The notes under the pieces: model-generated
Database searches by the model: none
What the model was told of the DNA's origin: nothing
The model's input: only the letters and a program-made list of their open reading frames with translations
Made by a program: the position numbers and the translations under genes
Shown here: one piece after another, positions 1 through 64,000 of the stretch
How the letters are laid out: each line of letters starts with the position of its first letter
Position numbering within the stretch: the stretch's first letter is position 1
Assembly (NCBI RefSeq): GCF_009769165.1
Contig: NZ_CP043476.1
Span: forward strand, 1,929,001-1,993,000
DNA from: Xanthomonas hyacinthi
Lineage (GTDB): Bacteria > Pseudomonadota > Gammaproteobacteria > Xanthomonadales > Xanthomonadaceae
Direction: 5' to 3'
Length of the DNA stretch: 64,000 bases

Positions 1-560
1 TAGCTGTCGGTGCGCGCCCAGTCGCGCTGCAGCTCCAGCAGGTATTGCAGCGCGGTCATCGGCCGGCCGCCGGCCTGCACGATGCGCTCGATCGCGCGGT
101 TGTGCGCCTCGGCCGACACGTCGCCGCAGGCGTCTGCGATCACGTAGACCTCGAAGCCCTGGTCCAGCGCCGACAGCGCCGGGCCGACGATGCACACGCT
201 GGTCCACAATCCGGCCAGCACGATCCGCGGCTTGCCGATTTCGTTGACCCGCTGGATCACCGCCGCGTCTTCCCAGGTATTCATCGAGGTGCGGTCGAGC
301 AGCGCCTGGCCCGGGAACGGCGCCACCACTTCGTCGAACATCGGTCCGGAGAAGCTCTTTTCCGCCACTGTGGTCAGGATCGTCGGCACGCCGAAGCTGG
401 CGGCCGCATTGGCCACCAATGCGGCATTGGTGCGTAGCGCGCCCGCGTCGATCGAGTGCGTGGCGAAGGCCATCTGCGACTGGAAGTCGATCATGATCAG
501 GGTGTGGTCGCCCGGGGCGAGCAACGAGGCGCCCGGAACGGGCAGAGCGGCGAGCGGCAT
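1..560 (-). CDS. Isochorismatase-family cysteine hydrolase (3' end outside window)
   Basis: Reading back from the ATG at 558-560 gives MPLAALPVPGASLLAPGDHT and then LIMIDFQSQM, the usual start of the isochorismatase fold. The family triad is visible: Asp in MIDFQ (about residue 25), Lys in VAEKSFSG (about 78) and Cys in TSVCIVG (about 130). The frame is still open at base 1, so the C-terminus is missing. The sequence most resembles the YcaC/nicotinamidase-like branch of cytoplasmic amide or ester hydrolases. The substrate cannot be told from sequence; true isochorismatase activity is unlikely because no enterobactin genes are nearby. Confidence 0.85.
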   Translation of the reverse strand, partial: MPLAALPVPGASLLAPGDHTLIMIDFQSQMAFATHSIDAGALRTNAALVANAAASFGVPTILTTVAEKSFSGPMFDEVVAPFPGQALLDRTSMNTWEDAAVIQRVNEIGKPRIVLAGLWTSVCIVGPALSALDQGFEVYVIADACGDVSAEAHNRAIERIVQAGGRPMTALQYLLELQRDWARTDS

Positions 561-678
561 GGCGATATCCTGATCCTGGTGCGAGGGAGAGCACGATGCT
601 GGCGTGCCGCCGCGGCCGCGTCTTGGAGAATCGTGTGGCTCTGTGCGCCAAGTGCAGGCCGCTCCGACCAGCCGCCGT

Positions 679-2103
679 CTACCAGGCCCAACGCAGTTCC
701 ACGCCGACATAGTCGCTGTCGCGCGCACCGGCCTGGCGCAGCGCGCTGCCGACCTCATAGCGCACCGCTTCCAGCGCCGCGGTGAGCTGCGGCGACAACG
801 TGCGCTGCAGCCGCAGTTGCGTGTAGCGGCCGGTCCAGCGCCCGCCATGGCCGGCGCTGCCGGCCACCGGCACATTGGGTTGCAGGTACACCGCATCGGC
901 GCTGGTCTGCCGCCACAGCAACCCCACCCCCAGCGTCGCGGTCAGCGCCGGCGCAGCCTGCCACTGCAGCGACGGCTTCAGGTGCACAAGATTGCTGTAG
1001 CCGGTGTAGCCGGCGAGCGCGAAGTAGTAGCCGTTCGGGAACAGCGGATTGAACGTGTCCACGCGGCCATCGCCGGCATGCGCGTCGCCGGAGGCCGCAT
1101 CCAGCTGCAGGCCCAGCCGCGGCTGCGCGGCGAACCGCTCCAGTGTGTAGCCGGCGCGCGCGCCGAACGCCCAGGCATGGATCGATTGCGGGCCGACGCG
1201 GCCGCGCTGCACCATCGTCTCCAGGTCCCAGTCCGCGCCGCGCGCGGCGCCGGCGAAACGCAGGTCGAACACGTGGCGGCGCTCGCGGCCGCTGCCGTCC
1301 TGGTAATGCGCCTGGTCGCGTGCGTACAGCGCGTAGTAGGCGGACAGTTCGTTGTCGCCGAACACCTTGCGCTCGGCGCGCAGCGTGCTGAAGCGCACGC
1401 GGCGGCTGGAACGGTCGTCGAAGGCGCGCGCGTCGGCGTACTGCACCGGCTGGCTGACGAAACCGAGCACGCGCCAGCGCGCGGTTTCCCAATCGGCCCA
1501 CACCGCATCGAACGACTGGCGCAGGTTGGGGCCATCGCGCGAGGACACGAAGCGTTGCAGGTCGAAGGCGAAATCCTGGCGCCCGACACGCGCCTTGAAC
1601 GTGCCGGCCGCGAGGCGATGCTGGTAGGCGAGGAAGGCCAGGCGCAGGTCGAGCCGGTTCTGGTCGGCGCCGGAACGCACGCGCTTGGCGTAGGCGCGCA
1701 CGTCCTCGAGCTGCGCGAACGCCTGCCAGTGACTGCCCAGATGCAGGTCGGCATGCAGCTGCAGCCGCTGCAGCAGGTAGGCATCGGCGGTGGTGCCCGT
1801 GCCCAGGCCGGGCGCGTCGTTGGACTCGACGCGCTCGCGCAGGTTGGCGCCCAGCGACAGGTAGCGCTGCGCATCGTCCACGTCCAATGGCAGGTACTTC
1901 AAGCGATCCAGCGGCGCTTGCCGCAAGACCGGATCGGCCAGCGCCGACCAGTCTTCCTGCCAGCGATTGGTGCTCGGCAACGGCCGCGTCGCAGGCGCAG
2001 GCGGCTGCAGCGCTTGCTCTTCGGCACGGGCTGGCACCGCGAACGCGATCGTGCACGCCAGCGCCAGCAACGCGCCGTGCCGCATGCGCCCGGCGCCGTG
2101 CAT
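679..2103 (-). CDS. AlgE-like outer-membrane porin (alginate export family)
   Basis: A protein of about 474 residues starting MHGAGRMRHGALLALAC, with a signal peptide ending near VPARA. An internal ATG at 2083-2085 (MRHGALL) is an equally good start. The body has alternating aromatic/charged strands and repeated R-x-E/D-L patterns such as YLSLGANLRERVESNDAPG and GRQDFAFDLQRF, typical of the alginate export domain (PF13372). It ends in the aromatic residues of VGVELRWAW, as expected of an outer-membrane barrel. The probable VOC gene lies immediately upstream with only about 8 bases between them, so they are probably co-transcribed. No alginate synthesis genes are present, so the solute is unknown. 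Confidence 0.75.
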   Translation of the reverse strand: MHGAGRMRHGALLALACTIAFAVPARAEEQALQPPAPATRPLPSTNRWQEDWSALADPVLRQAPLDRLKYLPLDVDDAQRYLSLGANLRERVESNDAPGLGTGTTADAYLLQRLQLHADLHLGSHWQAFAQLEDVRAYAKRVRSGADQNRLDLRLAFLAYQHRLAAGTFKARVGRQDFAFDLQRFVSSRDGPNLRQSFDAVWADWETARWRVLGFVSQPVQYADARAFDDRSSRRVRFSTLRAERKVFGDNELSAYYALYARDQAHYQDGSGRERRHVFDLRFAGAARGADWDLETMVQRGRVGPQSIHAWAFGARAGYTLERFAAQPRLGLQLDAASGDAHAGDGRVDTFNPLFPNGYYFALAGYTGYSNLVHLKPSLQWQAAPALTATLGVGLLWRQTSADAVYLQPNVPVAGSAGHGGRWTGRYTQLRLQRTLSPQLTAALEAVRYEVGSALRQAGARDSDYVGVELRWAW

Positions 2104-2111
2104 GCACCCGC

Positions 2112-3035
2112 TCAATGCGCCAGCGGGCCATGGATCTCGGCGACGTAGCCGCCCGGGAATTGCACCACCGCACTGCGCCGGTCCTGGCTGGCGAACGGCG
2201 CCACCAGCACCTGCACGCCGGCGGCCTTGGCCTTGTCCAGGGTCTGTTGCAGGTCCTCGACCTCGTAGCCGGTGGTCTCGCGCCCATACGGATACGGCAG
2301 GTGGCCATCGCTGACCGCCACCGTGGTCTTGCCGAAATCCGAGCGCAGGCGGATGCGCCGGTAATGTTCGCCGGGACGGCCGATCTCCTGTCCCGGCGCC
2401 TGCCGCGCATCGTCCACCAGCTTGCCATGGGAGAAGGCGAGGAAGCTGCGCACGAAGGCGTCGGCGCGGTCCGGCGACAGGTACACGCGGTTCTCCGGCA
2501 GCGTGCGGAACGCCGCGTACGACGGCGCGGTGGTATGCCAGTACAGCTGCGTGTTGACCCCGCCCGGCCACTGCACCACCGCATCGCGGCCGATCGGATC
2601 GGGGAACGGCGCGACCAGCACGTCGGCACCGGCGGCGCGCGCCGCGGCCACGGCCTGGTCCAGGTCGCGCACCAGCAGGCCGTTGCGCTCGGCGCCGAAC
2701 GGATGCGGGATCGGCGTGGTGAAGCCGAACAGCGACACCGTGCCGACCGGCGTCTGCAACAGCTGCGAGGTGGTGCTGCTCGGGGTCGGCGTCACCGTCG
2801 CCACCACCTGGCGCGTACTGGTGCCGCCGAAGGTGGCCAGGAAGCTGGCGACGAAGCGGTCCACGTCGGCCGGCGCCACGTACACATGGGTGGTGTCGTA
2901 CTGCGGGGCGACCGCGACCGGCGGCGTGGCGGCGGAGCGCGCGGCCGCCGGCGGCGAGTGCGCGGCCATCGCGGCGAACGCGCTGAGCGACAGCAGGCTC
3001 GACGACAGCAGGGCGGCAACGATTTTCGAACGCAT
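2112..3035 (-). CDS. Secreted VOC (glyoxalase/bleomycin-resistance) superfamily protein with two domains
   Basis: Start chosen at the ATG at 3033-3035 because it begins a clean signal peptide (MRSKIVAALLSSSLLSLSAFA) and follows an AGGAAG ribosome site; an open frame upstream to 3095 is less likely. The mature part of about 280 residues contains two similar halves, each with a D-x2-x-A-x-A-x3-G-x-x-VLVAPF segment (near residues 145 and 265) followed by a VVQxPGG strand. That is the paired beta-alpha-beta pattern of VOC proteins. The signal peptide puts it in the periplasm, which is unusual for this mostly cytoplasmic superfamily. It sits directly upstream of the AlgE-like porin gene. No catalytic assignment is possible. 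Confidence 0.7.
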   Translation of the reverse strand: MRSKIVAALLSSSLLSLSAFAAMAAHSPPAAARSAATPPVAVAPQYDTTHVYVAPADVDRFVASFLATFGGTSTRQVVATVTPTPSSTTSQLLQTPVGTVSLFGFTTPIPHPFGAERNGLLVRDLDQAVAAARAAGADVLVAPFPDPIGRDAVVQWPGGVNTQLYWHTTAPSYAAFRTLPENRVYLSPDRADAFVRSFLAFSHGKLVDDARQAPGQEIGRPGEHYRRIRLRSDFGKTTVAVSDGHLPYPYGRETTGYEVEDLQQTLDKAKAAGVQVLVAPFASQDRRSAVVQFPGGYVAEIHGPLAH

Positions 3036-3200
3036 GCGGAAACTTCCTCGGCTGGGCTGCAGCGAAGACCGGCGCCGCGGCAGCGGCGCAGGCAACCGGC
3101 ACGCGATGCGCCGGCAACGGCATGCTGCGCGAGCACGGGGAATGCGTATTGGAAATTGGCGCGGTCCTGCGCCGCCATGCGCCCGCCGGCGCGGCGCCGG

Positions 3201-3668
3201 CTACGCGCGGCGGCGGCTGTCGTTGGCCATGGCCGTCACACCCGGCAGTGCGTTTTCGAAGGCGGCACGCGCGGCGCGCACCACGGCGTGATTGGCCTCG
3301 GCCCAGCGCACCAGCTGCGCCAGCGGCACGGCCAACGACTGCCCCAGCGGGGTCAGCCGGTACTCCACGCCCGGCGGCACCAGCGGCAGCACCGCGCGCG
3401 CGACCAGGCCTTCGCGCTGCAGGTCGCGCAGGGTCTGGGTCAGCATGCGCTGCGAAATGTCCGGCACCGCGCGGCGCAATTCGCCGAAACGGTGCGGGCG
3501 CTCGGCCAGCAGCAGCAGGAACAGCGTGCTCCACTTGTCGCCGATCTGCGCCAGCACGTCGCGTACCGGGCATTGGTCGATCGGCATGCCCTCGCCGCGG
3601 TAGTCGCGCAGCTTCTGGCTCAGCGGCGGGTCGGCGGGCGTGGCGGCAGGCGCCGCGGTGACGGACAT
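3201..3668 (-). CDS. HxlR-family winged-helix transcriptional regulator
   Basis: A 155-residue protein with the HxlR signature: [20 protein letters not shown] (Cys near residue 34), then [20 protein letters not shown] and a wing ending [11 protein letters not shown]. The single N-terminal Cys preceding the first helix is the residue used for redox or quinone sensing in family members such as YodB and QorR. It is divergent from the NmrA-type reductase gene, the same arrangement as ytfH/qorB (ytfG) in E. coli, so it probably represses that gene and itself. The fold is certain; ligand and target are inferred. Confidence 0.9.
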
Positions 3669-3673
3669 GATGG

Positions 3674-3687
3674 TTACCTCGACGTAA
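3674..3687. promoter_or_regulatory. Possible HxlR operator half-sites in divergent promoter
   Basis: Between the divergent HxlR and reductase genes there is TTAC-N6-GTAA, a perfect dyad in its outer arms, located 6 bases upstream of the HxlR start. HxlR-type dimers commonly bind spaced inverted tetramers. Assignment rests on position and symmetry only. Confidence 0.3.
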
Positions 3688-3827
3688 TCAGGGGCGGGGA
3701 AAGTGCCGTATTTACACTGCTGCGGCGATCTCTACTATGCACCAGGTCCCTTTTGCAGACCACTTCGGTCGGCCCCGCGGCAGCGCGCTTCGCAAGCGCC
3801 GGCACCGCACTCACCCAGGAAACCCGC

Positions 3828-4736
3828 ATGTCCGCTCATCCCCAATCCCTGCTCGTCACCGGCGCCGGCGGCCAGCTCGGCCAGCGTGTGCTGGCCCATC
3901 TGCTCGACACGCTGCAGCTGCCGCCGGCGCGCATCGTGGCCCTGACCCGCCGCCCCGAGACCCTGGCTGCCTGGGCGGCACGCGGCGTCGAGGTGCGCCC
4001 CGGCGACTTCGACGCCCCCGCCTCGCTGGACGCCGCCTTCCAAGGCGTGGGCCGGCTGCTGCTGATCAGCACCGATGCGTTCGACCGCCCCGGCCACCGG
4101 CTCGTGCAGCATCAGGCGGCGATCGCCGCCGCCGTACGCAGCGGCGTCCAGCACGTGGTCTACACCTCCTGCCCCGAACCGTACGATTCGCCGCTGCTGA
4201 TCGCCGCCGATCACGCCGGGACCGAGGATGCACTGGCGGCCAGCGCCCTGCCCGGCTGGACCGTGCTGCGCAACCACTGGTACTTGGAGAACCTATTCCT
4301 GAGCCTGCCGTCGATCCTGGCCTCCGGGCGCTGGTACAGCGCCACTGGCGACGGCCGCAGCGCCCACATCGCGCGCGACGACCTGGCGCGCGCCGCGGCG
4401 GCGGCCCTGGCCGGCGGCGGCGCGGCCAAGCGCACGCTGACCCTGAGCGGCGACCGCGCCTACAGCACCGCCGAGATCGCCGCACTGGTCGCGCAGACCG
4501 TCGGCACGCCGATCCAGGTGATCCAGGTGCCGGTGGAAGGCCTGATCCAGGGCATGGTGGCGGCCGGCCTGCCCGAGCCGGTCGCGCGCATGCTGGCCTC
4601 GTTCGACAGCAACACCGCCGCCGGTCGCGTGGCCGGCGTCACCGGCGACTACCAGGCGCTGACCGGCCAGGCACCGCAGCCGTTCGAGCAGTGGCTGCAG
4701 GTCAACCGCGCGCAGCTCGCCGCACTGGCGCCCTGA
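3828..4736 (+). CDS. NmrA/SDR-family NAD(P)H quinone oxidoreductase-like protein (QorB-like)
   Basis: A 302-residue atypical short-chain dehydrogenase. The ATG at 3828 is preceded by AGGA and starts MSAHPQSLLVTGAGGQLGQR, giving the GxxGxxG dinucleotide-binding loop (GAGGQLG). The text HVVYTSCPEPYDSPLL and the later RNHWYLENL are typical of the NmrA/QorB branch that binds NADPH and lacks the classical Tyr-Lys pair. QorB proteins reduce quinones in the cytosol. The divergent HxlR gene matches the ytfG/ytfH pairing and implies induction by quinones or electrophiles. Confidence 0.8.
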   Translation: MSAHPQSLLVTGAGGQLGQRVLAHLLDTLQLPPARIVALTRRPETLAAWAARGVEVRPGDFDAPASLDAAFQGVGRLLLISTDAFDRPGHRLVQHQAAIAAAVRSGVQHVVYTSCPEPYDSPLLIAADHAGTEDALAASALPGWTVLRNHWYLENLFLSLPSILASGRWYSATGDGRSAHIARDDLARAAAAALAGGGAAKRTLTLSGDRAYSTAEIAALVAQTVGTPIQVIQVPVEGLIQGMVAAGLPEPVARMLASFDSNTAAGRVAGVTGDYQALTGQAPQPFEQWLQVNRAQLAALAP

Positions 4737-4846
4737 GCGCGGGCGCGCTGGGCGCACGGCACGCCCCTGGCCGCGTGCGCGCAAGTGCGTCCGGATCGGC
4801 GCCGCCAGCGCGCCGTCGGGTGACGCGCCGCGGCACGGAGCGCACG

Positions 4847-7354
4847 TCAGCGGCGCTGCGCCAGTGCGCCCGCCAGGCCGACGAGCATGTCAGCAATCCG
4901 GCCGACGGTGTCCGCTTCGGGTAGCGGCAGCGTGAGATGGGTCCGCCCGGTTTGCGCGTCGCGTTGGATCCAGGGGTGATCCGGCGCGGCTCCCGCCGGC
5001 TGTCCGGCGGCCGCGAGCGCTTCGACCAGGCGCGTCCCCGCGCCAAGCAACGCCGCCCACGGATCAGGCGGCGGGGCCGAGACGGCAGCGGATGGCGCAT
5101 CCGCTGCTGCGGTACTTCCGCGCCCCGGCTGGCTGGCATCGTCCTGCTCAGCGAGCCGCTCGTCGGTCTCCTGCGGCGCGGCGGCGACGGCGGCCATTTC
5201 CTCAAGCGGGGCGATCGGCACGGTGGGCTGGACCGCACGGGTCACCGACTCGACTTCCTTCATGAAGCGCGACAGACGGGTCCCCTCGAGCGCGACCTCG
5301 GCATCGCCGCCATCGAGGATGCCTGCGGCGAGCGAACGCTTGAAGGCCAGTACCGACAACATGCCTTCTTCGATGGTGCCGCGCGCGACGAAGTTGACGA
5401 CCCGGATCGGACGCTGCTGACCGAGACGGTGGATGCGTGCCACGCGCTGTTCGAGCACGGCCGGATTCCACGGCAGATCGATGTTCACCAGGGTGGCGGC
5501 GTGTTGCAGGTTGAGTCCTGTGCTGCCGGCATCGGTGGCCAGGAAAATACGGCACTGCGGATCGTTGCCGAAGCGGTCGACCAGCGCCTGGCGCTGGTTC
5601 GACGGCACCCCGCCGTGGAACAGCACATGTCCCCATCCACGCGCCTGGAACCGGCGAATCAGCACCGCGTGCATGCGCAGCCATTGACTGAACACCACCA
5701 CTTTCTCGTTGGAATCGGCGAGCAGTTCGTCGAGCAGCGCGGCGAGTTCGTCGGCCTTCACACCATGATCGGTTTCCGGGTCGAGCAGATGACTGCTGTC
5801 GCAGACCATCCGCATGTTCTGCAATGCGCAGGTGAGCCGCCGCTGATCCGACTCGGACAGGAAGCCGCTGCCGCGCCAGCGTTGCACGATCCGCGCGGCG
5901 ATCTGCGCGTTCTCCTCGTGGAGGGTCGCCTGCAGTTCGGTCATCGGCACCAGCACCTGCTGATCGGTGCGCGCCGGCAGCTGCGCCAGCACCTGCGCCT
6001 TGCGCCGCCGGATCAGAATCGGGGCGAGGGTGCGTCCGATGCGGTCCAGTCCGATGTAGCCGGTCACGCGGCCGCGCTCGTCGCGCTCGGTATGCTCGTG
6101 CATCAGCTTCCAGGTCGGCCCGAGGCGATGCTGGTCGACGAATTGCACGATGGAGATCAACTCCTCCAGCTTGTTCTCCAGCGGCGTGCCGGTAAGCACG
6201 ATCGCATACGGGCTGTCGATGCGCTTGATCGCGCGCGCGGCGATGGTGTTCCAGTTCTTGACCCGCTGCGCCTCATCGACGATGACCAGCTCCGGCGCCC
6301 AGGCCTGGATCAGGTCCAGGTCGGTCCGCAGCTTCTCGTAATTGGTGATCTTGCAGAAGTCATCGGCTTCGAAGAGCGCGCGCCGCGCCTGGCGGCCGCC
6401 ATCGATCACCTGCGCCTGGCGTCCGGCGAAGCGTGCGATCTCGCGCTGCCACTGATACTTGAGCGAGGTCGGGCAGATCACCAGCACGCGGCGCACGCCG
6501 AAGTGGCGGGCGAAGACTTCGGCCGCGGCAATGGCCTGGATGGTCTTGCCCAGGCCCATGTCGTCGGCAATCAGCGCGCGCCCGGCAGCGACGGCGAACA
6601 GCGCTCCTTCGGCCTGGTATGGGTACAGCGGCACCTTGACCAGCTTCGCCAACGCCGGGCTGGCCGCCCCGCGCGGAAACGCCTTGGACAGCACGGCGCG
6701 GCGCCGAGCGGCATCGCGCAGACCGGCCACATGATCGCGCGCGGCCGCGTCGATCTGCAGTCCGTGGCCATGCTTGGCACAGACCCCGGCGAAGCGCTGC
6801 ACTGCTTTGATCCGATCCGCACCGAGCAACCCCTGAGGCGCATCCTCGCCGGATTCGATGCGGAAGACTTCGCGTGCCGATTCCACTACCGGTTCGGGCG
6901 CCTCGCTGCCCAGGCGCAGACGCAGCATGCGCGGGTTGCCTGGCTGCAGGAACAGCTCGCTGTACGGCGGCCGAAATCCGCGACCTAGCGCGGCCTTGGC
7001 GCCGCGCCTGCCTTCCAGCTGCATCAGCACGCACTCGATGTGTTTGCACGTGCCCAGCTCGTTGGTACGGAAGTCGGCGCAGTCGCATTGGTTGTCGCCC
7101 AGCTGCAGGCCGCGGATCCGCACCCGGTAGGCGCCGCCGGATTCGCGGTTATGCACCCGGAATTCGGAAAACAGCGCCTGACTGCCGACATTTTCGACCT
7201 CGAACGCCTGCTCCCGGCCGAACTGGCGGCGCAACGCGCGCTGCCAATCCTCCATGCGCATGCCCTCAGGTGCGCTATGCGGCGACAGGCGGAGTTCTTT
7301 CTTCTTGCGGGGCGTCGCTTTCTCGAGGCGGGGAGAACGTTTGGTTTTGGTCAT
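4847..7354 (-). CDS. SNF2-family DEAD/DEAH-like helicase with N-terminal SWIM zinc finger
   Basis: About 835 residues. The start is taken at the ATG at 7352-7354 (MTKTKRSPRLEKATPRKKK, very basic); an earlier in-frame start at 7420 exists without a better ribosome site. A SWIM motif is clear (CDCADF, then CKH near residues 88-103). The two RecA lobes follow: motif I DDMGLGKT near 266, motif II DEAQ near 360, motif III LTGTPLEN, motif V ATDAGSTGLNLQ and motif VI QRVARIHRLGQ. Swi2/Snf2 proteins are ATP-driven dsDNA translocases. The C-terminal 120 residues are low-complexity Ala/Pro. Likely roles are DNA repair or transcription recycling; none is proven by context. Confidence 0.88.
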   Translation of the reverse strand: MTKTKRSPRLEKATPRKKKELRLSPHSAPEGMRMEDWQRALRRQFGREQAFEVENVGSQALFSEFRVHNRESGGAYRVRIRGLQLGDNQCDCADFRTNELGTCKHIECVLMQLEGRRGAKAALGRGFRPPYSELFLQPGNPRMLRLRLGSEAPEPVVESAREVFRIESGEDAPQGLLGADRIKAVQRFAGVCAKHGHGLQIDAAARDHVAGLRDAARRRAVLSKAFPRGAASPALAKLVKVPLYPYQAEGALFAVAAGRALIADDMGLGKTIQAIAAAEVFARHFGVRRVLVICPTSLKYQWQREIARFAGRQAQVIDGGRQARRALFEADDFCKITNYEKLRTDLDLIQAWAPELVIVDEAQRVKNWNTIAARAIKRIDSPYAIVLTGTPLENKLEELISIVQFVDQHRLGPTWKLMHEHTERDERGRVTGYIGLDRIGRTLAPILIRRRKAQVLAQLPARTDQQVLVPMTELQATLHEENAQIAARIVQRWRGSGFLSESDQRRLTCALQNMRMVCDSSHLLDPETDHGVKADELAALLDELLADSNEKVVVFSQWLRMHAVLIRRFQARGWGHVLFHGGVPSNQRQALVDRFGNDPQCRIFLATDAGSTGLNLQHAATLVNIDLPWNPAVLEQRVARIHRLGQQRPIRVVNFVARGTIEEGMLSVLAFKRSLAAGILDGGDAEVALEGTRLSRFMKEVESVTRAVQPTVPIAPLEEMAAVAAAPQETDERLAEQDDASQPGRGSTAAADAPSAAVSAPPPDPWAALLGAGTRLVEALAAAGQPAGAAPDHPWIQRDAQTGRTHLTLPLPEADTVGRIADMLVGLAGALAQRR

Positions 7355-7571
7355 GGCCACATGCGCTTGATCTGGAAATCGTCCGAAGCTGAAGACACCG
7401 CCGAACTGCAGGATCGGCATAGTCTACAAAATGCGCATGCCACGCAGCGCCAACGCACGCTCCGATTCCGATGGTGCATCCGCAACACCACCTCGCTGCG
7501 TCCAGCCTGGCGGCGTCATGCCCTTGAACAGGGTTGGCTTGCCTGCTCCGGACGCCGCCACGGGCCGGGGC

Positions 7572-8915
7572 TCACTTGCCGATGCAGAAGCTGGAGAAGA
7601 TCCGCCCCAGCAAGTCGTCGGCGCTGAGATGGCCGACGATCTCGCCGAGCGCGGCGTGCGCCAGGCGCAGTTCCTCGGCGGCCAGTTCCAGCCGCTCGTC
7701 GCCCAGTTCGGCGGCCGCGGCGGCGGCGTGCTCGGCGGCGCGCTGCAAGGCCTCCACGTGGCGCGCGCGCGCGGAGAATTCGCCGTCGCTGCCGTCGCCG
7801 GCGGCATGCCCGGCGATCGCGCGCAGCTGCGCGTGCAGCCGTTCGAGACCGCTGCCGGTGCTGGCGGAGACGTATACGCTGTCGGCCGTCGCTTCGGGCA
7901 CGGCCTCAAGCAGGTCGCTCTTGTTGTGGATCCACAGCCGTTGCGGCACCTCGGCGATGGCCTCGGCGATGGCGGCGCGACCGGCGTCCGCGGCGCGCGC
8001 GTCGAGCACGATCAACGCCAGGTCGGCGCGCTGCAGTTCCAGCCGCGCGCGGCGCATGCCTTCGCGCTCGATCGCGTCGCCGCCCTCGCGCAGGCCGGCG
8101 GTATCCACCAGGGTCAGTTCGACCCCATCCAGGCGCACGGTCTCGCGCAAGGTGTCGCGGGTGGTGCCGGCGATGTCGGTGACGATGGCGCGTTCGCTGC
8201 CGGCCAGCGCGTTGAGCAGCGAGCTCTTGCCGGCGTTCGGCGGCCCCACCAGCACCGCGTGCAGGCCGTCGCGCAGGCGCCGCCCGCGCTCGGCCTCCAG
8301 CAGCAGTTGCGCCAGGTCCGCACGCGCCTGCTCCAGGCCGGCGCGAACCTGGTCGCCGCCGAGCGTGTCCAGCGATTCGTCGGCGAAATCGATCGCCGCC
8401 TCGGTGTGCATGCGCAGCCGGACCAAATGCTCGGCCAGGGCTTCGACCCGGCGCGAGAACACGCCATCCAGCGACCTGCGTGCCGCGCGCGCCGCACGCA
8501 GGTCGCCGGCGGCGATCAGGTCGGCGATGGCCTCGGCCTGGGCCAGGTCCAGCTTGCGGTTGAGGAAGGCGCGCTCGCTGAACTCGCCCGGCCGCGCCGG
8601 CCGCGCGCCGAGCTCGCAGCAGCGCGCCACCAGTTGCCGCAGCAGCACCGGGCTGCCGTGCGCCTGCAGTTCCAGCACGTCCTCGCCGGTGAAGCTGCGC
8701 GGTGCCGGGAACCACAATGCGATGCCGTCGTCGAGGGTCTCTCCCTGCGCATCGCGGAAGCGTGCGTAGCGCGCCGTACGCGGGAGCAGCGCGCCCAGGC
8801 CGAGACCGGCGCCGATCGCCGCGGCCAGGCGCCCGGACACGCGCACCACGCCGACCCCGCCCGCCCCCGGAGCGGTGGCGATGGCGGCGATGGTGTCGGC
8901 GGTGGAGTGCGGCAT
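7572..8915 (-). CDS. mnmE: tRNA uridine-5-carboxymethylaminomethyl modification GTPase MnmE
   Basis: A 447-residue protein of normal length. The N-terminal tetrahydrofolate-binding domain starts [20 protein letters not shown]. The inserted G domain shows GPPNAGKSS (G1, near 225), GTTRDT (G2), DTAGLRE (G3) and NKSD (G4). The protein ends in CIGK, the C-x-G-K motif whose Cys is essential. MnmE works with MnmG to modify the wobble uridine of several tRNAs. The location downstream of yidC, in the rpmH-rnpA-yidC-mnmE order, is the usual one near oriC, here with the caspase/deacetylase lipoprotein gene inserted between yidC and mnmE. Confidence 0.97.
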
Positions 8916-8941
8916 GGCGAACGTCCCGGCGGCGTTGCAGG

Positions 8942-11632
8942 CTACAACGTCTGCAGCTGCGCGCGCGCGTACGCCGCCGAGGCGCCGCTCGGCTGCAGTT
9001 CCAGGTAGGTCTGGAACGCGTGCCTGGCCTTGGCCGCATCGCCCATCTGCCGGTAGGCGTCGCCGAGGTTGATGTAGGCCACCGCGCGCGAGGGATCGAT
9101 CTTCAGCGTGTTCTCCAGCCAGCGCGCGGCCTGTGCGTACTTGCCCTGGCGGTAGTAGATGAAGCCGAGATTGTTGGCCGCCAGCGCGAAATCCGGACGC
9201 AGCTTCAGCGCCTCGGTGAATTGCGCCGCGGCCTCGTCGTAGCGCTTTTCCTTGTACAGCTGCAGGCCGCGGTCGTTGGCGCGCTGCGCACGCTGGCGAT
9301 CGGACATTGGCCCGGCCGCGACCGGCACCGCCAGCGGCCGCTCGCCGCCCTGCAGGTCCTTGACCAGCACGGTCGGCCTGGCCGCCGGTGCCGCGGCGTC
9401 GACGCGGTCGTTCATCGCGATCGCCGCCGAGGACAGCTGCTGGGTATCGGCGGTCAGGAATTCCTCGCCCTCCGGCACCTGCAGCACGAACTCGCCGCCC
9501 TGCGAGCCGGGCAGGCTGCCGAACGCCGGCGTCTGCGGCGAGATGCTCGACACCGCCGGGGCCACGTACGCGGCCAGTTCGGTGCCGGTGATCAGGCCGT
9601 CGCCATTGAGGTCACCCTTGCCCGACAGCGCCTGCAGCAATACCCAGGTGAACACCGAATGGCCGTTGGGGCCGCTGTCGGCGACCTGCTGGTCGGCACC
9701 GCCGGCGGTGAGCATCTGCCGCGCCACGCGCCGCGCGTTCTCGCGCAGGTAGGCGCCGGTGCCGCCGCCGCCGCGGGTCAGGCCCAGGCCGCTGTAGCAG
9801 GCGTCCATCACGAACAGCACGTGCTTGGCTTCCAGGCTCTCGGCGATGTCCTGGATCTCGGTCATCGGGATCGCATCGGTGGCGAACTGCGCCGGGTCCG
9901 AATCGGCCGGCACGATGTAGCCCAGGTCGCGCCCGGAGGCAAGCTTGCGGGTGGCCCCATGCCCGGCGAAGAACACGAACACGCGATCGTTCCTGCCCAC
10001 CCCGCCGTGCGCCAGGCGGTCGTGGAACGCGGCCAGGATGTTGTTGCGGGTGGCCTCCTGGTTCCTCAGCACGATCACCTGCGAGGACGGGAAGCCGAAG
10101 CTGCCGGTCAGCGTCTGCGCGATCGCCTGCGCATCGTTGGCCGCGTACTGCAGCCTGGGCCAACGCGCGTAGTCGTCGATGCCGATCACGACCGCCCACG
10201 AATTGTCGTAGCCGCTGGTCACCGCCGGCGCGGCCGCGTTGGCCGCCGCGCGCGCCACGCTGAAGTCGCGCCCGTTCCAGGCGGCGAACTGGTAGCCGTC
10301 GGCGCTGAGCCGGTCCAGGATCTGCGGCAGCGCCTTGACCGTGCGTGCGTGGATGTCGTGGAACAGCAGGATGCCGCGCTGCTCGCGGCCGACCTGCTCG
10401 AGCACGCGCTGCACGATCGATTCCGGCACCGGGTCCGCCCAGTCCAGCGAGTCCACGTTCCACATCACCGACTTCAACCCGGCCTCGCCGAGGATCTGCA
10501 TGCCCTCGGCGTTGCGCGCGCCGTACGGGAAGCGGAACAGCGGCGCGCGCTTGGCATCGACCGCGCGCAGCATGCGGTCGGTGTCCAGGATCTGGCTGCG
10601 CAGCGCGGCGCCGGTTTCCTTGGACAGCTGCGCATGGGTCAGGCTGTGGTTGCCGACCGTGTAGCCCTGCTCCATCAGTTCGCGGCTGACGCTGGCAAGC
10701 GGCGCCAGTTCGACCTTGCCGTCGGCATCGAGCTTGCCCAGGTTGCGTCCGACCTCGAAGAACGTGGCCGGCACGTCGTAGCGCTTGAGGATGGCGACGA
10801 TCTCGTCGGTGTACTCGCGGTGCGGGCCGTCGTCGAAGCTCAGCACCACCGTCTTCGGCGGCAGGTCGCGGCCGAACACCTCGCGATCGCTGTCCTGCAT
10901 CGACATCGGATACGGGGTGATCACCCCGTAGTCGCGCAGGATCCGCTCGCGCGTGTACAGCGTGCCCAGGTGGGCGAGGTAGTCCTCCCACTTCTCGCGC
11001 TTCTGCACGATCGCGCGGGTGCGGTCGAAGCGGCTGAAGATCGCGGTGATCTCGCGGTTGTAGCTGCGCTCGATCTCGTCCAGCGCCTCCAGGTCCTCGC
11101 CGATGCGCTGGTGCAGCTTGATCGCCGGCAGCGAGGAATCCTTGCCGATGCGCGCCTGCCAGTCGGCCAGGATCTCGCGGAACGCCAGGCGGTCGGCGTC
11201 GTACAGGTCCGGCGCCGATTCGACGTAGTCCAGCAGCGCGCCGACCGCGGCGAAGCGCTGCGCGTCCGGCTGCGCCAGCAGCGCATCGAATTGCTTGGCC
11301 AACGCGTCGCGCCGCTCCAGTCCCTCGTGGAACAGCTGCTGGCCGACGCCGCTGGAAGTCTGCCGCGCGGCCGGCGACTGCTTGGCCTCGTCGGCCAGCA
11401 GCACGATGATCTTGCGCTGCGCCGCCAGCTGTTCCTGTAGTTGCGCCTGGATCGCCGTGGCCTGCGCCTGCAGGGCGGGCGGGCCCGGCATCGGTGCGTT
11501 GTCCGGCGCGTGCGCGGCCGGCGCAGCAGCGGTGGCCGTGGACGATGGCGTGCGCTGACAGCCGGCCAGCGCAAGCGCGATCAGGCACGAGGCGGCGACG
11601 GAGACCAGGGAGGCGGAACGGCGGTCGAGCAT
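8942..11632 (-). CDS. Lipoprotein with NodB polysaccharide deacetylase, caspase-like peptidase and TPR domains
   Basis: An 896-residue protein starting at the ATG at 11630-11632. The signal ends in a lipobox, LALAGC, with Cys25. Residues 40-250 are mostly charged alpha-helix. A NodB domain spans about 260-470 with all metal and catalytic motifs: [25 protein letters not shown] and LLFHDIH. A caspase/C14 domain spans about 478-720: [10 protein letters not shown], the catalytic His in FAGHGATRK (near 557) and Cys in DACYSGLG (near 611), followed by a Ser/Gly linker. Two to three TPRs occupy about 785-885. The lipobox predicts an envelope lipoprotein. The joined activities suggest a cell-wall or polysaccharide enzyme controlled by proteolysis, but that is inference. 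Confidence 0.88.
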
Positions 11633-11691
11633 GGCCCGGGACTCACAAGGACAGTGGCAGGACACACGACGGCGCATCGCCGCCGCATACG

Positions 11692-11717
11692 CAACGCCCG
11701 CCTTGCGGCGGGCGTTG
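11692..11717 (-). terminator. GC-rich hairpin just downstream of yidC
   Basis: An 11-bp perfect stem (CAACGCCCGCC / GGCGGGCGTTG) with a TTGC loop begins 6 bases after the yidC stop. It lacks a proper U-tract in the minus direction, so it may slow or protect the transcript rather than terminate it efficiently. Confidence 0.45.
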
Positions 11718-11723
11718 TCGGGT

Positions 11724-13469
11724 TTATTTCTTGACCTTGGCCGGCGCCTTGGCGCCGCCCACGGCCGCCGCCGTGGCCGGCTCGCCGTGGCGCTTGGTCA
11801 TCCACCACTGCTGCAGCAGGCCCAGCGAACCGTTGGTGACCCAGTACAGCACCAGGCCCGACGGCACGAAGGCCATCATCACGCCGAACACCAGCGGCAT
11901 GAACTGCATCATCCGCGCCTGCATCGGGTCCATGCCCGGCGACGGCGTCAGCTTCTGCGTCAGCCACATCACCGCCACGTTGATCACCGGCAGGATGAAG
12001 TACGGATCGCGCGCGGTCAGGTCCTGGATCCAGGCGAACCACGGCGCCTGGCGCAGTTCCACCGATTCCACCAGCACCCAGTACAGCGCGAAGAAGATCG
12101 GCATCTGCACCAGCACCGGCAGGCAGCCGCCCATCGGGTTGATCTTCTCCTTCTTGTACAGCTCCATCATCGCGGTCTGGAACTTCTGCTTGTCGTCGCC
12201 GTAGCGTTCCTTGAGCTGCGCGATGCGCGGCTGGAACTTGCGCATCTTGGCCATGCTCTTGTACTGCGCGGCCGACAGCGGATACAGCACCAGCTTCAGC
12301 AGCACCACCAGGCCGACGATCGACCAGCCCCAGTTGCCGAGCAGGGTGTGCAGGTGGCTCAGCACCCAGAACAGGCCCTGGCCCAGGATCGCCATCAGCG
12401 AGAAGCGGCTGTAGTCGACCACGCGGTCCAGGCCGCGCACGTTTTCCTTGGCGATCTGGTTGACCAGCTTGGGGCCGACCCACAGCCGCGCTTCGCTGCT
12501 GGCACGCGCGCCCGGGGCCACGGTGAAGCCCGGGCCGCGCGCTTCGATCACATGCCGCGGGCCGTCGTTGGACAGCACGTACAGCGCGTCCTGGTCGGCC
12601 TGCGGGATCCAGCCGGTGAAGAAGTGGTGCTGCAGCAGTGCGATCCAGCCACCCTTGATGGTCTGGTTGACCGGGCCGTCTTCCAGGAAATCCTTGAACG
12701 CGCGGCGCTGGTAGCCGTCCTGCGCACTGAACCAGGTGGCGCCGTTGAAGCTGAAGGAATCCGGGTTGGTCATGCCGCGGCTGACGATGGTCGGCACCCG
12801 GCTCAGCTTGCGGAACACGTAGCCCTGCCACGGCTTGCTGCCCTGGTTGACGATCTCGTCCTTGATCTGCACCGCGTAGTGGCCGCGCTGCACGGTGTAG
12901 ACGCGGCGGATGCTGATCCCGTCCGGGCCGTTCCACACGAACGGCACCTGCAGCGCGTCCTGGCCCTTGGCCAGCACGTAGTCCTTGCCCGGCTGCTCCG
13001 GGCGGAAGCCGCCGGGACCCGGCGACGGCGCGTTGTGCTCGCCGACCCAGCCGCTGGTGGCGGTGTACGGATGCAGCGGGTCCTCGGTCAGCAACGCCAC
13101 CGGCGGGCTGCCGGGCTGCTTGGTCTGCGGGAACAGCAGCAGATCCGCATCGAACACGCTGCGCCCGTCCAGGGTCAGGCGCAGCACGTCGGTGGTGATG
13201 GTGACCCGCGGCGCGGCGGCGGCGGCGACCGGCGCGGCAGTCTCGCTGCTGGCGCCGGGTACGGCCGCAGCGCCGGATTGGGTGGCACGCGGCACGGCCG
13301 GAGCGCCGCTGGCGCCGGCGTCGGCGTCCTGCGCGGGCGGCACCGTGGTCGCGGCCGCAATGGCGGTCGCATCGGCCGCAGGCGCGGCGTGCTCCTTGTT
13401 CCACTCCATCCACAACAGGGCCGCGACCATCAGCCAGGCAAAGATCAGGAAAAGGCGGGTCTGGTTCAT
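11724..13469 (-). CDS. yidC: Membrane protein insertase YidC
   Basis: 581 residues starting [20 protein letters not shown], the N-terminal membrane anchor of Gram-negative YidC. A large periplasmic domain follows (about residues 50-360, rich in Ala/Pro at first), then the conserved insertase core with [15 protein letters not shown], the cytoplasmic coiled hairpin ([16 protein letters not shown]), [20 protein letters not shown] and a basic tail AKVKK. It inserts inner-membrane proteins alone or with SecYEG. The gene lies 18 bases after rnpA; no separate yidD frame fits in that gap, although many other genomes have yidD there. Confidence 0.97.
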
Positions 13470-13487
13470 CGGACAGGCAAGCTCGGC

Positions 13488-13925
13488 TCAGCCAGAAACA
13501 GGTTCTGACTTGGAAGTGGGGGAAGAAGGAGAGAGAGGCGGCGGCATTGTGCCGTCCGCAGCCGGGGCCGGCAATGCGCCGGCACGGCGCAGCAGGCGCA
13601 GATAGGCCTGGCGCAGCTGTTCGCCGCTGGCCTGGGCGGCGGCGCTGCGCGCCACCACCACATAATCGCCCGGCGCCAGCCATGGCAGCAGCTGCCGGGT
13701 GGCCTCGCGCAGCACGCGCTTGATACGGTTGCGCACCACGGCGCGCTTGTCGACCTTGCGCGACACGGCCAGGCCGAGCCGCGCGGGGTGATCGGCGCTG
13801 CGCCAGTGCAGGCTCATCAGCGGTTCGGAGCAGCGGCGCGCGGCATCGAACACGACGCGGTATTCCGCAGACGTGCGAACCCGCGCAGAGCGAGGAAATC
13901 GCCTACGCGGGTCGGGATGATTCAC
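13488..13925 (-). CDS. rnpA: Ribonuclease P protein component
   Basis: The RnpA core is plain: [17 protein letters not shown], then [20 protein letters not shown] with the RNR motif, and GDYVVVARS. It is the protein cofactor of RNase P that helps the catalytic RNA bind pre-tRNA. I chose the GTG at 13923-13925 ([12 protein letters not shown]) to give 145 residues, close to related proteins. The frame also runs back to a TTG at 13965-13967 that overlaps the rpmH stop (TTGA), which would give 159 residues and translational coupling. Neither start has a strong ribosome site. The C-terminal 25 residues are Pro/Ser-rich. Confidence 0.93.
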
Positions 13926-13963
13926 GGTCCGGATTGCAGGCGCCGCCTGGGGCGGCGAAGCAA

Positions 13964-14104
13964 TCAAGCGCTAAGGCGCTTGCGGCCCTTGGCGCGGCGA
14001 CGGGCCAGGATCTTGCGGCCGTCGGCGGTGGCCATCCGGGCACGGAAGCCGTGGTCGCGCTTGCGCTTGAGGTTGCTGGGCTGGAATGTGCGCTTGGTGG
14101 CCAT
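13964..14104 (-). CDS. rpmH: 50S ribosomal protein L34
   Basis: A 46-residue very basic protein, [20 protein letters not shown] and so on, ending GRKRLSA; this is the standard L34 length and sequence. The true start is the ATG at 14102-14104; the longer open frame upstream is not needed. First gene of the rpmH-rnpA-yidC run. Confidence 0.97.
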
Positions 14105-14144
14105 CGGGGCGCTCTGTCTGGATGAGGCGGAAAGAACCGGAAAT

Positions 14145-14172
14145 TCTATAGATCCGACCGGGGTGCGGTCAA
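14145..14172 (-). promoter_or_regulatory. Sigma-70-type promoter of rpmH
   Basis: On the minus strand TTGACC (-35, 5/6 match, plus-strand 14167-14172) is followed after 16 bases by TATAGA (-10, 4/6 match, plus-strand 14145-14150), about 40 bases upstream of the rpmH start. Confidence 0.55.
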
Positions 14173-14213
14173 CTGCCATCTATCCGGTGTCGACACGGCC
14201 GGTATGCCCAGCC

Positions 14214-14234
14214 TGTGGATGGATCTGTGAATAG
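14214..14234. promoter_or_regulatory. Weak DnaA-box-like pair upstream of dnaA
   Basis: TGTGGATGG (14214-14222) and TGTGAATAG (14226-14234) each resemble the reverse form TGTGGATAA with one or two mismatches. They lie between the divergent rpmH and dnaA genes, where they could mediate DnaA autoregulation. Confidence 0.4.
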
Positions 14235-14362
14235 ATGCGGGAAAACCATTCCCGACCCTGCGCGCCGATGGTAGTCTGGCCCATCCGCTTTCCTCTTTTC
14301 ACCGGCCGAGTGCGCCGCGATGTTTCGCGCCTCACGCCTGGTCTCTCAATGAATTACATCTG

Positions 14363-15703
14363 ATGGATGCTTGGCCCCGTTGCCTGGAACGTCTGGAAGC
14401 TGAATTTCCAGCCGAGGACGTTCACACCTGGTTGAAACCGCTGCAAGCCGAACAGCGCCATGACAACAGCATGGTCCTGTACGCCCCGAACGCCTTCATC
14501 GTCGAACAGGTGCGCGAGCGCTACCTGGCGCGGATCCGCGAGCTGATGACCTATTTCGCCGGCAGCGGCGAAGTGGCCCTGCAGGTCGGCTCGCGTCCGC
14601 GCGCGCCGGAACCGGCGGCAGTGGCCGCCAGCGATGCCGCCGCCGCGCGCACGCCGCCGGCGCCGCTGCTGGAGCCGTTCGCCGGCAATCTCGACTCGCA
14701 CTACACCTTCGCCAACTTCGTCGAAGGCCGCAGCAACCAGCTCGGCCTGGCCGCGGCCACGCAGGCGGCGCAGAAGCCCGGCGACCGCGCGCACAACCCG
14801 CTGCTGCTGTACGGCAGCACCGGCCTGGGCAAGACCCACCTGATGTTCGCCGCCGGCAACGCGATGCGCGAGCAGAACCCCAACGCGCGGGTCATGTACC
14901 TGCGCTCGGAACAGTTCTTCAGCGCGATGATCCGCGCGTTGCAGGACAAGACCATGGACCAGTTCAAGCGCCAGTTCCAGCAGGTGGACGCGCTGCTGAT
15001 CGACGACATCCAGTTCTTCGCCGGCAAGGACCGCACCCAGGAAGAGTTCTTCCACACCTTCAACGCGCTGTTCGACGGCCGCCAGCAGATCATCCTGACC
15101 TGCGACCGCTACCCGCGCGAGGTCGAAGGCCTGGAGCCGCGGCTGAAGTCGCGCCTGGCCTGGGGCCTGTCGGTGGCGATCGACCCGCCCGACTTCGAGA
15201 CCCGTGCGGCGATCGTGCTGGCCAAGGCGCGCGAGCGCGGCGCCGACATCCCCGACGACGTGGCGTTCCTGATCGCCAAGAAGATGCGCTCCAACGTGCG
15301 CGACCTGGAAGGGGCGCTCAACACGCTGGCCGCCCGCGCCAACTTCACCGGCCGCGCAATCACCACCGAGTTCGCCCAGGAGACGCTGCGCGACCTGCTG
15401 CGCGCGCAGCAGCAGGCGATCGGCATCCCCAACATCCAGAAGACCGTGGCCGACTACTACGGCCTGCAGATCAAGGACCTGCTGTCCAAGCGCCGCACCC
15501 GCTCGCTGGCGCGGCCGCGGCAGGTGGCGATGGCGCTGACCAAGGAGCTGACCGAACACAGCCTGCCGGAGATCGGCGATGCGTTCGCCGGCCGCGACCA
15601 CACCACCGTGCTGCACGCCTGCCGCCAGATCAAGCACCTGATGGAGGCCGACGGCAAGCTGCGCGAGGACTGGGACAAGCTGATCCGCAAGTTGAGCGAG
15701 TAA
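14363..15703 (+). CDS. dnaA: Chromosomal replication initiator protein DnaA
   Basis: 446 residues, normal length. Domain I (about 1-80) starts [20 protein letters not shown]; a variable Ala/Pro linker follows. The AAA+ domain has GSTGLGKTH (Walker A, near 150) and LLIDDIQFF (Walker B). Domain IV ends with the DNA-recognition signature [14 protein letters not shown]. DnaA-ATP oligomerises on DnaA boxes and melts oriC. It is the first gene of dnaA-dnaN-recF-gyrB and its 3' flank carries the candidate origin. Confidence 0.98.
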
Positions 15704-16020
15704 GCCGGGCCGCGGAAACACGCGATCCGCAGGCGCGCGAGCGGCCCCGGGACGGCATGCCGGCGACGCTTTGATAAAACGGTGCATGACTTCGCGACAA
15801 ATCCGGGAGAAACTGTGGATAAAGTGCAGCGCGGCGGCGCCGGCAAAACTATCCACAGGTTTCCCCACCCCTCCAGGGGCAGTAATACCCGGGATTGAAG
15901 GTGCGAAAAACCCTTTGATTCCAAATAGTTAAGCTACCTTTGCACCGAAATTCGCGCTACCATCACCACCAAGCTTTTGATTTATTCCACATCTTTTAAA
16001 GCATAGGGGCACGGAACCAC
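15704..16020. other. Candidate chromosomal origin of replication (oriC) between dnaA and dnaN
   Basis: A perfect DnaA box TGTGGATAA lies at 15814-15822, and a one-mismatch box CTATCCACA in the opposite orientation at 15849-15857. A clearly AT-rich tract follows from about 15895 to 16005, containing TTATTCCACA at 15982-15991. This combination of boxes next to an AT-rich unwinding element, beside dnaA, is the expected make-up of an origin. A strong box count is not reached (two good boxes), so the functional origin may also use the boxes upstream of dnaA. Confidence 0.65.
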
Positions 16021-17121
16021 ATGCGTTTCACACTGCAGCGCGAAGCCTTCCTCAAGCCACTGGCGCAAGTCGTCAATGTGGTCGAACGCCGCCAGACCTT
16101 GCCGGTTCTGGCCAACTTCCTGGTGCAGGTGCACGATGGGCAGCTGTCGCTGACCGGTACCGACCTGGAAGTGGAAATGGTGTCGCGCATCGCGGTCGAC
16201 GATGCGCAGGACGGCGAAACCACGATCCCGGCACGCAAGCTGTTCGAGATCATTCGAGCGCTGCCCGATGGCAGCAAGATCACCGTGTTGCAGACCGGCG
16301 ACAAGATCACCGTGCAGGCCGGGCGCAGCCGCTTCACCCTGGCCACGCTGCCGGCCAACGATTTCCCGTCGGTGGACGAGGTCGAAGCCACCGAGCGGGT
16401 GCTGGTGCCGGAAGCGGCACTGAAGGAACTGATCGAGCGCACCGCCTTCGCGATGGCGCAGCAGGACGTGCGCTACTACCTCAACGGCCTGCTGTTCGAT
16501 CTGCACGACCAGACCCTGCGCTGCGTGGCCACCGACGGCCACCGCCTGGCGCTGTGCGAGACCGCACTGGAGAACGCCAGCGGCGCCAAACGCCAGATCA
16601 TCGTGCCGCGCAAGGGCGTGACCGAGCTGCAGCGTCTGCTGGACGGCGGCGATCGCGAGGTCGAGCTGGAAGTCGGTCGTAGCCACGTGCGGGTCAAGCG
16701 CGACGATGTCACCTTCACCTCGAAGCTGATCGACGGCCGCTTCCCCGATTACGAAGCGGTGATCCCGATCGGCGCCGACCGCGAGGTCAAGCTGGATCGC
16801 GAAGCGCTGCGCGCCGCGCTGCAGCGTGCGGCGATCCTGTCCAACGAGAAGTACCGCGGCGTGCGCGTGGAAGTCTCGCCGGGCCAGCTGAAGATCAGCG
16901 CGCACAACCCCGAGCAGGAAGAGGCGCAGGAAGAGATCGAGGCCGACACCAAGGTCAGCGACCTGGCGATCGGCTTCAACGTGAACTACCTGCTCGACGC
17001 GCTGTCGGCGCTGCGCGAGGAGTTCATCGTGATCCAGCTGCGCGACGCCAACTCCTCGGCCCTGGTGCGCGAGGCCAGCAGCGCCCGCTCGCGCCACGTG
17101 GTGATGCCGCTGCGTCTCTGA
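16021..17121 (+). CDS. dnaN: DNA polymerase III subunit beta (sliding clamp)
   Basis: 366 residues starting MRFTLQREAFLKPLAQVVNV with the three repeated clamp domains, and ending ARSRHVVMPLRL, the conserved C-terminus that forms part of the partner-binding pocket (VMPLRL). It forms the ring that tethers DNA polymerase III. Downstream are a parS-like site and a hairpin terminator, so recF probably has its own promoter as well. Confidence 0.98.
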   Translation: MRFTLQREAFLKPLAQVVNVVERRQTLPVLANFLVQVHDGQLSLTGTDLEVEMVSRIAVDDAQDGETTIPARKLFEIIRALPDGSKITVLQTGDKITVQAGRSRFTLATLPANDFPSVDEVEATERVLVPEAALKELIERTAFAMAQQDVRYYLNGLLFDLHDQTLRCVATDGHRLALCETALENASGAKRQIIVPRKGVTELQRLLDGGDREVELEVGRSHVRVKRDDVTFTSKLIDGRFPDYEAVIPIGADREVKLDREALRAALQRAAILSNEKYRGVRVEVSPGQLKISAHNPEQEEAQEEIEADTKVSDLAIGFNVNYLLDALSALREEFIVIQLRDANSSALVREASSARSRHVVMPLRL

Positions 17122-17138
17122 CCGGCGCAAGCAGGGCG

Positions 17139-17154
17139 TGTTCCACGTGGAACA
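17139..17154. promoter_or_regulatory. parS-like centromere site 1 (perfect)
   Basis: TGTTCCACGTGGAACA is a perfect 16-bp palindrome and identical to the parS consensus used by ParB in Pseudomonas. It lies between dnaN and its terminator, close to oriC, where chromosomal parS sites are expected. Confidence 0.85.
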
Positions 17155-17162
17155 CAGTGAAG

Positions 17163-17190
17163 AAACCCGGTTTCGCGCCGGGTTTTCTTT
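17163..17190 (+). terminator. Rho-independent terminator after dnaN
   Basis: Stem AAACCCGG (17163-17170) pairs with CCGGGTTT (17178-17185), a 7-base loop lies between them, and a T-rich run TTCTTTT follows. It is about 40 bases after the dnaN stop. Confidence 0.75.
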
Positions 17191-17228
17191 TGGGCGGGAT
17201 TGCGCATGTTTCCTGATCCTCAAATGCT

Positions 17229-17262
17229 CCTGTGGGACTTCAGTCGCGACGGGCTTTACCGA
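17229..17262. repeat. REP-like repeat between dnaN and recF
   Basis: CTGTGGGACTTCAGTCGCGA and the following GGGCTTTAC match the family of GTGGGAG-type palindromes seen elsewhere in this window (26981, 35576, 59169 and others). The rest of the dnaN-recF gap (to 17462) shows no gene. Confidence 0.55.
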
Positions 17263-17462
17263 CGCCGCTCCATCTCCGCGACAGCCGGATCGGCATCGCT
17301 GTCGATCGATCCATGGGGCGTTTGCTACCGCTGGCTTCCGGCACTCCTCAATCGTCCGCGCCACCACAGGACGTTCGCAGCCGGTTTGGGTATGCTGCCG
17401 CCCTGCCCTGATGAGCCGACCCGCGTGCGCCCGGTGCGAGCGCCTCCGCCCCCGAGTCCTGC

Positions 17463-21124
<3,662 letters not shown>

Positions 21125-21202
21125 CGCGGCATCGCCGCCCCCGGCCCGCGTTGGGGGCCGGCATCGTCCCGCTCCCCTAGCCTGCTCTCGCCCAGGATCG
21201 CG

Positions 21203-22054
21203 ATGACCTCGCTGCCGTCGTACCCGCCCGCCCCGCCCCCGCTGACCAGTGCCGCGCCGCCGTCCGGCTGGGGCAAGCCGCTGCTCGGCTTCGTTCTCGA
21301 CGTGCTGCTCGCCGCCGTCGTGCTGTTGGCCGTCAGCGTGTTGTCCGGCTTGGTCTGGGGCGTGGTGCGTGGCGTCCAGGTCACCATGGAACTGCGTGCA
21401 CAGGGTCTTCCCGGCGATCGGCTCGCCGCGACCGTCGCCTCCCATCTCGGCCAACCCGGGGCGTTGGCGCAGCTGCTGATCGCCTTGGTCAGCACCTTGT
21501 CCGCGGCACTGCTGCTGTATTTCCTGCGCCGTCCGGCCGGTGCCGCCGAACGCCGCCGCTCCTGGCAGGCCGCGCGCGTGCCGGCAACCTGGGGCTGGGT
21601 GCTGCTGGTCGCGGTGGCGGTGTTCGTGGGCAGTACCGTGCTCTCCAACCTCGGCGCGCAGCTGGGGATCAAGCCGGTGCCGACCAACCTGCCGCTGATG
21701 CGCGAGGCAATGACGCAGATGCCGTTGTTCCTGCTCGTGTTCGCGGTGCTGATCGCGCCGGCCTACGAGGAACTGCTGTTCCGCCGGGTGTTGTTCGGGC
21801 GCCTGTGGGAGGCCGGGCGACCGCGACTGGGCATGGCGCTCAGCGGCGCGGCGTTCGCGCTGGTGCACGAATTGCCCGGCACCACCGGCAATGGCGTGGC
21901 CGAGACCCTGCAGCTGTGGCTGGTCTACGGCAGCATGGGCGCGGCGTTCGCATGGCTGTACAAGCGCACCGGCACGCTGTGGGCGCCGATTGCCGCGCAC
22001 GGGCTGAACAACGCCGTCGCCGTCGCCGCGCTGTACTGGTTTGGCACAACGTGA
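21203..22054 (+). CDS. CPBP-family intramembrane metalloprotease (CAAX protease/bacteriocin-processing type)
   Basis: 283 residues with about six to eight hydrophobic segments. The Abi/CPBP motifs are present: motif 1 YEELLFRRVLFG (paired Glu near residue 193), motif 2 FALVHEL with its His, and motif 3 HGLNNAVAV. These provide the glutamates and histidines of an inner-membrane metalloprotease. The first 30 residues are Pro-rich and cytoplasmic. Starts 78 bases after gyrB on the same strand. Substrate unknown. Confidence 0.85.
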   Translation: MTSLPSYPPAPPPLTSAAPPSGWGKPLLGFVLDVLLAAVVLLAVSVLSGLVWGVVRGVQVTMELRAQGLPGDRLAATVASHLGQPGALAQLLIALVSTLSAALLLYFLRRPAGAAERRRSWQAARVPATWGWVLLVAVAVFVGSTVLSNLGAQLGIKPVPTNLPLMREAMTQMPLFLLVFAVLIAPAYEELLFRRVLFGRLWEAGRPRLGMALSGAAFALVHELPGTTGNGVAETLQLWLVYGSMGAAFAWLYKRTGTLWAPIAAHGLNNAVAVAALYWFGTT

Positions 22055-22120
22055 AGATTTGTTTGACGAAAAGTTAAGACGCATCCCACCACACTGCGAT
22101 GCGTGTCATAGGGGGATTGC

Positions 22121-22927
22121 ATGAAGAATGGTGTACTGGGGGCATCGCTCGCGGTGCTGCTGGCAGCGTGCGCGACGACCACATCGCCGACCGGCCGGAC
22201 CCAGGTCGTGGGCGGCGTGTCGCAGCAGGAGCTCGATCAGCTCGGGCTGAAGGCCTTTGTCGAAACCAAGGCCAAGGAGCCGATCGACAAGGACCCGAAG
22301 CGCAATGCCTACGTGCGCTGCGTGGTCGATGCCCTGGTCGCGCAGTTGCCGGCGCAATGGCGCGGCACCGCCTGGGAAACCGCCCTGTTCGACGACAAGG
22401 AAGCCAACGCGTTCGCGCTGCCCGGCGGCAAGGTCGGCGTCAACAGCGGCATCTTCAGCGTGGCCAAGAACCAGGATCAGCTGGCGGCAGTGCTCGGCCA
22501 CGAAATCGGCCACGTGATCGCGCGCCACCACGAAGAACGCATCACCCGCCAGCTCGGCACCCAGGCCGGGCTCAGCGTGCTCGGCGCCCTGGCAGGCGCG
22601 CGTTACGGCGGTGCCGCCGCCGATACGGTCGACCAGGTCGGCGGCATGACCGCGCAGGCCGCGTTCCTGCTGCCGGGCTCGCGGACCCAGGAGAGCGAGG
22701 CGGACGTGGTTGGCCAGCGGCTGATGGCGCAGGCCGGCTTCGACCCGGCGCAGGCGGTGGACCTGTGGAAGAACATGATGGCTGCCGGCGGCCAGCGCCC
22801 GCCACAATGGCTGTCCACCCACCCCGATCCCAGCGCCCGCATCGGCGAACTGCAGCGCGATGTCGCCGCGCTCGAACCGGTGTATGCGCAGGCGCGCAGC
22901 GCCGGGCGGACGCCGAGGTGCGGCTGA
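22121..22927 (+). CDS. M48-family metallopeptidase lipoprotein
   Basis: 268 residues. The signal peptide MKNGVLGASLAVLLAACATT has a LAAC lipobox (Cys17), so it is probably envelope-anchored. The zinc site HEIGHVIARHHEER (HExxH, near residues 127-131) and the third ligand Glu in ESEADVVGQRLM (near 190) are intact. It belongs with the periplasmic LoiP/BepA-like M48C peptidases that degrade or assist outer-membrane proteins. An AT-richer stretch at 22050-22080 probably carries its promoter. Confidence 0.9.
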   Translation: MKNGVLGASLAVLLAACATTTSPTGRTQVVGGVSQQELDQLGLKAFVETKAKEPIDKDPKRNAYVRCVVDALVAQLPAQWRGTAWETALFDDKEANAFALPGGKVGVNSGIFSVAKNQDQLAAVLGHEIGHVIARHHEERITRQLGTQAGLSVLGALAGARYGGAAADTVDQVGGMTAQAAFLLPGSRTQESEADVVGQRLMAQAGFDPAQAVDLWKNMMAAGGQRPPQWLSTHPDPSARIGELQRDVAALEPVYAQARSAGRTPRCG

Positions 22928-23095
22928 GCGCATCGGCGCCGCCGCGCATGCGCGTGCCGTGCGCGTGCCGGATGCGTGGCAATGCGTCCTAAAAACGTTT
23001 TCATGGCCTACAGGTTTCTGTTAGTTTTGCTGGCTTGGCCCTGGATGGCCGTTTCGTCTTCCGTGCCGCTCCGGGCGGTTCCACCGAGGTGACCC

Positions 23096-24289
23096 ATGAA
23101 ATTCAATATTCGCAAGCAAGCGCTGTTGTCCCTGGTGATCGCTGCTGCCCTCGGCGGCGCGGTGGTGACCGACGCCGCCGCGCAGGCCGACCGTTCCGAG
23201 CAGCGTTCCTCGCGCAAGTCCAAAAACGAAAAGGCCGCGGTGATGTTTCCCAACGCCACCCGCCAGGAGCCGACCGGCAAGCCGTCGGCCAAGCTCGGCA
23301 GCAAGCTGCAGAAGCTGATCGACACCTACAACAAGGGCGAGGACTACGCTGGCGTGCGCAGCCAGGCCGACGAGATCCTGGCCAATAGCGCGGCCAACGA
23401 CTACGACAAGTCGATCGCCGCGCAGTTGGCCGCGCAGGCCGCCTACAACCTCGACGACAGCAAGGCGGCCAAGCAGTACCTGCAGCAGGCGATCCAGTTC
23501 AATGGCCTGGACAACAACGGCCACTTCCAGTCGATGCTGATGCTGGCGCAGCTGCAGTTGCAGGACGACCAGAGCGCAGAAGGCCTGGCCTCGCTGGACA
23601 AGTACCTGGCCGAATCCAAGTCGACCCGTCCGGAAGATCTGATTCTCAAGGGCCAGGCGCTGTACCAGGCCGAGCGCTACCAGGAGGCGATCCCGGTGCT
23701 GCAGCAGGCCATCGCCGCCTCGCCGCAGCCCAAGGACAACTGGAACCAGTTGCTGATGGCGTCCTACGCCGAGGCCGGCCAGACCGGCGAAGCGGTCAAG
23801 GCGGCCGAAGCGCTGGCGGCCAAGACGCCGAACGACAAGAAGGCCCAACTCAACCTGGCCAGCATGTACATGCAGGCCGAGCAGATGGACAAGGCCGCCG
23901 CGGTGATGGAGAAGCTGCGTGCGGCCGGGCAGTTGACCGATGAGAAGGAGTACAAGCAGCTGTACTCGATCTACGCCAACACCGACAAGAAGGAGAAGGA
24001 CGTCATCGCGGTCATCACCGAAGGCATGCAGAAGGGCATCCTCAAGCCCGACTACCAGACCTATCTGGCGCTGGCCCAGTCCTACTACTACACCGACCAG
24101 GTGCCGCAGGCGATCGAGAACTGGCAGAAGGCTGCGCCGTTGTCCAAGGACGGCGAGACCTATCTGAACCTGGCCAAGGTGCTGCACCAGGAAGGCCGCA
24201 TCCCGGAAGCCAAGCAGGCTGCGCAGCAGGCGCTCGCCAAGGGCGTCAAGAAGCCGGAAGACGCCAAGAAGATCATCAATCTGAAGTAA
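23096..24289 (+). CDS. Periplasmic TPR-repeat protein upstream of tonB
   Basis: 397 residues. A signal peptide (MKFNIRKQALLSLVIAAALG, cleavage near DAAAQA) is followed by a Lys/Ser-rich segment and then repeated helix pairs with TPR spacing, for example YNLDDSKAAKQYLQQAIQ, ALYQAERYQEAIPVLQQAIA and LNLAKVLHQEGRIPEAKQAA. It is predicted to be an exported scaffold protein. It sits 151 bases upstream of tonB on the same strand, so a role with TonB-dependent transport is plausible, but this rests on position only. Confidence 0.8.
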   Translation: MKFNIRKQALLSLVIAAALGGAVVTDAAAQADRSEQRSSRKSKNEKAAVMFPNATRQEPTGKPSAKLGSKLQKLIDTYNKGEDYAGVRSQADEILANSAANDYDKSIAAQLAAQAAYNLDDSKAAKQYLQQAIQFNGLDNNGHFQSMLMLAQLQLQDDQSAEGLASLDKYLAESKSTRPEDLILKGQALYQAERYQEAIPVLQQAIAASPQPKDNWNQLLMASYAEAGQTGEAVKAAEALAAKTPNDKKAQLNLASMYMQAEQMDKAAAVMEKLRAAGQLTDEKEYKQLYSIYANTDKKEKDVIAVITEGMQKGILKPDYQTYLALAQSYYYTDQVPQAIENWQKAAPLSKDGETYLNLAKVLHQEGRIPEAKQAAQQALAKGVKKPEDAKKIINLK

Positions 24290-24344
24290 GACGCAAAAAA
24301 AGCCCCCGAAAACCAGTGCTTAAAGTAGTGCAGGTCGCAGGGAT

Positions 24345-24353
24345 TGGTATAAG
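24345..24353 (+). promoter_or_regulatory. Possible extended -10 promoter of tonB
   Basis: TGGTATAAG fits the extended -10 pattern TGnTATAAT with one mismatch, 87 bases before tonB. A clear -35 or Fur box was not recognised. Confidence 0.3.
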
Positions 24354-24440
24354 CTTGGAGGTTACTGCGGTATCAAGCCGCGTGAACTGGGATTCAGATT
24401 CTCCGCGAATCCCCGCCCCCCTAAATCGAGTCATTGGCGC

Positions 24441-25115
24441 ATGACGGAACAACTGGTCATCAATCGGCATTACGAAAAAGATGAAGCTTCCAGCCTCAGC
24501 TGGCCGCGCATCATCGGTATTGCCTTCGTAATCGCGCTGCATCTGGCAGCGCTGATGTTGCTGCTGATTCCAGCCGTTGCGCCGAAGGCGGCAGCGGAGA
24601 AGGAACGCAACATCGTCGTCACCCTGGTCGACGCCCCGCCACCGCCGCCACCGCCGCCGCCACCGCCGCCGAAGCCGCCGGAGACGCCGCCGCCGCCGGT
24701 CAAGAACCTGGCGCCGCCGAAGCCGACCCCGTTGCCGCCGCCGCCGGAAGCTCCGGTGATCGACGTGCCGGAGCCGCGCCCGAGCGACATCGCCACGCCG
24801 CCGTCGCCGCCTGCGCCGCCTGCCGCGGCGACCGACATCGGCGCCAGCGTCGATATTTCGTCGAGAGCCATGAACCCGCCGAAGTACCCGCCGTCCGCGT
24901 TCCGGGCTGGCGTGGAAGGCGAGGTGATCCTGATCATCGACGTCGATGCAAGCGGTAACGTCACCAACGTCGCCGTCGAGAAATCCAGCCGCAATCGCGA
25001 TCTGGACCGCGCCGCCATGGAAGCAGCGCGCAAGTGGCGGTTCAATTCCGCTGTCGTCAATGGACAGAAGACCGCCGGCCGCGTCCGCGTACCGGTCAAC
25101 TTCGCGCTGAACTGA
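24441..25115 (+). CDS. tonB: Energy transducer TonB
   Basis: 224 residues. One membrane anchor (IIGIAFVIALHLAALMLLLI, about residues 29-48) is followed by a very Pro-rich spacer of about 70 residues, and a C-terminal TonB domain with PKYPPSAFRAGVEGEV, the VEKSSRNRDLD segment and AARKWRFNSA. TonB couples the proton gradient sensed by ExbB/ExbD to outer-membrane receptors for iron chelates and plant sugars. The gene order tonB-exbB-exbD1-exbD2 is that described for X. campestris. Confidence 0.95.
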   Translation: MTEQLVINRHYEKDEASSLSWPRIIGIAFVIALHLAALMLLLIPAVAPKAAAEKERNIVVTLVDAPPPPPPPPPPPPKPPETPPPPVKNLAPPKPTPLPPPPEAPVIDVPEPRPSDIATPPSPPAPPAAATDIGASVDISSRAMNPPKYPPSAFRAGVEGEVILIIDVDASGNVTNVAVEKSSRNRDLDRAAMEAARKWRFNSAVVNGQKTAGRVRVPVNFALN

Positions 25116-25208
25116 TACAAAGGCAGCAGGCCGGCGCACCCGCCGGTCTGCGGGCCCTGTCTACTCTTTGCACCACCCTCATCACCACACACAACAAAGG
25201 TAAGCGTC

Positions 25209-25973
25209 ATGCTGCAGGAAATTTTCATCGCCGCTGCTGCGGGGGGCAACAACGCATCGAACGCCCTGTCGCAGATGGGCTTCGAGCACCTGATCACCGA
25301 GATGACCTCCAAGCCGGGTGACTTCGCCGTCTCCTGGGTGGTGCTCATCACCCTTATCATCATGTCGGCGTCGTCCTGGTACTGGACCGTCATCAACATC
25401 TTCCGCGCCACCCGTCTGAAGAGTCAGGCCGACCGCGTCACCAGCCTGTTCTGGGATACGCCGAACGCGCAGGACGCCATCCGTGCGATGGAAGAGCAGC
25501 CGGCCAGCGAGCCGTTCTCGAAGATCGCGCTCGACGCCGCACAGGCCGCTGCGCACCACCAGCGTGCCGAAGCCGGCGCCGGTACCGGCCTGGGCGAGAC
25601 CCTGAGCCGTTCGGAGTTCGTCGACCGCGCGCTGCGCCAGGCCGTGACCCGCGAAAGCACCAAGCTGCAGTCCGGCATGACCCTGCTGGCCACCGTCGGT
25701 GCGACCGCGCCGTTCGTCGGTCTGCTGGGTACGGTGTGGGGCATCTACGGCGCGCTGATCAAGATCGGTGCCACCGGCTCCGCCTCGATCGACGCCGTCG
25801 CCGGCCCGGTCGGTGAAGCGCTGATCATGACCGCGATCGGTCTGTTCGTCGCGATCCCGGCCGTGTTCGCGTTCAACTTCTTCAGCAAGGTCAACAGCTC
25901 GACGATCGCCAAGTTGGATACGTTCGCCCACGACCTGCATGACTTCTTCGCCACTGGTTCGCGCGTTCGCTGA
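25209..25973 (+). CDS. exbB: TonB-system proton channel subunit ExbB (MotA/TolQ/ExbB family)
   Basis: 254 residues with three membrane segments: VSWVVLITLIIMSASSWYW, the conserved LLATVGATAPFVGLLGTVWG, and LIMTAIGLFVAIPAVFAFNFF. A pentameric channel around ExbD in the inner membrane. It is 93 bases after tonB with ribosome site AAAGG. Length and motifs are normal. Confidence 0.96.
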   Translation: MLQEIFIAAAAGGNNASNALSQMGFEHLITEMTSKPGDFAVSWVVLITLIIMSASSWYWTVINIFRATRLKSQADRVTSLFWDTPNAQDAIRAMEEQPASEPFSKIALDAAQAAAHHQRAEAGAGTGLGETLSRSEFVDRALRQAVTRESTKLQSGMTLLATVGATAPFVGLLGTVWGIYGALIKIGATGSASIDAVAGPVGEALIMTAIGLFVAIPAVFAFNFFSKVNSSTIAKLDTFAHDLHDFFATGSRVR

Positions 25974-26015
25974 TCCGCGGTCGAGTCGTCCACGCAACGA
26001 TTAACGGAGCCCGTT

Positions 26016-26441
26016 ATGGCTTTCAGTAGTGGTAACAGCGGCGGCCCCATGGCCGACATCAACGTCACGCCCCTCGTGGACGTGATGTTGGTGCTGCTGA
26101 TCATCTTCATCATCACGGCACCGCTGATGTCCCACAAGGTCAAGGTGGAGCTGCCCCAAGCCAACCTGAAGCAGGATCCGGATAAGGACGAAAAACGCGC
26201 CAATCCGATCACGCTGGCGGTCAAGGAAGACGGGTCGCTGTACTGGAACGACGAGCCGATCTCCAAGGAAGCCCTGGAATCGCGCTTCTCCACCGCTGCC
26301 CAGCAGACCCCGCAGCCGCCGCTCAACCTGCGTGGCGACCGCACCACCAAGATGCGTACGATCAACGAGATCACCAAGATCGCGCAGGGTCAGGGCATGT
26401 TGGACGTCGGTTTCGTTGCGACCAAAGAGAAGGGGAACTGA
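26016..26441 (+). CDS. exbD1: ExbD-type biopolymer transport protein, copy 1
   Basis: 141 residues. [20 protein letters not shown] places the essential membrane Asp in the single N-terminal helix; a periplasmic domain of about 95 residues follows. It plugs the ExbB pore and passes energy to TonB. Separated from exbD2 by 3 bases, so the two are translated from one message. Confidence 0.95.
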   Translation: MAFSSGNSGGPMADINVTPLVDVMLVLLIIFIITAPLMSHKVKVELPQANLKQDPDKDEKRANPITLAVKEDGSLYWNDEPISKEALESRFSTAAQQTPQPPLNLRGDRTTKMRTINEITKIAQGQGMLDVGFVATKEKGN

Positions 26442-26444
26442 GCC

Positions 26445-26858
26445 ATGGCATTCAGCTCAGGAGGCGGCCGTGGTCCCATGGCCGACATCAACGTCACGCC
26501 GCTGGTCGATGTGATGCTGGTGCTGTTGATCATCTTCATCGTGACCGCGCCGATCATGACCTACCCGATCGACGTGGATCTGCCGCAGCGGGTGATCAAC
26601 CCGCCGCCGCAGTTGCGCGATCCGCCGCCGCCGATCGATCTGCGCATCGATGCGTCGAACCAGATCTTCTGGAACAACAGCCCGGTGGCGGTGACGGTGC
26701 TTCCGCAGATGATGGAAAACGAAGTACAGCGCGATCCGACCAACCAGCCGGAACTGCGCATCGATGCCAATCCGGATTCCGAATACGAAGTGATGGCCAA
26801 GGTGCTGGCCGCCGCCAAGAATTCGGACATGAAAAAGATCGGCTTCGTGCAGCAATAA
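26445..26858 (+). CDS. exbD2: ExbD-type biopolymer transport protein, copy 2
   Basis: 137 residues with the same N-terminal block as exbD1 ([20 protein letters not shown]) but a different periplasmic half ([16 protein letters not shown], then [12 protein letters not shown]). In X. campestris the second exbD copy was reported to be dispensable for iron uptake but needed for induction of plant responses, so it is a specialised paralogue, not a redundant one. The operon ends with the terminator that follows. Confidence 0.94.
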
Positions 26859-26893
26859 GCTTTACCGCAACACCTCAGTCATGACGCGACTGC

Positions 26894-26924
26894 AAACGCC
26901 ACCGGTAACGGTGGCGTTTTTTTT
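26894..26924 (+). terminator. Strong Rho-independent terminator of the ton operon
   Basis: An 11-bp perfect stem (AAACGCCACCG / CGGTGGCGTTT) with a GTAA tetraloop runs into eight T residues, 36 bases after exbD2. Confidence 0.92.
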
Positions 26925-26980
26925 GGCGCGGCGTCGCATGCAACCGCCTCCAGGTTCGGCAGTGCGGCGCCGGCCCCCGT

Positions 26981-27004
26981 TGTGGGAGCGGCTTCAGCCG
27001 CGAC
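26981..27004. repeat. REP-type palindrome between exbD2 and pdxJ
   Basis: Full-length copy of the GTGGGAGCGGCTTCAGCCGC element; a weaker inverted partner (TCGCGGCTGCTGGCCGAAGG) follows at about 27022. Confidence 0.8.
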
Positions 27005-27101
27005 GCTGCAATCGACGTCCTCTGTCGCGGCTGCTGGCCGAAGGCGAACCGCCGGTCCCGCTCGCGCACGAGCGCCGGTCGCCGCCTAACGCGAACGCGC
27101 G

Positions 27102-27854
27102 CTAGCGCGCAGCATCCAGTATCCCTAGATACGCCTTCACCGTGGCGTCCAGCCCGGCATACAGCGCTTCGCCGATCAGCGCGTGCCCGATCGACACCTC
27201 CAGCACCTGCGGCACCGCGGCCAGGAACGCGCCGAGGTTGGCCTGGGCCAGGTCGTGGCCGGCATTGACGCCGAGTCCGGCGGCTTGCGCGCGGCGCGCG
27301 GCCGCGGCGAAGGCGGCCGGCGCTGCGGCGTCGCCGCGGTCGAACGCTTCTGCGTACGGGCCGGTATACAGCTCGACGCGGTCGGCGCCGAGTTCGGCGG
27401 CGCGTGCCAGCTCGGGGTTGTCGGCATCGACGAACAGGCTGACCCGGCAGCCCAGCGCCTTCAGTTCGGCGATCAACGGGCGCAGCCGCTCGCTGTCGCG
27501 GCCGAAGTCGAAGCCATGGTCGGAGGTCAGCTGGCCGTCGCCGTCCGGGACCAGGGTGGCCTGCGCCGGGCGCGCCTGCGCGCACAGTGGGATCAGCCCG
27601 GGATAGCCGGGCCGCGGCGGCGCGAACGGATTGCCCTCGATGTTGAATTCGACACCGCGCGCGCGGGTCAGCGCGGCCAGTACCAGCACGTCCTCGGCAT
27701 GGATGTGGCGCCGGTCCGGGCGCGGATGCACGGTGATGCCGTGCGCACCGGCATCCAGGCAGGCGCGCGCCGCATCGAGCACGCTCGGCAGTGCATCGCC
27801 ACGCGAATTGCGCAGCACCGCGATCTTGTTGACGTTGACGCTGAGCCGGGTCAT
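27102..27854 (-). CDS. pdxJ: Pyridoxine 5'-phosphate synthase PdxJ
   Basis: 250 residues from the ATG at 27852-27854 ([19 protein letters not shown]). It joins 3-amino-2-oxopropyl phosphate with deoxyxylulose phosphate to give pyridoxine phosphate. Visible family motifs are [26 protein letters not shown], the ELYTGPYA segment and [11 protein letters not shown] near the C-terminus. The gene is convergent with the ton operon and 13 bases downstream of a small membrane-protein gene. Confidence 0.96.
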
Positions 27855-27867
27855 CGGCCGCACGCGT

Positions 27868-28137
27868 TCACGACGAGATCGCGTCGTCGCTGGCTGCGGC
27901 CGCCGCGGCACGCCGCGCCTCGGCGTGTTCGCGCAGCCGGCGCAGCTCGGCCGGATCGATCATCGGCGCCGCATCGCGCTGGCTGGCGTCGCCGATCTTG
28001 GCCACGGACCAGCCGCGCGCCCAGGCCAGCAGGAATCCCAGCGCCGCCAACAAAGCCAGCACCAGCAACGACATGTGCGGTGTGGAGAACGCCAGGACGA
28101 AGGCAGCGAGCGCGAGCGGCAGAAAAAGCCAGTACAT
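27868..28137 (-). CDS. Small inner-membrane protein upstream of pdxJ
   Basis: 89 residues, [20 protein letters not shown], with two hydrophobic segments (about 1-18 and 22-41) and a charged, Ala-rich tail with [16 protein letters not shown] good GGGGAGG ribosome site supports this start. Thirteen bases separate it from pdxJ, so the two likely share a message. No known family was recognised. Confidence 0.7.
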
Positions 28138-28377
28138 GACGACCTCCCCAAGGATGGACGCAGTGTAGCGCCGCCCGGGCGACCGGTTCCACGGTGAACC
28201 GCCAGGACGGGCGTGGCGCAGCCATCCACGCCGGACCCGCAGGGCACGCCTGCGTGCGTCCGCGGCCGCGTCAACGCCCGGGCGTTGACGCACCGTCCGC
28301 TTCCCCGGTCTTCCCTACTTCCCTACCCCTGGCTCGCGCAAGCGCGGCGCGATCTGCTTGGGGATTGACGACACGTC

Positions 28378-29850
28378 CTACAGCAGCGGCGAGGTCAGCC
28401 GTGCCATCGCCTCGGGCAGCCGGTAGCGCCACAGCGAGCGCTTGCGGTCGTCGCGTACCTGCACCGCATCGGCGATCTCGCGGCCGACCAGCGTGGCCAG
28501 TTCCTGGGTCAGCTGGCGGTCGCGGAACATCGCCGCCACCTCGAAATTGAGGCGGAAACTGCGGTTGTCGAAGTTGGCGCTGCCGACGATGCACAGTGCG
28601 TCGTCGATGATCAGCGCCTTGCTGTGCAGCATGCGCGGGCCGTATTCGTAGACCTTGACCCCGGCCTGCAGCAATTCGTCGAAATACGAGCGTGCGGCCA
28701 GCGTCACCAGCCGCGAATCGCTGCGCTTGGGCACCAGCAGGCGCACGTCGAGTCCGCCCAGCGCGGCCGAGCTCAGCGCCATGCGCGCGGCTTCGCCCGG
28801 GACGAAGTACGGCGTCACCAGCCACACCCGCCGCTGCGCCTCGTAGATCGCCGCCACCTGCATGCGGTGGATGCTCTCCCACGACGAATCCGGGCCGGAC
28901 GCCAGCACCTGCGCCTGGATCGCGCCCGCGTCGCGGCCGGGCATGTCGTGCGGCCAGATCTGCGCCACGTCGAAGGTGTCGCGGCCCTGGCGGGTGGCGT
29001 ACAGCCAGTCCTCGACGAACACCAGCTGCAGGCTGCGCACCACGTGGCCCTCGCAGCGCACGTGCAGGTCGCGGTAGGCGTCGGGGCGCAGCGCCTCGTT
29101 CTCTTCGTCGGTGATGTTGATGCCGCCGGTGAAGCCGATGCGGCCGTCGATCACCACGATCTTGCGGTGGGTGCGCAGGTTCACCCACGGCCGCTTGAAC
29201 TTGAACGGGCGCAGCAGCTGGGTGGGATGGAACCAGGCTGCCTCGCCGCCGGCGTCCAGCAGCGGCTGCAGGAAGCGCCTGCGCACCTGCGAGGAACCCA
29301 CCGCGTCCAGCAGCAGGCGCACCTTGACCCCGGCGCGGGCGCGCTCGACCAGCGCGTCGCGGATGCGCGTGCCGCTGCGGTCGGGATTGAAGATGTAGTA
29401 CTCCAGGTGCACATGGTGCTGCGCGGCGGCGATGTCGCGCACGATCGCGTCGAAGGTGGCCGCGCCATCCACCAGCCACTGCGCGGTGGTCGCCGAACTC
29501 GGCGCCAGCCCGGTGGTGGCCTGGGCGATCTTGGCCAGCTCGGTGCAGTCGGCGTCGGGCGGACAGACGCTGCTGTAGTGCTCCATGCCCGAGCGCGAGC
29601 GGCCGCGGCGCAGGCGCTGCCGCTTCACCTTCTGCGGCCCGAGCAGGTAGTAGATGACGAAACCCAGGTACGGCAGCGCGGCCAGCGACAGCACCCAGCT
29701 CAGCGTCGCCGCCGGCTCGCGCTTCTGCAGCACGATCCAGCCGCTCAGCCACAGGATGTACAGCAGATAGGCGGCGGTGACATAGGCGCCGAAATGGGGG
29801 ATGCCGGTGAGCCAGTCCCAGGTGTTCTGCAGGGTCGCGAATACGAACAT
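28378..29850 (-). CDS. cls: Cardiolipin synthase (PLD superfamily)
   Basis: 490 residues. Two N-terminal membrane helices (about 22-75) precede two phospholipase D motifs: HRKIVVIDGRIGFTGGINI (near 230) and HSKALIIDDALCIVGSANFD (near 410). It condenses two phosphatidylglycerol molecules to cardiolipin in the inner membrane. Length is typical of ClsA. Starts MFVFATLQNTWDWLTGIPHF. The 240-base gap before the next gene downstream shows no further coding. Confidence 0.95.
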   Translation of the reverse strand: MFVFATLQNTWDWLTGIPHFGAYVTAAYLLYILWLSGWIVLQKREPAATLSWVLSLAALPYLGFVIYYLLGPQKVKRQRLRRGRSRSGMEHYSSVCPPDADCTELAKIAQATTGLAPSSATTAQWLVDGAATFDAIVRDIAAAQHHVHLEYYIFNPDRSGTRIRDALVERARAGVKVRLLLDAVGSSQVRRRFLQPLLDAGGEAAWFHPTQLLRPFKFKRPWVNLRTHRKIVVIDGRIGFTGGINITDEENEALRPDAYRDLHVRCEGHVVRSLQLVFVEDWLYATRQGRDTFDVAQIWPHDMPGRDAGAIQAQVLASGPDSSWESIHRMQVAAIYEAQRRVWLVTPYFVPGEAARMALSSAALGGLDVRLLVPKRSDSRLVTLAARSYFDELLQAGVKVYEYGPRMLHSKALIIDDALCIVGSANFDNRSFRLNFEVAAMFRDRQLTQELATLVGREIADAVQVRDDRKRSLWRYRLPEAMARLTSPLL

Positions 29851-29887
29851 CGGCGGATTCTACGGGGCTGGCGCGGCGGCTGCGCGT

Positions 29888-29908
29888 GGCGCTGAAAGAT
29901 TCAGCGCC
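29888..29908. other. Perfect short hairpin upstream of cls
   Basis: GGCGCTGAA-AGA-TTCAGCGCC, a 9-bp perfect inverted repeat, sits 37 bases upstream of the cls start and might be an operator or mRNA leader hairpin. Confidence 0.35.
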
Positions 29909-30016
29909 GTTCCGGCGCGGTCGCCGCGGCCACGCCGGCCGCGGCGTCGCCTGCGCCGATGAGCGCGGCCATCAAGGCACGCGGCGCCGGCCGCCATCTG
30001 CCGGGCCGCTTGGAGC

Positions 30017-30414
30017 TGAACCGCCCCGGCTTTCCCGCAGGCAGCTGCACTTGAGGGAGGGAGCCGTGAGGACGTCGGCGATGTTTTCCCCGAGGGACGG
30101 GAGCGGGGCGTGCGGCGGGTGCTGGAGCACCAGGGCGAGCACGGCGCGCAGTGGGCGGCCATCGGTGCGGTCGCCGGCAGGATCGGCGGTACGCCCGAGA
30201 CGCTGCGGCGCTGGGTGCGGCAAGCTGAGCACGGCAAGCACAAGCGGTCCGGCGCTACGGCCGCGGAGCTTGAGCGGATCCGGCGGCGCGAGCGGGAGAA
30301 CCGCGAGCTGCGGCAAGCCAACGCGATCCTGCGCAAGGCGTCGGTGGATTTTGCCCAGGCCGAACTCGACCGCCGGCTCACGCCATGATGGCGTTCATCG
30401 ACGAACAACGAAAC
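30017..30414 (+). mobile_element. Remnant of an IS3-family insertion sequence
   Basis: TGAACCGCCCCGG at 30017-30029 resembles the left terminal inverted repeat of IS3-family elements. It is followed by a frameshifted orfA and the first nine or so codons of orfB (MMAFIDEQR, 30385-30411, start overlapping the orfA stop as ATGA). The rest of orfB and the right end are missing; the sequence passes directly into the leader of the GNAT gene. Confidence 0.75.
30066..30388 (+). pseudogene. IS3-family transposase OrfA, frameshifted
   Basis: Translation from the GTG at 30066 gives VRTSAMFSP, the usual OrfA beginning; the next residues EGRERGVRRVLEHQGEHGAQ are in a different frame, consistent with loss of one base near 30091. 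The remaining frame contains the helix-turn-helix (GGTPETLRRWVRQAE) and the leucine-zipper-like ERENRELRQANAILRKAS that typify OrfA. It cannot make an intact protein without frameshifting. Confidence 0.75.
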
Positions 30415-30429
30415 AGGAGCAGAGGCCAG

Positions 30430-30963
30430 ATGAATCGTGCATTCACCATCGCCATTCCGTATCTTCAATCGGAGCGCCTCACTCTCCGGGAATACAGGCT
30501 GAAGGATTTTGATGCATTCGCAGACCACCTCGCGGATCCTGAGAGCGCAGCGCATCTCGCGTTGGTCGACCGGGAAGCTGCGTGGCGGATATTCAGTTCA
30601 CAGGCCGGACTCTGGCTCTTGCAAGGCGCTGGCTGGTGGGCTGTGGAGGTTCGGCAGACGGGTCGACTTGTAGGCAATGTTGGAGCATTCTTTCGTGAAG
30701 GAGCAACGACGATGGAGCTCGGCTGGAACACTTATCGTGCGTTGTGGGGCCGAGGATTCGCGAGCGAGGCGGCAGCAATAGTCCTGGATTATGCGCTCGA
30801 GGTTCGACGCGAGCCGAAGATTCGAGCCCTCATCGATCCAGGAAATACGTCATCGCTGCGCGTTGCACAGCGCCTTGGGCTGATGTACGAGGCGGAAACT
30901 GAATTATATGGCAAGGCAATCGGCTGCTATACGCGTGCGCGCAAACTCGGCTGCAGCGAGTGA
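30430..30963 (+). CDS. GNAT-family N-acetyltransferase (RimJ/RimL-like)
   Basis: 177 residues starting MNRAFTIAIPYLQSERLTLR, which is the RimJ/RimL opening, with the acetyl-CoA-binding part in ELGWNTYRALWGRGFASEAA and the NTSSLRVAQRLGLMYEAETE end. It would acetylate a protein N-terminus or small molecule. Its codons are visibly richer in A and T than neighbours, and it directly follows the IS remnant, so it was probably acquired horizontally. An alternative reading fuses the frame to the orfB remnant from 30385. Confidence 0.85.
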   Translation: MNRAFTIAIPYLQSERLTLREYRLKDFDAFADHLADPESAAHLALVDREAAWRIFSSQAGLWLLQGAGWWAVEVRQTGRLVGNVGAFFREGATTMELGWNTYRALWGRGFASEAAAIVLDYALEVRREPKIRALIDPGNTSSLRVAQRLGLMYEAETELYGKAIGCYTRARKLGCSE

Positions 30964-30999
30964 ATATGCTCGCGTCGGATTCCGCTTTTGCCGCAGCTG

Positions 31000-32361
31000 T
31001 CAGCGCCCGGCGTCCAGCAGCCAGATCTCGACGCGCTCGTTGCGCAGCTTGGCCGGCGTATCTTCGCCGCCGACCAGAGGGCGCGCCGCGCCCAGTCCGC
31101 GCGCGCGCTCGACCACGATGCCGCGTTGGGACAGATAGGCGGCGATCACGTCGGCGCGGTCGTTGCTGGCGATGGTCGGATACAGGCGGTTGGCCGTATC
31201 CGGTGTGGCGAAGCCGATGACCGCCAAGGCCCGGCCGCGCATTGCCGGCTGATGCATGAAGGCGATCAGTCGGTCCAGGTCCTGCGCGCTGCGCGCCTCG
31301 AACATCGAGTTCAGCGACTGCAGGCTGAAACGCAAGGTGGTGGTCAGGCGCTGCGCGCCGGCGCCGGCCTGCAGGTAGGCATCGTCGGCCTGGCGCGTGT
31401 CGCCGCTCGCGTGGGCCTGCGGCATCGGGTCGGGGGCGATGCGCATCGGGATCGGCCCGATCCGGCCGACGACCTGCTGCGCCTGCGCAGCGACCGAATA
31501 CAGGGCCAGGCTGCGGCCGAGCGCCGACATCATCTGCCCGCCGTACAGGCTATAGCGCTGCACCAACGGATAGTCCTCGCCACGGATGCTGGCCGGCGTG
31601 GGCAGGACCGCGATGCCGCCGTCGGCGATGGCGAGCGCACGGGTGCCGGCCGGGAGCGGCGTGGTCAGCGCGACGACCGCCAGTGCAGCCGGGTGCCCGG
31701 CCACGGCCTGCGCCGTCCCGACCAGGTTGGAATGGAGGCGCTGCGAGGCGGCCTGTGCCGTGGCCGGCAGCGGCAGGCGCTCGCGCAGAAAATCGCCCAA
31801 TCCGCTGCGCTCGGCGTTGCGCTGCACTTCGATCGGCAGGTCGGCGCCGCCGAGTTGCGACCAGCGCGTCAGCCGCCCGCTCAGGATGTCGCGCAGCTGC
31901 GCGACGCTGAGCGAGGCCAGCGGATTGTCGGCGGCGACCAGCACGCGGGCGCCGTCCAGGGCGACGACGAAGTTCTGGTCCGGCGAGGACAGATCGCCAA
32001 GCTGCCAGGCGGCATCGCGTTCGCGCGCATCGGGTGCGCGCGCCAGCATCGCCAGCTCGGCGTCGCCGCGGACCAGATCGGCGAAGCCGGCGGCCGAACC
32101 GGCGCTGCCGATCTCGACCACCAGCGGCGCATCGTCGCGCAGCGCGGAGATCTCCAGCGTCGCCGCATCGACACGGCGGCGCTGGATCTGCCGATAGCCG
32201 ATGCTGTGCAGCCAGGATTCGACCAGGGCCGGCATCAGCTGCGCGCCAATGCTATTGGAGCCATGCACGCGCAGGCGTTCGGCCTGCTGCGCGGCGGCCG
32301 ACGGGATGGCGCACAGTGCTGCCGCACCGGCCAACAGCAGGCGCAAGATGAAACGGGACAT
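31000..32361 (-). CDS. Periplasmic binding-protein-like domain fused to OmpA-like C-terminal domain
   Basis: 453 residues from the ATG at 32359-32361 (MSRFILRLLLAGAAALCAIP, signal peptide). Residues about 24-290 look like a PstS-type type II binding protein: LRVHGSNSIGAQLMPALVES at the start, ADLVRGDAELAMLAR, LSVAQLRDILSGRLTRWSQL. Residues about 330-453 are OmpA-like: FSLQSLNSMFEARSAQDLDR, the ALAVIGFATPD strand and KLRNERVEIWLL. It may hold an anion- or ligand-binding lobe at the peptidoglycan. The domain reading is from pattern only. Confidence 0.72.
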   Translation of the reverse strand: MSRFILRLLLAGAAALCAIPSAAAQQAERLRVHGSNSIGAQLMPALVESWLHSIGYRQIQRRRVDAATLEISALRDDAPLVVEIGSAGSAAGFADLVRGDAELAMLARAPDARERDAAWQLGDLSSPDQNFVVALDGARVLVAADNPLASLSVAQLRDILSGRLTRWSQLGGADLPIEVQRNAERSGLGDFLRERLPLPATAQAASQRLHSNLVGTAQAVAGHPAALAVVALTTPLPAGTRALAIADGGIAVLPTPASIRGEDYPLVQRYSLYGGQMMSALGRSLALYSVAAQAQQVVGRIGPIPMRIAPDPMPQAHASGDTRQADDAYLQAGAGAQRLTTTLRFSLQSLNSMFEARSAQDLDRLIAFMHQPAMRGRALAVIGFATPDTANRLYPTIASNDRADVIAAYLSQRGIVVERARGLGAARPLVGGEDTPAKLRNERVEIWLLDAGR

Positions 32362-32958
32362 CGGATCCCCCAGGATCTGGACAGGCGGCAGTGTTGGCGA
32401 CAGCCGTGACATGGCGGTGACTGTGAGCGCGGCCACGCGATGTATGGGGGGCGCACGACGCGCGGCGATCGTGCGTGCGCTGGTCTCATGGGGCCTCCAG
32501 GCGTGTCGTCCACCCTGCGCAGGCCTGCTCGCTGTCGCATGTGCGCGAGAGCGAAGCGAAAAGGGAATGAAGGAGCGCTCACGCCCGCGCGATGAAAACC
32601 CGCCCTTGGATAGCGCCAGTGCGAACGGCACACCCAACCCGGGACCGAGGGTCCGTTCCTGGAGCTGCGCGGCCGGGCTGGGTCGCGGCGGCGTTCAGCT
32701 GAAGCATTTTGATTCGGGGATGGCACTCGCGGGAGCCGCTCCCACAGCTTGCAAGCCGCTGAGAGAAACCGCTCGCACGCATCGCTCAGGCCGCCGCCAA
32801 CGCAACAGGGCGGCGTCCCTGTACTGGTGGTGCAGTCGGTTGGCGGCCAGGCCCAGGCGCATACGTCGATCCGTGCGGAGAAGGAGCGACAGTCTGCGCC
32901 GGATCGCGGTATGGACTCAATCGGCGGCGCGGCCGCGCTTCGCGCAGCGAAGCCGGTG
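32362..32958. other. Intergenic DNA without a convincing gene
   Basis: About 600 bases. Open frames here lack start context and protein-like composition. A partial REP-like palindrome GGGAGCCGCTCCCACAG occurs near 32730. Confidence 0.5.
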
Positions 32959-34002
32959 TCAGCGCGCGATGCGCTTCGCCCTGGCCGACAGGATCGACAT
33001 CTGCGGCTTGTCGCGGCCGTCCGCGTCGGGCTGCAGGTTGAACGGATAGTCCTGCCGCCACCAGGCGCCGCCGGCCCAGCAGCTCCAGCCCAGCCACAGC
33101 GCACTGTGCTGCTCGAGGTAGCCGAGCATGCCGTTCAGCGCCTGCCGGCAGGTGGCGTTGTCGGCAGCGCCGAACTCGCCGAGGAAGCCGATGTGTCGGG
33201 TCTCGCGCAGCCAGCCGGTGAAAGCGGCCAGGCGCTCGGCGCCGATGCTGCCGCTGACGCAGGCGCGGCTGGTGCCGCTGGAATTGCCGTCCAGATACTG
33301 GTGCACTTCGATGGCGGTGCGCCCGAGCGGGTCGTACAGCGAGGCCAGCGCCACGGCGTTGGATTCGCCGCCCACGGTCGCATACCAGCTGTGCGCGCCG
33401 CTCCACAACGCGCCCGGCACCAGGATCAGGTTGCGCGCGCCGGTGGCGCGGATCGCGTCCACTGCGGCCTGCGCGGCGCTAGCCCACAGCGCGGGCGAGA
33501 TGTTGTTCGGCTCGTTCATCAGGCCGAAGACCACGGCGTTGTCGTTCTTGAACTCGAGCGCCAGGCGCTGCCACAGGTCGCTGAAGGTCTTGATCGGCAC
33601 GTTCGCGCTGCCGATCTTGGCCTGGTTGTAGCTGCCGTAGTTGTGGATGTCCACGATCAGGTGCATCCGATGCGCCTTGGCCTGCTTCACCGCGGTCTTG
33701 ATCAGCGCTAGCTGCGCGACGTCCAGCCGGCCTTGCGCGCTGGACTGCAGGCGTTCCCACGACACCGGTAGGCGCACGATGTTCATGCCCTTGCTGGCGA
33801 AATAAGCGTAGTCGGCATCGCGCGGATAGACGTAGTCCACGTTGAGCACGCCGGGTTTCTTGCTGGAGCTGATCTCCGCGCCGGACAGATTGACGCCGGC
33901 GAATTTCAGCGCGCCTTGTGCGTGCAGCTGCGGCAGCGCGGCGAACAGGGAAAGCAGCAGCGCCAGACGCAGCGCGTGCAGGCACGGCAACGAACGGATC
34001 AT
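32959..34002 (-). CDS. Secreted GH5 endoglucanase (cellulase), copy A
   Basis: 347 residues. Signal peptide MIRSLPCLHALRLALLLSLF to about LHAQG. The catalytic (beta/alpha)8 domain follows: FAGVNLSGAEISSS, NIVRLPVSWERL, LIVDIHNYGSYN, acid/base Glu in FGLMNEPNN, AIEVHQYLDG and nucleophile Glu in FLGEFGAAD. It hydrolyses beta-1,4-glucan outside the cell. There is no carbohydrate-binding module or linker. Copy B is its tandem neighbour with about the same layout. Confidence 0.93.
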   Translation of the reverse strand: MIRSLPCLHALRLALLLSLFAALPQLHAQGALKFAGVNLSGAEISSSKKPGVLNVDYVYPRDADYAYFASKGMNIVRLPVSWERLQSSAQGRLDVAQLALIKTAVKQAKAHRMHLIVDIHNYGSYNQAKIGSANVPIKTFSDLWQRLALEFKNDNAVVFGLMNEPNNISPALWASAAQAAVDAIRATGARNLILVPGALWSGAHSWYATVGGESNAVALASLYDPLGRTAIEVHQYLDGNSSGTSRACVSGSIGAERLAAFTGWLRETRHIGFLGEFGAADNATCRQALNGMLGYLEQHSALWLGWSCWAGGAWWRQDYPFNLQPDADGRDKPQMSILSARAKRIAR

Positions 34003-34264
34003 GGTGAGCCTACTTGTGCGTCAGCGGGGGGAGGCCCGACCAGGCGAATCGCGGGCTGGTCGAGCTGATTGCAAACGGTGTGCTTGCCCGCACCCTAATG
34101 CATTCTCGGCTCCGCCCCCAAGGCCAACATGCGTGCACGCGCGGATCTGTGAAGGGTTTTTCAATGCTAATGCGAGCTGGTTCTCTCTCGGCCATCGCCG
34201 CGGTGCCGGATGCGGCGACTTGCGCGATGCCGTGTGTGTCGTGCCGCCCGGCGCACCTGATGGC

Positions 34265-35323
34265 TTACTTCCCGGTGATCTTGCGTGCGTGCTTGGACAG
34301 GATCGACATCTGCGGCTTGTCGCTGCCGTCCTTGTTCGGCTGCACGTTGAATGGATAGTCGTTCTTCCACCACGCACCGGCCGCCCACCAAGTCCAGCCG
34401 ACGATCACGTCGTTGTTCTGCTCGATGTAGCTGAGCATGCCCTCCAGCGCCTGGTTGCAGACGGGAGTATCGGCGGTGGCGAACTCGCCGATGAAGCCGA
34501 CCTTCTTGTTCTCGCGCAGCCAGCTGACGAAGCCGGCCAGTTTCTCGGCGCCGGCGGTGGCGCTGACGCATTCGCCCTTGGTGCCGCTGTTGTCCTTGTC
34601 CAGATACTGATGCGCTTCGAAGGCCATGCGCTTGCCCGGATCCTTCAGCGGCTGCAGCGCCACCGCATTGGAGGTGCCGTAGTAGGTGCTGCGCCAGCTG
34701 TGCGCACCGGTGTAGGCGGTGCCGGGGACCAGCACTAGGTTCTTGGCGCCGGCTTTGCGGATCGCGTCGATCGCCGCTTGCGCCGCCGCGGCCCAATCGG
34801 TGGCGGAGACCGCGTTGGGTTCGTTCATCAGGCCGAAGATCACCGTGTCGTCGCCCTTGAACTCGGTGGCCAGGCGCCGCCACAGGTCGGCGAATACGTC
34901 CGCCGGTGCGCCGTCGCTGCCGATCAGTGCGCCGTTGTACTTGGCGTAGTTGTGCGGGTCCAGGATCAGCTGCACGCCGCTGGCCTTGGCCTGCGCCACC
35001 GCCTTCTTGATCTGCGCCAGCTGCGCGGGGTCGAACGCGCCCTTGGCGGTGGGCTGCAGGCGCTCCCACAGGAACGGCAGGCGCACGATGTTCATGCCCT
35101 TGCCGGCGAAGTAGCTGTAGTCCGAGGGCGCCGGATAGATGTAGTCCTTGTACAGCGTGCCCGGCTTCTTGCCGGAATTGAATTCGGCACCCGACAGGTT
35201 GACGCCGGCGTACTTGAGCACGCGTTTGCCGTCCTGGGCGGACGCGCTGAAGGCGGCGGCGAGCAGCAACACGGCGGGAGCGACCGGGCGCAGCCGCGAG
35301 GACCAGAGAGAGGAAAGCGACAT
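34265..35323 (-). CDS. Secreted GH5 endoglucanase (cellulase), copy B
   Basis: 352 residues from the ATG at 35321-35323 (MSLSSLWSSRLRPVAPAVLL), preceded by AGGAAG; the longer open frame upstream is not needed. Signal cleavage is near SASAQD. GH5 motifs match copy A: GLMNEPNA (acid/base), EAHQYLDKDN, FIGEFATAD (nucleophile). The C-terminus KPQMSILSKHARKITGK parallels copy A. It digests plant cell-wall glucan. The 262-base gap to copy A shows no gene, so each may have its own promoter. Confidence 0.93.
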   Translation of the reverse strand: MSLSSLWSSRLRPVAPAVLLLAAAFSASAQDGKRVLKYAGVNLSGAEFNSGKKPGTLYKDYIYPAPSDYSYFAGKGMNIVRLPFLWERLQPTAKGAFDPAQLAQIKKAVAQAKASGVQLILDPHNYAKYNGALIGSDGAPADVFADLWRRLATEFKGDDTVIFGLMNEPNAVSATDWAAAAQAAIDAIRKAGAKNLVLVPGTAYTGAHSWRSTYYGTSNAVALQPLKDPGKRMAFEAHQYLDKDNSGTKGECVSATAGAEKLAGFVSWLRENKKVGFIGEFATADTPVCNQALEGMLSYIEQNNDVIVGWTWWAAGAWWKNDYPFNVQPNKDGSDKPQMSILSKHARKITGK

Positions 35324-35575
35324 GGGGGAGCTTCCTGGAGGGAGGGGAGGATGCCGTTTTGCCATCGGGGGAAGCAGCCGGCGGTGCGAGGGTGTGCGGA
35401 TCGCACCCCGCTCGGCCAGCCTAGGCGCTCGCGCGTTAGCGCCGCATTCACCCGCGCAAAAAAGGCGTTGCGCGGGTGGCGATTCAGGTGCAATCGCCGC
35501 TCCGCGGCGCATGGGGGGTTGGCGTGGTCCGAATTGCTTACGTGAGCAGCCGAGGCCCCACTCACTGGGGGCTTT

Positions 35576-35710
35576 TGTAGGAGGGGCTTCAGCCCCGACA
35601 GGTAGCCGAAACCACGCGGGTTCCGACTCCGCTCGTCGCGGCTGAAGCCGCTCCCACAGGGGGTCTTCTATGCCCGATAGTGCACTTGTAGGAGGGGCTT
35701 CAGCCCCGAC
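35576..35710. repeat. Cluster of three REP palindromes
   Basis: Copies at 35576-35600 and 35687-35710 (GTAGGAGGGGCTTCAGCCCC form) flank an inverted copy at 35635-35660 (GCGGCTGAAGCCGCTCCCAC). The arrangement can form long hairpins between the cellulase and glt genes. Sequence from 35324 to 35852 holds no gene otherwise. Confidence 0.85.
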
Positions 35711-35852
35711 CCGACCATGCCGGCGCCGTTGAGTTCGACGGATGCTGTCCCCAGGGCGAATGCCGCTGTATTGCCGTCAACCCGCGCAACCCTCTGCCCG
35801 GCCGCTCGCCGCCGGGCATGCAACGACGTTGCTTGGATGCGGTCGATCTCGC

Positions 35853-41925
<6,073 letters not shown>

Positions 41926-42131
41926 GTCTGCCTCTGAGAAAGCGATCCGAAGGAACGCGGCGATACTCGCCCCCGCTCTATCCTGGAGCGCATCGTGAGG
42001 TCACCGGAACATCGACTAAAGCACATGTTGGTGCGGTGCCGCAACACAAAGTTGCATATGCAACCGTAGCGGCGGCAGCGGTCTTGCCGCGGTTGCCGTG
42101 TGCGCCGCCCGCAGGCGGCGCCGGACGGGCC

Positions 42132-42527
42132 TTAGCCGCAGCGCACGCCGGTGATCTGGTTCTTGGCATCGACCTCGATATTGAGCCGTTCGCCGTCGAA
42201 TTCCATGGTCACCGCCTGGTTCGGCTTGAGCACGCGCAGACTCCTGGCGCCGGTGTCGCTGCGCGCCTGCTCCAGCAGCGCCTGTTCGGCGGCCTGGCCG
42301 ACCAGGCCCTGCGCCTGCGAGGCGTCGCAACTGCCCACCGGCGGCGGCTCCGGCGCGCTGGCCGGAGCCGGCGCGGCGGCCTGCTGCGCGGCAGCCTGGG
42401 CCTTGGCCGCCACCCGTTCCTGCTCGTCCGGCGGCGGCGCGGTGCACGCGGCCAATGCCAGCGCCAGACAGGCCGTGCCGAGCAGGCCGGCACGCGCGGA
42501 CGCACGAGAAGAAAGGAAAGTGCTCAT
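42132..42527 (-). CDS. Lipoprotein of the I78 peptidase-inhibitor family, copy 1
   Basis: 131 residues. The ATG at 42525-42527 follows AGGAG. The signal has the lipobox LALAAC. After an Ala/Gln/Pro-rich spacer the I78 domain appears: CDASQAQGLVGQAAEQALLE, LKPNQAVTMEFDGERLNIEV, then ITGVRCG. Family members from fungi inhibit serine proteases; bacterial ones are probably envelope protection factors. A similar shorter gene lies 339 bases upstream. Confidence 0.8.
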   Translation of the reverse strand: MSTFLSSRASARAGLLGTACLALALAACTAPPPDEQERVAAKAQAAAQQAAAPAPASAPEPPPVGSCDASQAQGLVGQAAEQALLEQARSDTGARSLRVLKPNQAVTMEFDGERLNIEVDAKNQITGVRCG

Positions 42528-42866
42528 CGGGGCTCCTGGTGGGGCAGGGAAGACGGGTCCAGCATAAGCGCAGAAGAATCGGACAAGCCGTGTTCGCCGC
42601 ACGTTAACCGGTCCGTTGTGGACACGCCCCAGGCGCTTCGCTGCCGACAATCCCGGCTCCTCACCCGCGGGCGTCGCAATGTCCAACGCGTCCCGCACCG
42701 TCACCGCGCCACGTCGGGCCGGCGGCGGCGTGGCGACCGGCAACGCTGCGCGTTCACGCGGCCGCGCCTGATCGGAGCGCTGGCGCGGCTGCGCCATCAC
42801 GGCACATCGCGCCGCGGTCGTGGCAAAACCGCGCCGCGTCCGCCGCTCGACCGGCGGCGCGCGGCA

Positions 42867-43223
42867 TCAACCGCAATACAGCGTGGTGATGTTGTTGTAG
42901 GCGCCGATCTCGATGGTCAGGCGCTCGCCGCCGCTCTCGCCGGCGCCGCGGGTCGCGCTGTCCACGCCGCTGGAGGTGGCGCCGCTGTGGCCGACGCTGC
43001 TGTTCACCACCTGCACCTTCAGGCTGTCGCTGTCGACGCGGGCGCGTTCCACCGTGGTCTGCGCGGCGGCCAGGCCCGCCGCGCCGCGGACCTTGTCGAT
43101 GTGGCACTGGCCGGAGATGACGCCGTCGATCGGCTGCACCTGGGCGATCTGGGTGGTGCTGCAGGCGCCGAGCAGCGAGCTGGCGGCGAGCGCAATGGCG
43201 AGGGCGAGCGGGTGGCGGATCAT
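42867..43223 (-). CDS. Lipoprotein of the I78 peptidase-inhibitor family, divergent copy 2
   Basis: 118 residues, MIRHPLALAIALAASSLLGA then C21 as a lipobox. The order matches copy 1: a Cys-starting segment (GQCHIDKVRGAAGLAAAQTT), LTIEIGAYNNIT and the terminal LYCG. The middle loop is Ser/Gly-rich, unlike copy 1. Homology to I78 is weaker but the ends agree. The 340 bases between the copies contain no gene. Confidence 0.65.
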   Translation of the reverse strand: MIRHPLALAIALAASSLLGACSTTQIAQVQPIDGVISGQCHIDKVRGAAGLAAAQTTVERARVDSDSLKVQVVNSSVGHSGATSSGVDSATRGAGESGGERLTIEIGAYNNITTLYCG

Positions 43224-43415
43224 GGGCGGTCTCCTTCTGCGGATAGCGCGAGGGTGTCGCGGCGGATGTTTGCGCGGCATGAAGACAGCGACGCCGGCAA
43301 GCCGGCCGACCCGGCCGGCGTCCAGCATCAGCAGCGGCACAGGACGCTCAGCGCTCACCGACGGGTGCGTCGCTGCGGGGTCCGAAGCCCGCTGAACGCG
43401 GCGCTGCAGGCTCGC

Positions 43416-43472
43416 TTCGCAGATGGTGCGCGCGGCTTCGCCTCTGTCGTGAATTGTCATATTGCATAAGGT
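43416..43472 (+). promoter_or_regulatory. Imperfect PIP-box-like element upstream of the GDPD gene
   Basis: TTCGC (43416-43420) and TTCGC (43437-43441) are separated by 16 bases; the HrpX-type plant-inducible-promoter box is TTCGC-N15-TTCGC, so spacing is one base long. TAAGGT at 43467-43472 fits the YANNNT -10 pattern. Confidence 0.4.
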
Positions 43473-43505
43473 GTATTGGCGGCCCGTCATCCTGCTGAGG
43501 TCGTC

Positions 43506-45650
43506 ATGCGCGTTTCTTCCATTGCTGCGGCACCGACTGCGGTCAAAACCGCCGATGTTCCTTTCGCCGAAACCTTTGTGTCCACGCCGATCGCCGCCGC
43601 GCAGTCCGAGCTGACTGCGCGGCCGCGGCCGCGCCCGCCCAACGCGGGAGCTCCGCCGCTGCTGCCGCTGCCGCCGCCGGATTCGGGCAACAAACAAACC
43701 GCTGCGGTGCTGGTCGCGCTGGATGGCGATTTCTCCAAGGATCGTCGGGCTGAAATAGACGCGCGGCAGATCACCGTGCAAGCGCTGCAGACCAGGCTGG
43801 GAACACTGTGCGCGGAATCCGGGGTGGCGCTGAAACCGGGCAGCGTCGCGGCGCAGTTTGCCGCACAGAAATTGACCCCGGTCTATCTGGATACGCCCGC
43901 ATTCCGCGCGATGGCAAAGAGTCTGCCCGGCCAGGGCGCGGGCCGGAAGACGGGTCCGCTGCTGGTGGACAGGCACGGCCAGCGCATCGTGTTCGACCTG
44001 CAGCGCGCCTTCGTCTCCGGTGACCGCCTCAGCGATGCGGCGGTCGCCGCGCTGGTCAAGGCGCTCGATCTGCCGGGCCAGGGACTGCAGACCCCCGAAT
44101 GGCTTCAGCCCGCCACGCCGCGTCGAAGCCTGAAAACGGCCCCGCGCTACAAAGGCCACGCGATACCCGCACAAAACGGCGGTGCCGGTTTCTACAAGGC
44201 CAACGACCATCGCCTGCTCGCCGACAAGCGCGAAATAGTGCGCAAGCAACTCCCCGAGTTCGTGCATGCGAACTACTTCCAGGCAGAAAGCACCATGGCG
44301 CTGGGCAAGGACGTGATGGTGCATCGCGGCTTGTTCGACACCCATGCCGGCATCCCGGAAAACTCCCTCGCCGCGATCGAACGCGCCTATGCCGAGGGCT
44401 ATCGCACGCTCGAACTCGATGTCCAGGTGAGCGCTGAGGGCGTACCGGTGCTGCTGCACGACTTCGCGATCGGACGCACGACGGACGACCCCGACAATCG
44501 CCTGGCCACGCAGGTGGGATATGCCGAATTGCAGCGCAAGCGCCTGGTCATCCGCAATCCGATGGACGGCAATTTCGTCAGTACCGAGCAGCGCATCGCC
44601 GGCATCGAACCGGTGTTGGAGAACGTGCTGCGCACCAAGCCCGGCATGTCGGTCGTGCTGGACTGCAAGGAGCACATTGCCGAGAACGTGGCGCTGCTGC
44701 TGATCCGGCGCCCGCAGCTGCGCCCGATCACCGCGCTCAAGCTGTACTCCTGCGCCTACAAGGGCGGTTTCGACGAGTTCTTTTCCAATATGTGCCAGAA
44801 GCTGCAGATCAATCCGCTGCATTCCCAAGATCAGCCGCGCCGCGCCAAATTGCGGCGTGATCTGAGCGCGATCAGCGTGGTGCCGCTGCTGATCGAGGAT
44901 ACGCTCCAGGACACGCAGTTGCGCAGGTTCTTCCCTGGTGCCGAGGACGCGGCAGGACTGGCCGATACCGCCACCCACTGGATGCAGAGCTGGAACCGCA
45001 TGCGCCCGATCATCGCTGAGATGATGATCATGGATCGCGGCAGCGACGCCGGCAAGGCGATGCAACTGGCGCAAAAACGCCTGCAACAGCCGGACTCAGG
45101 CTACGAAAAGGCGGCCTTCAGCTCCGCGTACCGCTATGAGGATTTCTCGATCCCGCGTTCTGGCGGCAACCGCGACTATTTCACCTGGGGCGTATTCGGC
45201 GAGATCAATCCGGTTCCCAGGAGCGGCTTCGAGCCGCTGCGCGGGACCGCCGGCGCGTTTCGCGATCGTGGCGAAAGCGTGCTCACCGACCAGCCGGACG
45301 AAGAAGTGCTGGCGCTGCGCGAGAATCGCACGCTGCCACGCGGGCATACCGGGCTGGAGCTGGACGTGCCGCCGGATGCTGCGCTCGATCGCAGCCGCGA
45401 TGCGGCCATTGTCCAGGAGCGCCGCCAGCAGTTCATGGACGCCAAGCAGCCGCCGAACCAGGCCCATGTCGAGGCCGCACGTCGCGGCGCAACGCTGGAT
45501 CGAAACGAGCCGCCGCTGCAGGACGCGGCGGCACGCAAGGCCATCGACGACGATGCCGAAGCGCTGGGCTTGCTGACCGACCGCTATCGCGGTGCGCCGG
45601 TGAGCCATTATCTCAACGAGCAGGCCAAGCAGACCGAGCCGAAGGAGTAG
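43506..45650 (+). CDS. Large GDPD-domain protein, candidate secreted (type III) effector
   Basis: 714 residues from the ATG at 43506 (GAGG upstream). There is no signal peptide. The first 65 residues (MRVSSIAAAPTAVKTADVPF and a Pro-rich stretch) are rich in Ser, Ala, Thr and Pro, as in type III secretion signals. A glycerophosphodiester phosphodiesterase domain is clear near 270-420: HRGLFDTHAGIPENS, LELDVQ and LLHDFAIGRTTDD, so the catalytic His pair and metal-binding Glu/Asp are present. The flanking 270 N-terminal and 290 C-terminal residues match nothing I recognise. Secretion is inferred from the N-terminus and PIP-like box; the activity class is well supported. Confidence 0.8.
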   Translation: MRVSSIAAAPTAVKTADVPFAETFVSTPIAAAQSELTARPRPRPPNAGAPPLLPLPPPDSGNKQTAAVLVALDGDFSKDRRAEIDARQITVQALQTRLGTLCAESGVALKPGSVAAQFAAQKLTPVYLDTPAFRAMAKSLPGQGAGRKTGPLLVDRHGQRIVFDLQRAFVSGDRLSDAAVAALVKALDLPGQGLQTPEWLQPATPRRSLKTAPRYKGHAIPAQNGGAGFYKANDHRLLADKREIVRKQLPEFVHANYFQAESTMALGKDVMVHRGLFDTHAGIPENSLAAIERAYAEGYRTLELDVQVSAEGVPVLLHDFAIGRTTDDPDNRLATQVGYAELQRKRLVIRNPMDGNFVSTEQRIAGIEPVLENVLRTKPGMSVVLDCKEHIAENVALLLIRRPQLRPITALKLYSCAYKGGFDEFFSNMCQKLQINPLHSQDQPRRAKLRRDLSAISVVPLLIEDTLQDTQLRRFFPGAEDAAGLADTATHWMQSWNRMRPIIAEMMIMDRGSDAGKAMQLAQKRLQQPDSGYEKAAFSSAYRYEDFSIPRSGGNRDYFTWGVFGEINPVPRSGFEPLRGTAGAFRDRGESVLTDQPDEEVLALRENRTLPRGHTGLELDVPPDAALDRSRDAAIVQERRQQFMDAKQPPNQAHVEAARRGATLDRNEPPLQDAAARKAIDDDAEALGLLTDRYRGAPVSHYLNEQAKQTEPKE

Positions 45651-45746
45651 CGGCGGCGCCATGTCGCTGCGGTGCAGGCAAGCGGCGCGTGTGCTGCACG
45701 ACGTTGCCCCGGATCGGTCCGGCGGCTGCGGCGCGCAGCGCCTGAC

Positions 45747-45756
45747 GACATCTGTC
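45747..45756. promoter_or_regulatory. BlaI/MecI-type operator remnant
   Basis: GACATCTGTC is a GACA-N2-TGTC dyad like those bound by BlaI/MecI/CopY repressors, 15 bases upstream of the broken regulator start. Confidence 0.4.
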
Positions 45757-45771
45757 CTCAAGGGGGCGAAC

Positions 45772-45978
45772 ATGCGCCGCAAGACCATCGGCGACCCGCT
45801 CCACCGTGCTGACGATGATGGAGCGGCTGCGCGCCAAGGCCTATCTGCGCCGGCGCCAGGTGCAGGGCGTGTACCGCTACGCGGCCACCGCCGGACAGGA
45901 CGACGTGGTGCGCAGCGCGGTCGGCAGCTTCGTCGAGAAGACCTTGCAGGGTTCGGTGTCGCCGTTCGTGGTGGCCCG
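45772..45978 (+). pseudogene. BlaI/MecI-family regulator with internal deletion
   Basis: MRRKTIGD at 45772 is the usual BlaI beginning. The text then jumps, in another frame, to RSTVLTMMERLRAKAYLRRR and VQGVYRYAATAGQDDVVRSA, which is the DNA-recognition helix, wing and start of the dimer domain. About 35 codons between are missing (joint near 45795). The C-terminal part is also lost: after SVSPFV the sequence runs into a repeat. No BlaR1-like partner is left. Confidence 0.78.
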
Positions 45979-45989
45979 CAGGGCCGGTT

Positions 45990-46025
45990 ACCCTCACCCC
46001 AACCCCTCTCCCGGGGGAGAGGGGC
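45990..46025. repeat. CCCTCACCCC/GGGGGAGAGGGG-type repeat
   Basis: Contains the inverted repeat CCCCTCTCCCGGGGGAGAGG (offset by one). It ends the BlaI remnant and lies 14 bases from the stop of the exonuclease gene, where it could act as a terminator for that gene. Confidence 0.6.
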
Positions 46026-46038
46026 CATGCACGCTGCG

Positions 46039-47169
46039 CTACGGCGCTTCCACGAACGGCGCCACCTCGCGCTCCTCGGCTTGGGCATCGACCAGGCGCT
46101 GCAGCAGCAGCGCCAGGGTCGCCACGTCCTGGTGGTTGTGCGCGGCGACGCGGCGCAGGTTGCGCGCGCTGCCGCCGCGCAGGTAGCTCAGCCATGCGGC
46201 GGGCGCTTCGGAACCGGGCAGGTCGTCTTCGCGCACGATGCGCAGCAGCTGGCGTTCGATGGTGGCGAGCTTGCAGTTCTCCCAGCTGCCGCGATAACGG
46301 CGCCGGGTGGGATGCAGCAGGTCCACGTGGTCCAGCGCCGACAGCGGGTCGGCGCTGCGCGCCAGCCGGTAGCGGGTCTTCAGCAGCGGCGCGTCGTAGC
46401 AGCGGCCGTTGTAGCTGGACAGCACCGTGGTCGGCGCCAGCCATGCGCGGAACGCTTCGAGCATGGCCTTTTCCGCGCCCATCGTGGCCATCATCAGCTG
46501 GCGGATGCGCAGGCCGGGACCTTCGACGGGATGCAGGTACCAGTCGGCCGCGCCGATCATGAAGGCGCGGGTGCCGGTGCCGCCGGCCAGGCCGGTGGTC
46601 TCGGTGTCGAAGAACAGCAGGTCCGACGGCTGCACCGCGTCCTCGCGCCGGGCGAAGGCCAGCGACAGCGCCGCGGCGGGGATCGGCTGCGGCAGGAACG
46701 CCTCGATCAGCTGCAGGCCGGGTGCGATCTCCACGCCGGGCAGATGGCGGTCGGCGGCCTGCGGCGTGCGTGGCGCCGCGGCCGGCGCCACCGCGCGTTC
46801 GCGCATCCCGAGCAGGCGCCGCAGCGAGGCGACGTCGGCGCCGCGCTGGGCGAACGGTTCGATCGCGATCGGCGGCGCCACGGCGACCGCGGTACTGCCG
46901 TTGCGCGCAGGCAACGCAGGTTGCGACGTGGCGCGTGACGTAGGCGCGGCGGGCACTGCGTCTGGACCGCGCGGCGGCTTGCGCAGCAGCGTCGAGCGGC
47001 CTGTCGACGCTGCCGGCTTCGCCGGCGCGGGCATCGGCGAAGCCACACCCGTCGCGGCGACCGCTTTGCCGGGCGAGCGCGTGTCTGGCACAGGCGCGCG
47101 CCACGCGTCCACGCGCGCATCGCCGGCCTGCCTGCGCAGCGCGCGCAGGCGTTCGAGGCTGATGCTCAT
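46039..47169 (-). CDS. RNase H-like exonuclease of the YprB/MrfB type
   Basis: 376 residues from the ATG at 47167-47169. The first about 110 residues are a Pro/Ala-rich linker, then a DEDDh exonuclease fold: LFFDTETTGLAGG (near 188-200), LSSYNGRCYDAPLLKTRY, DLLHPTRRRY, and HNHQDVATLALLL (near 345) with the H-x4-D ending. B. subtilis MrfB (YprB) has this fold and acts with helicase MrfA in removing mitomycin damage. The start ATGA overlaps the stop of the upstream helicase, so the two are translationally coupled. Confidence 0.82.
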   Translation of the reverse strand: MSISLERLRALRRQAGDARVDAWRAPVPDTRSPGKAVAATGVASPMPAPAKPAASTGRSTLLRKPPRGPDAVPAAPTSRATSQPALPARNGSTAVAVAPPIAIEPFAQRGADVASLRRLLGMRERAVAPAAAPRTPQAADRHLPGVEIAPGLQLIEAFLPQPIPAAALSLAFARREDAVQPSDLLFFDTETTGLAGGTGTRAFMIGAADWYLHPVEGPGLRIRQLMMATMGAEKAMLEAFRAWLAPTTVLSSYNGRCYDAPLLKTRYRLARSADPLSALDHVDLLHPTRRRYRGSWENCKLATIERQLLRIVREDDLPGSEAPAAWLSYLRGGSARNLRRVAAHNHQDVATLALLLQRLVDAQAEEREVAPFVEAP

Positions 47170-49661
47170 GCGCTCCACTCCGGCAGCGCATCGAATTCGC
47201 GGTCGCTCGTGGTGGTTTCCTCGTCCAGCGCCGCGTTCTCCAGCAGCAGGCGCAGCACCTGCAGCGCCAGCGCCTTCGGCGTGGTCGCGCTGTCTTCCTG
47301 CGCGGCCAGCACCGGGCCGACGCAGGCCGGGCAGCCGGCCACGCAGTCGCAGCGCTGCACCAGTTCGCGCGCGCGCTGCACCAGCTCGGCCTGGCGCTGC
47401 CACAGCGGCTCGCTCAGGCCCACGCCGCCGGGGAAGTTGTCGTACAGGTACACGGTGGGCACGAACTGCTGCAGTTCCACGCCGACCGGTTCGCCGTTGT
47501 CGCCGCCGCGTAGCTGGCCGCGGCCCTTGGCGTCGGCCATCGCGAACCAGGCGCCATCGCCGTCGCCCACCGCCTTCTGCAGGTCGCGCGCGTCGGCCAT
47601 CACCGCCACCGTCGCCACCACGTGCAGCGCGTAGGCCGCGCCGAGGAAGCCGTCCAGCGCGTCCTGCCTGGCGGCGAACGCCTTCAGCAGGGTGGCCTGC
47701 GGCAGCTGCCACCACACCGCGGTGGTATGCAGTTCCTGGTCGGGCAGGGCGACCGGGCCGTAGCCGATGTTCTCGTGGGTGTAGTAGCGGATCTTCTTGT
47801 AGCCGGCCACGCGCCGCACCACGTGCACCTCGCCGTGGTGGCTGTCGCCGCGCCCGGCCGCGCCGCCGTCGAAACGGTCCAGCACCTTGAGCTTGGTGAA
47901 GTCGATGCTGTCGGTGTAGTAGTCCACATGGGTGCGGGTGACGTAGGCCTTGCGCCCTTCCCAGTCCAGCGTCTCCACCTGGTACGGGGTGCTCTGCACC
48001 ATATGGATCGCGCCTTCGTACAAGGTCAGCGCAGCGGCGGAATAATCCACTTCGGCGATGATCTGCTGCTTGCCGTCGGTCTTGTCGACGACCACGAAGT
48101 TGCCGTCGGCCATCGAGCGCAGGCTCACCGCGTTGGCCGGGTAGCTGTCGGCGATCCACTCCCAGCGCTCGCCTTCCTGGTGCACCACGTCGCTTTCGGC
48201 CAGCGCTTCCAGGAACACCGCCGGATCGACCGGGCCGAACCCCTCGCCGGCGACGAAGGTCAGTTCGAACGCGGCGCAGCGGATGTGGTCGAACAGGATC
48301 AGCGGCTGGTCCGGGGCGATGCGCGCGTGTTCGGGCGAGGCGTCGGCGAAGAAGTCCGGATGCCGCACCACGTACTGGTCCAGCGGCTGCGAGCTGGCCA
48401 CCAGCACGCCGAGCGACGGCTGCTGGCGGCGCCCGGCGCGGCCGAAGCGCTGCCAGGTCGCGGCCACGCTGCCGGGGTAGCCGTTGAGCACGACCACGTC
48501 CAGCGCGCCGATGTCCACGCCCAGTTCCAGCGCGGACGTTGAAACGATGCCGTCGATGCTGCCGGCGCGCATCGCGCGTTCGGCCTCGCGGCGTTCGGTG
48601 GGCAGGTAGCCGCCGCGGTAGGCGCGGATGCGCGGCGGCTTGCGCGGATCGTGGTCGAAGATGTCCTTCAGGTACTTGGTCAGCACCTCCACCATCAGCC
48701 GGGTCTGCGCGAACACCAGGGTCTTCAGCCCGGACTTGATCGCGATGCGCGCGATGCGGTTGCTCTGCGAGCGTGCCGACGCGCGCAGGCCCAGGTCGGC
48801 GTTGACCACCGGCGGGTTCCACAGCAGCACGTGCTTGTCGCCGCACGGCGCGCCGGACTCGGTGATCGCATGCACGCGCTGCTCGATCAGCGCCTCGGCG
48901 TGCGCGCGCGGGTTGCCGATGGTGGCCGAGCACAGGATGAACTGCGGGTTCACCCCGTAGAACGCGCAGATGCGCTTGAGCCGGCGCAGCACGTTGGTGA
49001 CGTGGCTGCCGAACACGCCGCGGTAGGTGTGGATTTCGTCGATCACCACGTAGCGCAGGTTCTCGAAGAACTGCGCCCACTTGGTGTGATGCGGCAGGAT
49101 CGCCTGGTGCAGCATGTCCGGGTTGCTGACCACGATGTCGCCGTGCAGGCGGATCGCCTGGCGCGCATCGCCCGGCGTGTCGCCGTCGAAGGTGAAGGCC
49201 TTCACCCCCAGTTCGCCGGCGCGGTTGAGTTCCAGCAGCTCGGCCACCTGGTCCTGCGCCAGCGCCTTGGTCGGGAACAGGTACAGCGCCTTGGCCTGCG
49301 CGGTCATCGCCGCGGCCAGCACCGGCAGCGTGTAGCACAGCGACTTGCCCGAGGCGGTGGGGGTGGCGATGGCCACGTGTTCGCCGCGCTGCGCCGCATC
49401 CCAGGCCTGCGCCTGATGGCTGTACAGCTGCTCGATGCCGCGCGCCTGCAGCGCCGCGACCAGCGCCGCCGGCACGTCGCCCGGGATCGGCGCGTAGCGG
49501 CCCGCGCGGCCGGGGATCATGAAGCTGCCGGTGATGCGGTCGTGGTAGCGCCGCTCCAGCCGTTCGGTCAGCAGCGCGCCGTCGCGCGAAGGCGCGCCGC
49601 CGGTGGTGGACAGGGCGCGCTCGGCGTCCTCGGTGCGGCGGGCTAGGGCGTGGGCGGGCAT
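47166..49661 (-). CDS. DEAD/DEAH helicase of the YprA/MrfA type with C-terminal Cys cluster
   Basis: 831 residues from the ATG at 49659-49661 (MPAHALARRTEDAERALSTT); a TTG 15 bases upstream is an alternative. Motif Q-like LYSHQAQAW, motif I TPTASGKS (near 102), motif II DEIHTYRGVFGSH (near 208), ILCSATIGNP, STSALELGVDIGALD and GRAGRRQQ are present. The DUF1998-like end carries CDCVAGCPACVGP (near 770), the four-Cys zinc or Fe-S site of MrfA. It is a 3'-5' DNA translocase by homology. The pair with the exonuclease suggests a lesion-excision system. Confidence 0.88.
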   Translation of the reverse strand: MPAHALARRTEDAERALSTTGGAPSRDGALLTERLERRYHDRITGSFMIPGRAGRYAPIPGDVPAALVAALQARGIEQLYSHQAQAWDAAQRGEHVAIATPTASGKSLCYTLPVLAAAMTAQAKALYLFPTKALAQDQVAELLELNRAGELGVKAFTFDGDTPGDARQAIRLHGDIVVSNPDMLHQAILPHHTKWAQFFENLRYVVIDEIHTYRGVFGSHVTNVLRRLKRICAFYGVNPQFILCSATIGNPRAHAEALIEQRVHAITESGAPCGDKHVLLWNPPVVNADLGLRASARSQSNRIARIAIKSGLKTLVFAQTRLMVEVLTKYLKDIFDHDPRKPPRIRAYRGGYLPTERREAERAMRAGSIDGIVSTSALELGVDIGALDVVVLNGYPGSVAATWQRFGRAGRRQQPSLGVLVASSQPLDQYVVRHPDFFADASPEHARIAPDQPLILFDHIRCAAFELTFVAGEGFGPVDPAVFLEALAESDVVHQEGERWEWIADSYPANAVSLRSMADGNFVVVDKTDGKQQIIAEVDYSAAALTLYEGAIHMVQSTPYQVETLDWEGRKAYVTRTHVDYYTDSIDFTKLKVLDRFDGGAAGRGDSHHGEVHVVRRVAGYKKIRYYTHENIGYGPVALPDQELHTTAVWWQLPQATLLKAFAARQDALDGFLGAAYALHVVATVAVMADARDLQKAVGDGDGAWFAMADAKGRGQLRGGDNGEPVGVELQQFVPTVYLYDNFPGGVGLSEPLWQRQAELVQRARELVQRCDCVAGCPACVGPVLAAQEDSATTPKALALQVLRLLLENAALDEETTTSDREFDALPEWSA

Positions 49662-49788
49662 CGGCACGGCTCTCAAAGCGGGTCAGGGAAGCGGAAACGC
49701 GTCTCAGGGTATGAGACAGCGGCCGAACCGGCGAGGGCAGCTGGCTGAGCGGATTCAGCCAGAGCAGCGCAGCACGTGCAGGATATCC

Positions 49789-49822
49789 ATGACGAGTTGC
49801 GTTATATGACGAGTTGCGTTAT
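49789..49822 (+). promoter_or_regulatory. Perfect 17-bp tandem repeat in the higBA promoter
   Basis: ATGACGAGTTGCGTTAT occurs twice head to tail, at 49789-49805 and 49806-49822, ending 10 bases before the likely higB start. Placement suggests a HigA operator or a repeat covering the promoter. Confidence 0.7.
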
Positions 49823-49831
49823 GGTTGCTGC

Positions 49832-50113
49832 GTGATCCGGAACTTTGTCGACAAGGAAGCCGAAAAGATCTGGCAGGGCATGCCTTCCCGGCGATTGCCG
49901 GCCGATATCCGGGCCGTGGCTCGGCGCAAGCTGCGCATGCTCAACAGCGCGGCCACGCTGGACGATCTGCGTGTTCCGCCGGCCAACCGTCTGGAGTCCT
50001 TGAAGGGAGACCGCAAGGGCCAATACAGCATCCGGATCAACGATCAATGGCGCGTGTGCTTCCAATGGAAGGACGGCGATGCGCTGGACGTGGAAATCGT
50101 CGACTACCACTGA
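49832..50113 (+). CDS. higB: HigB-family (RelE-like) mRNA interferase toxin
   Basis: 93 residues from the GTG at 49832 (V/MIRNFVDKEAEKIWQG), with the standard HigB motifs RKLRMLNSAATLDDLRVPPA, LKGDRKGQYSIRINDQWRVC and VEIVDYH. The frame upstream to a TTG at 49814 overlaps the tandem repeat and is less likely. It cleaves mRNA on the ribosome. There is no ribosome site, so translation may be leaderless. The cognate antitoxin is next. Confidence 0.92.
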   Translation: MIRNFVDKEAEKIWQGMPSRRLPADIRAVARRKLRMLNSAATLDDLRVPPANRLESLKGDRKGQYSIRINDQWRVCFQWKDGDALDVEIVDYH

Positions 50114-50127
50114 CCCATCGAGCCGCC

Positions 50128-50418
50128 ATGAAGACCCTGCCCAACATCCACCCCGGCGAAGTCCTGCTGGAGGAATTCCTGACCCCGCTGGGCATCAGCC
50201 AGAACGCACTGGCGCGCGCCGCCGGCGTGCCGCCGCGCCGCATCAACGAAATCGTGCTCGGCAAGCGCAGCGTCACCGCCGACAGCGCGATCCGGCTGGC
50301 CGCCGCGCTCGGCACCAGCGAGCGCTTCTGGCTCGGCCTGCAGGCCGACTACGACCTGGAACAGGCGCGGCGCGCGCTGGGCGCGCAGGCACAGAAGATC
50401 GAACGCATCGCGGCGTAG
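50128..50418 (+). CDS. higA: HigA-family antitoxin (HTH, XRE type)
   Basis: 96 residues, MKTLPNIHPGEVLLEEFLTP, with the HTH ISQNALARAAGVPPRRINEI and the HigA end LGTSERFWLGLQADYDLEQA. It neutralises HigB and represses the operon; 14 bases separate the genes. The toxin-first order is usual for HigBA. Confidence 0.93.
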   Translation: MKTLPNIHPGEVLLEEFLTPLGISQNALARAAGVPPRRINEIVLGKRSVTADSAIRLAAALGTSERFWLGLQADYDLEQARRALGAQAQKIERIAA

Positions 50419-50566
50419 CCCACGCAGTTGCGGCGCCGCCGTCGCGATGCCGCCCGACGACGGCGCGCGCGGGCCCGCAACGCTGAGCTGATCGTCGCGG
50501 CCAGCGCGTATCCTGTGCTCCCCCCTCGCGCAGCGGCGCCGTCCCCCGACGCGTCGAAGACTCGCC

Positions 50567-51229
50567 TTGTCCGTGCCTGCTCCCGCCCCCGCCGCACATT
50601 ACAAAACCGCCGGCGCCCGCCGCGCCGACCTGATCGTGCACGCCGCCGGCCTGCTGCTGTCCATCGTCGGCGGCGCCATGCTGATCTGGCGCCCCCACGC
50701 CAACCATGCGCTGCTCCTGGCCACCTGCGTCTACGCGCTGGGGATGTTGGTGATGTTCGCCTGCTCGGCCGCCTACAACTTCGCCCCGCCACAGCGCCAG
50801 CCGATCCTGCGCAAGCTCGACCACGCCGGCATCTTCGTGATGATCGCCGGTTCCTACACGCCGCTGTTCGTGCTGGCGCTGTCCGGTGCCTGGGTCTGGT
50901 CGATGACCCTGGCGGTGTGGGGCGTGGCCCTGTTCGGCGTGTTCGCCAAACTGTTCCTGCCCGGCATCAGCAAGGGCTTCTGGGTCGCGATCTACCTGCT
51001 GCTGGGCTGGGCCGGTATCGTCGCGATCAAGCCGCTCATGGCCAGCCTGGACAGCGCCGTGCTGTGGTTCATCGCCGCCGGCGGCATGTTCTACACCGTG
51101 GGCGTGGGCTTCTACGTGCGCAAGTCGATGGTCTACAACCGCGCCATCTGGCACGCGCACGTGCTCGGCGGCGCGCTGAGCCACTGGTGCGCCATCTGGC
51201 TGTGCCTGCGGCCGTTGCAGGCGGCCTGA
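50567..51229 (+). CDS. Hemolysin III/YqfA (PAQR-like) membrane protein
   Basis: 220 residues with about seven hydrophobic segments. Family metal-site motifs are visible: VHAAG (His near 27), SAAYNF, LRKLDHAGIFVMIAGSYTP and HAHVLGG. The role of bacterial members is uncertain despite the name. The start is TTG at 50567 or GTG at 50573; both lack a good ribosome site. Confidence 0.85.
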   Translation: MSVPAPAPAAHYKTAGARRADLIVHAAGLLLSIVGGAMLIWRPHANHALLLATCVYALGMLVMFACSAAYNFAPPQRQPILRKLDHAGIFVMIAGSYTPLFVLALSGAWVWSMTLAVWGVALFGVFAKLFLPGISKGFWVAIYLLLGWAGIVAIKPLMASLDSAVLWFIAAGGMFYTVGVGFYVRKSMVYNRAIWHAHVLGGALSHWCAIWLCLRPLQAA

Positions 51230-51332
51230 GCGTCTTGCACGTGTGGGTCGGCGCCGCGTTGGCGACGTTCAGCCGCCGACCGTAAGCTCGGCGCAGGCCA
51301 TGGCCCTCGCGCATGGGAAAGGACCGATTTCG

Positions 51333-51785
51333 ATGTGCAATGCCGTGCGTTCCGTCGTTGCCGCAGCGCTGCTTGGCATGGCCGCGCACGCGCATGCCCG
51401 GCAGGCCGACCCCGCACCCGTCGCGACCAGCCCGCCGCCGCAGGACGTCCAGACCCTTGGCGAAGTGCGCGCGCTGCCGCCGGACGCGGAACAGCCGCTG
51501 GACCTGTATCGCTTCAAGAATCCGGTCAGCGCCCAACCCAACCGCTTCGACAAGGACTGGCGGCCACCGCCCTCGGTGGAGCAGGTCAGCCAGGGCGGCG
51601 GCTACCTCGCCCTCGGCATCTACTACGTTGCCGGCAAGGCCGCCAAGGGCCTGCATGCCCTCACCGGCGCGCCGGACCACGTTCAGCCGGCCATCGCCCG
51701 CCCACCGCCATTGGACGACGCGCAACTGCGCCGCGCGGCGCAACTCTGCGACGCGCAGAACGCGGACTGCGCTGCGCAGCAGTGA
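51333..51785 (+). CDS. Small exported protein of unknown function
   Basis: 150 residues, MCNAVRSVVAAALLGMAAHA, with a signal peptide ending near HARQA, a Pro-rich segment, FKNPVSAQPNRFDKDWRPPP, a hydrophobic GGGYLALGIYYVAGKAAKG and a Cys pair near the end (AAQLCDAQNADCAAQQ). No family recognised. Confidence 0.65.
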   Translation: MCNAVRSVVAAALLGMAAHAHARQADPAPVATSPPPQDVQTLGEVRALPPDAEQPLDLYRFKNPVSAQPNRFDKDWRPPPSVEQVSQGGGYLALGIYYVAGKAAKGLHALTGAPDHVQPAIARPPPLDDAQLRRAAQLCDAQNADCAAQQ

Positions 51786-52066
51786 GCCACCCCGACTGGC
51801 GCTGCCGCCGGCCTGCGTCGCGCCCGGGCGCGGCGGTGGCGACGCCGGCATGGGACCGCACCATCGCGTGGTTCGGGAACCATCGTGCCTGACGCACGCG
51901 GGGCCAGGCCACTGGTCGTGCTGTCTTCGCCATGCATGCGCGCAGCCGTTGGCCGCACCTGCAATGACCAGGGCGGCGTTCGGCGCAGGCCCGCGCGTGT
52001 TGCACTTCCCCGTGCATCGAACCTGCGCCGCGGTCCACGCGCGTTGCGCAGACGGCGCGCAGGCGC
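51786..52066. other. Intergenic DNA, no gene seen
   Basis: The 281 bases between convergent genes hold no frame with protein-like character or good start. Confidence 0.5.
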
Positions 52067-52486
52067 TTACAGCGAGCAGCGCAGGCGGCGGCCGCGATGG
52101 ACGAAGGTGTCGGTGCGCGCGTCGTAGCTGCGGTAACGCTGTTGGCAGGCGCGCGCGTGACGATACCAATCGTCTTGCCGGGACCGGTGCGCGGGAGGAT
52201 CGCCCGGGCGCGGACCCCACTTGGGATCCCAGCGTCCATAGCGCTTGTCGTCCGGGCGGTCGTCCCTGCGGCGATCGTCGCCATGGTCGCCGGGCCGATC
52301 GTCATGCCGGTCGTCGTGCCGGGCCTCGTCGCGGCGATCAGGGTTAGGTTGGTCAGGCCGCGGCGGGTCGTCGTGGCGCGGGCCATCGTCGTAACGGTTC
52401 TGGGGCTGAACCTGGTCCGCACCTGCAACGGCAGGAAGGCTGGCGGCCAGGGCGCAAGCGACGACAACTCCAAGCATCTTGTTCAT
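52067..52486 (-). CDS. Secreted BA14K-like protein, Asp/Arg-rich
   Basis: 139 residues from the ATG at 52484-52486, GGAGAAG upstream. Signal peptide MNKMLGVVVACALAASLPAV. The middle is a low-complexity Asp/Arg/His/Pro run. The end RACQQRYRSYDARTDTFVHR and the RRLRCSL finish match the BA14K motif (C-x2-RYRSYD, final Cys). Confidence 0.68.
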   Translation of the reverse strand: MNKMLGVVVACALAASLPAVAGADQVQPQNRYDDGPRHDDPPRPDQPNPDRRDEARHDDRHDDRPGDHGDDRRRDDRPDDKRYGRWDPKWGPRPGDPPAHRSRQDDWYRHARACQQRYRSYDARTDTFVHRGRRLRCSL

Positions 52487-52639
52487 TCGACTTCTCCATG
52501 GGCGGGTGACGCATTGCATACGATCCGGCGATGACACTACGCGCACCGGTACGGTGACGCCGTGATGTCGGCCGCCCGTGCAGGCGGCCGGGATGCCGGA
52601 TGGGGCCGCCGCCGTGGGACGACAGCCGCTGGCCCGGTG

Positions 52640-52933
52640 TCACTGGGTAAGGATGGCCTGGGCCAGTTGCAGGTCGCTGGCCTGGCGCGCGTTCGGGTCG
52701 CGCTCGCGCAGCAACTGTAGCGCCGACTCCAGCTGCGCGCCGCGGATGCGGCCCTCGCTGGCGACGAAGCTCGCGGCATCGTCGCGCGCCTGCAGCACCA
52801 CTTTGTCGTCGCCGGAACTGCTGCTGCCGGCCGAGGATGCGCCGGCGGAGGTGCCGGCGAAGCTGGAGGCCTGGGCCAGCAGCGGCAGGGAAAGGCCCGC
52901 CAGCAACGCGCCGGCCAAGGTGATCTTGTTCAT
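52640..52933 (-). CDS. Small exported DUF2388-type protein
   Basis: 97 residues, MNKITLAGALLAGLSLPLLA signal, a Ser/Gly-rich stretch, then VVLQARDDAASFVASEGRIR and SDLQLAQAIL, resembling DUF2388 proteins known mainly from Pseudomonas. Function unknown. It lies 153 bases upstream of the BA14K-like gene on the same strand. Confidence 0.65.
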   Translation of the reverse strand: MNKITLAGALLAGLSLPLLAQASSFAGTSAGASSAGSSSSGDDKVVLQARDDAASFVASEGRIRGAQLESALQLLRERDPNARQASDLQLAQAILTQ

Positions 52934-53160
52934 GGATATCGCTCCAGAGTGGATGCAGCGTGTTCCCGGCGCTCGGCACCGGACGTTCCAGCATCGCCGC
53001 GGCAGATTGCCGCGGCGAACCCATCATCGCGTCGAATGGCGCGGTGCGCAGCATCGATCCACCGCGCGCGCAGCGCTGCCGCCGCTGGCCCGCGCTGGCG
53101 CTGCTCCGGCGGCGTCGCGCGCGTGGGGACGCAGACGTTGCGCTGCCGGCGCCGGCGCGT

Positions 53161-53352
53161 TCAATCGCGCGGGCCGCAGCGGCCCGCGCGATTGCGCGAC
53201 AGCATCGCGGCGATCGTGTGCAGGCGCCGGCTCATCCAGCCGGCTGCCGGGCGGACGTGCGGCGACGGGATCTCCGGAAGATCGAACAGCGCCTGCTCAC
53301 CCGGCCGCAATGCGGGCGAGGCAGCGGAGGGCGTGGGATGGTGCGGCTTCAT
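53161..53352 (-). CDS. Doubtful small ORF (63 aa)
   Basis: MKPHHPTPSAASPALRPGEQ and ALFDLPEIPSPHVRPAAGWM, with CAT at 53350-53352. It might be a small genuine protein; the ribosome site is weak and there is no known family. The whole 52934-53779 interval otherwise has no clear gene. Confidence 0.3.
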   Translation of the reverse strand: MKPHHPTPSAASPALRPGEQALFDLPEIPSPHVRPAAGWMSRRLHTIAAMLSRNRAGRCGPRD

Positions 53353-53485
53353 GGGGGAGGCCTGACGGGAGGTGGCAAAGCACGGCGGACGAACGACACA
53401 ACACGATGCAGCAATCTTGCTACGCGGCAGCGACGGGTCATCTCGCTGCCGCCGCGCCTGTTCGGAACTTTGGTTTCGGACCATG

Positions 53486-53518
53486 TTGTATAAAAACCAA
53501 ACTGTACGGTTTTATTAT
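53486..53518. promoter_or_regulatory. AT-rich promoter-like patch with TetR-type palindrome
   Basis: TGTATAAAAACC is followed by AACTGTACGGTT (10 of 12 bases self-complementary), the style of operator bound by TetR-family repressors. No TetR or efflux gene lies next to it. Confidence 0.4.
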
Positions 53519-53779
53519 TGAGCTGCCGCCTGCGGCTGTCAACACGAGCGCAAGAGGCGGTTCACCTCGCGGCCAGCCACTCCGGCCGACGCATGCCTCG
53601 CGTCCGCCGGCAGGACGATCTAGGGCCTATCCCGATCGCGGCAACAGGCCCTAAGCGCCGGCGTCTGCCGCAGGCCCCGTCGAACTGCTGGTCCTTGAGG
53701 TCCAGTTGCGCGTGGCCGCCGCCGAAGTCGAGACCGCAGCACCGACCGCATCGGCCAGCGCGGGTTCGCGTTCGCCGCG

Positions 53780-54298
53780 TCAGCGGTTCGGGCTGGCGTA
53801 CCTCTCCAATTCGTCGGCGCGTGCGCTGATCCGCTGCAGCGCGGCCTCGGCGTTCTGCAATGCCGCTGCCTGGCCGCGGCCGCCGAGGGTCTTGTCCAGA
53901 GCGTTCGCCTGCGCGCTGGACTGCTGCCAGGTGTACTGCGCGTCCATCAGCTTGGCCCTGTCGCTGCCGCTAAGCCGATGGCGCAGTGTGTCGTAGGCCT
54001 TGCTCAGGCGGTCTTCCTGCAGCCTGTGTTCGCGCGCGATGCAGCGCCTTCGATCGTCCAAACCGCTCGCCTGCTTGCGGCAGTCCAGGTAGGCGGCGGA
54101 CAAGCCCTTGGCCGCACCGGCGTCTGCCGCCTGCTGCTGCTGCAGTTGTTGCTGCAACTGCTGAAGCTGTTGGAGTTGCTGTTGCTGTTGTTGCATCTGT
54201 TGCTGATCCTGCTGCGCGTTTGCTTCGACGCCGGCGGCCGCAGCGGCCAGCAGCACGACCCGCAACAGCCTGCGGCGCTTGCTTCCCTTGGTTCCCAT
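53780..54298 (-). CDS. LprI-like (DUF1311) exported protein with poly-Gln tract
   Basis: 172 residues from the ATG at 54296-54298. A signal-like N-terminus (MGTKGSKRRRLLRVVLLAAA) is followed by an uninterrupted Gln-rich stretch at about residues 27-56 and then an LprI-type helical domain: CRKQASGLDDRRRCIAREHR, LRHRLSGSDRAKLMDAQYTW. Members inhibit lysozyme or bind surface partners. Gln run is encoded at 54129-54216 by mixed CAA and CAG codons. Confidence 0.7.
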   Translation of the reverse strand: MGTKGSKRRRLLRVVLLAAAAAGVEANAQQDQQQMQQQQQQLQQLQQLQQQLQQQQAADAGAAKGLSAAYLDCRKQASGLDDRRRCIAREHRLQEDRLSKAYDTLRHRLSGSDRAKLMDAQYTWQQSSAQANALDKTLGGRGQAAALQNAEAALQRISARADELERYASPNR

Positions 54299-54496
54299 GA
54301 GTCCTTCCCCTTCTGACCGGTCCGATCCTGGCATGCACAGCGGGAGTCCCGCAAGCCGACGCCTGGCTGAACGCCTGCCGGCAGGCGTCGACACTTCGGG
54401 TCGCTGGCGGTAGCGGGTGTGCAGCGCAATCGGTCAGCATGCGGCAGCGCCGACGGCCGAGGTCGTCGGCGACCCTTTTTGTTGCCGGTGCCTGCC

Positions 54497-55906
54497 ATGC
54501 TCGATCCCGCTGCCGCTTGTTCCGATCCCGTTGCGCTGGTGGCCGCGCGCATCGACCGCCTGCCGGCGACGGCCACGCTGTGGCGCCTGGTCGCGCTGCT
54601 GGCGCTGGGCGGCTTCTTCGAGCTGTACGACCTGTTCCAGACCGCCTACATCAGCCCGGGCCTTCTTCACGACGGCATCTTCACCACCGGCGCGGCGGGC
54701 GTGTTCGGCATCGCCGACCAGGCCGCGTTCGCCTCGGCCACGTTCCTGGGCCTGTTTCTCGGCGCCAGCCTGCTCAGTCCGTTCGCCGACCGCTTCGGAC
54801 GCCGCCCGGTATTCGCCTTCGCCCTGCTCTGGTACACCGCCGCGACCGTGGCGATGGGCCTGCAGAGCACGGCGCTGGGGGTGATCGCGCTGCGCTTCGT
54901 GGTCGGCATCGGCCTGGGCATCGAGCTGGTCACCATCGACACCTATCTGTCCGAGCTGATGCCCAAGCACATGCGCGGGGCAGCCTTCGCGTTCGCGTTC
55001 TTCGTGCAGTTCCTGGCGGTGCCGGCGGTGGCGGCGAGCGCGTGGGCGCTGGTGCCGCATGCGCCGTTCGGAGTCAGCGGCTGGCGCTGGGTGGTGCTGC
55101 TCAGCGGCACGTTCGCAGTGGCGATCTGGTGGCTGCGCCGGCGCCTGCCGGAATCGGCGCGCTGGCTGGCGGCGCAGGGCCGGCATGCCGAGGCCGATGC
55201 CGTGCTGCGCGATCTGGAAGCACGCTGCGCGGCCGACCTGGGCCGCGCGCTGGACACGCCGCAGATCGAATCGCAGGTCGTCGCCTCCGCTGCGACGCAG
55301 GGGCGTTTCGCCGCGCTGTGGAAGCCGCCCTATCGGCGCCGCGTGGCGATGCTGGTGGCGTTCCACGTGTTCCAGGCGATCGGCTTCTTCGGCTTCGGCA
55401 ACTGGCTGCCGGCGCTGTTGTCGGCGCAAGGCGCGGACAGCGTGCATGGGCTGGGCTATGCGTTCGCGATCTCGCTGGCCTATCCGCTGGCGCCGCTGCT
55501 GTTGCTGCGCGGCGCCCAGCGCTGGGAAAACAAGTGGCAGGTGGTGTGGTCGGCGCTCGGCGCGGTGCTGTTCGGCACGCTGTTCGCCTGGCAGACCCAG
55601 CCGCTGGCCATCATCGCCTGCGGCGCGGCGATCACCTTCTGCAATGCCTGGATGAGCTTCGCCTACCACGGCTACCAGGCCGAGCTGTTCCCGACCGCGC
55701 TGCGCGCCCGCGCGGTGGGCTTCTGCTATTCCTTCAGCCGCCTGTCCACCGCCGGCAGCAGCCTGCTGATCGGCCTGCTGCTGGAGCGTGCCGGCAACCG
55801 CGGCGTGCTGGCCTTCATCGTCGCCAGCCTGCTGGCGGTGGCCGGGATCATCGGCGTGTTCGGCCCGCGCACCCGCAACCGCACGCTGGAGCAGATCGCA
55901 GGCTAG
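54497..55906 (+). CDS. MFS transporter (sugar/metabolite:proton symporter type)
   Basis: 469 residues from the ATG at 54497 (MLDPAAACSDPVALVAARID) with twelve hydrophobic segments. The loop 2-3 DRFGRRPVF and helix 4-5 GIGLGIELVTIDTYLSELMP are those of the sugar porter/metabolite:H+ symporter groups. FELYDLFQTAYISPGL after helix 1 is similar to aromatic acid and niacin-type permeases. Substrate unknown. Confidence 0.88.
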   Translation: MLDPAAACSDPVALVAARIDRLPATATLWRLVALLALGGFFELYDLFQTAYISPGLLHDGIFTTGAAGVFGIADQAAFASATFLGLFLGASLLSPFADRFGRRPVFAFALLWYTAATVAMGLQSTALGVIALRFVVGIGLGIELVTIDTYLSELMPKHMRGAAFAFAFFVQFLAVPAVAASAWALVPHAPFGVSGWRWVVLLSGTFAVAIWWLRRRLPESARWLAAQGRHAEADAVLRDLEARCAADLGRALDTPQIESQVVASAATQGRFAALWKPPYRRRVAMLVAFHVFQAIGFFGFGNWLPALLSAQGADSVHGLGYAFAISLAYPLAPLLLLRGAQRWENKWQVVWSALGAVLFGTLFAWQTQPLAIIACGAAITFCNAWMSFAYHGYQAELFPTALRARAVGFCYSFSRLSTAGSSLLIGLLLERAGNRGVLAFIVASLLAVAGIIGVFGPRTRNRTLEQIAG

Positions 55907-55998
55907 GGCGTGGTGTGCCCGGCTTCGTCATCTGCCCGCGACAGCATCGCGGCGCCGACCGGTGCATGCTGTGCGCTCCCACGCCACCCCACCTGGCC

Positions 55999-56814
55999 AT
56001 GACCTCCACTCTCCCCGTTCCCGCCATGGATGCCGCCGACCACCGCGACCTGGCCCAGGCGCATGCGCTGCTCGAGCATCCGGGCCTGGCGGCGAAGATC
56101 GCCAATACCGTCGGCGCGCCGATCGAGGACCTGCTCAGCAAGCGCCTGCCGAAGGCGCTGTCCTCGCGCATCGACGCGATCAGCCAGCGCGCGCTGCGCA
56201 TCGCCTTGCGCTCGGCGCTGCTGACCATGCGCAGGCAGGCGCCGGGCACGGCACGGCCGCGCCTGCATGGCGTGGCGGTGGCCGCGACCGGCGCGGCCGG
56301 CGGTTTCTTCGGCCTGCCCGGCTTGCTGGTGGAGCTGCCGCTGACCACCACGCTGATGCTGCGTTCGATCGCCGATATCGCCCGCGCCGAGGGCGAGCGG
56401 CTGGACGATCCGGCCACTACCCTGGCCTGCCTGGAAGTGCTGGCGCACGGCGGGCGCAGCGCGCGCGACGACGGCAGCGAGTCGGGCTATTTCGCGGTGC
56501 GCACGGCGATGGCGCAGCAGCTCAGCGCCGCCGCGCAATACATCGCCGCGCACGGCATCGGCAGCAAGGGCGCGCCGGCGCTGGTGTCGCTGATGTCGCG
56601 GATCGCGGCGAAGTTCTCGATCACGGTCAGCGAAAAACTGGCGGCGCAGGCGGTGCCGCTGGTCGGCGCGGCCAGCGGCGCGCTGCTCAATACGGTGTTC
56701 ATCGCGCACTTCCAGGCGATGGCGCGTGGCCATTTCATCGTGCGCCGGTTGGAGCGGCGCTACGGCGAGGCCGCGGTGCGGCAGGCCTACGAGGCGTTGC
56801 CGGCGTCGGCGTAA
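55999..56814 (+). CDS. EcsC-family protein
   Basis: 271 residues. EcsC features include LPKALSSRIDAISQRALRIA, a Gly-rich GVAVAATGAAGGFFGLPGLL, LLVELPLTTTLMLRSIADIA and the C-terminal AMARGHFIVRRLERRYGEAA. EcsC proteins are of unclear function, linked to ABC transporter regulation in Bacillus. The ATG at 55999 has no strong ribosome site and an in-frame upstream start is possible. Confidence 0.8.
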   Translation: MTSTLPVPAMDAADHRDLAQAHALLEHPGLAAKIANTVGAPIEDLLSKRLPKALSSRIDAISQRALRIALRSALLTMRRQAPGTARPRLHGVAVAATGAAGGFFGLPGLLVELPLTTTLMLRSIADIARAEGERLDDPATTLACLEVLAHGGRSARDDGSESGYFAVRTAMAQQLSAAAQYIAAHGIGSKGAPALVSLMSRIAAKFSITVSEKLAAQAVPLVGAASGALLNTVFIAHFQAMARGHFIVRRLERRYGEAAVRQAYEALPASA

Positions 56815-57075
56815 GCCAGCGCAGCCGCATCGCTTCCCGCCGCTGCTGTTCAACACCGGCACGCGGGCGGCCGAACGGAGCACTGTCGCCTCCCCCCTTC
56901 GCGCCTGGTCGATCTGCGCCGCAAAGCGGATCTGCATGTAGGGGACGGCATGGGCCATGCGTTCGTCATCGCCCCAGACTGGCCGCCGCTGCCCCGCAGT
57001 GGCACAGTGGCAGCTGGCGCCGCAGCGTGCCAGCGCGGCGCCGCCGCCGCTTTCGTTTCCACGCAGGTTCCCGCC

Positions 57076-57933
57076 ATGAAAACCCGTTCCAGATCCGAGA
57101 CCGACGACGACCAGCCGCGCCTGGCGGTGCTGATCGACGCCGACAACGCGCAACCCTCGGTGATCGAAGGCTTGCTGGCCGAGGTGGCCAAGTACGGCGT
57201 GGCCAGCGTCAAGCGCATCTACGGCGACTTCACCAGCACGCGCATGACCCAGTGGAAGCAGGCGCTGCTGAAGCATTCGATCAGTCCGGTGCAGCAGTTC
57301 GCCTACACCAGCGGCAAGAACGCCACCGACAGCTCGCTGATCATCGACGCGATGGACCTGCTGTACACCGGCCGCTTCGACGGCTTCTGCCTGGTCTCCA
57401 GCGACAGCGACTTCACCCGCCTGGCGCAGCGCCTGCGCGAGGAGGGGCCGACCGTGTACGGCTTCGGCGAGCGCAAGACCCCGGACGCGTTCGTGCAGGC
57501 CTGCGACAAGTTCATCTACACCGAAGTGCTGCGCAGCGAGGCCGCCGGCAGCGAACCGTCCACGCCGTCCACGCCCGCCGCCAAGCCTGCGCGCAAGGCA
57601 AGCAAGGCGCCACCGGCCGCGCAGGCGGCCAAGCCCGAGGCGGCTGCGGCCGCGGCAACGCCTGCCGCGCCCGCCGAGGCCAAGGCGCAACCGCTGTCGG
57701 CGCCGCTGAAACTGCTGCGCCAGGCGATCGAGGAAGCCTCCGACGACCAGGGCTGGGCCGGGCTCGGCAGCGTCGGCAGCTACCTCAACAAGGTGCGCCC
57801 GGATTTCGATCCGCGCCTGTACGGGCACAAGAAGCTCAGCGACCTGCTGCGCCGGCTGTCGGCGCAATTCGAACTCGAGGAACGCGGCAACGAAGGCGGT
57901 GGCAAGCGCATCTTCGTGCGCACCCGCAGTTGA
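57076..57933 (+). CDS. NYN-domain/OST-HTH (LOTUS) RNA-processing protein
   Basis: 285 residues. NYN nuclease-like fold: LAVLIDADNAQPSVIEG (near 16, first Asp), RIYGDFTS, TDSSLIIDAMDLLYTG, VSSDSDFTRLAQRLRE and YGFGERKTPDAFVQACDKFI. A Pro/Ala/Lys linker leads to an OST-HTH domain with LGSVGSYLNKVRPDFDPRLY and KLSDLLRRL. All NYN acidic residues are present, so RNase activity is plausible; bacterial homologues (LabA/DUF88) have unclear substrates. Confidence 0.88.
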   Translation: MKTRSRSETDDDQPRLAVLIDADNAQPSVIEGLLAEVAKYGVASVKRIYGDFTSTRMTQWKQALLKHSISPVQQFAYTSGKNATDSSLIIDAMDLLYTGRFDGFCLVSSDSDFTRLAQRLREEGPTVYGFGERKTPDAFVQACDKFIYTEVLRSEAAGSEPSTPSTPAAKPARKASKAPPAAQAAKPEAAAAAATPAAPAEAKAQPLSAPLKLLRQAIEEASDDQGWAGLGSVGSYLNKVRPDFDPRLYGHKKLSDLLRRLSAQFELEERGNEGGGKRIFVRTRS

Positions 57934-57998
57934 GCGTCTGACCGTCACGCATCCGCGTGGCCGCGGCGCGCTGCAGCCACAACCCACCTGCAAGAGCG

Positions 57999-58601
57999 AT
58001 GAACGCCAGACCTTACGCCCCTTCCTGCGAGCGCAATCGCGAGCCGATCCTGCAGGTGCTGCGGCGGCATTTCGCCGCGCGCCGGCATGTGCTGGAGATC
58101 GGCAGCGGTACCGGCCAGCATGCGGTGCATTTCGCCGCCGCGCTGCCGCCGCTGATCTGGCAATGCAGCGAGCGCGCCGAGCACCTGCCCGGCATCGTGC
58201 AATGGCTGGACGCGGCGGCATTGCCGAACACGCCGCCGGCCCTGGCGCTGGACGTGCAGGCGGGGCCGTGGCCGCGCGCCGGCTACGATGCGGTGTTCAC
58301 CGCCAACACCCTGCACATCATGGGCTGGTCCGCGGTGCAGGCGTTCTTCGCCGGTGTCGGCCGGTTGCTGGCCGACCGCGACGGCGGCACCTTGGCGGTG
58401 TACGGGCCGTTCAATTACGGTGGTGCGTTCAGCAGCGACAGCAACCGGGAGTTCGATGCCTGGCTGAAGGTGCGCGATGCCGCGAGCGGTATCCGCGACT
58501 TCGAGGCGATCGACGCGCTGGCGCAGGCGCAAGGACTGCTGCTGCAGGAGGATGTGGCGATGCCGGCGAACAATCGCTGCCTGGTCTGGCGCCGCGGCTG
58601 A
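57999..58601 (+). CDS. DUF938 family SAM-dependent methyltransferase-like protein
   Basis: 200 residues. SAM motif I is VLEIGSGTGQHAVHFA, followed by the DUF938 motifs YDAVFTANTLHIMGW, LAVYGPFNYGGAFSSDSNRE, the RDFEAIDALA segment and MPANNRCLVW. Substrate unknown. Confidence 0.9.
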   Translation: MNARPYAPSCERNREPILQVLRRHFAARRHVLEIGSGTGQHAVHFAAALPPLIWQCSERAEHLPGIVQWLDAAALPNTPPALALDVQAGPWPRAGYDAVFTANTLHIMGWSAVQAFFAGVGRLLADRDGGTLAVYGPFNYGGAFSSDSNREFDAWLKVRDAASGIRDFEAIDALAQAQGLLLQEDVAMPANNRCLVWRRG

Positions 58602-58779
58602 GCGCATGCCGCGTTGTGCGTAGGTGCCGCGGCGCCGCTCACGGGGCCGCAGCCGTTGCGACGGCGTGACGGGAGCCGCTGTGCCGCCTCATCGTGCGCA
58701 TTAACCGAACGCTTGCCACTGTGCCGCCACCACGGGCCGCTGCGCAGGGCCGGTGATCCTTTCACTGCGGAGCCTTCCC

Positions 58780-59349
58780 ATGAGCAACAGCAACGAAGCA
58801 CGCGATCTCAATCGCGATCCCATCTCCGGCACGCCGGGTTCGCATCCGCTTGGCGTCGGCATCGGCGGCACCGCGGGTGGCGTTGCTGCCGGCGCATTGG
58901 CAGGCACCGTGTTCGGTCCGCTCGGCACGCTGATCGGCGCGGCGGTCGGCGTGGTCGCCGGTGCCGCGGCGGGCAAGGGCGTGGCCGAACGCATCGACCC
59001 CACCGGCGAAGCCGAATACTGGCGCGAGGAATACCGCAATCGCGACTACGTGAAATCCGACTACGACTACGCGGCCGCCTACGGCCTCGGTCTGCAGGCG
59101 CGCGAGCAGTATCCGACCCGCAGCTGGGACGAGACCGAGACCGACATGACTGCCGGCCGTATTTTTTCTGTGGGAGGGACTTCAGTCCCGACGCCTTCGA
59201 TCCTTCAGATTCCTGTTTCGTTCGTCGCGACTGATGGCCCAAGGCCACCCAGAGTCGCTCCCACAGGGGGCGAGGCCTGGGCAGGGTGTGCTGGACGCTG
59301 TCAAAGTCAGCGCATCGATCTTCGCCAGCACAGCGCAGGTCGCGGTTGA
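58780..59349 (+). CDS. Glycine-zipper protein with REP-derived C-terminus
   Basis: 189 residues. MSNSNEARDLNRDPISGTPG, then a Gly/Ala-rich glycine-zipper (about 27-66, VGIGGTAGGVAAGALAGTVF and following), then EYWREEYRNRDYVKSDYDY. From about residue 130 the translation is out of character (SVGGTSVPTPSILQIPVSFV) because the DNA is REP sequence from 59169 on. The native C-terminus seems lost. Function unknown; similar Xanthomonas proteins are envelope-associated. Confidence 0.7.
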   Translation: MSNSNEARDLNRDPISGTPGSHPLGVGIGGTAGGVAAGALAGTVFGPLGTLIGAAVGVVAGAAAGKGVAERIDPTGEAEYWREEYRNRDYVKSDYDYAAAYGLGLQAREQYPTRSWDETETDMTAGRIFSVGGTSVPTPSILQIPVSFVATDGPRPPRVAPTGGEAWAGCAGRCQSQRIDLRQHSAGRG

Positions 59350-59412
59350 AACCGTTCCTACGATTGCGTGCTGGCCGACCGGGTGCACTGCAGGAGCGGC
59401 TTCAGCCGCGAC
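59169..59412. repeat. Group of REP palindromes at the end of the glycine-zipper gene
   Basis: Copies at 59169-59192 (GTGGGAGGGACTTCAGTCCC form), an inverted partner at 59224-59266 (TCGCGACTGATGGCCC to GTCGCTCCCAC), an inverted copy near 59339-59363 and one at 59389-59412 (GCAGGAGCGGCTTCAGCCGC). Confidence 0.8.
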
Positions 59413-59445
59413 CGCCGTTGCTGCATCGCGCAGCGACTCCGTAGC

Positions 59446-62400
59446 TCAAGCCGCCTGCACGATATGCAGCGCCTTCGGGTTGCGCCAGGTCGCCAGCAGC
59501 CGCGCTTCGCGCTGCTTGGCCTCGTGCAGGTGCGCTGCCTTGACGTGGCCGTAGCCGCGGATGTGTTCCGGCACGCTGGCGATCTCCACCGCCAGCGCCA
59601 GGTTGTCGGCGCCCAGGCGTTCCAGCAGCTCGTCCACGCTGCGTTCGTAGTCGGCGATCAGCTGCCGCTCGCCGCGGCGTTCGGCGCTGTAGCCGAAGAG
59701 GTCGAACGCACCGCCGCGCAGCACGCGCAGCTTGGCCAGCCACTTGAACGCGGTGAACATCCACGGCCCGTATTCGCGCTTGAGCGCGCGGCCCTGCGCG
59801 TCCTTCCTGGCCAGCAGCGGCGGCGCCAGGTGGAAGCGCAGCGAATAGGCGCCGTCGAACTGCTGCTGCAGCTGGCGCTGGAAATCGCCGCTGGTGTACA
59901 GCCGCGCCACTTCGTATTCGTCCTTGTAGGCCATCAGCTTGAACGCGTAGCGTGCCACCGCCTCGGTCAGCGCGGTCGAATCGGCGGCGACGCGCTGCTC
60001 GGCCTCGCGCACGCGCTCCACCAGCGTGGCGTAGCGCGCGGCGTAGGCGCCGTCCTGGTAATCGACCAGGAACGCACGGCGGCGCGCGACCAGTTCGTGC
60101 AGCGAGCACGACAGGCGCGTGTCGTCCAGCGGCGCATGGCCGCTGTCGGCGGCATCGCCGGCGGCGGGCAGGTCGCGCGCCTGGCGCGCGTTGTGCGGAT
60201 TGCGCGGTGCGGCGCTGGCGGCGCCCTCGTGGCCTTCCCACTCGCCGGGCGGCAGCTGCTGCAGCCGTTGCGCGGCGGCTTCGGCCGCGGCCGCGACGCT
60301 GCCCGGCGTGCCCGCCGCCTGCTGCACCGCGGCCAGGTCCAGCGCCGCCAGGCGGCCCCAGGCGAAGGCCTGCTGGTTCATCGCCACCGCCGCGCCGTTG
60401 AGTTCGATCGCGCGCATCAGTGCGTCGTGCGACAGCGGCACCAGCCCCTGCTGCCAGGCGTAGCCGAGCATGAACAGGTTGCTGGCGATGGCGTCGCCGA
60501 GCAGCGCGGTGGCCAGTTGCGTGGCGTCGAGCAGCAGCGGCTCGCGTCCGCCCAAGGCCAGGCGCACGCCGGCGACGATGGCGGCGGCGGGGAACTGCAT
60601 GTCCGGATGCGTGGTGAAGGTGCCGGGCATCGCTTCGTAGGTGTTGAGCACCACCTGCGAGCGGTCGCCGCGTACCTTGGACAGCGCCCAGTAGTCGTTG
60701 ACCACGACCATGTCGCAGCCCAGCACCAGGTCGGCCTCGCCGGCGGCGATGCGCACCGCGTGCAGGTCCTCGGGCTGGCGCGCCAGGCGGATATGGGTGG
60801 TGACCGCGCCGCCCTTCTGCGCCAGCCCGGTCTGGTCGAGCACGCTGGCGCCCTTGCCTTCCAGATGCCCGGCCATGCCCAGCAGCGCGCCGATGGTGAC
60901 CACGCCGGTGCCGCCGACGCCGGTGATCAGGATGTTCCAGGGCTGCGCCAGATCGCTGCGGAACACCGGCGCCGGCAGGTCCTGCAGCAGCGCGGCCGCG
61001 TCGGCCTTGCGGCCCTTGCGCAGCTGTCCGCCGTGCACGGTGACGAAGCTGGGGCAGAAGCCGGAGACGCAGGAGTAGTCCTTGTTGCAGCCGGACTGGT
61101 CGATCTGGCGCTTGCGCCCGAACTCGGTCTCCTTCGGCAGCACCGACACGCAGAAGCTCTTTTCGCCGCAATCGCCGCAGCCCTCGCAGACCAGCGAATT
61201 GACCAGCACGCGCTTGGCCGGATCGGGCAGCTTGCCGCGCTTGCGCCGGCGCCGCTTCTCGGTGGCGCAGGTCTGGTCGTAGATCAGGATGCTGGTGCCC
61301 TTGACCTCGCGCAGGCGCTTTTGCACCGCGTCCAGCTCGCTGCGGTCGTGGAACTCCACCTCGCTGGGGAACTGCTCGCGGCGCCGCGTCCACTTGCCGA
61401 TGTCGTCGCTGACCAGGGCGATGCTGTGCACGCCTTCGGCGCGCATCTGCCGGGCGATGTCGGGCACGCTCAGGCTGCCGTCCACCGGCTGCCCACCGGT
61501 CATCGCCACCCCGCCGTTGTAGAGGATCTTGTAGGTGATGTTGACGCCGGCGGCGATCGATTGGCGGATCGCCAGCGAACCGCTGTGGAAGTAGGTGCCG
61601 TCGCCCAGGTTCTGGAACACGTGCGGGGTATCGGTGAACGGCGCCTGCCCGGCCCAGGTGACGCCCTCGCCGCCCATGTGGGTGAAGGTGTCGGTGGAAC
61701 GGTCCATCCACGTCACCATGTAGTGGCAGCCGATCCCGCCCAGCGCGCGCGAGCCTTCCGGCACCACGGTGGAGGTGTTGTGCGGGCAACCCGAGCAGTA
61801 GTGCGGCACGCGCGGGAAATTGGCGCGCGGCAAGGCCATTTCCGCTTCCTTGGCCTCCATCCAGCGCAGCCGCTGCTCGATCGACTCGGTGTTGATCGCA
61901 CTCGATTGCAGCAGGCGCTGGATGCGCCTGCCGATCACCGCGGCGATGGTCGCCGGGGTCAGCTCGCCGGTGGACGGCAGGATCCATTCGCCGGCCTCGT
62001 CGTACTTGCCGACGATGCTCGGGCGCGGGCCGGCGCTGGCCGGCCAGTTGTAGAACTGCTCCTTCATCTGCCGCTCGATGAAGGCCTTCTTCTCCTCCAC
62101 CACCACGATGTCGTCCAGGCCCTGCGCGAACGCGGCGATGCCGAGCGGCTCCAGCGGCCAGCTCATGCCGACCTTGTACACGCGGATGCCGATGTCGCGG
62201 CAGGCGCGCGCGTCCAGGCCCAGGTACTCCAGCGCCTGCAGCACGTCCAGGTAGCTCTTGCCGGTGGTGACGATGCCCAGCCGCGCGTGCGGCGAATCCA
62301 TCACCGTGCGGTCCACGCCGTTGGCGCGGGCGAAGGCCTGCGCGGCGCGCACCGCGTAGCGGTGCAGGCGCATCTCCTGGTCCAGCGGCGGATCCGGCCA

Positions 62401-63168
62401 GCGGATGTTGAGCCCGCCCGGCGGCAGTTCGAAATTTTCCGGCAGCACGATGCGCCGCGCGAACGGATCCAGCTCCACCGAGGCCGAGGATTCCGCCGTC
62501 TCGGCGATGGTCTTGAAGCCGATCCAGCATCCGGTGTAGCGGCTCATCGCCCAGCCGAGCAGGCCCAGGTCGAGGATGTCCTGCACCCCGGCCGGATTGA
62601 GCACCGGCATCATCGCGCTGACGAATTCCTCTTCCGAGCCGTGCGGCAGGGTCGAACTGCGGCAGGCGTGGTCGTCGGCGGCCAGCGCCAGCACGCCGCC
62701 GTGGCGCGAGGTACCGGCGGCGTTGCCGTGCTTGAACACATCGCCGCAGCGGTCCACGCCCGGGCCCTTGCCGTACCACATCGCGTACACGCCATCCACG
62801 CGCGCGCCGGGGAACAGGTTGGTCTGCTGCGTGCCCCACACCATGGTCGCGCCCAGGTCCTCGTTGAGGCCGGGCTGGAACTTCACGTTGGCCGCGTCCA
62901 GGTGCGTGCGTGCGCGCCACAGCTCCAGGTCGAAGCCGCCCAGCGGGCTGCCGCGGTAGCCGCTGACGAAGCCGCCGGTGTTCAGCCCGGCGGCGCGGTC
63001 GCGCAACTGCTGCATCAGCGGCAGGCGCACCAGCGCCTGCACGCCGGACAGGTAGATGCGGCCGTCGCTGCGGGTGTATTTGTCTTCCAGCGTATAGCCG
63101 GCGTCGACGCCGGCGGCCGCCGGCACGGCGAGGGAAGACGGCGGACGCGGATCGGCGATGCGGTTCAT
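59446..63168 (-). CDS. Fused indolepyruvate ferredoxin oxidoreductase (IorA-IorB type)
   Basis: 1240 residues from the ATG at 63166-63168 (MNRIADPRPPSS). N-terminal pyrimidine-domain GGFVSGYRGSPLGGFD; TPP-binding HYCSGCPHNTS and GEGVTWAGQAPF; a ferredoxin-like cluster CEGCGDCGEKSFCVSV and CNKDYSCVSGFCPS; the gamma domain WNILITGVGGTGVVTIGALL. It decarboxylates aryl or branched pyruvates to acyl-CoA with ferredoxin reduction. The single polypeptide of about 1,200 residues is the fused form known from Proteobacteria; substrate choice is not determined here. Confidence 0.9.
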   Translation of the reverse strand: MNRIADPRPPSSLAVPAAAGVDAGYTLEDKYTRSDGRIYLSGVQALVRLPLMQQLRDRAAGLNTGGFVSGYRGSPLGGFDLELWRARTHLDAANVKFQPGLNEDLGATMVWGTQQTNLFPGARVDGVYAMWYGKGPGVDRCGDVFKHGNAAGTSRHGGVLALAADDHACRSSTLPHGSEEEFVSAMMPVLNPAGVQDILDLGLLGWAMSRYTGCWIGFKTIAETAESSASVELDPFARRIVLPENFELPPGGLNIRWPDPPLDQEMRLHRYAVRAAQAFARANGVDRTVMDSPHARLGIVTTGKSYLDVLQALEYLGLDARACRDIGIRVYKVGMSWPLEPLGIAAFAQGLDDIVVVEEKKAFIERQMKEQFYNWPASAGPRPSIVGKYDEAGEWILPSTGELTPATIAAVIGRRIQRLLQSSAINTESIEQRLRWMEAKEAEMALPRANFPRVPHYCSGCPHNTSTVVPEGSRALGGIGCHYMVTWMDRSTDTFTHMGGEGVTWAGQAPFTDTPHVFQNLGDGTYFHSGSLAIRQSIAAGVNITYKILYNGGVAMTGGQPVDGSLSVPDIARQMRAEGVHSIALVSDDIGKWTRRREQFPSEVEFHDRSELDAVQKRLREVKGTSILIYDQTCATEKRRRRKRGKLPDPAKRVLVNSLVCEGCGDCGEKSFCVSVLPKETEFGRKRQIDQSGCNKDYSCVSGFCPSFVTVHGGQLRKGRKADAAALLQDLPAPVFRSDLAQPWNILITGVGGTGVVTIGALLGMAGHLEGKGASVLDQTGLAQKGGAVTTHIRLARQPEDLHAVRIAAGEADLVLGCDMVVVNDYWALSKVRGDRSQVVLNTYEAMPGTFTTHPDMQFPAAAIVAGVRLALGGREPLLLDATQLATALLGDAIASNLFMLGYAWQQGLVPLSHDALMRAIELNGAAVAMNQQAFAWGRLAALDLAAVQQAAGTPGSVAAAAEAAAQRLQQLPPGEWEGHEGAASAAPRNPHNARQARDLPAAGDAADSGHAPLDDTRLSCSLHELVARRRAFLVDYQDGAYAARYATLVERVREAEQRVAADSTALTEAVARYAFKLMAYKDEYEVARLYTSGDFQRQLQQQFDGAYSLRFHLAPPLLARKDAQGRALKREYGPWMFTAFKWLAKLRVLRGGAFDLFGYSAERRGERQLIADYERSVDELLERLGADNLALAVEIASVPEHIRGYGHVKAAHLHEAKQREARLLATWRNPKALHIVQAA

Positions 63169-63327
63169 GGCTTGCCCGGGATGGAAGGCTGGCGCGCGCG
63201 CGGCGCAGACCGTGCACGATCGGTGGATTGTATCAGCGGCATTTTTGTGAACCTGCCCCTCGCCCCCGGTGGCGGACGCGGTTAGGATGCAGTCGGGTGA
63301 GGGGACCACCTCCAGGGGTTGTCAGCA

Positions 63328-63963
63328 GTGAATGCACATACATATGCGCTGGCCGCGATGCTGGCCTGGGTGGGCGCGAGCGCGGCCGGGGCGCAAGCGG
63401 CCGTGCCGGCGCCGAAGGAGTTCTACTTCGACCAGGACCGCAGCACCACGCGCCCGGTGGTGGCGATCGCCGGCAGCGGCAATGCGCTGGTCGACCGCCT
63501 TGCCGCCGCGGTGCGGCGCGATCCGAACGCGGCCGAGGCACGCGCGCAGCTGGCGTCCATCGCCATGGCCGGCGGCCGCCGCGAACTGGGCGAAGAGCTG
63601 TACCAGGCGGTACTGCGCACGCTGACGGTCGGCGCGCAACGCCGCCAGATCGAATGGAACTACGGCTGGGACCTGCTGCGTGCCGGCGATCCGGGGCGCG
63701 CGCTGGCGCAGTGGAGCGGGCTGGTCAACGGCCGCCCGGCGGCACCGGACTGGGTGCCGCCGACGCTGGCGCTGGTGCTGTGGCGGCTGGACCGCAAGGA
63801 CGAGGCGGTGAAGTGGTATGCCGCCGCGGTGCGCACCTGGCCGGACCAGTGGGGCCCGGGCGCCGACTTCGCCAGGCTGCTGCCGGCCTGGCGCGAGGAC
63901 GAACGCGCCACCCTGTCCGAGGTGCAGGCGGCCTGGCAGGCCAGCCCGCCGGCCTGGCCCTGA
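63328..63963 (+). CDS. Exported TPR-containing protein
   Basis: 211 residues from the GTG at 63328, 9 bases after AGGGG. A signal peptide (VNAHTYALAAMLAWVGASAA) is followed by FYFDQDRSTTRP and then helix pairs with TPR spacing (LAAAVRRDPNAAEARAQLAS, WDLLRAGDPGRALAQWSGLV, LWRLDRKDEAVKWYAAAVRT). Function unknown. Confidence 0.72.
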   Translation: MNAHTYALAAMLAWVGASAAGAQAAVPAPKEFYFDQDRSTTRPVVAIAGSGNALVDRLAAAVRRDPNAAEARAQLASIAMAGGRRELGEELYQAVLRTLTVGAQRRQIEWNYGWDLLRAGDPGRALAQWSGLVNGRPAAPDWVPPTLALVLWRLDRKDEAVKWYAAAVRTWPDQWGPGADFARLLPAWREDERATLSEVQAAWQASPPAWP

Positions 63964-64000
63964 GGCGCGCTTGCCCTCGCGCCACGGCCAGGATCGCGCC

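Follow-up and report, generated by a model that had tools for sequence, protein, structure and literature searches.

Asplund-Samuelsson et al. (2012) described a 'Xanthomonas-type metacaspase' in which a polysaccharide deacetylase, a metacaspase and TPR repeats are combined in a single protein of 97-100 kDa (PMC3501461). The accessible part of that paper reports the protein from Xanthomonas, Stenotrophomonas, Xylella and two Acidobacteria, with an intact Cys-His dyad in all 17 sequences and with the gene adjoining trmE and having yidC/rnpA upstream. A link to Xanthomonas programmed cell death is proposed there for the family: antibodies against caspase and PARP are reported to recognise the product of the homologue from X. 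campestris pv. glycines (GI 88792532) by cross-reaction, and cell death did not occur in caspase-deficient mutants. The same text states that metacaspases cut after Arg or Lys and allows that metacaspases in general may act outside the cell and that their N-terminal helices may serve as signal peptides. A DEVD-cleaving activity in dying Xanthomonas cells is described in the accessible part of PMC4006831, which cites reports of caspase-3-like activity in such cells since 2002; the studies of Gautam & Sharma (2002) and Raju et al. (2007) are known to us through these two papers.

The gene described here, located in a window of 64,000 nucleotides from Xanthomonas hyacinthi, is a member of this family, since its architecture, its dyad (44/44 aligned sequences) and its trmE/yidC neighbourhood all match the published description. 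The architecture, the neighbourhood and the cell-death claim are already in print and the fusion is a rediscovery. What we add is a scan of the N-terminal anchor, the residues of the S1 pocket, an EF-hand-like loop, a plug-like domain, caspase-free relatives and the remnants of gene loss. The accessible part of PMC3501461 does not discuss the lipoprotein signal, S1 pocket, EF-hand-like loop, helical domain or betaproteobacterial spread of this type, and parts of our additions may stand elsewhere in that paper. We recognised no biochemical study of the fused protein in the openly accessible literature. Three polysaccharide deacetylases that figure in the accessible parts of two papers on DSF quorum sensing (PMC6337780 and PMC3715506), hmsF, XAC0299 and Smal_2717, appear by name or locus number to be other genes, and were set aside.

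Anatomy and genomic setting of the fused lipoprotein

The fused gene occupies positions 8942-11632 of the minus strand, running from an ATG at 11632 to a stop codon that ends at 8942, and encodes 896 residues with no internal stop. A longer alternative frame of 911 aa starts from an ATG at 11677; the signal peptide and lipobox begin at 11632. The initial annotation had given the same boundaries and had read a NodB deacetylase, a caspase dyad and C-terminal TPRs in one frame; every motif that it named is present in the frame, and the domain composition is borne out by Pfam and alignment. The strand, a helical domain of ~190 residues between lipobox and NodB, and the EF-hand-like loop were absent from it. 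The anatomy of the fused protein, taken alone, is near certain.

The protein opens with a signal peptide (residues 1-25; 11558-11632, minus strand, as are all parts of the gene) that carries the lipobox LAGC at residues 22-25, with Cys25 as the putative lipid-bearing residue and Gln at the +2 position. The proposal of a lipobox at Cys25 stands as a sequence pattern, and it is by this pattern that we class the protein as a lipoprotein. A helical domain (residues 52-250; 10883-11479), visible in the structure models and with no Pfam match, is followed by the NodB/CE4 deacetylase domain (residues 251-460; 10253-10882), identified by Pfam, alignment and structure comparison. Membership of NodB/CE4 is indicated by an above-cut-off match to PF01522 (polysaccharide deacetylase; residues 256-388, E 1.9e-27) together with five motifs, SFDDG (265-269), HSLTH (329-333), RFPYG (367-371), DSLDW (394-398) and LLFHD (422-426), that hold the metal ligands and the catalytic base, roles familiar from the CE4 literature. 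A variable linker (residues 461-475; 10208-10252), with a pLDDT below 50 at residues 461-473, leads to the caspase-like (C14) domain (residues 476-720; 9473-10207), which matches PF00656 above cut-off (residues 479-673, E 3.2e-21) and aligns with its relatives over the motifs FAGHG (555-559) and DACYSG (610-615). These contain the dyad residues His558 and Cys612, and Asp500 and Asp610 form the putative S1 pocket. A second variable linker (residues 721-775; 9308-9472), also with pLDDT below 50, precedes the TPR repeats (residues 777-896; 8945-9304), which are supported by structure comparison and by several Pfam TPR models at residues ~787-894, most but not all of them above cut-off.

The upstream neighbour (11724-13469, minus strand), which we take to be yidC, is separated from the fused gene by 91 bases, and the downstream neighbour (7572-8915, minus strand), presumably mnmE (trmE), begins 26 bases after the fused-gene stop. 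The placement between yidC and mnmE agrees with the initial annotation, which had also stated that the gene breaks an essential gene row; this is true locally, but it is no peculiarity of this genome, the arrangement being common to 60/62 Xanthomonadaceae loci. A frame that we read as DnaA (14363-15703, plus strand) starts ~2.7 kb past the 5' end of the fused gene, which would thus lie within a presumed rnpA-yidC-mnmE row near the presumed replication origin. A scan for sigma-70-like promoters found no such site belonging to the fused gene itself, and a hairpin at 11691-11718 was rejected as a yidC terminator of the type scanned for because it scores only on the plus strand. The host genome contains one caspase-domain match and six NodB matches, with the fused gene counted in both. 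The closest database relatives of the protein are from Xanthomonas (for example X. bundabergensis, 94%, and X. sacchari, 89%).

The N-terminus was scanned in 103 intact loci, namely 109 loci less six in which the gene is broken or cut short (L051, L054, L090, L101, L107 and L108), in a sample that combines two collections and contains some genomes twice. This simple scan asked whether a hydrophobic stretch is present and whether [LVIMFA][ASTVILGM][GASN]C, a pattern slightly more permissive than the textbook lipobox, occurs. In 103/103 there is either a lipobox-type Cys or a stretch resembling an anchor. All 57 Xanthomonadaceae loci have a Cys where the hydrophobic stretch ends, 49 of them fitting the lipobox pattern and 8 not; the 46 other loci comprise 6 that fit the pattern, 37 with a hydrophobic stretch lacking Cys and 3 with a Cys inside the stretch. 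The means of anchoring thus seem to differ between clades while the exported topology does not, and with an anchor-type N-terminus throughout, both enzymes are predicted to lie outside the cytoplasm, a location that we infer from these N-termini. In E. coli the residue after the lipid-bearing Cys directs a lipoprotein to its membrane, and by this sorting rule the Gln after Cys25 probably points to the outer membrane.

The helical domain has no close counterpart among PDB sequences (best E 0.098). The top Foldseek match of both structure models is Bd3279 (PDB 5jp6), a Bdellovibrio peptidoglycan GlcNAc deacetylase in which, according to the accessible part of PMC4876506, a helical 'plug' covers the active site and the N-terminal domain (NTD) is unique to Bdellovibrio and close relatives. 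Among the matches listed, one VIA row, that of Bd3279, reaches deep into the helical domain; the alignment extends over the NTD but is loose, with an rmsd of 4.5 (VIA) or 10.1 (Foldseek), and no sequence match to Bd3279 was found outside NodB. From these models, the helical domain is a candidate cap or plug of the NodB site.

Conservation, modularity and predicted protease specificity

We aligned 44 relatives, hand-picked for diversity among intact copies. Conservation of the catalytic residues in homologues, on which the initial annotation had staked its reading, is complete at the key positions: all 44 rows retain NodB D267, D268, H329, H333, R367, P369, D394, D397 and H425, the caspase pair H558 and C612, and the pocket pair D500 and D610, and 12 additional fused loci are in agreement at every one of these positions that their sequence covers. 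The catalytic Cys is the only Cys common to all rows. Mean column majority is highest in the caspase domain (0.825), followed by the TPRs (0.794), NodB (0.767) and the helical domain (0.683). For five close pairs we obtained omega values of 0-0.16 in NodB, 0.085-0.17 in the caspase domain and 0.08-0.12 in the TPRs, compared with 0.42-0.75 for residues 1-65. The picture is less clear for three pairs that are further apart, and one of them, the pair with L046, is high throughout, with a whole-gene omega of 0.487 at low apparent dS, the seven other pairs lying at 0.165-0.254.

Proteins of 435-470 aa that consist of the helical domain and NodB and are free of the caspase part occur in Geothrix, Massilia agilis and others, and no relative of the caspase part lies near the caspase-free deacetylase in any of six Acidobacteriota loci of 12-14 kb, indicating that the fusion joins two separable modules. 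In one acidobacterial genome (G520; loci L150 and L159) the fused form and the caspase-free form are found together, the match to the latter crossing one stop. Five database protein pairs, each on contigs of equal length, that looked like natural split genes, with deacetylase and caspase as neighbours, were rejected as such, their ends reading like frameshifts.

The linker between NodB and caspase contains basic residues within its low-confidence stretch (461-473), and the alignment reveals no conserved basic or autocleavage position in it. Judged from the alignment, three invariant arginines of the p20/p10 loop (Arg620, Arg635 and Arg638) remain candidate autocleavage sites. In five copies (L012-L016, from G003, G010, G013, G018 and G019) the match falls into two pieces around residues 742-754 inside one open frame; read from these sequences, close relatives differ in the length of the linker between caspase and TPRs.

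Metacaspases of yeast and plants match a profile built from the caspase part, and metacaspase 9 is among the Foldseek matches (rank 39 on). Assignment to the orthocaspases/metacaspases follows from the C14 domain, the His/Cys dyad and two acidic S1 residues, all of which are present. In the profile alignment D500 coincides with the Asp that is conserved in the 'NDA' segment of metacaspases, and DACYSG lines up with DSCHSG. In TbMC2 the acidic residues Asp95 and Asp211 hold the basic P1 side chain (accessible part of PMC6426788), with the transfer from yeast to TbMC2 numbering being a step made in this analysis. According to the accessible part of PMC5756287, a preference for Arg/Lys is shared by the non-animal C14 members characterised to date, cleavage after negative residues being confined to caspases, and the basic S1 pocket of caspase-3 (Gln161 and Arg164, as written there) gives Asp at P1. 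Since both acidic pocket residues are invariant, the fused protein is predicted to cleave after Arg or Lys and not after Asp as in DEVD assays. The caspase part does not fit a caspase-3-like, Asp-specific protease, Asp500 and Asp610 being found in 44/44 where a basic S1 pocket is needed. A role in anti-phage defence was rejected, the only matches being to a generic model for caspases and, weakly, to one for TPRs.

The C-terminal part of the caspase domain contains an EF-hand-like loop (residues 674-685; 9578-9613) in which D674, N676, D678 and E685 are present in 44/44. EF-hand loops follow the consensus D-x-N/D-x-D-G-x-I-x-x-x-E within a helix-loop-helix. The loop is modelled with a pLDDT of ~62-65, no EF-hand Pfam model matches the fused protein, and the loop is absent from the three caspase-only loci of the order that were compared (L017, L018 and L020). 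Its residues predict that the caspase part may use Ca2+.

Distribution, neighbourhood and loss

A full-length relative is present in 16/20 genomes of the same genus (own genome counted), and a match at E <= 1e-60 is found in 72/395 genomes of the family, from 8/54 genera; the fusion recurs within the family, the check that the initial annotation had named. Of these 72 copies, at least five are fragmented or interrupted (G132, G227, G274, G335 and G383). When named genomes were scanned, the best 80 of 96 matches yielded 79 loci, and the taxa among the matches listed include Xanthomonas, Stenotrophomonas, Pseudoxanthomonas, Massilia, Duganella, Polaromonas, Thiobacillus, Gallionella, Undibacterium, Acidobacteriota and others. 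In a drawn sample from the order of a Duganella, 10/399 genomes are positive (central genome included), with one copy in two pieces on separate contigs (G1056) and one consisting of the C-terminal half only, at a contig start (G889). In a similar sample from the phylum of an Acidobacteriota genome, 11/297 are positive (central genome included), 4 with the fusion and 8 with the deacetylase half alone, one genome belonging to both groups. The fusion is thus found in Xanthomonadaceae, betaproteobacteria and Acidobacteriota. Four database relatives labelled Rhizopus arrhizus, Bacillus subtilis or eukaryote set (P0313, P0322, P0064 and P0150) probably reflect contamination or mislabelling of those assemblies.

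The two Xanthomonadaceae loci that are exceptions to the yidC and mnmE flanks have mnmE present and the yidC side cut by a contig end. Outside this family neither yidC nor mnmE lies near the fused gene in the locus DNA examined (0/47 loci), and no conserved operon partner was found, the largest neighbour cluster covering 6/47 loci and being in part overlapping-frame noise. All Xanthomonadaceae rows form one group in the tree (100/100), which also holds three rows from MAGs labelled Betaproteobacteria or Azonexus. Four loci from MAGs with these labels (L049, L050, L055 and L057) carry a Xanthomonadaceae-type copy with a lipobox, with no yidC or mnmE in the locus DNA, and the three placed in the tree (L049, L050 and L057) group inside Xanthomonadaceae; these copies reflect either transfer or mis-binning.

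The fused gene is absent from four genomes of the genus. One (G017) retains a 3'-end remnant adjoining the gene's upstream region. Another (G001) has remnants of both gene ends between yidC and mnmE, and beside them in its locus (L122, ~250-1500) an open frame that reads like a transposase, which we take to be of IS5 type. The other two (G002 and G016) have no clear remnant. On the evidence of these remnants, the gene was lost at least in G017 and G001, and is therefore dispensable. Interrupted or shortened copies in records of X. phaseoli, X. axonopodis, X. arboricola pv. juglandis and X. nasturtii (L051, L090, L101 and L107) represent repeated decay within Xanthomonas.

A proposed mechanism, its rivals and known systems

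Our preferred reading, to which we give a probability of about 40% for the whole chain, is of an envelope-anchored two-enzyme protein whose protease would switch the deacetylase or set it free. Lipidated Cys25 would tether the protein, probably to the outer membrane, with the remainder in the periplasm or outside. The helical domain would lie beside, and probably cap, a NodB/CE4 de-N-acetylase that depends on metal and whose most likely target is peptidoglycan GlcNAc. A flexible linker would connect it to a caspase-fold protease that is predicted to cut after Arg or Lys, may need Ca2+ and is joined to a TPR platform for a partner. Once activated, the protease would most likely cut its own protein or an envelope partner, and the deacetylase would be switched or freed. 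Anatomy, conservation, anchor-type N-terminus, S1-pocket residues and spread are observed; we infer the substrate, Ca2+ use, partner, location and regulatory link of this scheme, the last of which the initial annotation had likewise proposed.

The main rival, which we regard as a serious if somewhat doubtful possibility, holds that the two enzymes are independent and merely share a tether, with NodB editing the wall, the caspase processing other envelope proteins and the fusion serving only to co-localise them. The occurrence of the deacetylase half alone in Geothrix and Massilia agilis, the variable, low-confidence linkers, as for beads on a string, and the similar constraint on both domains all fit this explanation, but retention of the fused order all the way from Acidobacteriota to Xanthomonadaceae suggests something beyond accidental co-localisation. 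That the caspase domain acts with the TPRs as a sensor or scaffold, with proteolysis minor and NodB as the output, seems to us unlikely: a TPR platform beside the caspase part and the EF-hand-like loop do suggest ligand binding, but a scaffold would be free to lose its dyad, as pseudo-orthocaspases have (accessible part of PMC6426788), whereas here dyad and S1 pocket are invariant. Joining of separate genes by an assembly or annotation error, a concern of the initial annotation, is refuted by the uninterrupted fusion in many independent genomes; nothing favours it for the window gene, and the five database pairs that resemble split genes have frameshift-like ends.

The published view, of a caspase-3-like executioner of Xanthomonas programmed cell death with intracellular targets and a PARP-like activity in the deacetylase part, draws on the antibody cross-reactions, the mutants without cell death and the DEVD-cleaving activity described above. 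The predicted location of the fused protein outside the cytoplasm and its predicted Arg/Lys cleavage conflict with a cytosolic DEVD-cleaving executioner. The accessible part of PMC4006831 names no gene for the DEVD activity, and several Xanthomonas lineages either lack the fused gene or carry it in broken form. Given the invariant acidic pocket and the basic-P1 preference reported for non-metazoan C14 members (PMC5756287, accessible part), we predict that the fused protein is not the DEVD-cleaving enzyme of dying Xanthomonas, and consider the executioner role highly improbable.

A further reading, which we put forward as a speculation with the odds well against it, is that of a caspase-gated wall deacetylase. 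At rest the helical domain would plug the NodB site; a Ca2+ or TPR-partner signal would activate the Arg/Lys-specific caspase, the flexible linkers would be cut, and the deacetylase, unplugged or released, would mark peptidoglycan, either of the same cell or of a neighbour, for breakdown. What has been reported as 'caspase-dependent death' in Xanthomonas would on this view be a programme of envelope autolysis or remodelling, and the DEVD activity would come from another enzyme.

The PgdA-type peptidoglycan deacetylases (2c1g) and Bc1960 (4l1g), which are among the nearest known systems, have to our knowledge no protease attached. Bd3279 resembles the fused protein in being an exported NodB enzyme with an N-terminal all-helical domain, but according to the accessible part of PMC4876506 its own NTD is shorter (residues 24-126) and has a disulphide; the enzyme has neither caspase nor TPR parts. 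With the orthocaspases (for example MaOC1 of Microcystis) and metacaspases the fused protein has in common the C14 fold, the His/Cys dyad and the acidic S1 pocket, while it differs from them in being predicted to be exported, in being fused to NodB and TPR parts and in having an EF-hand-like loop in the C-terminal part of its caspase domain. If the protease does control the deacetylase, modification of the bacterial wall would here be gated by proteolysis, which would be unusual.
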